NCBI GenBank assembly: GCA_943327315.2
Contig: CALPWQ020000015.1
Coordinates: forward strand, 1-36,386
Length of the DNA: 36,386 bases
From: Chitinophaga pinensis
GTDB lineage: Bacteria > Bacteroidota > Bacteroidia > Flavobacteriales_D > Crocinitomicaceae
Reading direction: 5' to 3'
Shown here one piece after another: positions 1 through 36,386 of this stretch. Within the stretch, counting starts at the first letter, position 1. Every line of letters begins with the position of its first letter. Both the position numbers and the translations under genes were made by a program. The notes below the pieces were generated by a model that was not told the origin of the DNA, searched no databases, and saw only the letters and a program-made list of their open reading frames with translations.

Positions 1-73
1 ACACTTCTTCGCTCTTTGAGCTTCGAAGGACAAAAGACCGCTGCGCTATAAGACTTGATCGAACTTCGAATTG
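1..73. repeat. Inverted copy of the repeat at 31571-31652
   Basis: Bases 1-30 are the exact reverse complement of 31623-31652. The similarity continues in diverged form to about base 73, which matches 31571-31622 with several differences. The segment contains the palindrome CTTCGAAG. It is non-coding and lies downstream of frr. The left edge is the window edge, so the repeat may extend further. Confidence 0.8.
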
Positions 74-87
74 TGTAGAATCAAATT

Positions 88-178
88 CGTAACTCGTGGC
101 TTCGAGTGCTTAGTCACCGCGTAACTCGTGGCTTCGAGTGCTTAGTTACCACGTAACTCGTAACTCGTAACTCGTAAT
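88..178. repeat. Tandem 32-bp hairpin repeat and 7-bp repeat
   Basis: Two 32-bp units lie at 88-119 and 120-151 with two differences. Each contains ACTCG-TGGCTT-CGAGT, a 5-bp stem with a 6-nt loop. From 152 the unit collapses into CGTAACT repeated three times, then degenerate copies. The core GTGGCTTCGAG (96-106, 128-138) recurs at 31658-31668 and 31723-31733. No gene is visible in 1-184. Confidence 0.8.
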
Positions 179-184
179 TAGTAA

Positions 185-748
185 TTAAATAGTCATAATG
201 TCCTTCTCCTTCAAATCAAACAAGTCGTCCACTTTCTTGACAAATCCATTGGTGATATTTTGAATCTCCGTTTCAGCATCCTTTGTCATATCTTCGGATA
301 GACCCTCTGTTTTTAGGTCTTTCACCATATCCAATGCATCTTTACGGTTGTTTCTGATCGCAACTTTGGCGTTTTCAGCTTCAGTTTTTGCACGTTTCAC
401 AAGATCACGTCGACGTTCTTCTGTAAGTGGTGGAACAGAGATAATCAAGATCTCACCATTGTTTTGAGGGGCAAATCCAAGATTTGAATTGATAATACCC
501 TTCGCGATTTCGTTCAGCATAGTTTTTTCCCAAGCTTGAACAGTAATCGTACGCGCATCCATTGTGGTAATGTTTGCTACCTGTTGAATGGGCGTGGGAG
601 ATCCGTAATAATCCACCATCACACTGCTCAGCATAGATGGGGTCGCTTTTCCAGCACGGATTTTAGTTAATTCTGCGTCAAGATGCGAAATTGAACGGTT
701 ATTTGAGCTTTTAAACTCATCATAAATCATTTGAAGTTCCTCTGTCAT
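185..748 (-). CDS. frr: Ribosome recycling factor
   Basis: This 187-residue protein matches the usual RRF length. RRF works with EF-G after termination to split the post-termination ribosome and free mRNA and tRNA in the cytoplasm. The family core is visible: the LTKIRAGKATPSML segment at about 27-40, the PPLTEERRRDLVKRAK segment at about 106-121, and long charged helices at both ends that form the three-helix bundle. The start is ATG. It lies 18 bp downstream of pyrH on the same strand, the usual pyrH-frr pair, and is probably cotranscribed with it. No clear terminator follows the stop; the downstream DNA is repeat-rich. Identification is secure. Confidence 0.97.
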   Translation of the reverse strand: MTEELQMIYDEFKSSNNRSISHLDAELTKIRAGKATPSMLSSVMVDYYGSPTPIQQVANITTMDARTITVQAWEKTMLNEIAKGIINSNLGFAPQNNGEILIISVPPLTEERRRDLVKRAKTEAENAKVAIRNNRKDALDMVKDLKTEGLSEDMTKDAETEIQNITNGFVKKVDDLFDLKEKDIMTI

Positions 749-766
749 AACGTATTGTGAATATAG

Positions 767-1507
<741 letters not shown>

Positions 1508-1549
1508 TCATCAGCGTAATTTTTATGTCTTTCAATCCGACAATGCATG

Positions 1550-1579
1550 AAAAAAGGCTACCGAAACCGATAGCCTTTT
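1550..1579 (-). terminator. Rho-independent terminator after tsf
   Basis: On the minus strand the stem AAAAGGCTA / TAGCCTTTT (9 bp, 10-nt loop) ends in six T residues. It lies 17 bp past the tsf stop and upstream of the pyrH promoter box, so it separates the rplM-rpsI-rpsB-tsf unit from pyrH-frr. Confidence 0.75.
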
Positions 1580-1595
1580 CAATACTTATTTTCGA

Positions 1596-2426
1596 TTAGC
1601 TCAGAGAGAACCGTTTGAATTCGGTTATCGTCAATCCTTTCTCCGTAGATCCAAGGAATTGCTCCACTGTTTGCTTGTTGTCTTTGATAAACTCTTGACT
1701 CAACAAGGTGTTTTCCTTGAAGAATTTCGACAAACGACCCAAAGCGATCTTTTCTGCCATTTCTTCTGCTTTTCCTTCTTGAATGGCCAAATCCTTTCCG
1801 ATTTCGATTTCACGTTCGATTGTACGTGCATCCACACCGTCTTTGTCCAAAGCAATTGGGTTCATTGCTGCAACTTGCATTGCCACTTGTTTCCCTGCAT
1901 CTTGTGCCACATCAGTCCCACTGTTCAATCCAACAAGCGTTGCCAATTGGTTACCTGGGTGATTGTAAGCCACTACTTTGTCTGCTGAGATGGTTGCGTA
2001 ACTCGAAAGATCAAGTTTCTCACCAATTACACCGATTTGCTCAGTAATTTTCTCATCAACAGTCAAGCGATCATCAAATGTAAGCGCTTTAAGTGCATCT
2101 GCAGATGCTGGGCGTTGCTTCATTGCTACATCAACAATAGATTGAACAAGTGCACGGTAGCCATCATTTTTCGCTACGAAGTCTGTTTCGCAGTTCAATG
2201 CAAGGATAACACCGAAAGCACCATCTTCAGTTGCTTCAGCGATGACAAGGCCCTCTTTTGCATCATTTTCACCGCGCTTTGCAGCGATTTTTTGTCCTTT
2301 CTTACGGAGGATATCGATTGCTGCTTCGAAATCACCATTGGATTCAACCAATGCGTTCTTACAATCCATCATACCTGCTCCTGTTTGTTGACGCAATTTG
2401 TTTACGTCAGAAGCTGTAATTGCCAT
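1596..2426 (-). CDS. tsf: Translation elongation factor Ts
   Basis: EF-Ts is the guanine-nucleotide exchange factor that recharges EF-Tu. The 276-residue protein begins with the UBA-like domain (ITASDVNKLRQQTGAGMMDC, residues 3-22) and carries the TDFVAKN motif at 81-87 that contacts the EF-Tu nucleotide site. Two core subdomains follow, with a C-terminal helix region ending near EFKRFSL. The length is usual for the family. It follows rpsB by 25 bp on the same strand, the near-universal rpsB-tsf pairing, and is followed by a T-rich hairpin terminator. The start is ATG. Confidence 0.97.
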   Translation of the reverse strand: MAITASDVNKLRQQTGAGMMDCKNALVESNGDFEAAIDILRKKGQKIAAKRGENDAKEGLVIAEATEDGAFGVILALNCETDFVAKNDGYRALVQSIVDVAMKQRPASADALKALTFDDRLTVDEKITEQIGVIGEKLDLSSYATISADKVVAYNHPGNQLATLVGLNSGTDVAQDAGKQVAMQVAAMNPIALDKDGVDARTIEREIEIGKDLAIQEGKAEEMAEKIALGRLSKFFKENTLLSQEFIKDNKQTVEQFLGSTEKGLTITEFKRFSLS

Positions 2427-2451
2427 GTTGTATTTTATTTAATGTTGTTGA

Positions 2452-3222
2452 TTAATCTTTTGATTCTGCAACCGTTTCAGTGGCAACCGCTACTTCAGCT
2501 GTTACTTCTGAATCTTCTTTTTCGCTTTTTACATTCTTGCGGTCTTCCAAGCCTTCTTTGATGGCTCCACAGATTGCTTCCATGATAAGAGTGATCGACT
2601 TTGTCGCATCATCATTTGCAGGAATTGGGAAATCGACCAATTTAGGGTTAGAGTTTGTATCCACCATCCCGAAAGTAGGAATGTTCAAACGTTTAGCTTC
2701 ACTCAAAGCGATGTGCTCTTTCAAGATATCTACGATGAAGATAGCTGCTGGCTGACGGGTCATGTCTGCGATAGAACCAAAGTTCTTTTCGAGTTTTTCA
2801 CGCTGACGTGTCTTGAACAAACGCTCACGCTTATTCAATGTTTCCCATGTACCGTCAGTTTTCATTTTATCAATTGCCGACATTTTTCGGATTGACTTAC
2901 GTGTAGTTTGGAAGTTTGTTAACATACCACCTGACCAACGTTCTGTTACGAATGGCATATTGATTTCAGCCACCATTTGCGCAACGATTTCTTTTGCTTG
3001 TTTCTTGGTTGCAACGAAAAGAACTTTTTTACCCGACTTCGCAATTTGCTTCATTGCCGCACATGCCTGATCGAGGTGTGCTATTGTCTTATTAAGGTCG
3101 ATAATGTGGATACCTTTTTTCTCTTCAAAGATATACGGCGCCATTGCCGGGTTCCATTTTCTTTTCAAGTGTCCAAAATGAACACCTGCTTCCAACAAAC
3201 TTTCGAAATTTACTTTTGACAT
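2452..3222 (-). CDS. rpsB: 30S ribosomal protein S2
   Basis: S2 sits between the head and body of the 30S subunit. The protein from the chosen ATG (256 residues) opens with MSKVNFESLLEAGVHFGH and the KRKWNPAMAPYIF block typical of S2. A longer reading starting at 3252 adds ten residues not expected of S2, so the inner ATG is preferred. The last 30 or so residues form an acidic, low-complexity tail, an extension common in Bacteroidota S2. The gene follows rpsI after a 113-bp gap and precedes tsf by 25 bp. No clear TAnnTTTG box was found in the gap, so it may be read from the rplM promoter. Confidence 0.97.
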   Translation of the reverse strand: MSKVNFESLLEAGVHFGHLKRKWNPAMAPYIFEEKKGIHIIDLNKTIAHLDQACAAMKQIAKSGKKVLFVATKKQAKEIVAQMVAEINMPFVTERWSGGMLTNFQTTRKSIRKMSAIDKMKTDGTWETLNKRERLFKTRQREKLEKNFGSIADMTRQPAAIFIVDILKEHIALSEAKRLNIPTFGMVDTNSNPKLVDFPIPANDDATKSITLIMEAICGAIKEGLEDRKNVKSEKEDSEVTAEVAVATETVAESKD

Positions 3223-3335
3223 TTTTCTATACTTTAAATTGTTTACGTTCATTAGTAATTCAACCGCCGAAGGGATCCCAAAAGATGAGACGGGTGCATC
3301 GGGGCTTTGATACTAAACAACCGAAAAATAAATGA
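3223..3335 (-). promoter_or_regulatory. Possible rpsB leader region
   Basis: This 113-bp gap is unusually long for a ribosomal operon. On the minus strand it can form GATG/CATC flanked by CCC/GGG, next to a GGGATCCC palindrome. S2 leaders regulate rpsB in several bacteria, but I do not recognise a known leader class here. The call rests only on length and weak pairing. Confidence 0.25.
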
Positions 3336-3722
3336 TTAACGTTTCGAGAACTGGAATTTCTTACGCGCTTTCGGCTGACCTGGCTTCTTACGTTCCACCA
3401 TACGAGGGTCACGCGTCATGAGTCCTTCCACTTTCAAAAGCGGCTTGTTCTCTTCAGACAATTCAACGAGTGCACGAGAGATTCCCAAACGGATAGCCTC
3501 TGCCTGACCGTTGATACCACCTCCAAATACATTCACTTTCACGTCATACTGACCTGTTGTGTTTGTAATTACAAACGGTTGCTCCACTTTTACTTGTAGC
3601 ACAGCGATCGGGAAAAACTCCTTATAATCTCTTTTATTTACAATCACCTTGCCCGTACCCTTTGAAAGGTAAACACGCGCAACTGATGTTTTTCTTCTAC
3701 CTAATGTGTTAATGATTTCCAT
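3336..3722 (-). CDS. rpsI: 30S ribosomal protein S9
   Basis: S9 binds the 30S head, and its C-terminal tail reaches the P-site tRNA. The 128-residue protein shows the N-terminal LGRRKTSVARV segment (7-17), the central GGGINGQAEAIRLGISRAL block and the basic C-terminus RKKFQFSKR, whose final SKR is the conserved tail. The length is normal. It lies 5 bp after rplM, the conserved rplM-rpsI pair, and is certainly cotranscribed with it. The start is ATG. Confidence 0.97.
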   Translation of the reverse strand: MEIINTLGRRKTSVARVYLSKGTGKVIVNKRDYKEFFPIAVLQVKVEQPFVITNTTGQYDVKVNVFGGGINGQAEAIRLGISRALVELSEENKPLLKVEGLMTRDPRMVERKKPGQPKARKKFQFSKR

Positions 3723-3727
3723 ACTGA

Positions 3728-4183
3728 TTAGTTGAATGTATCTAGGTTAAACACTTCGGGTTTTTGCGCTTCATGCTTGTGATCCGTTCCGGTGTACACT
3801 TTCAAGTTTGTGTACAACCTGCGGCCAAGCTTGTTTTTCGGCAACATCCCTTTAACTGCTTTCTCTATCAAACGTTCAGGGTGCTTTTCAAGCATTTCCT
3901 TCGCGGTCGTGAAACGCTGTCCACCCGGGTAACCCGTGTATCGAACGTATTCTTTATCGACCAGTTTCGCTCCTGAGAAAGATACTTTCTCTGCATTGAT
4001 AACAATTACGTTATCTCCACAGTCAGCATGTGGTGTGAAGTTCGTCTTGTGTTTTCCACGGATGATCTTCGCAACCTTGCTCGCAAGGCGACCTACGGTC
4101 TGCCCTTGGGCGTCTACAACAAGCCACTTTTTATTAGCGGTTTGCTTGTTGCCGGACACGGTTCTGTAACTTAATGTATCCAC
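3728..4183 (-). CDS. rplM: 50S ribosomal protein L13 (GTG start)
   Basis: L13 is an early assembly protein of the 50S subunit. The GTG at 4181-4183 gives a 151-residue protein starting (M)DTLSYRTVSGNKQTANKKW, the N-terminus expected of Bacteroidota L13. A reading extended upstream would begin with TTG inside the promoter and add 19 unrelated residues. The signature KGMLPKNKLGRRLYTNL lies in the C-terminal half. It is the first gene of rplM-rpsI(-rpsB-tsf). A near-consensus promoter lies at 4230-4259, leaving a leader of about 40 nt. Confidence 0.96.
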   Translation of the reverse strand: MDTLSYRTVSGNKQTANKKWLVVDAQGQTVGRLASKVAKIIRGKHKTNFTPHADCGDNVIVINAEKVSFSGAKLVDKEYVRYTGYPGGQRFTTAKEMLEKHPERLIEKAVKGMLPKNKLGRRLYTNLKVYTGTDHKHEAQKPEVFNLDTFN

Positions 4184-4213
4184 AATTCTACAATTAATTA
4201 AATAAGACAATAT

Positions 4214-4226
4214 CCCCAATTTGGGG
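4214..4226 (-). promoter_or_regulatory. Small hairpin at the 5' end of the rplM leader
   Basis: CCCCA / TGGGG form a 5-bp stem with a 3-nt loop, starting about where the transcript should begin. It could stabilise the 5' end or serve in L13 autoregulation; the sequence alone does not decide this. Confidence 0.35.
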
Positions 4227-4229
4227 GTG

Positions 4230-4259
4230 CAAAGATACAACTTCTGAACTTATTAACAA
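4230..4259 (-). promoter_or_regulatory. Promoter of the rplM-rpsI operon
   Basis: On the minus strand TTG (4257-4259) is separated by 19 bp from TATCTTTG (4230-4237), a near-perfect match to the Bacteroidota TTG-N19-TAnnTTTG promoter. Transcription would start near 4224, about 40 nt upstream of the GTG start. Confidence 0.8.
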
Positions 4260-4324
4260 ATGAATTGTCAAAAAAAGTAGAAAGGATTCTGAAGAATCTA
4301 TTTTTTAATGTGCAGCATGTTCAA

Positions 4325-4369
4325 ATGAATTTCTCAGATGGCTCATTTGACGTGCCAATAGAAATTCAT
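4325..4369. other. 45-nt imperfect stem-loop
   Basis: Perfect 10-bp arms ATGAATTTCT (4325-4334) and AGAAATTCAT (4360-4369) enclose an inner TGGC/GCCA stem (4339-4342, 4354-4357) with an 11-nt loop. It lies in the 241-bp gap between rplM and the hydratase gene, 55 bp past the hydratase stop. It lacks a T-tract on the minus strand, so it is not a standard terminator. Function unknown. Confidence 0.5.
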
Positions 4370-4424
4370 GGCTTCTTCAAATCAATCAAAAATTGACTAA
4401 AACAAAGGCCGCCACTCGTTTATT

Positions 4425-5198
4425 CTACTTCTTCTTGAAGGATTCGATGGCCTGCACCGTGAACTCGCTTAAAACAAGTGCGCCACTCATGCCCGCACGC
4501 TCTACCAACAAGTCATCCCAATGCTCCGTTCCTTGCCAAAATACTGCTTTTAACATGGACATTGCTTCTGGGTTGGACATCGATAAACGCATGGCTAGTC
4601 GTCCGATTTCACTATCCATATCTTCGATGCTTTCAAAGGTTTCTGTGTATAAGCCTTTCCTCTTTGCCCAATCCGCCGATCGCCATTCCGTTGCATTGAT
4701 TGCCAGTTCACTCATGGCAGACAATCCAATTTTGCGCTCAACAGCAGGACCAACTACAAATGGGCCTATTCCAACGGCCAATTCAGATAGCTTGACATCC
4801 GCATCTTTTGTCGCTAAACAATAATCCACTGCGGAAGCCATTCCAACGCCGCCACCCACTGCTTTGCCTTGAACACGACCGATAATGAATTTTGGAACCT
4901 TACGGCACGCGTTGATTACACTGGCAAATCCTGAGAAAAATTTTTTCCCGGTTTCAAGGTCATGGATAGAAATCAATTCATCAAAACTTGCTCCTGCACA
5001 AAAAGCTTTTTCTCCAGAAGATGTCAGCACAATCACTTTCACCTCAGGATTGTTGCCTAGCTCAGTAATTGTAAGCGCCAATTTATTGAGAATCTTCCCG
5101 GGCAAAGAATTGCTCAACGGATGCCCGAATTCTATTGTTGCGATACCATTTGTATCGACTGTGTAATGCACATGACCTTGGTCTACCGCCTCTGACAT
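4425..5198 (-). CDS. Enoyl-CoA hydratase/isomerase family protein
   Basis: This 257-residue crotonase-fold protein acts on an acyl-CoA. The oxyanion-hole segment AFCAGASF lies at 65-72 and the second oxyanion segment GKAVGGGVGMAS at 111-122. In classical hydratases a Glu follows the GGG by two residues; here that place is Gly119. The second catalytic Glu is kept as Glu139 in SEL. A single-Glu active site is seen in some isomerases and other crotonase members, so simple hydration is not assured. A methylglutaconyl-CoA-type role in leucine breakdown is possible but unproven. The gene lies 9 bp after the RRM gene and is probably last in that unit. Confidence 0.85.
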   Translation of the reverse strand: MSEAVDQGHVHYTVDTNGIATIEFGHPLSNSLPGKILNKLALTITELGNNPEVKVIVLTSSGEKAFCAGASFDELISIHDLETGKKFFSGFASVINACRKVPKFIIGRVQGKAVGGGVGMASAVDYCLATKDADVKLSELAVGIGPFVVGPAVERKIGLSAMSELAINATEWRSADWAKRKGLYTETFESIEDMDSEIGRLAMRLSMSNPEAMSMLKAVFWQGTEHWDDLLVERAGMSGALVLSEFTVQAIESFKKK

Positions 5199-5207
5199 AG
5201 TAATTAT

Positions 5208-5621
5208 TTATTGGTCTCTGTTTGGCTTATCGTATGCGCCGCCACCTTGATGGCCGCCACGCCATTGCACACCACCACGTGTTGCTTGTTGGCCTGGCCC
5301 GCGTAACTCTTTATTAAATGGTTTTTTGAACGCCGGATTTTTCTTTGGTTCAGGTTCCTTCTTCGGTGGACGATTCCCTTTAGGAGAAGCAATTTTCACA
5401 TCGAGCTTTCGCCCGTTGATATCCATGCCATGAAGCGCATTGATGGCTTGAATCGCATGATCCGTTTCTTCCATTTCAACATAGCCGAAGCCCTTTGATC
5501 GTTTCGATTCACGATCGAAAACAACATGTGCATAGGTCACAGGACCGAACGCAGAAAATGTTGTGCGCAAATCTTCGGAAGTAATCTCCCAATCAAGATT
5601 TGCAATGAAAATGTTTACCAT
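5208..5621 (-). CDS. RRM-type RNA-binding protein
   Basis: One RNA recognition motif fills residues 1-80: RNP2 is IFIANL at 4-9 and RNP1 is KGFGYVEM at 43-50, both with the aromatic residues that stack on RNA bases. The remaining 57 residues form a basic, Pro/Lys then Gly/Gln/Arg-rich tail likely to be disordered. Such small RRM proteins are common in Bacteroidota, where they may act in cold adaptation or post-transcriptional control; the targets are unknown. It lies 35 bp after the coiled-coil protein gene and 9 bp before the hydratase gene, all on the minus strand. Confidence 0.9.
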   Translation of the reverse strand: MVNIFIANLDWEITSEDLRTTFSAFGPVTYAHVVFDRESKRSKGFGYVEMEETDHAIQAINALHGMDINGRKLDVKIASPKGNRPPKKEPEPKKNPAFKKPFNKELRGPGQQATRGGVQWRGGHQGGGAYDKPNRDQ

Positions 5622-5656
5622 AATTTTTTGTGGTTTCGATGATTTATTTATTCTAT

Positions 5657-6616
5657 TTATTTAAGTGTAAAGCTATCCGATCCAACCAAATTGCCGTCGC
5701 AATAGATTTTCACTTTGTAATTCCCTTTGATCAACTCCTCTCCGCGCAAATCGTAATAGATGGCTATGTCAATGCGCTGATTTTGATAGTCAATGTCTTT
5801 TTTGTCTGAATAAGCTACAACGCCATTTTCGGTTTGAACGGTATTGCTTGTTCGGGATTGAATCACCTTACCATCAGGGTTGATGACCTGCATGTAGACA
5901 GATTTCTTTCCCGACGATGTAATTGGATTTTCAGACAATGAGAATGCAGATTTAATTTGCACCACTTGCTTCGCACGATTTGTTGGATCTGGCAGATTGT
6001 TCAATTTCATTCTATAGCCTCCAGAACTGAAATTGAATGCCTGCAATCGAGAACCTTTTTTTACTTGATCAGCACTAGTTTCAGCCTGTTGTTTGTAATC
6101 ATCGCGCTCCTGTGTTGTCGTATTTAATTTCGTTGTCGTTTCATCCAAAACGGATGTGAGTTTCAAATTCATGGTATTCAGCGAGTCAATCTGACGAACA
6201 TACCCTTTCATAATCGTTCTCAATGTCTCGTTTTCCTTGCGCATTTTGTAAATCTGCGATGCCGTCATCTTCTTGTTTTGATCCAATTGATCAATCAAGT
6301 CCTGTATCTTGGCCTTCTGCACATTCAAGCTGTCTGCTTTCGACTTGTCCTTTGCAATCAGTGCATCGTAGGTCTTCAACATGTTTTTGAAATCCGTTTT
6401 AAGGTCGTTGGACATATTCCCAACATATCCCTGCATCATCTCATTCATGCCCGCCATGTCGGCATTCAACTGTGTATTTTCAACAGTACAGGCATTCAAT
6501 TGACTGTTTTTACGGGACCACATAAAGCCCATTGCGGCCAATCCTAGCAATAGCAATAGGATTATAGCGATATACGGACCATTGTTCTTTTTGGAAGTTT
6601 CTGTGAATTCTGACAT
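5657..6616 (-). CDS. Membrane-anchored coiled-coil protein, unknown function
   Basis: The product has 319 residues. A short polar N-terminus is followed by one hydrophobic segment at about 14-33, ending in a Trp-Ser-Arg-Lys boundary, which fits a signal anchor. Residues 40-185 are rich in heptad-like Leu/Lys/Asp/Gln and should form a long coiled coil. Residues 200-319 look like a beta-rich domain with a GNYKVKIYCDGNLVGSDSF strand pattern near the end. The large C-terminal part is probably periplasmic. It has its own good promoter upstream and may lead a unit with the RRM and hydratase genes. I do not recognise the family. Confidence 0.8.
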   Translation of the reverse strand: MSEFTETSKKNNGPYIAIILLLLLGLAAMGFMWSRKNSQLNACTVENTQLNADMAGMNEMMQGYVGNMSNDLKTDFKNMLKTYDALIAKDKSKADSLNVQKAKIQDLIDQLDQNKKMTASQIYKMRKENETLRTIMKGYVRQIDSLNTMNLKLTSVLDETTTKLNTTTQERDDYKQQAETSADQVKKGSRLQAFNFSSGGYRMKLNNLPDPTNRAKQVVQIKSAFSLSENPITSSGKKSVYMQVINPDGKVIQSRTSNTVQTENGVVAYSDKKDIDYQNQRIDIAIYYDLRGEELIKGNYKVKIYCDGNLVGSDSFTLK

Positions 6617-6645
6617 GTCGAGTAGTTTACTTTTTGTAATCGTAA

Positions 6646-6676
6646 CAAATGTAGAAAATTGAAGTCAGTTACACAA
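6646..6676 (-). promoter_or_regulatory. Promoter of the coiled-coil protein gene
   Basis: On the minus strand TTG (6674-6676) and TACATTTG (6646-6653) are 20 bp apart, matching the Bacteroidota consensus. The predicted start is near 6640, leaving a leader of about 24 nt. The promoter begins only 9 bp from the stop of the aldehyde dehydrogenase gene. Confidence 0.75.
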
Positions 6677-6684
6677 AAAACCAA

Positions 6685-8262
6685 CTAAAAATTAATCGCG
6701 TCAGCGGTAAAAACTCCATTCACACGTCTAACTATGTTGAATAAATTCTTGTTTTTCAATGGTTCAGGCAACAAATCTTCAGGGCAGTTTTGATAAGCAA
6801 CTGGACGAACAAAACGCTGAGCTGAGTCGATGCCTACAGCCCCAAATCGATTGTCCGTCGAGGCCGGATATGGCCCGCCGTGCTGCATCGATGGCGCAAT
6901 ATCTACTCCAGTTGGCACCCCATTGAAGATGATTCTTCCAACCTTATTCTGAAGCTTAATCACGAGTTGATTTTGAAAGCGAATTTCATCCCTTGAACCC
7001 AAAATTGATGCAGTAAGTTGGCCATTCAGCACGTCAACGCAAGAGGCCAAGTCATACATATCTGAACACCGAACAATCAAAGTAAAAGGCCCAAACACCT
7101 CCTCTTGAAACTTAGGATTCTGGATAAATTGTTTTGCGCGAATTGCACCAAGGGCTTGACGAGCAACGTTATCTGACATATCACCAAGGGATTGATGCAT
7201 TTCAGCACCGTGAATTTCCATCTGCAGTTTACCCTGATCAAACCGATCTTTTATGCTCGAATGAAGCATTGCAGTTGACACCTTACTTAAAAAGTCGCTG
7301 CTCAACATCTGCAAAAATTCGTCCGTAACTTCATTGTCAATCACAAAGATCAACCCTGGATTCGTACAAAATTGACCGAGACCTGAAATCATCGAATTAG
7401 CGAGCATTTCTACCCAATTTTCTTTTTCTTTTTGCAGAAATTCGGGTAAAATAAATACGGGATTCACACTTCCCATTTCTGCAAATACAGGTATTGGTTC
7501 CGTTCTGTTATTCGCTAAGTCAAAAAGTGCTCTTCCTCCTGCGAGACTTCCTGTAAATCCTACAGCTTTGACGAAGGGATGTTGAACAAGCTCAGTTCCA
7601 ACGCGAAAACCTTTCGCATGCACATGAGAAAATACGCCATCCGGCATGCCTGTTTCCTCTGCTGCTTGAACAACCAATGCCGCAACAAAATCGGACGTCG
7701 CTGCATGCAAGGGATGTGCTTTTATAATGACCGGACAACCAACAGCCAATGCAGCAGCAGCATCGCCGCCAATGGTGGAATAGGCCAAGGGGAAATTACT
7801 TGCGCCAAAAACAACAACAGGTCCGATGGGTATACACATCTTCCTCAAATCAGGTTTTGGTGGGTCTTGATTTGGATTCGACGTATCTATTGATGCATTG
7901 CGCCAAGCGCCACTTTCTGAAAGTTCTGCAAAATTGTACAATTGTCTAAGCGTTCGAAGCAATTCACTTTCAAAACGTTCAGGGCTCAACCCTGACTCTG
8001 CGCAATAAATAGGTTCAAGATTTTCTTTTTGTTGCTGCAACAAATCAGCGATGCGGCGAAGAAATTGTCCGCGCGAAGTATTGGGCAATTGAGAAAATTC
8101 TATAAAGGCCTGGTTCGCGCGTTCACATGCCTCAATGACCTCTTCCGAAGTTGCTTCACAAAAAATTTCTGATCGCGCAATTCCGTCCATTGAATTGGAT
8201 GAAGAAAAAGTCACAGTTCCGCGAGCCGAGCGCGCAAATCCGATGAAATTCCCGAGGATCAA
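6685..8262 (-). CDS. Aldehyde dehydrogenase, ketoglutarate-semialdehyde type
   Basis: This 525-residue NAD(P)+-dependent dehydrogenase shows the ALDH catalytic set: Asn156 in ASNFP, Lys181 in KAHP, the GFTGS loop at 235-239, Glu262 in FAEMG and the nucleophile Cys299 in GQFCTNPG. The VVVFGASNFPLAYSTIGGD and KAHPLHAATS blocks resemble 2,5-dioxovalerate (alpha-ketoglutarate semialdehyde) dehydrogenases, which finish hydroxyproline, arabinose or glucarate breakdown by forming 2-oxoglutarate. None of those pathways is visible nearby, so substrate is inferred from family only. The start is TTG at 8260-8262; the next ATG is codon 25 and would remove the conserved NFIG...SARGTVTF segment. The gene follows purS by 12 bp. 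Confidence 0.88.
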   Translation of the reverse strand: MILGNFIGFARSARGTVTFSSSNSMDGIARSEIFCEATSEEVIEACERANQAFIEFSQLPNTSRGQFLRRIADLLQQQKENLEPIYCAESGLSPERFESELLRTLRQLYNFAELSESGAWRNASIDTSNPNQDPPKPDLRKMCIPIGPVVVFGASNFPLAYSTIGGDAAAALAVGCPVIIKAHPLHAATSDFVAALVVQAAEETGMPDGVFSHVHAKGFRVGTELVQHPFVKAVGFTGSLAGGRALFDLANNRTEPIPVFAEMGSVNPVFILPEFLQKEKENWVEMLANSMISGLGQFCTNPGLIFVIDNEVTDEFLQMLSSDFLSKVSTAMLHSSIKDRFDQGKLQMEIHGAEMHQSLGDMSDNVARQALGAIRAKQFIQNPKFQEEVFGPFTLIVRCSDMYDLASCVDVLNGQLTASILGSRDEIRFQNQLVIKLQNKVGRIIFNGVPTGVDIAPSMQHGGPYPASTDNRFGAVGIDSAQRFVRPVAYQNCPEDLLPEPLKNKNLFNIVRRVNGVFTADAINF

Positions 8263-8274
8263 GAAAAAATAAGA

Positions 8275-8526
8275 TTAGGCCTCTGTGACCGAGAAGGAGA
8301 AACTTTCCATGATTTGGTTTGCCAGCATCTTTTCACATGCCGTCTCCACCTTTGCTTCTGCTGATGCTTGATTGTCTGCTTCCACAAATAGTCGGATATG
8401 TCGGCCGATACGCACCCCGTCGATTTCGGGAAGCCCAATGTTTTTCATACTATTAGACACGGCTTTCCCTTGAGGATCAAGTAATGCATCCAATGGCATT
8501 ACATCAATTTCAGCTTTGAATTTCAT
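8275..8526 (-). CDS. purS: Phosphoribosylformylglycinamidine synthase subunit PurS
   Basis: PurS is the small structural subunit of the PurS-PurQ-PurL complex that makes FGAM in purine synthesis. The 83-residue protein has the normal length, with the MPLDALLDPQGKAV segment near the N-terminus and IDGVRIGRHIRLFVE in the middle. The ATG at 8524-8526 is chosen; an upstream reading would start with TTG and add ten unrelated residues. The start overlaps the end of pssA by 17 bp, so the two are translationally linked. No purQ or purL is in the window, so the partner subunits must lie elsewhere. Confidence 0.9.
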   Translation of the reverse strand: MKFKAEIDVMPLDALLDPQGKAVSNSMKNIGLPEIDGVRIGRHIRLFVEADNQASAEAKVETACEKMLANQIMESFSFSVTEA

Positions 8527-9337
8527 GGTGTTGTTTTTTGAATAGTGCTTCCGCAACGGATAAAATCAAGTACAAAAATACAATTAATGGAATAGCCCAC
8601 ACGTGTAAAAAGGGAATCAAAGAAATAGAAAGTATCAAAAAGGCATAACGCACCTCATTTCCTTTCCACCCAAAGGACTTAAATTTAAGGGCAAATAGTG
8701 GCAATGGCGCAACAAGCATCAGGGACATGCCGATGACAAAGGCAACCAAAACAAAAGGGTTGAACAAGACCATATACCATGGATTGCTCAAGGTCCATTC
8801 AGGGAAGTTGATCCATAAACACAAAGGAAAAAAAGTAAAAAATAAGGCGTTTAAAGGAGTCGGAACACCAATAAAAGAGGATGTTTGACGCGTGTCAATG
8901 TTGAATTTCGCCAAGCGAAACATGCTGAAAAACGGAATCAATAATCCCCAAAAAGGCAAAAACTTAATGGACGCATCCATGTTGTTGGGAACTCCATAGA
9001 ACATGGCATTCATCCAATTCTGCAACTGAAAATGAACATTCGAAGCAAACTCACCTGCAATTCTATCTTCAGGATAAATGCTCACAACAATAACCACCAG
9101 CATCAGCAAGCCCGGTGCAACACCAAAGGTCACCACATCGGCCAATGAATCCAGTTGTTTTCCGAGTTCACCTGCTACCTTTAATTTTCGCGCTAAAAAC
9201 CCATCGAAAAAATCGAGAAAAGCACCTCCAAAAATCGCAAATGGTGCAAGATCAATGCGTCCCGACAAGGTCAACAGTATCGCAAAAACACCGCAGATTA
9301 AATTACCCGCTGTAAACAAATTTGGTAGATTGAACAT
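8510..9337 (-). CDS. pssA: CDP-diacylglycerol-serine O-phosphatidyltransferase
   Basis: PssA joins serine to CDP-diacylglycerol in the inner membrane, the committed step to phosphatidylserine and then phosphatidylethanolamine. The CDP-alcohol phosphotransferase signature is complete: Asp45-Gly46, Ala49-Arg50, Gly59, Asp63 and Asp67 within DGFLARKLKVAGELGKQLDS and the residues after it. Several hydrophobic helices follow, and the length (275 residues) is normal. The ATG at 9335-9337 gives the usual MFNLPNLFTAGN start; the longer reading begins with GTG three codons upstream. The gene is divergent from the PorV/Q-like gene, and its 3' end overlaps purS. Confidence 0.93.
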   Translation of the reverse strand: MFNLPNLFTAGNLICGVFAILLTLSGRIDLAPFAIFGGAFLDFFDGFLARKLKVAGELGKQLDSLADVVTFGVAPGLLMLVVIVVSIYPEDRIAGEFASNVHFQLQNWMNAMFYGVPNNMDASIKFLPFWGLLIPFFSMFRLAKFNIDTRQTSSFIGVPTPLNALFFTFFPLCLWINFPEWTLSNPWYMVLFNPFVLVAFVIGMSLMLVAPLPLFALKFKSFGWKGNEVRYAFLILSISLIPFLHVWAIPLIVFLYLILSVAEALFKKQHHEIQS

Positions 9338-9363
9338 CACATACACATTTTTGGCGCGACTCT

Positions 9364-9394
9364 TTGTAAAATCGAGGCGATTACACTATTTTTA
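9364..9394 (+). promoter_or_regulatory. Possible promoter of the PorV/Q-C25 operon
   Basis: TTG (9364-9366) is 20 bp from TATTTTTA (9387-9394), which differs from TAnnTTTG only at the last base. Transcription would start near 9400. It lies in the divergent gap between pssA and the barrel gene. Confidence 0.4.
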
Positions 9395-9474
9395 CCCCAC
9401 ACTACACTGATAATCGGTGCAAAGAACACAATTTTTTAGTGATTATGTTGTTAAAGGACATTAAAAATCATTTC

Positions 9475-10578
9475 ATGATGCTTCAAAAGAAAGTCCTTCT
9501 TTCCATTCTAATGGTATTGTTTATCAGTGCATTTTCTCAGTCTCAGACACTTGCTCCTAAATACTCCAATGAATTTCTTGCCATAGGCGTGGGTGCAGAA
9601 GCGTTGGGTCAGGGAAATGCCGTGGTCGCCCAAACGGCCGGTGTAAATTCGGGCTATTGGAATCCAGCGGGTTTGACCAATGTGAATAAGTGGCTGGAGG
9701 TTGGTTTGATGCACTCCGAATATTTTGCGGGCATTGCGAAATACGATTACTTGGGATTGGCGCACAAAATTGACGATAAAAGCGCCATTGGATTTTCAGC
9801 CATACGTTTTGCTGTTGATGACATTCCAAACACGACTCAATTGATTGACAATGAGGGAAATATCAACTATGACAATATTTCCACCTTCACTGCAGCAGAT
9901 TATGCTTTTCTCGTGTCATACGCCCGCAAGTTGCGCATTGAGGGACTCAGTGTTGGAGGCAATTTAAAAATCATACACCGCAAAGTGGGTGATTTCGCAA
10001 AATCATGGGGCTTTGGCCTGGATGCGGGCTTACAGTACCAGCATGGAAAACATTGGCGTTTTGGATTTATGGCACGAGACATAACGTCCACGTTTAACGC
10101 GTGGGTTTTCACCCTTGACCAACAAACACAGGAAATATTTGTAGCTACGGGAAATTCAATTCCTCAAAATGGTTTAGAATTGACCCTTCCGCGATTGATT
10201 TTTGCAGCACGCGGAAAATTTGATCTTGGAAAAAAAGGAGTGTATGCCGCAGGTGAACTGGACATTGACATGACCACAGATGGCCGAAGAAACACCCTCA
10301 TTCGCACAGGATTTGCTTCCTTCGATCCACACATCGGTATTGAATTTGGGTTTAAGAATTTTGTCGCACTTCGTGGTGGCCTTTCCAATATGCAATACGT
10401 GCTTGATTTTAACGACACGAAACAATTAAATGTGCAACCCAACCTCGGTATTGGTTTGAATTTCAAAAGTTTTTACCTCGATTATGCCTTTACTGATATT
10501 GGTGACGCTTCTGTGGCTTTATATTCCCACGTGCTTTCCATTCGCTTGAAATTAGACCCACCTAAAACTGTGAAATAG
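9475..10578 (+). CDS. PorV/PorQ-family outer-membrane barrel protein
   Basis: The protein has an N-terminal signal peptide ending near SAFSQSQT, then the family opening YSNEFLAIGVGAEALGQGNAVVAQ and SGYWNPAGL. The rest alternates short beta strands with aromatic girdle residues up to LYSHVLSIRLKL, as in a FadL/PorV-type beta barrel. PorV is the T9SS shuttle that hands cargo to the sortase PorU, and PorQ-like proteins are relatives. Because it lies 1 bp before a giant T9SS cargo protease, a dedicated shuttle or anchor role is a fair inference. The ATG at 9475 gives a clean signal peptide; 9445 is an alternative. The length, 367 residues, suits the family. Confidence 0.85.
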   Translation: MMLQKKVLLSILMVLFISAFSQSQTLAPKYSNEFLAIGVGAEALGQGNAVVAQTAGVNSGYWNPAGLTNVNKWLEVGLMHSEYFAGIAKYDYLGLAHKIDDKSAIGFSAIRFAVDDIPNTTQLIDNEGNINYDNISTFTAADYAFLVSYARKLRIEGLSVGGNLKIIHRKVGDFAKSWGFGLDAGLQYQHGKHWRFGFMARDITSTFNAWVFTLDQQTQEIFVATGNSIPQNGLELTLPRLIFAARGKFDLGKKGVYAAGELDIDMTTDGRRNTLIRTGFASFDPHIGIEFGFKNFVALRGGLSNMQYVLDFNDTKQLNVQPNLGIGLNFKSFYLDYAFTDIGDASVALYSHVLSIRLKLDPPKTVK

Positions 10579-10579
10579 T

Positions 10580-13500
10580 ATGAGGCATAACCTACTCTTT
10601 GCAATCGTTGTCTTTTTGTTGCCCTTCGCATCCAAAGCACAAACCTTTGGTAACGAGTGGATCAATTACTCACAGAAATATTATTCGTTCAAAATCCTTA
10701 CGACAGGAATTCATAAGCTTGAATTTCAAACACTTCAAATAGCGAACATTCCAACAAATAGTTTTACTTCTCAGAACATTCAGCTGTTTGGAAAGCAAAA
10801 AGAAATTCCCTTATATGTTGTTGATGGTGGCGACAATTCGCTTGATTCAGGCGACTACATTTTATTCTATGCGGAACGAAACGATGGATGGTTAGACACA
10901 ACCCTTTATGAAAATTTAGAAGACCAAGGGAATCCTAAATACAGCCTATACAACGATACCATTCAATACTTTTTCACTTGGAATTCTTCCACTAACAATA
11001 AACGAGTCATTCTCGATACCGATGCAAGCATCGATAGTTACATGTCTTCTGATTTTGTCATCGCCGAAAAATTCCAATCGTTCAATAGCAGCTACAACGA
11101 AGGGGAAAAGAGTTCGGGTTCATCGAGTTCATTTTACACCTCCGGAGAAGGATGGGGTAATCCCGCCGTAAATGGGGCTTCTGGATATACATGGGATTAT
11201 TCATCCACCACTTTGGACCAATTGTATCAAGGTGCCGATGCACCAAACATTTTGTATTCCGCCGTCACTGTGGGGATTTCAAACGCAGCGGCGACCGGAA
11301 CTGCGAATCACCATACGCGTCATACTGCAGGGAATTCAAATTACGTTTTAGCAGATTCACTCTTCACGGGCTATCGCGCCATTCGCATCAATTCATCCTT
11401 TCCTGCGAGTACGCTGCCTGCGAGTGGGCAAACAAACTTGAAGGTAAGTATCATTGCTGACCTAGGCGCATTAACTGACTTTCAATCGATCAACTTCTTT
11501 TCGTTTATTTATCCGAAGCTGCCAAATGTTGCGGGTGCATTGCAATCCACGTTTAAGGTGCAAAACCAACTCATTCAAACAAAAACTCGCCTTGACCTCC
11601 TTAATTTAACCTCAGCTTCGCCTATGGTTTGGGCAATGGGGGACATTTATCGTTCCCTTACATTGACCACAAACGGAAGTGCAAAAACGATTTTGATTCC
11701 TAACAGTCCATCTGGAAACGCACAAAAAATATGGATTCAGGATGCTTCGACGTTTACATTGGTTTCTTCGATGAGTGCCGTGAATCCTGCAACATCTCCT
11801 GGAACATTCACTGATTTTTCTCAGTTGAGCTCTGAAAAGGCTTTGTTGATGGTCTACAATCCATATTTACAAAGCGCAAGTGCTCAATATGCCGCTTACC
11901 GCATGTCACCTGAAGGCGGAAATTACAATGTTATTCTTGCGGATGTTTATGAATTGTACCAACAATTTGGTGGTGGCATTCACAAGCACATCAATGGAAT
12001 TCGTCGATTTGCTCATTTCATGCACGCACAAGCGACAGATAAACCAGTTGGTCTTTTCCTCATGGGAAAAGGAGTTCGTGAGGCGAATGTCTCTGGTATA
12101 GCATTCAATGGTCCTGGCGGTCGCTCAAATAGTTCAAATTATGCCTTGAACTTAATTCCTTCATTTGGTTTTCCGTCTAGCGACAATTGCCTTACTTCAA
12201 ACCTTCCCGGGACCACCAAATGGGCATCTTTAATTCCAACAGGTCGCGTTGTGGCCCGAACGAATGATGAATTGGTAAATTATTTAGAAAAGCTCATTTT
12301 GTATGAGCAGCAGCAAGATCCAACTTCGGTGTATAGTTCAGCAACCAAGGACTGGCAAAAACAAGTGTTGCACTTCGTTGGGGGAACAGATCTTGGCCAG
12401 CAAACCACCTTTCAAGGGTACATGTCAAGTTTGAAAACTACCATTGAGAATGCAAATTATGGCGGGAATGTGAAAACGGTGATAAAGACCACCGACACCC
12501 CATTGCCTCCAGGTGAATTGAATGCCATCACTGAACGCATTCACGAGGGCGTTTCATTGATTAATTTCTTTGGGCATTCTGCGCCAACAACATCTGGTTT
12601 TGACATCAACATTGACGAACCCTCCAACTGGGATAATTATGGGAAATATCCTGTCTTAATTGCAAACTCCTGTTACAACGGGAATATTTTCGAAAGCTCA
12701 ATTTCAAAGTCAGAACAATTTATTTCAACCCCAGACTTCGGCCCAATCGCCTATTTGGGCACCGTAAATCTTGGTTTTGCCTCCACCCTATACCAGTTTT
12801 CAAACGAATTATACAAAGAATTTAGTGTCAACAACTACGGCAAAACCCTCGGACAGCAGGTGCACAATGTTGTTGCCACAATGGAAACATTTGGGACAAA
12901 TTTATTCTCTGAGTCCACTGCAACACAAATGTCATTAAATGGCGACCCCATGTTGCGCATGAATCCACACGGAAAACCAGAAATCGAGTTGACTGAACAA
13001 GGAGTGTCTTTTAGCCCTGAAACATTGGACCTTAGCGTGGATAGCATTGAAATTTCAATCGCTTTGAAGAACTTAGGGCGATCGGTTATTGACACCTTTT
13101 CATTGGACATTATTCGTGACCTTCCGGGATCATCCGTTGATTCACTTTATTCATTTTATTTGAGTGGATTGGATTATACAGATACCATTCATTTCAAGGT
13201 TCCATTGTTGCCAGGGGCTGGCGTTGGACTGAATACTTTTACCATCAAGGCCGATTTACCGACATTCATCGATGAGCAGTACGACGAAATCGTAAACAAT
13301 CAAATTATTAAAACATTGTTTATCAATGTTGAGGGCATACAACCCGTTTTACCCTACCCATTTGCTGTAGTGCCAAATGACAGTGTCACCGTAATGGCAT
13401 CCACTGTCAATCCGATTGCGCCAATGAATACCTATCGCTTTGAATTGGACACCATCGATTTTGTGGGAACACCCAGTCCATTTCATCGCTTTGCCCTTAT

Positions 13501-15730
13501 TACTGGGTTGGGAGGCATAAAAACAGTGCCTCCAGCCAACTGGATTTTGAGTTCCAACAATCAAAGTGCACCGCTTGTCTGCTTGGACAGCACGGTTTAT
13601 TTCTGGCGCGTATCCGTCGAGAACAGTGAACCGATTTGGAAAGAAAGTTCATTCCAATACATTGAGAACAAGGAAGGTTGGGGACAGGATCATTTCTTCC
13701 AGTTCAAAGACAATGATTTCAGTGGTGTCAGTTACGACCGAACTGCGCGCACAAAGGATTTCTTCCCATACACACGCGATCTTGCCGTTGACGTACTATC
13801 GACAACTGCTACACCTCAAATTTATGGGAACCTTTATTCCATCGATCAGCAAATGCAGGACTATGGTATCTTGAATTACAATCCAAAGTGGCATGTGGCA
13901 ATTATTGATCAATATTCGCTCAAGCCATGGGGAACACGCTTTGGCACTCAAAATACCGATCATGTTTTCGGGAACAATAACGATAACTTCGGTCGAGTTT
14001 GGAAGTATTTTACCTTCCATCAAAATGATGCGACCAAACGAGCCGCGTTCAAGGCCATGATTGAAAATTCAGTTGCCGATGGAGATTACATCCTCATCTA
14101 TTCGCCAATGACAGCGGTATACGACCAATGGGAACCAGCGATTTTCAGCATGTTTCAAAACCTTGGTTCAGACAGCATCGTTCCAGGAAGACCAAATTTA
14201 CCTTTCGCCTTTTTCTGTCGCAAAGGAGACACATCGAGTGTCGTTGAACGCTTTGCCTCGTTTGCTGGACAAAATGTTCATCTGGATGCCATTTTACAAG
14301 GAGTAGCCTTTGCTGGATTGGAAACTGGACCTTTCATTGGGCCAGCTGCTGAATGGAAATCATTGTTTTGGAAACAGGATTCTCTTGAGACGAACAATGC
14401 AGACTCAACCGTGCTTTACATCAATGCTTATGACTCCGGCATGAACTTGCAAACGACAATACCCCTTCAGTTTACCAGCAATGACTCCATCATTAATTTG
14501 GGTGGATTGGTGGATGCCTTGCAATATCCATATCTCCGCTTGGGAGCCTTTTACAAAGATTCTCTTGGCTACACCCCTGCACAAATTGACCGTTGGCATG
14601 TTTTGTTTACACCACTTCCCGAGGCCGCTATAGATGGCACTGCTGGAATTACTTGGATACCGAACAGTGATACAATTGCTGAAGGGCAACAGGTGCAGTT
14701 TGCCGTTGATGTAAAAAATATCTTCGACATTTCGATGGACTCCTTGCTTGTTTCGTATTGGATCCAAGATGCCAACCAAGTGAAGCATGCCCTGCTCTAT
14801 CCACGACAAGATTCACTTTTGGTGGGTGAAACGATGCGTGACACCATTTCGTTCTCTACACTTGGTCTTGCAGGAATGAATACGCTTTGGATGGAAGTAA
14901 ATCCTTATGTTTCTCCCGGAAGTTCTATCACAGATCAGCCCGAACAGGTGCACTTTAACAATTTAATCCAAGTGCCCTTCATGGTCAATGGAGACAACTT
15001 ACACCCGATTCTCGATGTCACCTTCAACGGAAGACACATCCTCAACGGGGATATTATTGCACCAGAAAGTGAAGTATTGATTTCACTAAAAGATGAGAAT
15101 CCATTCCAAATCATGAACGATGTATCGGATACCACCTTGTTTGGGATTTACCTCACCGATCCTGATGGGAACCAAAAACGCATTCCATTCGTTGACGGAA
15201 GTGGAAATACGGTGATGCAGTGGATTCCTGCGGAAACACAAAACAAACGCTTCAAAATTGTCTATCCTGCCTTGTTCGAAAAGGATGGAAAATACACGCT
15301 TTTTGTTCAAGGTTCAGACCGAAGTGGCAATGCTTCCGGAGATATGGAATACCGCATTTCCTTTGAGGTAATTCACGAATCGATGATTACCTACATGATG
15401 AATTACCCGAATCCATTCAGCACAAGCACGAAGTTTGTCTTCACCCTTACTGGAAATGAGGCGCCTGATGAAATGATCATTCAGATCATGACGGTTTCAG
15501 GGAAAGTGGTGAGAGAAATAACAGAAGATCAACTCGGACCGATTCAAATTGGACGCAACATCAGTGAGTATTCTTGGGATGGGACAGATGAGTTTGGTGA
15601 TCCATTGGCCAATGGTGTTTACTTATATACGGTGAAGGCGCAGATCAATGGCGAAGAAATCAAACACATGGAATCTGGTGCCGACAGCCATTTCAAAAAA
15701 GAATTTGGGAAGATGTATATTCTGCGGTAA
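10580..15730 (+). CDS. Secreted C25 (gingipain-like) cysteine peptidase with T9SS sorting domain
   Basis: This 1716-residue protein has a signal peptide (1-20, SKA|QT). A prodomain-like beta region spans about 21-415 and the C25 peptidase domain about 420-800. The catalytic pair is visible: His666 in FFGHSA and Cys698 in ANSCYNGN. A CARDB-like segment follows (about 790-915), then a region near 1050-1210 that faintly resembles an interleukin-like EMT inducer domain. A second CARDB-like domain and a long linker precede the T9SS type A/FlgD-like C-terminal domain (about 1600-1716, YPNPF at 1609-1613). It should be exported by Sec, crossed by T9SS and anchored on or released from the cell surface. 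It is not PorU, which lacks a sorting domain. It ends exactly where the next gene ends. Confidence 0.9.
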   Translation: MRHNLLFAIVVFLLPFASKAQTFGNEWINYSQKYYSFKILTTGIHKLEFQTLQIANIPTNSFTSQNIQLFGKQKEIPLYVVDGGDNSLDSGDYILFYAERNDGWLDTTLYENLEDQGNPKYSLYNDTIQYFFTWNSSTNNKRVILDTDASIDSYMSSDFVIAEKFQSFNSSYNEGEKSSGSSSSFYTSGEGWGNPAVNGASGYTWDYSSTTLDQLYQGADAPNILYSAVTVGISNAAATGTANHHTRHTAGNSNYVLADSLFTGYRAIRINSSFPASTLPASGQTNLKVSIIADLGALTDFQSINFFSFIYPKLPNVAGALQSTFKVQNQLIQTKTRLDLLNLTSASPMVWAMGDIYRSLTLTTNGSAKTILIPNSPSGNAQKIWIQDASTFTLVSSMSAVNPATSPGTFTDFSQLSSEKALLMVYNPYLQSASAQYAAYRMSPEGGNYNVILADVYELYQQFGGGIHKHINGIRRFAHFMHAQATDKPVGLFLMGKGVREANVSGIAFNGPGGRSNSSNYALNLIPSFGFPSSDNCLTSNLPGTTKWASLIPTGRVVARTNDELVNYLEKLILYEQQQDPTSVYSSATKDWQKQVLHFVGGTDLGQQTTFQGYMSSLKTTIENANYGGNVKTVIKTTDTPLPPGELNAITERIHEGVSLINFFGHSAPTTSGFDINIDEPSNWDNYGKYPVLIANSCYNGNIFESSISKSEQFISTPDFGPIAYLGTVNLGFASTLYQFSNELYKEFSVNNYGKTLGQQVHNVVATMETFGTNLFSESTATQMSLNGDPMLRMNPHGKPEIELTEQGVSFSPETLDLSVDSIEISIALKNLGRSVIDTFSLDIIRDLPGSSVDSLYSFYLSGLDYTDTIHFKVPLLPGAGVGLNTFTIKADLPTFIDEQYDEIVNNQIIKTLFINVEGIQPVLPYPFAVVPNDSVTVMASTVNPIAPMNTYRFELDTIDFVGTPSPFHRFALITGLGGIKTVPPANWILSSNNQSAPLVCLDSTVYFWRVSVENSEPIWKESSFQYIENKEGWGQDHFFQFKDNDFSGVSYDRTARTKDFFPYTRDLAVDVLSTTATPQIYGNLYSIDQQMQDYGILNYNPKWHVAIIDQYSLKPWGTRFGTQNTDHVFGNNNDNFGRVWKYFTFHQNDATKRAAFKAMIENSVADGDYILIYSPMTAVYDQWEPAIFSMFQNLGSDSIVPGRPNLPFAFFCRKGDTSSVVERFASFAGQNVHLDAILQGVAFAGLETGPFIGPAAEWKSLFWKQDSLETNNADSTVLYINAYDSGMNLQTTIPLQFTSNDSIINLGGLVDALQYPYLRLGAFYKDSLGYTPAQIDRWHVLFTPLPEAAIDGTAGITWIPNSDTIAEGQQVQFAVDVKNIFDISMDSLLVSYWIQDANQVKHALLYPRQDSLLVGETMRDTISFSTLGLAGMNTLWMEVNPYVSPGSSITDQPEQVHFNNLIQVPFMVNGDNLHPILDVTFNGRHILNGDIIAPESEVLISLKDENPFQIMNDVSDTTLFGIYLTDPDGNQKRIPFVDGSGNTVMQWIPAETQNKRFKIVYPALFEKDGKYTLFVQGSDRSGNASGDMEYRISFEVIHESMITYMMNYPNPFSTSTKFVFTLTGNEAPDEMIIQIMTVSGKVVREITEDQLGPIQIGRNISEYSWDGTDEFGDPLANGVYLYTVKAQINGEEIKHMESGADSHFKKEFGKMYILR

Positions 15731-16963
15731 TTAGAAAAAACGACAGCAGAAAATCGCTGTATCGTCCACAAGTGAAAGATCGCCTCGCCATTCGTCCAAT
15801 TTTGAAAAAATCAAGGAGTTCATGTCCTCCATTTTCAGTGGATAGTAGCTGTTGACGAGTTTGATCAAACGTTCAATCCCAAAAAATTCATCGTCTCTGT
15901 TTTCCAACTCCACAACACCATCCGTATATAGCACCATGGTCGTGTTTGGCCCTAGCGTTAGTCTTCCCGATTGAATAAAAGGCAGTTCATCAAACATGCC
16001 CAAGCCGATGCAGCCCGAATCGAGCATTTCTACTTTGCGGCCATTCGTAATGAAGGGATAATTGTGTCCCGCATTGATGTATTTCATTTCGCGCGTTGTC
16101 GCATTGTAGTGCGCAATAAAGAAGGTAATGAACTTCTCGCCCTTCGCACTCTTCATCACTTTTTTATTCAACTCCTCGATCAAAAACTCCATTTCAAAGC
16201 GCTGATAGTTGAACACCGTGCGCACCGTTGCTTGAAAGTTTGCCATCAACATCGCAGCACCAATCCCTTTTCCTGAAACGTCTCCAATACAGATGATATA
16301 CTCTTCATCTCCCAAAGGAATAAAATCGTAATAATCCCCTCCCACCTCATGTCGTGGTGTGTATTTGGCCGAGATATCCATGCGGCGATTGGACGGCAGA
16401 TCTGACGGGAAAAGCAAACGTTGCATCACTGATGCCACCTCCAATTCTTTCTTGATGCGTTCTTGAATGATACTTTGACGGGCCATGCGTTTATTTTCAA
16501 TAGCCACAACAATAATATTGGTCAAGGTTTGAATGAAACTTAGGTTGTTTAAATGGTCAACAACACGTCTATTTTCTTTATTCAAGCCGCCAATGAGTAA
16601 ATATGCAAGAGGTCGTTCTTTATGAATGACAGGCACTACGACATCAAACTCCATTAAAATAGCAGAGTGTGAAGATTCAATCATTGTCGTCTCCCCAAAG
16701 CGCGACAAATCTCTATTCACATCAATTTCTTTCACTTTGCCTTTAATTCCAACCCGCAATAGGCAATTCCATTCCGTTTGATGGTTGTACAAGACAAACT
16801 TCGTGAACCCAAGTTGTTCTTTTAAGATGAATGAAAAAATTTGAATCAATCGATCTACCCCCTCGTTGGCATTGATGGCATTGGTCACCTCCAACAAAGA
16901 ATGAAGCTTGAAGTCCTTCAGGACCAACTGATCTTCTAAATTCCGTATGAGCTTTTCTTTCAT
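15731..16963 (-). CDS. SpoIIE/RsbU-type PP2C phosphatase with GAF-like sensor
   Basis: The 410-residue protein has a GAF-like sensory region (about 15-160), a linker helix, then a PP2C SpoIIE domain from about 175. Metal-binding acids are visible: Asp210 in GGDYYD, Asp228 in GDVSGKG, Asp348 in YTDG and Asp400-Asp401 near the end. The QRLLFPSDLP motif before the domain is typical of RsbU-like enzymes. These dephosphorylate anti-anti-sigma (STAS) proteins in partner-switching circuits; no STAS or kinase gene is nearby. The start overlaps the lpxD stop by 4 bp (ATGA), so translation is coupled. Its stop abuts the C25 protease stop with no spacer. Confidence 0.9.
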   Translation of the reverse strand: MKEKLIRNLEDQLVLKDFKLHSLLEVTNAINANEGVDRLIQIFSFILKEQLGFTKFVLYNHQTEWNCLLRVGIKGKVKEIDVNRDLSRFGETTMIESSHSAILMEFDVVVPVIHKERPLAYLLIGGLNKENRRVVDHLNNLSFIQTLTNIIVVAIENKRMARQSIIQERIKKELEVASVMQRLLFPSDLPSNRRMDISAKYTPRHEVGGDYYDFIPLGDEEYIICIGDVSGKGIGAAMLMANFQATVRTVFNYQRFEMEFLIEELNKKVMKSAKGEKFITFFIAHYNATTREMKYINAGHNYPFITNGRKVEMLDSGCIGLGMFDELPFIQSGRLTLGPNTTMVLYTDGVVELENRDDEFFGIERLIKLVNSYYPLKMEDMNSLIFSKLDEWRGDLSLVDDTAIFCCRFF

Positions 16964-17889
16964 TTCAGTTTTTCGAGCAACTTCGGCAATTGTCGTAAAG
17001 CCGCCATCTCCCTGAATTTTTCCTTCACTTCAGCACAGGGACTTCCGAAATAGGTCTTTCCGCCTTCCAAATCTTTCGAAATACCAGACTGCGCCAAGAC
17101 AGTTGCTCCTTCTCCAATGGTCACATCACTGGCACAACCAACCTGACCCCATAAAATCACGCGATCTTGAATCCGAACACAGCCAGCGATACCAACATTG
17201 GCCGCCATCAAGCAGTGTTTTCCAATGACTGTATCATGACCAACCTGCACTTGGTTATCTATTTTGGTTCCTTCGCCAATGCGTGTTATTCCCGTAACAC
17301 CAGAATCTATGGTACAAAGCGCGCCAATTTCCACATCGCGTTCGATGACTACTCCGCCACAACTGTGCATGCGGTGATAGCCATCCGATTTTTTCTTGTA
17401 GTAAAATGCCGAATGACCGATAACCGAATTCGCACCGATGATGACATTTTCTCCTATTTCCGTGCGGTCCATCAACACAACACCAGCATGAATGATGGAA
17501 TTGGCGCCAATTTTCACGTCGTGACCGATGAAAACATTCGGATAAATGAGTGCGGATGGATGGGCTTCACTTCCATTTCCAAGTGAAGAAGACTGGGATT
17601 GAAATGGTAAAAAATGGCGAGTCAATCGATTGAAATCATCAAAAGGATTTTCGGAAATAATCAATCCCTTCCCTTCTGGACATTCCACATCCTGATCAAT
17701 AAGAATTGTCGTTGCAGCGCTATTCAAGGCCTTTTGGTAATATTTTGGATGATCGACGAAAACTAAGTCACCCGAAACCACCATATGAATTTCATTGATC
17801 CCTGTAATCTGATGACTTGAATCTCCCTTGTATCGAGCCCCGAGCAGTTCGGCTATTTCTTTTAATGTGGATGGAGTGGAAAGTTTCAT
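16960..17889 (-). CDS. lpxD: UDP-3-O-acylglucosamine N-acyltransferase (LpxD-like)
   Basis: LpxD adds the second 3-hydroxyacyl chain in lipid A synthesis. The 309-residue protein has an N-terminal UDP-GlcNAc-binding domain (about 1-100), then hexapeptide repeats of a left-handed beta helix (about 108-275) and a C-terminal helical tail. The catalytic His is His218 in VQVGHDT, and the GIAG segment that follows matches the LpxD pattern. Insertion 162-182 (YYKKKSDGYHRMHSCGG) is typical of LpxD. Bacteroidota often carry a second LpxD-like protein of this shorter size, so this may be the paralogue rather than the main enzyme. It overlaps the phosphatase gene by 4 bp. Confidence 0.85.
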   Translation of the reverse strand: MKLSTPSTLKEIAELLGARYKGDSSHQITGINEIHMVVSGDLVFVDHPKYYQKALNSAATTILIDQDVECPEGKGLIISENPFDDFNRLTRHFLPFQSQSSSLGNGSEAHPSALIYPNVFIGHDVKIGANSIIHAGVVLMDRTEIGENVIIGANSVIGHSAFYYKKKSDGYHRMHSCGGVVIERDVEIGALCTIDSGVTGITRIGEGTKIDNQVQVGHDTVIGKHCLMAANVGIAGCVRIQDRVILWGQVGCASDVTIGEGATVLAQSGISKDLEGGKTYFGSPCAEVKEKFREMAALRQLPKLLEKLK

Positions 17890-17903
17890 GCAAATTCTTT
17901 TTA

Positions 17904-17911
17904 CAAAAATA
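17904..17911 (-). promoter_or_regulatory. Promoter -7 box of lpxD
   Basis: The minus strand reads TATTTTTG, a full TAnnTTTG match, 14 bp upstream of the lpxD ATG. No TTG lies at the expected distance. The leader would be about 9 nt. Confidence 0.5.
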
Positions 17912-18004
17912 CGGGCTTAGGCCCCTCCATTTGGACGATTTACATGGATTTATCATCGCGACAATGTTAATTCAAAAACAAGGCAACGACACACTTTTTT
18001 TTAA

Positions 18005-18012
18005 TAGGTTTG
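18005..18012 (+). promoter_or_regulatory. Promoter -7 box of the CDF transporter gene
   Basis: TAGGTTTG matches TAnnTTTG. It lies 38 bp upstream of the TTG start at 18051 and downstream of the in-frame ATG at 17964, which favours the TTG start. Confidence 0.45.
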
Positions 18013-18050
18013 TAACGGCAATTTGTATTGCCTCAAATACCACTGATCCA

Positions 18051-18929
18051 TTGGAATTAGACAAGAATCAAAAAGCCATTCGAACAGCCATTTTCAGTCT
18101 GATCAGCAATGCGTTATTGGCCGCAATAAAGTTTGTTGGCGGAATTCTCGGAAACTCATACGCCTTGATTGCTGATGCGATTGAATCCACTACTGATGTT
18201 TTCTCTTCTCTACTTGTGCTTTTTGGATTGAAGTATGCCTCGCGGCCACCCGATGAAAATCATCCCTATGGTCATGGCAAAGCAGAACCCCTCATTACCT
18301 TCGCTGTCGTTTGTTTCTTGCTCATTTCCGCAACGATTATTTTCACTGAAAGCATTCACAACATCCAAACTCCGCACACTACACCTCATCCATACACCCT
18401 TTTTCTCCTTCTGGGAATTATCCTTTTCAAAGAAATTTCATTCCGTTTTGTTCATCGAAAAGGAAAAGAGACAAACAGTACATCCCTTCAAGCGGATGCC
18501 TGGCACCATCGCAGTGATGCCATCACCTCTTTGATGGCTTTTATTGGGATATCCATCGCATTGATTTTCGGTAAAGGCTTTGAAACCGCAGATGACTGGG
18601 CTGCTATGGCTGCGTCACTGTTTATCGTTTACAATGCTTTTCAAATTTTTCGTCCTGCACTTGGTGAGATTATGGACGAACATTTTCACCACGACCTCAT
18701 CGATGACATCCGAAAAGTTGCCCACAGTGTAAGCGGTGTACTTGAAACAGAAAAATGCTACGTACGGAAGACAGGCATGCAGTATTTTGTTGACTTACAT
18801 CTCGTGGTCAATGGCAAATTATCTGTAGCGGAAGGACATTTCATTGCGCATGAAGTCAAAGACCGCATCATGGCTGAACTTCCAGACATTACTGATGTGC
18901 TGATTCACATTGAGCCCGATACTTTTTAA
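18051..18929 (+). CDS. Cation diffusion facilitator transporter
   Basis: CDF proteins export divalent metals such as Zn2+, Fe2+ or Co2+ using the proton gradient. The protein shows the family opening (AIRTAIFSLISNALLAAIKF), the first metal site SYALIADAIESTTD with its Asp pair, the HPYGHGKAEP loop, the second site LQADAWHHRSDAITS (His and Asp), and a C-terminal cytosolic metal-sensing domain ending LIHIEPDTF. About six membrane helices are apparent. The TTG at 18051-18053 gives 292 residues, the usual size; an in-frame ATG at 17964 adds 29 non-family residues and would span the -7 box. It is divergent from lpxD. Metal specificity cannot be read with confidence. Confidence 0.9.
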   Translation: MELDKNQKAIRTAIFSLISNALLAAIKFVGGILGNSYALIADAIESTTDVFSSLLVLFGLKYASRPPDENHPYGHGKAEPLITFAVVCFLLISATIIFTESIHNIQTPHTTPHPYTLFLLLGIILFKEISFRFVHRKGKETNSTSLQADAWHHRSDAITSLMAFIGISIALIFGKGFETADDWAAMAASLFIVYNAFQIFRPALGEIMDEHFHHDLIDDIRKVAHSVSGVLETEKCYVRKTGMQYFVDLHLVVNGKLSVAEGHFIAHEVKDRIMAELPDITDVLIHIEPDTF

Positions 18930-18991
18930 TTTTTTGTTCTTGGCGTGAACCGATTTGATGTAGGCCTGTATTAATGGGCAAACTACACGAA

Positions 18992-19597
18992 ATGAAACAA
19001 CTATTTATCTTTTCAATGCTCCTGTTTTTGGGAGCGAATGCATGGTCACAAACAAAATTGATTGCTCACAAGAGCCACAGTGGAAGTGCAAAATCATTCA
19101 CATACAGCCTTCATTCAAAAACCTTTAACAAGGGAGAATCAAACTTTGGCCAAGCTCCACAGCGCATGGTTCGCAATTCACGTCTCGATACAGTGCGCTT
19201 GCTGCCCGATGCGCGCGTGATTATGATTACAAGTGAAAGTTGTTACTGGGAAGATTATGGTGGACGACCTGAATCCAATCCTGAATTGTGGAGTGCTGGA
19301 AAAGATACCTTGAACGGTCATCCGCTCTTTAATGCCGAGCACACACCGATGGAAATTCGCAAAACACTTCAAGATGAATACTACTTCACGAATACGCCTT
19401 CTTCAGTTGTGCTGATTGGATTTGACGAACCAAAAGCAGATGTGGTTGAAACACCGAAACTGGACCAATCCCCACTAAAAGTCAGAAAGAAAAAATCAAA
19501 ATCTGAAGAGCCACAGCTTCCTGCACAAAAGGGACCTTCGCTTTTCTATATGATCATCATGGCTTTGCTGTCTTCCATTTTACGGCTTCCATATTAA
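18992..19597 (+). CDS. Exported protein of unknown function, C-terminal membrane segment
   Basis: From the ATG at 18992 the 201-residue product starts with a signal peptide (MKQLFIFSMLLFLGANAWSQ). A soluble region follows with an SESCYWEDYGGRPESNPELW segment around residues 80-100, a Lys/Glu/Pro-rich linker (about 150-180) and a hydrophobic C-terminus (SLFYMIIMALLSSIL). This fits a periplasmic domain held to the membrane at its C-terminus. An ATG six codons upstream (18974) would only lengthen the n-region. It ends 9 bp before the DoxX-like gene, so the two are probably one unit. I do not recognise the family. Confidence 0.75.
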   Translation: MKQLFIFSMLLFLGANAWSQTKLIAHKSHSGSAKSFTYSLHSKTFNKGESNFGQAPQRMVRNSRLDTVRLLPDARVIMITSESCYWEDYGGRPESNPELWSAGKDTLNGHPLFNAEHTPMEIRKTLQDEYYFTNTPSSVVLIGFDEPKADVVETPKLDQSPLKVRKKKSKSEEPQLPAQKGPSLFYMIIMALLSSILRLPY

Positions 19598-19606
19598 TCC
19601 TGAAAG

Positions 19607-20737
19607 ATGGTACGTCGATTTTCCCTTTTTCCACTCACATTCTTCGGATTCATTCTTTTATTTTTTCCGATGTCGTGGAACATTGTGGCGTTCCAAAACA
19701 CACTGACTGATTTTATTTTCTTGCCCCTTGTGCGGCTATTTTTTCCTCAAACAGATTTCACTTCAGATGCAAAAGGGCTTTACGTGTTGGTAGGAATACT
19801 TTTGGGAATTTCGCTCATAGTTCACGGTTTCTTTCTTCGTATGAACGCTGAAAAGTTCACTCGGACCATGTCCATTTTACGCACGGCATCTGTGTTTTTT
19901 CTGTCAACGTTGTTACTAAAATACGGCGCAGATAAAATGTTCAAAGCACAGTTTTATCTTCCGGAACCAAATCTCTTGTATACGCCAATGGGAAAATTGG
20001 ATAAAGACATTTTGTTCTGGTCGACGATGGGCACTTCTTATGAATACAATCTGTTCATGGGAATAATGGAAATAATCCCAGGACTGATGATCTTATTTAC
20101 GCGCACCCGAAAACTGGGATTGATCATCGCGACAGGGGTGTTTCTGAATGTTTTTGCCATCAACATCTCCTTCGACATATCAGTGAAATTGCTTTCTTTC
20201 ATCTTGCTGATGATGAGTATTTACCTCGTGTATCCTTACCTATTCAGCACAAAAGAAAACGATGCTGAAGCAAGCTATTTTTCCACCAAACCCAAATGGA
20301 TCAAAGCCGTTCTGCTTGGATTGATTTTGATAGAATCTATAGGTCCATACATGTTGCATGGGAATTTCAATGATGATTCTGCATCGAGGCCAATAATGCA
20401 TGGTGCTTATGAAGTCACTCATCAAGGTTTCACCGAAGGAAATTCACTTTTTGAGCTTAACATAAAACGTGTTTTCATCCACCGAGATGGCTACATGATT
20501 TTTCAATTCGAAAACGAAGACATGGCCGATTTTGCGCTAGAAATTGATCAAATAAAGCAGACAATGACACTCACCGATTATTCGGAAGTGCAACAAATAC
20601 TTCGGTATAGCTACAATCGAAAGACAAAAGTACTGGAACTTCAAAACACCAATGGTACAACGATAATTTCTACCAGGGCTATTCCTTGGAGAAATCTTCC
20701 CGCCCTACAAAGACAATTTCACTGGACAGTGGATTAA
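19607..20737 (+). CDS. DoxX-like polytopic membrane protein
   Basis: The 376-residue protein has seven or so hydrophobic segments in the first 245 residues, including KYGADKMFKAQFYLPEPNLLYT and the EYNLFMGIMEIIPGLMILF helix, which resemble DoxX/MauE-type proteins. Residues about 255-376 form a soluble domain with alternating charged and aromatic residues, ending RNLPALQRQFHWTVD. DoxX-like proteins are linked to redox or thiol chemistry in some bacteria, but the role here is unknown. Nine bases separate it from the exported protein gene. Its stop codon directly abuts the stop of the converging E1 gene. Confidence 0.75.
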   Translation: MVRRFSLFPLTFFGFILLFFPMSWNIVAFQNTLTDFIFLPLVRLFFPQTDFTSDAKGLYVLVGILLGISLIVHGFFLRMNAEKFTRTMSILRTASVFFLSTLLLKYGADKMFKAQFYLPEPNLLYTPMGKLDKDILFWSTMGTSYEYNLFMGIMEIIPGLMILFTRTRKLGLIIATGVFLNVFAINISFDISVKLLSFILLMMSIYLVYPYLFSTKENDAEASYFSTKPKWIKAVLLGLILIESIGPYMLHGNFNDDSASRPIMHGAYEVTHQGFTEGNSLFELNIKRVFIHRDGYMIFQFENEDMADFALEIDQIKQTMTLTDYSEVQQILRYSYNRKTKVLELQNTNGTTIISTRAIPWRNLPALQRQFHWTVD

Positions 20738-22819
20738 TCAGTAGTTCAATAAGTTTGCAAGTGCTTCTTTTACTTGACTTGAATTCGTCAATAGTGCAGC
20801 CTCCAAGGTTGAATTCAAAGGAATGGCAGGTGTATCAACCGATCCAACAATCGAAATTGGTGCATCCAATGCTTTGAAATTATCGCGTTGAATTCTTCCA
20901 GCCAAACCAAGCGTGAATGAGGCCTCCGTAGATTCTTCCGTTACCAACATCGCTTTTCCATGACGTTGAACAGCTGCATTCATGACATCGTGATCCAATG
21001 GATTCAAGGTACGAAGGTCGATGATTTCTACCTTTCCTGCGAATTCCTTTGTGGCTTCGAGAGACCAGTACACCCCGCGTCCGTAAGTAATAATGACACA
21101 AGATTGACCAGATTTGATCAGATCAGCATCCGCCTCCTGAACAACACGTGCCTTTCCGAAAGGAATGATATACTCTTCATCTGGTTCAATCGACATCGCC
21201 CCTTCTGTTCCCGGTATTTTCGACCAATACAGCCCTTTGTGTTCAAGAATTACGACTGGATTCGGATCATAAAACGCTGATTTCAGCAATCCTTTAAGAT
21301 CGGCCCCTGTTGATGGGTAAGCGACTTTAATCCCACGAATATTGGTTAAGACTGATTCAACACTGGATGAATGGTAAGGTCCACCCGAACCATAAGCGCC
21401 AATGGGCACACGAATGACACAGCTTACAGGCCATTTTCCATTCGATAAATAATACGAACGCGAAACTTCAGTAAACAACTGGTTTAATCCCGGCCAAATG
21501 TAATCGGCAAATTGAACTTCTACAAAAGGTTTCAATCCAACAGCAGACATTCCCACCGTTGATCCGATGATAAATGCTTCTTGAATCGGCGTATTGAACA
21601 CGCGGTTATCTCCAAACTGTTGCGCCAAGGTTGCTGCTTCGCGGAAAACTCCACCCAAGCGACCACCAACATCTTGACCATAAAGCAGTGCTTCTGGATG
21701 TTTTTCCATCAGTTCCCGCACCGCAAAAAGCGCCGAATCCACCATGACCGTTTTCTTCTTTCCTTTCGGTTCGCGTTCTCCTTTTTCTTCAGTTACTGGT
21801 GTGGGTGCAAAGATGAAATCTGTCACCGAATCCGGCGATGGATCTTCGGCGTTCAAAGCCTGCTCATATTGAGCATCTACCAATTTTCGCACGTCTGCTT
21901 CAATGTTGATGAAATCCGCTTCACCAAATCCATTTGAACGCATCAAGTCCTTCAATTTTGGATAAGGGTCGCGCGTTGCGGCTTCTTCCAAATCGTCGCG
22001 GTACCATTCTTTTCTTACACCTGAAGTATGGTGTCCAAGAAGTGGAACTTTTGCATGAATGATAAATGGACGACGTTCTTTTCGAACGGTATCAAACACT
22101 TCTGCTACCGTATCAAAGGACAACTTAAAATCACTGCCGTCAATGGTACGCACCTCGATTCCATTGAATCCTTTCGCATACTGTGTCATGTCTTGCGCCC
22201 GCGTTTCAGCAGCATTCGCAGAGATATCCCAGCCATTGTCTTGCACGAGGTAAACGATTGGGTATTGCTTTAACGCAGCCATTTGTAGCGCTTCAGACAC
22301 CTCCCCTTCTGTGCAAGAGGCATCCCCTAAGGAACATACAACAACAGGGTTCAGTCCCTTAAAATCTTCAGAAAGCCCTTGTTTTTCTTTGTATTGAATT
22401 CCCATCGCTACACCCGTTGTCGGTATGGCTTGCATACCTGTTGCAGACGATTGATGGGGGATTTTAGGCATGTCATCACGTTTCAATGAGGGGTGCGAAT
22501 AATAGGTGCGTCCTCCAGAAAAGGGATCGTCTTTCTTCGCAAACACCTGAAGCATCAACTCATAAGGAGTCATTCCAATCCCGAGAAGGATGCTGTCATC
22601 GCGGTAATAAGGCGCCACCCAATCTTGTGGCAAAAGTTGCAATCCAACAGCCAACTGAATGGCCTCATGTCCGCGCGATGTTGCATGCACGTACTTCGCC
22701 GTAACTTCCTTGTTGGCCTCGTATTTTTCAGCAAGTGTTTTTGCAGTGCACATCAGACGAAATGCTTCAAGCATTCTTGCTTTTGTCAGGATTTGGCTGT
22801 TGGAATTTAAATCTCCCAT
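20738..22819 (-). CDS. 2-oxoacid dehydrogenase E1, fused alpha and beta subunits
   Basis: The 693-residue protein joins two proteins that are usually separate. Residues 1 to about 320 are the E1-alpha domain with the thiamine-diphosphate motif (GDASCTEGE at 165-173, ending QDNGW at 193-197). After a charged linker near 325-357, residues from about 358 are E1-beta (TVMVDSALFAVRELM, LYGQDVGG, PIQEAFIIG). It should decarboxylate a branched-chain or similar 2-oxoacid and pass the acyl group to a lipoyl E2, which is not in the window. Such fusions are common in Bacteroidota and are usually called 2-oxoisovalerate dehydrogenase E1; the substrate is inferred. It appears to have its own promoter. Confidence 0.9.
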   Translation of the reverse strand: MGDLNSNSQILTKARMLEAFRLMCTAKTLAEKYEANKEVTAKYVHATSRGHEAIQLAVGLQLLPQDWVAPYYRDDSILLGIGMTPYELMLQVFAKKDDPFSGGRTYYSHPSLKRDDMPKIPHQSSATGMQAIPTTGVAMGIQYKEKQGLSEDFKGLNPVVVCSLGDASCTEGEVSEALQMAALKQYPIVYLVQDNGWDISANAAETRAQDMTQYAKGFNGIEVRTIDGSDFKLSFDTVAEVFDTVRKERRPFIIHAKVPLLGHHTSGVRKEWYRDDLEEAATRDPYPKLKDLMRSNGFGEADFINIEADVRKLVDAQYEQALNAEDPSPDSVTDFIFAPTPVTEEKGEREPKGKKKTVMVDSALFAVRELMEKHPEALLYGQDVGGRLGGVFREAATLAQQFGDNRVFNTPIQEAFIIGSTVGMSAVGLKPFVEVQFADYIWPGLNQLFTEVSRSYYLSNGKWPVSCVIRVPIGAYGSGGPYHSSSVESVLTNIRGIKVAYPSTGADLKGLLKSAFYDPNPVVILEHKGLYWSKIPGTEGAMSIEPDEEYIIPFGKARVVQEADADLIKSGQSCVIITYGRGVYWSLEATKEFAGKVEIIDLRTLNPLDHDVMNAAVQRHGKAMLVTEESTEASFTLGLAGRIQRDNFKALDAPISIVGSVDTPAIPLNSTLEAALLTNSSQVKEALANLLNY

Positions 22820-22839
22820 GGTTCATTAAAAAGTGTGGG

Positions 22840-22847
22840 CAAAATTA
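22840..22847 (-). promoter_or_regulatory. Promoter -7 box of the fused E1 gene
   Basis: The minus strand reads TAATTTTG, a TAnnTTTG match, 20 bp upstream of the ATG. The best upstream TTG is at 16 bp, shorter than usual. Confidence 0.45.
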
Positions 22848-22869
22848 TGAAAATCTCAAGATTCAAGAT

Positions 22870-25041
22870 TTATTGATTGTTATCGATAATGTAGGTCAAC
22901 ACCTTTTCCATCAAATGCACCCGATCTTTTCCTGTGACATTGTGCTTGTGCATGGGGTACGGGAAAAAGTCCATTTGGATTCCAAGTTCAACAAACTTCT
23001 TCACCAGTGCATAGTTGTGTTGCATCACCACGACGTCATCCACTGTTCCGTGAATGAGTAATAAATCACCCTTAAGGTTTTTTGCATACGTCAACAAACT
23101 TGCTTTTTCATACCCAGCAACATTTTGTTCTGGACGGTCCATATAGCGTTCGCCATACATGATTTCATAGTATTTCCAATCGGTTACAGGTCCACCGGCA
23201 ACACCTACTTTGAACACATCTGGGTACCGCAACATAAATGAGGTGGTCATAAATCCACCAAAGGACCAACCATGGATCGCCAAGCGATTTGAATCCACAT
23301 AACTCAAGCTCTTCAAGTAGTTCACGCCTTCCAGTTGATCATTCATCTCCACCGTTCCTAACTGACGATGAATTTGCGATTCGTCGGCAAAACCTCGATA
23401 AGCTGAGCCACGACCATCCAAGGTGTACACCAAATAACCTTGTTCAGCCATCCAGTACATCCAAAGATTTGCCCCATCGAGCCATGAGTTTGTGATCATT
23501 TGCGCATGAGGACCGCCATAGACATAGACCATCACTGGGTATTTCTTTGACGGATCAAAGTTGCTTGGCTTGATCAGGCGTGTATACAATTTCGTTCCAT
23601 CCGCAGCTGTAAGCGTATTGATTTCAGCAGTTCCGATTTTCACATCCGACAGTTTGTCTTTAGTGACCATGATTTGCTTGATGATTTTACCATCAGGATT
23701 TAAAATACACGCATGGTAATCGGTGTCGTGATTGGAGTAGGCGTCAAAAATATATTTCCCAGAAGAAGATAGTTGTACGTCATGGGTACCATCTATTAAC
23801 GTGATTCTCTTGGATGGAGTGTGTTTTGGTGTAACAGAAACCGAATAGACCAAGGTATTCATTGGATTTTCACCCGTTGCAGAATAGTACACGGTTGTTC
23901 CATCTGGCGTTGCCCCTATGATGTCTTTCACCACGAAGGAATGCTTCGTCAATTGAGTAATGAGTTTCCCGTTGATGTCGTAGTAGTACAAATTACTGAA
24001 CCCATCGCGCTCGGAAATCCAAATGAAATTATTGGCTTTTGATGAAGGGAAAAATGCCGCATGTTCTGGCTCTACCCACTTCTCATTCGACTCTTCAAAC
24101 AAGGTGCGCACGAATTTTCCCGTTTTCACTTCGTAGAGATTCACCATCATGTGGTTTTGATCGCGGTTCACCTCCGCAATGATGACAAACTGATCATCAG
24201 GCGTAAAGGCCAAATTCGTCAAGTAATCATCGGCAGCTCCTTTCGGTGAGATGTAAACCGTTTGCTTTGAGGCCAAATCATAAATTCCCACACGCGGCTT
24301 TTCAGATTTTTGTCCCGCCATTGGGTACTTGATCGACAACAACTCACCAGGCGTTTGGTTAATGTCCAACAAAGGATAATCATGCACCTCTGTTTCATCT
24401 TTCTGATAAAAGGCCAAATGTTTCCCAGCATTCGACCAAAACAAGCCGCCACTGATGCCGAACTCACTGCGCGCAATGGCTTGACCAGAAACGATGTTCT
24501 TGTCGGAGTTGTTCGTTACCGTTCTCTTTTCACCTTCCTTGGACTTCACATAAACGTCATTTCCAATCGTATAAGCAATGTGAAAGCTTTTCTTGTGCAT
24601 CAGCCCATTTTCTGCTGTTTCATCGAGCGTATTGAGCAGTTTACCTTGGTCGATCAAGACATCACCCAAGTAAAAGTGAACGCCGTCGTTGATGATAAAT
24701 TCCTTTTGATTCACCCATTCCAAGCCAAAGAAGCTCGTCAATTCACTGCCAAGCATTTTATTCATTTTCTCGACAGTTAATATTTCCCCCAATTTTTGCT
24801 TCTGTTCGGCAGCATTGCCCATCACCATCGATTGGTAGGTCTTGTTGAAACAGGTATACATATCCGATCCAGGCAACCATTGAACCCCGAAAGCACGATC
24901 AGGTCCATAAATTCGCATTTGTCCAAGGACAGCATCTTTGAGTGTCAATTCCTTTTGAACCGGTGGATCGTTTTGAGAAAATGCCACAGACTGCTGGAAA
25001 AGAAGAATGGCACTCAGAGAAAGTAGATTAAAAAATTTCAT
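22870..25041 (-). CDS. S9 family peptidase, dipeptidyl peptidase IV-like
   Basis: The 723-residue protein has a signal peptide (1-22, ending AFSQ), an N-terminal beta-propeller domain (about 50-470) and a C-terminal alpha/beta-hydrolase domain. The catalytic triad is visible: Ser593 in GWSFGG, Asp668 in HGTVDD and His700 in YPMHKHN. DPP4-type enzymes remove Xaa-Pro dipeptides from peptide N-termini; here the site would be periplasmic or outer-membrane-facing. No T9SS sorting domain is present, so it is not a T9SS cargo. It lies 15 bp after the DUF2461 gene and is probably cotranscribed with it. Confidence 0.93.
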   Translation of the reverse strand: MKFFNLLSLSAILLFQQSVAFSQNDPPVQKELTLKDAVLGQMRIYGPDRAFGVQWLPGSDMYTCFNKTYQSMVMGNAAEQKQKLGEILTVEKMNKMLGSELTSFFGLEWVNQKEFIINDGVHFYLGDVLIDQGKLLNTLDETAENGLMHKKSFHIAYTIGNDVYVKSKEGEKRTVTNNSDKNIVSGQAIARSEFGISGGLFWSNAGKHLAFYQKDETEVHDYPLLDINQTPGELLSIKYPMAGQKSEKPRVGIYDLASKQTVYISPKGAADDYLTNLAFTPDDQFVIIAEVNRDQNHMMVNLYEVKTGKFVRTLFEESNEKWVEPEHAAFFPSSKANNFIWISERDGFSNLYYYDINGKLITQLTKHSFVVKDIIGATPDGTTVYYSATGENPMNTLVYSVSVTPKHTPSKRITLIDGTHDVQLSSSGKYIFDAYSNHDTDYHACILNPDGKIIKQIMVTKDKLSDVKIGTAEINTLTAADGTKLYTRLIKPSNFDPSKKYPVMVYVYGGPHAQMITNSWLDGANLWMYWMAEQGYLVYTLDGRGSAYRGFADESQIHRQLGTVEMNDQLEGVNYLKSLSYVDSNRLAIHGWSFGGFMTTSFMLRYPDVFKVGVAGGPVTDWKYYEIMYGERYMDRPEQNVAGYEKASLLTYAKNLKGDLLLIHGTVDDVVVMQHNYALVKKFVELGIQMDFFPYPMHKHNVTGKDRVHLMEKVLTYIIDNNQ

Positions 25042-25056
25042 GGGATGAATGTTGAA

Positions 25057-25731
25057 TTAAGATCGTTGTATCAGTTTACTAAAGAAGGACTCTACCGGTT
25101 TTCCCGCTTCATAGCAGTTCAAAATGACTTGGTCTAGGTCATCTCGTAAGACATCCTCAGGGTCAAATTGCGCATAAAAATACCATTGTTTATTGAAAAT
25201 AAGCGGCTCTACTTCGGCTGCATCGCGCAGTTCTTTTGGAATAATTTTATTCTTTTCACCGAGGATATTCTTGAAAACGTGTACAAATTGTTTGTCAGAA
25301 TAGGCCGCTTTAAATCCGTCGAGATTGGCCGCAATTCCTTCACGCACCGTAAGCAAATCGTCTTTATCTATTTCGTAGACGCCGCCATAAACACGCACAT
25401 GCTCGGGACCAAGTTCAAAATACACCCCATTCACCGCCTTGCTTTTCTTTCCATTCGGTGAAATGATTGCGGACACATTCATTTTATAAGGCGTTTTGTC
25501 TTTTGAAAAACGAATGTCGCGGTTGATGCGAAACACACAATCTTTGGCCTCAAGTCCCTTAAATTGGGGTTGTACCAAGGCCAATTGATCAATAAGATGC
25601 TGTACAAAATGACGAAATGGCTCACGAACACTTGATTCGTAGCGTTTACGATTCAGATCGAACCAATCTTTGTTGTTATTTGGCGCAAGTTCGATGAAGA
25701 ACTCTAAAAAATCAGCGGTAAAAAAGGCCAT
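25057..25731 (-). CDS. DUF2461 family protein
   Basis: The 224-residue protein matches the DUF2461 (TIGR02453) family: FFTADFLEFFIELAPNNNKD at the start with the NNKDWF block, the strongly conserved FRINRDIRFSKDKTPYK segment in the middle, then VYFELGPEHVRVYGGVYE. Molecular function is unknown. No membrane or signal segment is seen, so it is likely cytosolic. The ATG at 25729-25731 is chosen; a longer reading would begin with TTG inside the TAACTTTG promoter box. It is followed by the DPP4-like gene after 15 bp. Confidence 0.9.
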   Translation of the reverse strand: MAFFTADFLEFFIELAPNNNKDWFDLNRKRYESSVREPFRHFVQHLIDQLALVQPQFKGLEAKDCVFRINRDIRFSKDKTPYKMNVSAIISPNGKKSKAVNGVYFELGPEHVRVYGGVYEIDKDDLLTVREGIAANLDGFKAAYSDKQFVHVFKNILGEKNKIIPKELRDAAEVEPLIFNKQWYFYAQFDPEDVLRDDLDQVILNCYEAGKPVESFFSKLIQRS

Positions 25732-25746
25732 TGTTTGTCTTTGGTT

Positions 25747-25754
25747 CAAAGTTA
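25747..25754 (-). promoter_or_regulatory. Promoter -7 box of the DUF2461-peptidase unit
   Basis: The minus strand reads TAACTTTG, matching TAnnTTTG, with TTA 18 bp upstream as a possible -33 element. It lies 15 bp before the chosen ATG, so the leader is short. Confidence 0.55.
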
Positions 25755-25831
25755 AGAGATTTTCTTACTAAATAAGCTCATTTCGAGTAAGCTTAAGGTC
25801 AATTCAAACACCTTAATTTCAATATAAACAC

Positions 25832-25839
25832 TACCTTTA
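25832..25839 (+). promoter_or_regulatory. Possible -7 box of the acidic protein gene
   Basis: TACCTTTA differs from TAnnTTTG at the last base. It lies 18 bp upstream of the ATG, with TTAAT 16-18 bp upstream of the box. The same octamer, with a similar upstream TTAAT, precedes the helicase gene at 31819. Confidence 0.4.
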
Positions 25840-25857
25840 CCGCAAAAATTCACCCTT

Positions 25858-26340
25858 ATGAGTCATGTAACCTTTGCCAGTATTGAAAATGCAATCAAGA
25901 CAGTTGACAATCTTGATGACGATGGCCTAGAACAACTTTCAGAGAAGTACGCGCTTGCCCAACCGACTTTGCTTGGGTATGTGATGAGTGCTCCTGAGGA
26001 ATATGAAAATGAGGACCTTGAAGGATTACTCGTTTATTATTACTGCTTAATTTCTGAGTGCTACGAACTTCAAGGCTTGAAATTGAATACCATTACCGAG
26101 GACGATATCGACGCCTTTGAAGAGCCCTATTTCGAGATGTTGGACAGCTACTTCGAGAATGATGACGAAGAAGTGCTTGAAACGTTTTGTGATCAGCCTG
26201 AGCTAGCTCAATTCATGGCGATGGAAATTTCTACTGAAGATGAGGACGGAACGGCATTGAATGATGAAACAGCGACGCAGTTGTTCATTGTGATCTTGGC
26301 GATGATTACATTGATGAACCGTGCAATTATTGCTGCATAA
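25858..26340 (+). CDS. Small, very acidic protein of unknown function
   Basis: This 160-residue protein carries about 38 Asp/Glu and only four Lys/Arg, so it is strongly acidic. Acid runs occur at about 17-22, 46-55, 79-88 and 100-108. The last 20 residues are hydrophobic (FIVILAMITLMNRAIIAA) and could be a tail anchor or buried helix. No signal peptide is seen. Acidic proteins of this size can mimic nucleic acid or bind basic partners, but nothing here fixes a role. It has its own promoter-like box and lies before the thioesterase. I do not recognise the family. Confidence 0.75.
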   Translation: MSHVTFASIENAIKTVDNLDDDGLEQLSEKYALAQPTLLGYVMSAPEEYENEDLEGLLVYYYCLISECYELQGLKLNTITEDDIDAFEEPYFEMLDSYFENDDEEVLETFCDQPELAQFMAMEISTEDEDGTALNDETATQLFIVILAMITLMNRAIIAA

Positions 26341-26393
26341 GACACCATTTCCTGCCTGAACACAGTGCCATTTTAAGTAATCTACTCTTTACA

Positions 26394-26810
26394 ATGAGCA
26401 CAATGAAAACACCCGAAGAAATTGTTTCAACCATGTTGGAAAACGATGCATTTAGCCAATGGCTGGATGTAAATGTTATGTCCATTGGTCTTGGTTCATG
26501 CACACTACACGCAACGATTCATGGACAAATGTTGAATGGATTCAATATTTTACATGGGGGTATCAGCTATTCACTGGCCGATTCGGCCCTTGCCTTTGCA
26601 TCAAACTCCTACGGATTTAAATGTGTAAGCATTGACACCTCAATTTCCCACCTTCGTCCAGCCGTTGTTGGAGACACGCTCATTGCCACCGCCATTGAAC
26701 GTCATCGAGGAAAAACGGTAGGCATCTACGAAGTTAATGTGACCAATCAAGATGGAAAAAACATCGCTCTTTTTAAAGGAACGGTGCACATTTCCAAAGA
26801 TGTTTGGTAA
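26394..26810 (+). CDS. PaaI-type hotdog-fold acyl-CoA thioesterase
   Basis: The 138-residue protein has a hotdog domain with the PaaI signature: Asn51 and His54 in NILHGG, Asp63 in SLAD, and the strand block SISHLRPAVVGDTLIATA. PaaI enzymes release CoA from hydroxyphenylacetyl-CoA and related aryl- or acyl-CoA esters and guard free CoA. A second ATG at codon 4 could be the true start. It lies 86 bp before marR, next to the beta-oxidation genes, which fits a CoA-recycling role there. The rest of a phenylacetate pathway is not visible, so the paaI name is not assigned. Confidence 0.88.
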   Translation: MSTMKTPEEIVSTMLENDAFSQWLDVNVMSIGLGSCTLHATIHGQMLNGFNILHGGISYSLADSALAFASNSYGFKCVSIDTSISHLRPAVVGDTLIATAIERHRGKTVGIYEVNVTNQDGKNIALFKGTVHISKDVW

Positions 26811-26838
26811 AGACTGAAATTTCTTTATTTGACCTCAT

Positions 26839-26862
26839 ATATTCTATGCGTACATAGAATAT
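26839..26862. promoter_or_regulatory. Palindromic operator of the marR-beta-oxidation unit
   Basis: Perfect 10-bp arms ATATTCTATG (26839-26848) and CATAGAATAT (26853-26862) flank a 4-nt centre. The palindrome ends 5 bp before the -7 box and covers the place where the -33 element would be. Size and position fit a MarR dimer site that blocks RNA polymerase. Confidence 0.7.
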
Positions 26863-26867
26863 TTTCC

Positions 26868-26875
26868 TACATTTA
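26868..26875 (+). promoter_or_regulatory. -7 box of the marR-beta-oxidation promoter
   Basis: TACATTTA is one base from TAnnTTTG and lies 21 bp before the marR ATG. The palindrome occupies its upstream half. Confidence 0.5.
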
Positions 26876-26896
26876 TGGCTCTAAAAGAGTCCTCAA

Positions 26897-27337
26897 ATGT
26901 CCAAACACCCCAAACAATTGGTTGATTTCGTTGTGCGTCATGTCTGGCATCGACTGTCGCGCATGTACAATCAAAAAGCAGCGGAGCATGAAATCACCAT
27001 GTCGATTGGATTCATCTTAATGAGCATCGACAAAGAGGGTACGCCAAGCACCGCCTTGGGTCCGCGCATGGGCATGGAACCCACCTCCTTATCACGCACC
27101 TTGAAAACCATGGAAGAACGTGGGTTTATCATCCGAAAGGAAAGTGAAGATGACAAGCGAAAAGTGCTGATTTTCCTCTCCCCTGAAGGTGTGGAAAAGC
27201 GGCGTGAGGTGCGCAACTTCGTGGTCGGATTCAACGAACAATTGACACAGCGCGTAAGCGAGAAGAAATTGGCTGTATTTTTCGAAGTATTTGGCGCCAT
27301 TGACGAAATCATAGAGAGTGAATTAAAGAAAGATTAA
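26897..27337 (+). CDS. MarR-family transcriptional regulator
   Basis: The 146-residue protein has the MarR layout: an N-terminal dimer helix (QLVDFVVRHVWHRLSRMYNQ), a winged helix-turn-helix at about 45-100 with recognition helix MEPTSLSRTLKTMEERGFI and wing KESEDDKRKVLIFLSPEG, and C-terminal dimer helices. MarR proteins release DNA when a small ligand binds. It starts 34 bp after a palindrome that lies in its promoter and ends 2 bp before the beta-oxidation fusion gene, so it very likely represses itself and that gene. An acyl-CoA or fatty acid is the likely signal, by inference. Confidence 0.92.
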   Translation: MSKHPKQLVDFVVRHVWHRLSRMYNQKAAEHEITMSIGFILMSIDKEGTPSTALGPRMGMEPTSLSRTLKTMEERGFIIRKESEDDKRKVLIFLSPEGVEKRREVRNFVVGFNEQLTQRVSEKKLAVFFEVFGAIDEIIESELKKD

Positions 27338-27339
27338 CC

Positions 27340-29745
27340 ATGAATAGACACATTCAAAAAGTTGCAGTCCTCGGATCAGGCGTAATGGGTTCGCGCATTG
27401 CCTGTCATTTTGCCAATGTCGGTTGCGAAGTCCTGCTGCTCGATATTGTCCCGAGAGAATTATCTAGCGCAGAAGAAAAAAAGGGATGTACATTGGCAGA
27501 TAAGTCGGTCCGGAATCGTATTGTCAATGATTCTCTAAACGCCGCATTGGTCTCCAATCCATCCCCCATTTACAAAAAGTCCTTTGCGAATCGCATCAAA
27601 ACAGGAAATTTTGACGATGACATGTCGGCGATTGCTGCCTGTGATTGGATCATTGAGGTTGTTGTGGAGCGCTTGGACATTAAAAAACAGGTCTTTGATC
27701 AGGTTGAAAAATTTCGGAAGCCAGGTTCGATAATTACCTCCAATACATCAGGAATTCCGATTCATTTGATGCTCGAAGGGCGCAGTGAAGATTTTAAAAT
27801 ACATTTCTGTGGAAGTCATTTCTTCAATCCACCGAGATATCTTCAATTGCTGGAAATCATCCCAACGCCTGAAACAAAACAGGAGGTGATTCATTTCCTT
27901 ATGGGGTACGGTGCGAAAATCCTTGGGAAGAAAACGGTTCTTTGCAAAGACACACCCGCTTTTATTGCCAACAGAGTTGGAGTTTATGCCATCATGGCAC
28001 TTTTTCATGCGGTTCGGGAAATGAACTTAACTGTCGAGGAAGTCGATAAATTGACTGGTCCTGTGATGGGACGACCAAAATCAGCGACCTTCAGAACCTG
28101 CGATGTTGTGGGATTGGATACGCTCGTTCACGTGGCAAACGGATTAAAAGCGAATTGTCAAGGTGACGAAGAACACGGCCTTTTTGAGTTGCCGGATTAC
28201 ATCACGAAAATGGCCGAAAACAACTGGCTTGGATCAAAGACTGGTCAGGGATTCTACAAGAAAGTAAAACACGCAGATGGGTCGAGTGAAATCCTCGTTT
28301 TAGACCTCAACACCCTCGAATACAGACCATCAGAAAAGGTGAAATTTCCAACATTGGAGATGACAAAACCCATCGAAGATTTGAGGCAGCGTACAAAAAT
28401 GCTCTTTCTGGGCATGGACAAGGCCGGAGAATTTTACCGAAAGTTATTTGGTGGCTTGATGGCCTATGTAACAAATCGACTTCCTGAAATTACGGATGAC
28501 CTATACAAAATTGATGATGCCCTCAAGGCTGGATTTGGTTGGGAACTTGGTCCATTCGAAACCTGGGACCTCATCGGGTTTAAAGAAGGATTGAAAATGA
28601 TTAGAGCTGCGAATCGCAAACCAGCGGATTGGATCTTTGACATGTTATCGTCGGGAGAAAATTCGTTTTACAAACTCGAAAAAGGAAGCAAACAATACTA
28701 CGATGTCGCAAGTAAAACGTACAAAACGATCCCTGGAACAGAGGAATTGGTGATTTTGGAGGCATTGCGCAGTGAAAATAAGATTTGGGGAAATGCGGAT
28801 ACCACACTCGTTCACCTTGGCGATGGCATTCTGAACCTCGAATTCCACACAAAAATGAACACCATTGGCGGAGGGGTGATTGAAGGAATCAACAAAGCCA
28901 TTGACCTCGCTGAGAAAGAATACAAAGGACTTGTCATCTCCAACACTGGACAGAATTTCTCTGCTGGCGCCAATGTCGGGATGATCTTCATGATGGCGGT
29001 CGAACAAGAATACGATGAATTGAACTTTGCCGTTAAGGCCTTTCAAGATACCATGATGCGGGTAAGGTATTGCGATGTGCCAGTGATTGTAGCCCCTCAC
29101 AACCTCACCTTGGGTGGAGGGTGCGAACTATCGATGCATTCTGATAAAGTAGTCGCTCATGCTGAGATGTATATGGGTCTTGTTGAATTCGGTGTCGGCG
29201 TTATCCCTGGCGGAGGTGGTTCAAAAGAATTTACGAAACGACTTTCGGATGAATTGAAAGACGGCGACATCAAAATCAACCGCATGCGTGAACGCTTTCT
29301 GACCATCGGACAAGCTAAAGTATCCACCTCCGCTTATGAGGCATTCGACTTGGGTTATTTGCGTGAGGGAACCGATGAAGTTGTTGTGAGTCGTGACCAC
29401 CAATTGACCCGCGCCAAAGCGGCAGCATTGGAACTAGCAAACAAAGGATATGTGGCGCCAAAACGCGAAAAGAACATCACCGTGATGGGGCAAGAGGGAC
29501 TCGGAATCGTTTATGTTGGTGCCAATACGATGCTTTCTGGGAATTATATGTCCGACCACGATCGACTTATTTCCGAAAAACTAGGATTCGTGCTATGTGG
29601 AGGTGACTTAAGTGAAAACACGGTTGTTTCCGAGCAGTATCTACTTGATTTAGAACGTAAAGCGTTTGTGGAATTGTGCGCTGAGCGAAAAACCTTGGAG
29701 AGGTTGGAGAGTTTGGTGAGCAAGGGGAAAATACTTAGAAACTGA
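27340..29745 (+). CDS. fadJ: 3-hydroxyacyl-CoA dehydrogenase/enoyl-CoA hydratase fusion
   Basis: The 801-residue enzyme runs two beta-oxidation steps. Residues 1-320 are the dehydrogenase: the Rossmann motif LGSGVMGS lies near 11-18, with catalytic His160 in SHFFNP and Glu172 in LLEIIP. A second dehydrogenase C-terminal domain follows (about 350-450). The crotonase domain is C-terminal (about 490-700), with FSAGAN and both catalytic acids, Glu596 in GGGCEL and Glu616 in GLVEFG, so it should be an active hydratase. Domain order is dehydrogenase then hydratase, the reverse of E. coli FadB/FadJ. The fadJ symbol marks function, not strict orthology. It starts 2 bp after marR. Its thiolase partner is separated from it by the S23 cassette. 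Confidence 0.92.
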   Translation: MNRHIQKVAVLGSGVMGSRIACHFANVGCEVLLLDIVPRELSSAEEKKGCTLADKSVRNRIVNDSLNAALVSNPSPIYKKSFANRIKTGNFDDDMSAIAACDWIIEVVVERLDIKKQVFDQVEKFRKPGSIITSNTSGIPIHLMLEGRSEDFKIHFCGSHFFNPPRYLQLLEIIPTPETKQEVIHFLMGYGAKILGKKTVLCKDTPAFIANRVGVYAIMALFHAVREMNLTVEEVDKLTGPVMGRPKSATFRTCDVVGLDTLVHVANGLKANCQGDEEHGLFELPDYITKMAENNWLGSKTGQGFYKKVKHADGSSEILVLDLNTLEYRPSEKVKFPTLEMTKPIEDLRQRTKMLFLGMDKAGEFYRKLFGGLMAYVTNRLPEITDDLYKIDDALKAGFGWELGPFETWDLIGFKEGLKMIRAANRKPADWIFDMLSSGENSFYKLEKGSKQYYDVASKTYKTIPGTEELVILEALRSENKIWGNADTTLVHLGDGILNLEFHTKMNTIGGGVIEGINKAIDLAEKEYKGLVISNTGQNFSAGANVGMIFMMAVEQEYDELNFAVKAFQDTMMRVRYCDVPVIVAPHNLTLGGGCELSMHSDKVVAHAEMYMGLVEFGVGVIPGGGGSKEFTKRLSDELKDGDIKINRMRERFLTIGQAKVSTSAYEAFDLGYLREGTDEVVVSRDHQLTRAKAAALELANKGYVAPKREKNITVMGQEGLGIVYVGANTMLSGNYMSDHDRLISEKLGFVLCGGDLSENTVVSEQYLLDLERKAFVELCAERKTLERLESLVSKGKILRN

Positions 29746-29750
29746 TTTTG

Positions 29751-29792
29751 GACAATTGACAAAAGACAAGGGACAAGGGACAATAGACTTTG
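29751..29792. repeat. Left heptad array (GACAANN)n
   Basis: Six consecutive 7-bp units begin with GAC: GACAATT, GACAAAA, GACAAGG twice, GACAATA and GACTTTG. The array starts 5 bp after the dehydrogenase stop codon. Confidence 0.85.
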
Positions 29793-29832
29793 AAAGTTGA
29801 CTTTTATTTTGTAATTTGAATAGTAAAAAACA

Positions 29833-30186
29833 ATGGCGACACATAATTTTAGAAGGTTAGATATTTGGATTAACTCTATGGAATTAACGAAGTCCGTTTA
29901 CTCTATTCTTTCAGAAATTCCGAATGATGAAAAATTTGGTTTAAAATCTCAAATTTCGAGGTGTTCCATCTCAATTCCATCAAACATTGCAGAGGGGTCA
30001 GGAAGGTCAACGAATAAAGATTTCTGTCATTTTCTCAGCATTTCACTTGGATCAAGCTACGAACTAGAAACACAATTGATTCTTATACAAGATATTTTCT
30101 TCATCGAATGTGGAGAGATCATTCACAATTGTCATGATCTACAAAAGATGATTTTCAATTTTAAAAACACATTAAGCAAAAACTGA
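29833..30186 (+). CDS. Four-helix-bundle protein, S23/IVP family
   Basis: The 117-residue protein matches the S23 (23S rRNA intervening-sequence protein) family, with an LDIWINSMELTKSVYSI opening helix and the family signature SIPSNIAEGSGR at about 47-58. Four amphipathic helices are apparent. Relatives are encoded inside 23S rRNA insertions, as stand-alone genes, or as Avd accessory proteins of diversity-generating retroelements. No rRNA, reverse transcriptase or repeat pair for a retroelement is seen here. The gene is flanked by inverted heptad arrays and interrupts a beta-oxidation locus, so it may belong to a small mobile unit. Its biochemical role is unknown. Confidence 0.9.
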   Translation: MATHNFRRLDIWINSMELTKSVYSILSEIPNDEKFGLKSQISRCSISIPSNIAEGSGRSTNKDFCHFLSISLGSSYELETQLILIQDIFFIECGEIIHNCHDLQKMIFNFKNTLSKN

Positions 30187-30200
30187 TGAAGTAATTAAAG

Positions 30201-30253
30201 GTCATTTGTCTATTGTCTAATGTCCTTAAGTCTTTCGTCTTAAAATCTAATGT
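30201..30253. repeat. Right heptad array (GTCNNNN)n
   Basis: GTCATTT, GTCTATT, GTCTAAT, GTCCTTAA (one base longer), GTCTTTC and GTCTTAA follow each other, the inverse of the left array. Read on the other strand it contains AATAGAC, as does the left array. GTCTTAAAATCTAA at 30237-30250 recurs at 31781-31794. Confidence 0.8.
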
Positions 30254-30254
30254 A

Positions 30255-31433
30255 ATGAAACAACAAGCATACATAGTCACAGGATTTCGATCTGCAGTGG
30301 GAAAAGCAGGAAAGGGAGGATTTCGGTTTTACAGACCCGACGATTTGGCAGCGGACGTCATCAAACATTTAATGGAGTCTGTTCCACAATTGGATAAAAT
30401 GCGTGTGGATGACGTGATTGTTGGGAACGCGACACCAGAAGCTGAACAAGGGTTGAATGTCGGAAGAATGATCTCGCTGATGGGATTGAACACCGACAAA
30501 GTGCCAGGTATGACTGTCAATCGCTACTGTTCATCTGGATTGGAAACCATTGCTATTGCTACGGCAAAGATTGAAGCGGGCATGGCGGAATGCATTATCG
30601 CTGGTGGGGTGGAATCGATGTCGGTCATGGCGATGGGAGGATGGCGCATTGTTCCAAATCCAAAAGTGGGAAAAGAAAATCCAACGTGGTACTGGGGAAT
30701 GGGACTTACCGCAGAGGCCGTTGCGAATCAATACAGCGTTAGTCGCGAGGAGCAAGATGTATTTGCCTTACATTCACACGAAAAAGCATTGGCAGCGATT
30801 CAATCAGGACGCTTTCGAGATGACATAGTCCCGGTTAATGTGGAACGCATTTTCCTTGACGAAAACGAAAAGCGACAAGTTCAGCACTACACAGTGGACA
30901 CCGATGAAGGTCCGCGTGCAAGTAGTATTGATGCATTGGCCAAACTAAAACCTGTCTTTGCTATGGGTGGATCTGTCACAGCAGGAAACTCGTCACAGAC
31001 ATCGGATGGAGCAGCCTTTGTTTTAGTTATGTCAGAGCGCATGGTGAAAGAACTCCACCTAGAACCCCTTGCTCGATTGGCATCCTATGCTGTTGTTGGG
31101 GTTGAACCACGCATCATGGGGATCGGTCCAGTCGACGCCATTCCAAAAGCAATCGCCGCAGCCGGACTTACACTAAATGACATCAACCTCTTCGAATTGA
31201 ATGAGGCCTTTGCGTCACAGTCCATTGCAGTAATAAGAGAAGCAGGTTTAGATTCATCTTTAGTGAACGTGAACGGTGGCGCTATTGCACTTGGTCATCC
31301 ACTCGGCTGCACAGGAGCAAAGTTGAGTGTTCAGATCATGAACGAACTTAAAAAACGTCAACAAAAATATGGAGTTGTTACCATGTGTGTTGGAACTGGA
31401 CAAGGCGCTGCTGGGGTGATTGAGATGTTGTGA
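30255..31433 (+). CDS. fadA: Acetyl-CoA acyltransferase (thiolase)
   Basis: The 392-residue enzyme carries out the final beta-oxidation cleavage, releasing acetyl-CoA. The thiolase set is complete: nucleophile Cys92 in NRYCSSG, His348 in ALGHPLGCTG and Cys378 in TMCVGTGQG. The ATG at 30255 gives the usual MKQQAYIVTGFRSAVGK start; a longer reading begins with TTG inside the heptad array. It is the natural partner of the upstream dehydrogenase/hydratase, from which it is now separated by the S23 cassette. Whether transcription runs through the cassette is unknown. A long repeat region follows. Confidence 0.93.
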   Translation: MKQQAYIVTGFRSAVGKAGKGGFRFYRPDDLAADVIKHLMESVPQLDKMRVDDVIVGNATPEAEQGLNVGRMISLMGLNTDKVPGMTVNRYCSSGLETIAIATAKIEAGMAECIIAGGVESMSVMAMGGWRIVPNPKVGKENPTWYWGMGLTAEAVANQYSVSREEQDVFALHSHEKALAAIQSGRFRDDIVPVNVERIFLDENEKRQVQHYTVDTDEGPRASSIDALAKLKPVFAMGGSVTAGNSSQTSDGAAFVLVMSERMVKELHLEPLARLASYAVVGVEPRIMGIGPVDAIPKAIAAAGLTLNDINLFELNEAFASQSIAVIREAGLDSSLVNVNGGAIALGHPLGCTGAKLSVQIMNELKKRQQKYGVVTMCVGTGQGAAGVIEML

Positions 31434-31580
31434 GGATTTGATGCCTACGGCAATTTGATTGCTGCGAAAATTTGGGATTTGATCCTAAAGGAATTTGATG
31501 CCTACGGCAATTTGAAATTTGATTGCTGCGCAAATTTGGAATTTGATCCTAAAGGAATTTGGTGCCAGAGGCAATTTCGA
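31434..31580. repeat. Three imperfect direct repeats of 57-64 bp
   Basis: The 397 bp from 31434 to 31830 hold no credible gene; open frames here read across repeats. Units begin GGATTTGATGCCTACGG (31434), GGAATTTGATGCCTACGG (31490) and a diverged GGAATTTGGTGCCAGAGG (31554). Unit 2 differs from unit 1 mainly by a 7-bp AAATTTG insertion. The third unit runs into the inverted repeat at 31571. Confidence 0.85.
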
Positions 31581-31652
31581 AGTACGATCAAGTCCTTGTT
31601 CCATGTTCCATCAGCGAAGCGGTCCTTCGAAGCTCAAAGAGCGAAGAAGTGT
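31571..31652. repeat. Inverted partner of the repeat at 1-73
   Basis: 31623-31652 is the exact reverse complement of bases 1-30. 31571-31622 matches the complement of 31-73 with mismatches and small indels. The two copies bracket about 31.6 kb. Confidence 0.8.
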
Positions 31653-31753
31653 CCCTTGTGGCTTCGAGACTGCTGCGCACCTCAGCCACCAAGATCCTTT
31701 GTCTATTATCGCCGAGTCCCTTGTGGCTTCGAGACTTCCTGCGGAACCTCAGC
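31651..31753. repeat. Two REP-like hairpin repeats
   Basis: Two copies (31651-31689, 31716-31753) begin GTCCCTTGTGGCTTCGAGAC. In the first, GTGGCT and GAG pair with CTC and AGCCAC (31681-31689). In the second, GGCT/AGCC and GAG/CTC are kept and an inner TTCC/GGAA stem appears. The shared core GTGGCTTCGAG also occurs twice at 96-138. Confidence 0.7.
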
Positions 31754-31762
31754 CCAAGTCTT

Positions 31763-31794
31763 GACATCTTAAAATCTTGACGTCTTAAAATCTA
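31763..31794. repeat. 16-bp direct repeat pair
   Basis: GACATCTTAAAATCTT (31763) is followed at once by GACGTCTTAAAATCTA (31779). The second shares GTCTTAAAATCTAA with the right arm of the S23 cassette at 30237-30250. Confidence 0.75.
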
Positions 31795-31818
31795 AATCTC
31801 TTAATCTCCAAATAGGAC

Positions 31819-31826
31819 TACCTTTA
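31819..31826 (+). promoter_or_regulatory. Possible -7 box of the helicase gene
   Basis: TACCTTTA lies 4 bp before the ATG, so the transcript would start at or beside the start codon and be nearly leaderless. A TTAAT lies 13-17 bp upstream, as before the acidic protein gene. Confidence 0.4.
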
Positions 31827-31830
31827 CCAC

Positions 31831-33153
31831 ATGAATAAACCACAACACACCATTGACCTTGCTTTGAAAAGTGCCGGGTTTGAATCATTGAATGAGTTGC
31901 AGCGAGAAACGATTGATGCACATACCAAGCATGACCAATTGCTCATTCTTTCTCAAACTGGTTCAGGGAAGACACTTGCTTTTCTATTGCCTTTATTGTG
32001 TAATCTGAAACAAGATTCATCGGATATTCAAGCCCTAATCCTAGCACCTTCTCGGGAATTGGCCATTCAAATTGAAACAGTATTCAAGTCATTAAAGTCC
32101 AATTTCAAAGTCCTTACGTGTTACGGTGGACATTCGATGCGCACAGAAATCAATAGTTTGACTGAAGCGCCAGCTGTGCTCATTGGAACACCAGGACGAA
32201 TATGTGATCACATCACACGTGGACAGTTAGACCTCAGTCAAGTGAAACAATTGGTGATTGACGAGTACGATAAATGTCTTGAATTTGGTTTTGAGGACCA
32301 GATGAAATTCATGCAAACTGAACTCACTGGAGTGAAAAATACCTGTTTGGTTTCAGCGACAGAACTCAAGGAATTCCCAAGTTATTTATCCTTCACCGAT
32401 CCTGGCATTGTAAACCACCTGGACAATTTTCAAGAACCCGACATCACCTACTACAACGTTGCGTTTACTTCTGATGTAAAATTTGAACGCTTGTTTGATT
32501 TGCTCTGTTCGTTCAATGGTGAATTAACCATCGTTTTCTGTAACTTCCGTGAAGCGACAGAAACCATTGTGGACTATTTAAATTCGATGAACTACGAAGC
32601 CGTGGCCTACCACGGTGGCATGGAACAAGAAGACCGCGAGCGCGCATTGATCAAATTCAGAAATGGCAGTTTCCATACACTCGTTTGCACAGACCTCGGT
32701 TCTCGTGGACTAGACATTCCTGAGATCCAGCATGTGGTGCATTTTCAATATCCCCAAAACGCCGAAGCATACACACACCGAAACGGACGGACCGCACGCA
32801 TGAAAGCCAACGGGACTGCTTATCTGATGATCAACAAAAGCGAAGATACTCCTGAATATTTGGACGTTCCAAGCACAGCCTACACGCCACCTTCTGGAAA
32901 GAACACACCTCTCCGCAGCCCTTGGGTAACGCTTTATTTTAGCGCTGGAAAAAAAGATAAAATCAACAAAATTGACTTGGTCGGTTTTCTTGGTCAAAAA
33001 GGGCAATTGCAGAAACATGAAATTGGACTCATCATCGTTCAAGATCGTTCTTCTTTTGTGGCCGTACCAAGAAAGAAAGCCAAAGCACTTTTAGAGACCG
33101 TGCGCGATCAAAAAGTCAAAGGACAGAAATTGCGCATTGCCATAGCGAAGTAA
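31831..33153 (+). CDS. DEAD-box RNA helicase, DbpA-like
   Basis: The 440-residue helicase has the Q-motif region (GFESLNELQRETI), Walker A SQTGSGKT at 41-48, APSREL at 72-77, TPGR at 120-123, motif II DEYD at 144-147 in place of DEAD, SAT at 175-177 and a variant motif VI HRNGRTAR. From about 370 there is a DbpA-type RNA-binding domain (PWVTLYFSAGKKDKINKID...), which in E. coli DbpA targets hairpin 92 of 23S rRNA during 50S assembly. A ribosome-assembly or cold-growth role is likely. It sits between a repeat island and the acyl-CoA dehydrogenase, away from any translation genes. Confidence 0.9.
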   Translation: MNKPQHTIDLALKSAGFESLNELQRETIDAHTKHDQLLILSQTGSGKTLAFLLPLLCNLKQDSSDIQALILAPSRELAIQIETVFKSLKSNFKVLTCYGGHSMRTEINSLTEAPAVLIGTPGRICDHITRGQLDLSQVKQLVIDEYDKCLEFGFEDQMKFMQTELTGVKNTCLVSATELKEFPSYLSFTDPGIVNHLDNFQEPDITYYNVAFTSDVKFERLFDLLCSFNGELTIVFCNFREATETIVDYLNSMNYEAVAYHGGMEQEDRERALIKFRNGSFHTLVCTDLGSRGLDIPEIQHVVHFQYPQNAEAYTHRNGRTARMKANGTAYLMINKSEDTPEYLDVPSTAYTPPSGKNTPLRSPWVTLYFSAGKKDKINKIDLVGFLGQKGQLQKHEIGLIIVQDRSSFVAVPRKKAKALLETVRDQKVKGQKLRIAIAK

Positions 33154-33176
33154 ATGCCTCACGAAATAAACTTCAA

Positions 33177-33188
33177 TATGCACGCATA
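33177..33188. promoter_or_regulatory. Palindrome upstream of acyl-CoA dehydrogenase
   Basis: TATGC and GCATA flank a 2-nt centre, 56 bp before the dehydrogenase ATG. The 12 bases match the core of the marR palindrome (TATGCGTACATA) at 9 of 12 positions, so it may be a weaker site for the same regulator. Confidence 0.35.
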
Positions 33189-33244
33189 ACATATTGGTGA
33201 ATTTTGTACATTCGTTTGTCACATTTTTTAAGGTGCAGAACATC

Positions 33245-35035
33245 ATGGAAAACGCAGAGAAAAATCCAATCAAAGGCGGCGAGTTTATTATCCGTAACAC
33301 CACACCAAATGAAATCTTTACGCCAGAAGAATGGTCTGAAGAACAAGGGATGATTGCACAAATGTGTGATGATTTCATTCAACAAGAAGTCACACCGAAC
33401 ATTGAGCGTATTGATGCCATGGAACCCGGTCTAATGGAAAAACTATTAGAGAAAGCGGGGGAACTTGGATTACTTGGCTTGTCTGTTCCTGAAGAACTTG
33501 GGGGAATGGGGCTCGACTTTAAAACATCCCTTCTTGCCGCCGAACGACTTGGAAAAGGATATTCATTTTCAGTCGCCTATGGTGCCCACACGGGAATCGG
33601 CACTCTACCACTACTCTATTATGGCAATGATGCCCAAAAAAAGAAGTACATACCAAAGTTGGCATCAGGAGAATGGAAAGCTTCCTATTGCCTTACGGAA
33701 CCTGGCTCTGGTTCGGACGCCAATTCAGGAAAAACAAAAGCAATACTATCCCCCGATGGAAGCCATTACATCTTGAATGGACAGAAAATGTGGATCACCA
33801 ATGGTGGATTTGCGAATTTCATGACGGTCTTCGCGAAAATTGACGAAGATGAAAATCTATCCGCATTTTTGGTTGAAGCAGACAGTGATGGAATCACCTT
33901 GAATCCCGAAGAAAAGAAAATGGGAATCAAAGGGTCTTCTACGCGTCAAGTATTCTACAACAATGTAAAAGTCCCGGTTGAGAATCTGCTTTCCGAACGT
34001 GGAAATGGATTTAAAATCGCACTGAACATATTAAACATTGGCCGCATTAAATTGGCCGGTGGCGTGCTCGGTGGTGCCAAAGAAACCATCAACGAAAGTA
34101 TCCAATACGCCACCCAGCGAGAACAATTTGGGCGTTCTATCTCTAAATACGGCGCGATTCGGTACAAATTGGCAGAGCAAGCCATAAGAACATTTGTTTT
34201 AGAGTCTGCTACATATCGTGCCGCACAAAACATTGACGATGCCATCGACGCATTGATTGCTTCGGGGATGGACAAGGGACAAGCCACATTAAAAGGAATT
34301 GAGCAATTTGCCGCCGAATGTGCAGCATTGAAAGTGGCTGGATCTGAATGCTTGGACTATGTGGTCGATGAAGCCGTTCAAATCTATGGCGGAATGGGTT
34401 ATTCGGCCGAATCACCAGTTGAACGCGCCTACCGCGATTCACGCATCAACCGCATTTTCGAGGGAACGAATGAAATCAACCGCATGTTGACCGTGGACAT
34501 GATCTTACGCCGTGCGATGAAAGGTGAACTAGATTTGATGGGTCCAGCCATGAAAATTGCAAGCGAACTGATGAGCATTCCGGCCGTGTCAGACTTAACA
34601 GAAGGTGTTTTTGGCAATGAATATAAATCCCTTGAAGGATTTAAGAAAACCATCTTGATGGTCGCAGGAAGTGCCGTTCAAAAGCTGATGATGACCTTGG
34701 CGAAAGAGCAGGAAGTATTGATGAATATCGCCGATATTGCCATTTGGACCTACCAAGCAGAATCCGTGCTTCTTCGTGTGGAGAAAATCATTCAAGCACA
34801 AGGCGAAGCGGCAGCAAGTGTTCACATTGCCATCGCAAAAACCTATGTGTACGATGCTGCAGACCGCATAGAAAAAGCCGCCAAGGATGCCATCAATTCA
34901 TTTGCTGAAGGCGATGAAGCACGTATGATGTTGATGGGTTTAAAGCGATTTACAAAAACAGAGCCTTTCAATCCAAAGGAAGCACGTCAAATCATTGCTG
35001 AAACCTTGATTGCTGCAAATAAATATCCGTTTTAA
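33245..35035 (+). CDS. Acyl-CoA dehydrogenase, VLCAD-like
   Basis: The 596-residue flavoprotein performs the first beta-oxidation step, making trans-2-enoyl-CoA and passing electrons to ETF. It shows the N-terminal helical domain, YCLTEPGSGSDANS and WITNGGFA of the FAD-binding beta domain, REQFGRSISKYGAI, and YGGMGYSAESPVERAYRDSR. The probable catalytic base is Glu406 in RIFEGTNEI. The extra C-terminal domain of about 150 residues places it with the long VLCAD/ACAD9-like group. The ATG at 33245 is chosen; the longer reading begins with TTG and adds 17 unrelated residues. It completes the pathway with the upstream dehydrogenase and thiolase, though a helicase gene lies between. Confidence 0.93.
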   Translation: MENAEKNPIKGGEFIIRNTTPNEIFTPEEWSEEQGMIAQMCDDFIQQEVTPNIERIDAMEPGLMEKLLEKAGELGLLGLSVPEELGGMGLDFKTSLLAAERLGKGYSFSVAYGAHTGIGTLPLLYYGNDAQKKKYIPKLASGEWKASYCLTEPGSGSDANSGKTKAILSPDGSHYILNGQKMWITNGGFANFMTVFAKIDEDENLSAFLVEADSDGITLNPEEKKMGIKGSSTRQVFYNNVKVPVENLLSERGNGFKIALNILNIGRIKLAGGVLGGAKETINESIQYATQREQFGRSISKYGAIRYKLAEQAIRTFVLESATYRAAQNIDDAIDALIASGMDKGQATLKGIEQFAAECAALKVAGSECLDYVVDEAVQIYGGMGYSAESPVERAYRDSRINRIFEGTNEINRMLTVDMILRRAMKGELDLMGPAMKIASELMSIPAVSDLTEGVFGNEYKSLEGFKKTILMVAGSAVQKLMMTLAKEQEVLMNIADIAIWTYQAESVLLRVEKIIQAQGEAAASVHIAIAKTYVYDAADRIEKAAKDAINSFAEGDEARMMLMGLKRFTKTEPFNPKEARQIIAETLIAANKYPF

Positions 35036-35072
35036 GGAAGTCTGATTTTTCTTAGGAATTCTGTGCGTTTGA

Positions 35073-36095
35073 TTACTTCACATCTACGCAAAACCCTGCG
35101 TTTTCTCTGAATGAACCTATTTCAAAGAGGCTCACATTTTCGCGTTGAAACAAGGATTTTACCTCATCAATGTCCAATGGGTCTAGGGCAAATAAGAGTC
35201 CACCATTGGTTTGTGGATCACAAAGTATAAGCAGTGATTCCCCAGTAATGCCATTCACCTTCTCGCCGTAGGCCTTCCAGTTGCGCATGGTATTGTCGGG
35301 ATAAATCATGTTGCCAGCATGCTCTTTTGTACCCTCCAATAAAGGAATGGAGGCATAGTGAAGTTCTGCCGTCAAGCGGCAGTGATCCGTCATTTCTGTT
35401 AAATGTCCAATAAGTCCAAAGCCCGTCACATCGGTCATCGCATGAACACCTTCCACATCACCTAAAAATTCACCCATAAAATTTAAGGTCGCCATGGAGT
35501 CAACACACGTTTTTAGATGCTCCTCACTCAAGATGTTTCGTTTCATCGCAGAGGATAGAATCCCTGTCCCTATTGGTTTTGTAAGGAAAATTATATCTCC
35601 GGCTTTTGCAGTATTGTTTCGTTTCAATTGATGATAATTCAGCACACCATTGACCGACAAACCAAAGATCGGTTCTTGAGTTTCGATGGAATGTCCCCCG
35701 CCGATGGCTATTCCCGCTTGCTTGCAGATTTCTACCGCACCCCGAATAACTTCTGATGCGATTTCCGTTCCCAACTTTTCCGTTGGCCAGCCTAAGATAC
35801 TAAGTGCCATCACTGGACGGCCGCCCATCGAATACACATCGCTGATTGAATTGGCTGCTGCGATCCGACCAAAATCGTAGGGCGAATCAACAATGGGTGT
35901 AAAAAAATCCGTAGTGGACAGCAGACATGATCCATTCAACAAATCCAAAACAGCGGCGTCATCTCCTGTGCTGTTTCCAACGATTAAGCGAAATTCATCG
36001 TTCGTAAGGTGACCGTTTAATATTTCGCTCAACGCTTCTGGTGCTATTTTGCAGCCACATCCTCCACCCTTCGTGTATTCCGTTAGTTTAATCAT
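35073..36095 (-). CDS. selD: Selenide, water dikinase (selenophosphate synthetase)
   Basis: SelD makes selenophosphate, the selenium donor for selenocysteine and for 2-selenouridine in tRNA. The 340-residue protein opens with the flexible GGGCGCKIAP segment: Cys13 matches the catalytic Cys17 of E. coli SelD and Lys16 its essential Lys. The ATP-binding acids (TGDDAAV, STTDFF), the IGGGHSIE motif and TDVTGFGLIGHL follow. Catalytic residue is Cys, not selenocysteine. No selA, selB, selC or mnmH is in the window, so which selenium product is made cannot be told. It lies 12 bp after truA and converges on the acyl-CoA dehydrogenase gene with a 37-bp gap. Confidence 0.95.
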   Translation of the reverse strand: MIKLTEYTKGGGCGCKIAPEALSEILNGHLTNDEFRLIVGNSTGDDAAVLDLLNGSCLLSTTDFFTPIVDSPYDFGRIAAANSISDVYSMGGRPVMALSILGWPTEKLGTEIASEVIRGAVEICKQAGIAIGGGHSIETQEPIFGLSVNGVLNYHQLKRNNTAKAGDIIFLTKPIGTGILSSAMKRNILSEEHLKTCVDSMATLNFMGEFLGDVEGVHAMTDVTGFGLIGHLTEMTDHCRLTAELHYASIPLLEGTKEHAGNMIYPDNTMRNWKAYGEKVNGITGESLLILCDPQTNGGLLFALDPLDIDEVKSLFQRENVSLFEIGSFRENAGFCVDVK

Positions 36096-36107
36096 TCGTC
36101 GATTTTA

Positions 36108-36386
36108 TCAATAGGTAATTCTCCATAAGTATAAGCCATGTGCGGGAACCGAAGTCGATGCTGCTCCACGGTCCATGGCTGAAAGGATCTCTGGTATTTT
36201 CGTGGGTGGAATTTTTCCTTGTCCAACATCGATCAGGGTTCCTACCGTCGCACGCACCATATTTCTCAAAAAACGATCTGCCGTAATTTCAAAGTACCAC
36301 TCGTTTTGATCGTTTGCCCATTCCGCATGACTTACTGTGCAGATATTGGTTTTCACATCGGTATGTAATTTCGACAACGAAGTAAA
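36108..36386 (-). CDS. truA: tRNA pseudouridine synthase A, 3' end
   Basis: Only the last 92 or so codons are present; the reading frame is open to the window edge, so the start lies outside. TruA isomerises uridines 38-40 of the tRNA anticodon arm. The family's C-terminal block is clear: FTSLSKLHTDVKTNIC, then WYFEITADRFLRNMVRATVG, whose FLRNMVR stretch is highly conserved, followed by TLIDVGQGKIPP. The TTG at 36375-36377 within this frame is an internal Leu codon, not a start. It is upstream of selD by 12 bp and probably cotranscribed with it. Confidence 0.9.
   Translation of the reverse strand, partial: FTSLSKLHTDVKTNICTVSHAEWANDQNEWYFEITADRFLRNMVRATVGTLIDVGQGKIPPTKIPEILSAMDRGAASTSVPAHGLYLWRITY

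Follow-up and report, generated by a model that had tools for sequence, protein, structure and literature searches.

Inverted heptad arrays enclose S23 genes at operon junctions of Bacteroidota and might be the ends of a small mobile cassette

The S23 gene described here and the two inverted arrays that enclose it are best understood as a small mobile cassette of operon junctions that resembles an intervening sequence (IVS) and has the arrays as its ends. This reading ranks first among those considered, with a probability that we put at roughly 0.55. Cassettes composed of a heptad array, an S23 gene and the inverse heptad array, about 0.5 kb long and located in sense orientation between an operon stop codon and the next start codon, are a widespread kind. 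Each S23 lineage possesses a private repeat unit, and the two arms stay matched. Among close relatives the cassette is present or absent to the base, and cassettes of different S23 type have been exchanged at one junction together with their arms and without the neighboring genes.

The S23 cassette between the fadB-like and the thiolase gene

The window, by which we mean the whole analyzed stretch of 36,386 nt, comes from a Bacteroidota genome of 3.04 Mb on 178 contigs, which contains three S23 genes. Upstream of the cassette lies a fadB-like gene for a 3-hydroxyacyl-CoA dehydrogenase/enoyl-CoA hydratase of 801 aa (ORF at 27340-29745, plus strand; Pfam 3HCDH_N, 3HCDH and ECH_1) and downstream a fadA-like gene for an acetyl-CoA acyltransferase (thiolase) of 392 aa (30255-31433, plus strand; Pfam Thiolase_N and Thiolase_C). 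The gap between the fadB-like stop codon and the thiolase ATG, as read from the sequence, comprises 509 bp (29746-30254), and the preliminary description was correct in stating that the cassette fits exactly between the two genes. The left arm (29751-29788, plus strand) is located 5 nt past the fadB-like stop codon and consists of six units, mostly GACAANN, with GAC at positions 29751, 29758, 29765, 29772, 29779 and 29786, exactly 7 nt apart (TRF period 7, period score 16). It is followed by an intact S23 (four-helix-bundle) gene of 117 aa (29833-30186) on the plus strand, which is common to both host genes. The right arm (30201-30239, minus strand) is the inverse array with six GTC units at 30201, 30208, 30215, 30222, 30230 and 30237, that is with spacings of 7, 7, 7, 8 and 7 nt. 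The arrangement first noted, an S23 gene between a (GACAANN)n array and its inverse GTC array, could be confirmed in this form. A repeat search reports the arms as one 18-nt inverted pair (30208-30225 with 29771-29788, 83% complementary).

The S23 protein is a clear member of PF05635 (E 2.2e-32, 111.9 bits at a cut-off of 33.8) and of TIGR02436, 23S_rRNA_IVP (E 4.8e-32, 110.4 bits at a cut-off of 24). PF05635 is the sole Pfam match within the cassette and no transposase domain was detected there, which bears out the earlier statement on this point. Comparisons with Pfam, TIGR02436 and known structures revealed no nuclease or transposase domain in S23 proteins, and an Rfam search of the whole window was without match. 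In the family alignment, the polar residues Q40, R43, S47, N51, E54, S74 and E77 (numbering of the window protein) are invariant or nearly so, which suggests that they form a site of some role.

The arm-to-arm score of the window locus (14.0) is exactly the threshold value introduced below, and the right array taken alone has a period score of 9.5, below the array threshold of 12. Therefore, the significance of the arrangement is carried by the family and not by the window locus. The second S23 gene of the same genome (L002) has inverted arrays of another unit, GAGTTAC versus GTAACTC, and the third (L003) is without inverted arrays.

Inverted arrays are specific for S23 genes

An S23 gene is present in at least 54 of 60 related genomes, and S23 proteins were found in at least 116 of the 148 Bacteroidota genomes sampled. 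The genes analyzed were drawn from the best-scoring end of the matches listed, and the relatives G037-G059 are represented by the S23 genes that the search delivered. A period-7 array occurs on one side or both in 47 of 113 S23 genes of the relatives. For the comparison of the two sides, the left 300-bp flank was aligned with the reverse complement of the right flank and a score of at least 14 was counted as inverted; this threshold was kept fixed for all later S23 sets. Excluded before counting were loci with less than 150 bp of flank (leaving 103 of the 113 genes), loci whose flanks were identical and S23 ORFs shorter than 90 aa. The control genes are simple longest-ORF calls.

The threshold was reached by 64 of 103 S23 genes in the first set, versus 4 of 280 other genes of those loci. 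Mispaired S23 flanks reached it in 8 of 309 cases, and in direct orientation the count for the S23 genes is 13 of 103. A second set from other orders and classes gave 16 inverted loci out of 30, a set of named genomes 54 out of 89 (control genes: 4/92) and a set of S23-rich genomes, which overlaps the second, 24 out of 48. The pooled matches listed comprise 256 distinct S23 loci, almost all from Bacteroidota. Mutually reverse-complementary flanks are present in 150 of them and flanks that match in direct orientation in 27, and 106 are below the arm threshold. Of the matched control genes, all with a gap of 40 nt or more on either side, 4 of 105 are inverted. Since at least one armed member is present in 60 of 94 S23 clusters formed at 60% identity, relatedness is not the cause of this excess. 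Inspection of the S23 genes of relatives with their flanks, which had been proposed at the outset, established in this way that the inverted arrays are S23-specific, and the view of gene and arrays as one unit is supported by this pairing in the first, second, named and pooled sets.

Anatomy, position and orientation of the arms

The left arms have a mean autocorrelation of 0.60 (lag 7) and 0.59 (lag 14); the values are 0.33 and 0.335 for lags 8 and 16, and 0.26-0.28 for all other lags between 3 and 15. Among the 137 arms with a length of 20 nt or more, heptad arrays prevail (101), followed by octad arrays (25) and arms of neither type (11). The units vary from S23 gene to S23 gene and include GACAANN, GAGTTAC, GAGANNC, GGAACAT, GATTTTAA, TAGATNT, AAGTATC and others. 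Despite these differences between genes, left and right arm match each other.

Median distances to the S23 gene, taken from the first 65 armed loci, are 45 nt between the left arm and the start codon and 26 nt between the stop codon and the right arm. The outer distances, determined for 130 armed loci between co-directional genes, have medians of 2.5 nt from the upstream stop codon and 12 nt to the downstream start codon. Between co-directional genes, 130 armed S23 genes are in sense and 7 in antisense orientation, while among the control genes of the S23 loci 132 of 227 have both neighbors co-directional and 17 of 227 both opposite.

Over all non-syntenic pairs, the similarity of the arms does not follow S23 identity (Spearman 0.00). 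Non-syntenic arm scores of at least 14 were obtained for the single pair with at least 0.7 identity, for about 17% of the pairs at 0.6-0.7 (n = 24) and for at most 2.4% below. Arms common to different loci are thus found among near relatives only. Near-identical S23 copies at different places were not found: of the 33 pairs that are more than 70% identical, 30 have flanks in common, and a further two show a match only between opposite sides. Among pairs whose flanks are not shared, the highest identity is 0.70. With dN/dS values of about 0.03-0.25 among close relatives, where not saturated, S23 is under purifying selection.

The arrays might also have a regulatory role without any mobility, in which an S23 ring would act on them as operators or as attenuator repeats and so control the expression of its own gene and of the downstream gene. 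Consistent with this, the known structures of S23 relatives (2gsc and 2rld) are entries with five chains, S23p of X. campestris is described as a pentameric ring in an excerpt of PMC4990558, and the dinucleotide AG, which tops all other dinucleotides, occurs in every heptad of 47 of the 101 left heptad arms on the S23 strand. However, presence, absence and swaps among close relatives would be unexpected in a core-metabolism regulator, each S23 has different arms, and the host genes beside armed S23 genes are unrelated to one another (beta-oxidation, DNA polymerases, sugar transferases). We therefore regard a purely regulatory role as quite improbable.

Empty sites and exchange at the fadB/fadA junction

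A thiolase search of 40 relatives yielded 30 loci. Within the genus, 11 of 16 loci possess an S23 gene between fadB and fadA, four have a gap of 2 nt and one has a gap of 102 nt without S23. The four short gaps, without remnants, are the empty sites with adjoining neighbors that had been anticipated in the preliminary description. In other families, three of 13 loci have an S23 gene, six have gaps of 1-30 nt and three have gaps of 72-107 nt; one further locus has a gap of 676 nt without S23 match.

The arms at this junction are of several kinds, and in 10 of 13 cassettes the left arm matches its own right arm with a score of at least 14. A fixed heptad, as the first description of the locus implied, does not exist: the same junction bears arms of other units in relatives. 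The score of left arms with their own right arms averages 16.2, versus 10.4 with the right arms of other genomes, and the weakest own scores are those of L153 (11.0), L156 (9.2) and L159 (9.4). Covariation of the arms was considered for this junction and rejected, since within one arm type foreign arms score equally or higher.

Exchange is seen in the host clade of G005, G021 and G023 (support 100), in which the flanks are 0.75-1.00 identical per 60 nt. The junction of G005 is without S23. The S23 gene of G021, with GACAA arms, groups with the S23 clade of the window (support 100/98), and that of G023, with octad arms, with the S23 clade of G002, G003 and G008 (support 99/89). The two S23 proteins (L072 and L075) share only 53% identity, while the flanking genes of G021 and G023 are 0.87-1.00 identical per 60 nt, and S23 and arms must therefore have been replaced together. 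The exchanged tract ends within about 60 nt of the cassette. Units of different kind have consequently replaced each other at one junction, in line with the original idea of a moving unit. In a second host clade, consisting of G011, G012 and G014 (support 100), G011 alone is occupied. The flanks of the occupied locus L156 are 85-100% identical per 60 nt to those of the empty loci L154 and L157, and no target-site duplication is visible in this closest and sole close comparison.

The S23 tree with all 18 genes at fadB/fadA requires seven label changes, two of them forced by supported branches; this label set includes L073, L081, L085 and L092 beyond the initial 14 rows, which required six changes, and two distant genes were found in addition. 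However, a single clade for the 18 genes is not rejected (p-AU 0.079). The proposal of several independent insertions was dropped for this reason, and ancestral presence with losses and swaps may account for the pattern instead. The swap between G021 and G023 stands apart from this question, since it does not rest on these labels.

The same p-AU value leaves room for a passive history, in which S23 would be a vertically inherited operon gene in a space prone to minisatellites, the likeness of the arms would be due to gene conversion or to template switching across the palindrome, and the swaps would be allelic homologous recombination. Many S23 genes of other families that also adjoin thiolase or fadB-like genes would agree with such a history (L174, L178, L181, L183, L185 and L190, next to distant thiolase or fadB-like genes with 42-54% thiolase identity), as would the S23-free heptamer arrays known from Bacteroidetes according to an excerpt of PMC4679880. 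It accounts less well for the restriction of inverted arrays to S23 genes (150/256 versus 4/105), for an exchanged tract that stops so close to the cassette in G021/G023 and for empty sites of exactly 2 nt without remnants, and we consider it rather unlikely. For the preferred reading as a mobile cassette, allelic recombination with very short tracts may nevertheless have taken the place of transposition.

The loci of the other families listed above give the impression that beta-oxidation operons might be favored by S23. L159 (from G038) has one S23 gene before the thiolase gene and a second, unlike S23 gene directly after it, and L034 (from G055) has one S23 gene, which is located after the thiolase gene.

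Further junctions

The junction of dinB and dnaE behaves like that of fadB and fadA. Among the genus loci that could be judged, S23 is present in seven and absent in eight, and two more end at contig ends. G002 and G008 share 94.5% identity in dinB and 92.7% in dnaE, while their S23 proteins at this junction are 55% identical and the arms are unrelated (GAGANNC in G002, GGAACAT in G008). In G008, the left gap has GAGAACTGAGAACC at its start, followed by the GGAACAT array. The gap of G010, which is without S23, has retained a GGAGCATGGAACATGG array and a short inverse copy.

A third place is located between the genes for a DUF3817 protein and for 2-phosphosulpholactate phosphatase. Judged by the order and sizes of the neighbors, the S23 cassettes of L113 and L114, which are antisense, have the opposite orientation to those of L108 and L109, and the S23 genes belong to sister lineages. 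This is the result either of an inversion between the cassette arms or of a separate insertion. In two strains of Flavobacterium columnare, a gene for a 'four helix bundle protein' lies between the genes for guanylate kinase and nicotinate mononucleotide adenylyltransferase and is listed as a phage region in table 5 of PMC5524665. To judge from this table, it is probably another junction cassette.

Relation to known systems

The preliminary description stated that the arrangement matches no known element class. This is too strong, since the S23-bearing IVS of 23S rRNA has this anatomy (PMC4990558) and RAYT genes between inverted REPs are similar (PMC2817692), as far as the excerpts of both papers go. 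The IVS in the 23S rRNA of Coxiella burnetii contains an S23 ORF between terminal inverted repeats, and S23 proteins are stated to have no known function in the same excerpt of PMC4990558. The IVSs described there share with the cassettes a length of about 0.43-0.5 kb, a single S23 ORF, terminal inverted repeats, which in the cassettes might form a stem, the location inside a transcript and the sporadic presence. However, the window cassette lies between the fadB-like and the thiolase gene and not in an rRNA gene, the arms of the cassettes are heptad or octad arrays that vary by S23 lineage, and the Coxiella ORF is described in this excerpt as decaying, in contrast to the S23 genes of the cassettes with their purifying selection.

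RAYT genes stand between inverted REPs, and the excerpt of PMC2817692 presents the same combination of a gene between inverted copies of a genome-dispersed repeat which varies by lineage. The cassettes differ from it in lacking an HUH tyrosine transposase (only PF05635 was matched), in having a tandem heptad as repeat instead of a palindrome with a GTAG head as described there for REPs, and in that dispersed arrays sometimes occur without a matching S23 (GACAA in G010, octads in G000). From insertion sequences and MITEs, the unit is distinguished by a cassette that is itself without transposase.

Intergenic direct repeats of the heptamer TAACTGA have been described from Beggiatoaceae, Cyanobacteria and some Bacteroidetes (PMC4679880). 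They resemble the S23 arms as intergenic heptamer arrays, and relatives have shorter, repeat-free intergenic regions. Unlike the S23 arms, they are direct arrays of one unit and mostly located before start codons, and the term S23 is absent from the portion of PMC4679880 that was searched.

With regard to protein fold, the cassettes recall yet another system, the diversity-generating retroelements. Their Avd protein has a pentameric four-helix-bundle fold; the S23 unit is without reverse transcriptase and without template and variable repeats.

We found no description of S23 genes between inverted heptad arrays in the full-text literature, whose scope leaves out most subscription journals. Taken singly, the S23 family, IVSs with an S23 gene and the heptamer arrays of Bacteroidetes are known, and judged by this literature their union as a general cassette of protein operon junctions seems to be new. 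The combination of a gene, private inverted arrays and an operon junction is the first general context for the S23 family and makes the family testable with respect to binding, excision and mobility. If the preferred reading is true, many heptamer arrays in these genomes are explained, and IVS-like elements extend beyond rRNA to operons of core metabolism, where they are swapped like alleles.

A possible mechanism and the role of RNA

The arms would be the functional ends of a mobile, IVS-like element, and such an element could live on the read-through transcription of its host operons. In the transcript, the arms might fold back on each other and thereby bring the stop and start codons of the host genes together. 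The insert would be looped out or cut out, by analogy with the S23-bearing IVSs of 23S rRNA possibly by RNase III, so that an insertion into an operon would be tolerable. Owing to the repetition of the unit, the arms could still pair in whatever register, and slippage would therefore be harmless.

Wobble pairs were considered as evidence for an RNA stem and lend it no support: arm mismatches that allow G-U pairing are not in excess over A-C mismatches (72 versus 83 in 65 loci, 133 versus 163 in 150 loci, p 0.09). Duplexes of the arms are more stable in sense than in antisense (p 0.005), and unarmed loci show the same bias. At least 15 cross pairs are predicted for 147 of 150 armed loci, 87 of 106 unarmed loci and 182 of 256 mispaired flank pairs. 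For the window, 41 arm-to-arm pairs are predicted, with mispaired flanks pairing well too and the G-U bias being absent; the 13 fadB/fadA cassettes range from 8 to 56 pairs (L159: 8, L156: 10, L153: 13). Since mispaired flanks often pair as well, we did not count folding as evidence. A role of the arms in RNA fits their sense bias and placement, with the wobble result negative and folding non-discriminating. A role in DNA, for which no enzyme has been described, fits the missing wobble bias and the scattered arrays.

Arrays apart from S23 genes

With at most one mismatch, GACAANNGACAANNGACAA has 84 matches in the window genome, versus 2 for the reversed control pattern. No other inverted pair within 1 kb exists among these matches; the sole pair surrounds the window S23. 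The preliminary description would have taken arrays equally common away from S23 genes as an argument against the unit, and since window-unit arrays elsewhere in the genome outnumber the S23-adjacent ones (84 matches on 178 contigs versus three S23 genes), this objection holds in part, while the inverted pairing around a gene remains specific for S23. The scattered GACAA arrays have no orientation preference, as the 14 arrays that could be placed are 3 convergent, 5 co-directional in each of the two directions and 1 divergent.

The distribution of the arrays bears on a further possibility, a DNA element comparable to a REPtron, in which the arrays would be bound by the S23 pentamer in the form of double- or single-stranded DNA. 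The ends for transposition would be the inverted arrays, and the scattered ones would be non-autonomous copies, comparable to REPs in their relation to RAYT transposases. The gene is indeed flanked by inverted arrays, and the missing G-U bias agrees with arms acting at the DNA level. Exact triple GACAANN arrays reach high numbers in no genomes other than the five nearest ones (52 in G000, 40 in G004, 40 in G010, 149 in G015, 100 in G024), the other 55 genomes having at most 9 each and 45 of them none, and a second unit behaves alike, with 38-129 arrays in the same five genomes and at most 9 elsewhere. GAGANNC arrays are confined to G002 (27 arrays, the only strong case), G003, G008 and G021, of which G002, G003 and G021 also have S23 genes with GAGANNC arms. 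However, S23 is without nuclease or transposase domain, and the window S23 pair is the sole inverted pair among the 84 matches. G010 (83% complete) contains its 40 GACAA arrays with an empty fadB/fadA junction, and a GACAA-armed S23 was not found there. Of the three S23 genes of G000, none has octad arms, despite 12 octad arrays in this genome. Furthermore, the five array-rich genomes are one clade and thus represent few independent events. Such an element can be proposed only tentatively.

The IVS-like cassette could also be taken further, as a minimal mobile element that forms a class of its own in Bacteroidota and in which a ring protein of about 117 aa would recognize the arrays of its own lineage, and host enzymes or a partner in trans would install gene and arms at stop/start junctions. 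Co-evolution of protein and arrays would then lead to the private ends, and the scattered arrays would be footprints. This extension is speculative, and we hold it to be doubtful.

Other repeats were seen in the window itself. After the thiolase gene, positions 31434-31830 contain an arm-like mosaic of arrays without S23, made up of AATTTGAT... repeats, TCCATGT heptads, TTGTCCC/TTGTCTA remnants and ATCTTAAA octads. The same region includes a dispersed repeat, CTGCTGCGCACCTCAGCCACCA (31670-31691), which has 17 matches in the genome at up to two mismatches (control: 0) and is often found near GTAACTC heptads. Finally, a 32-bp tandem unit that shares the motif GGCTTCGAG with this dispersed repeat is present at positions 88-161, within the region 88-184.
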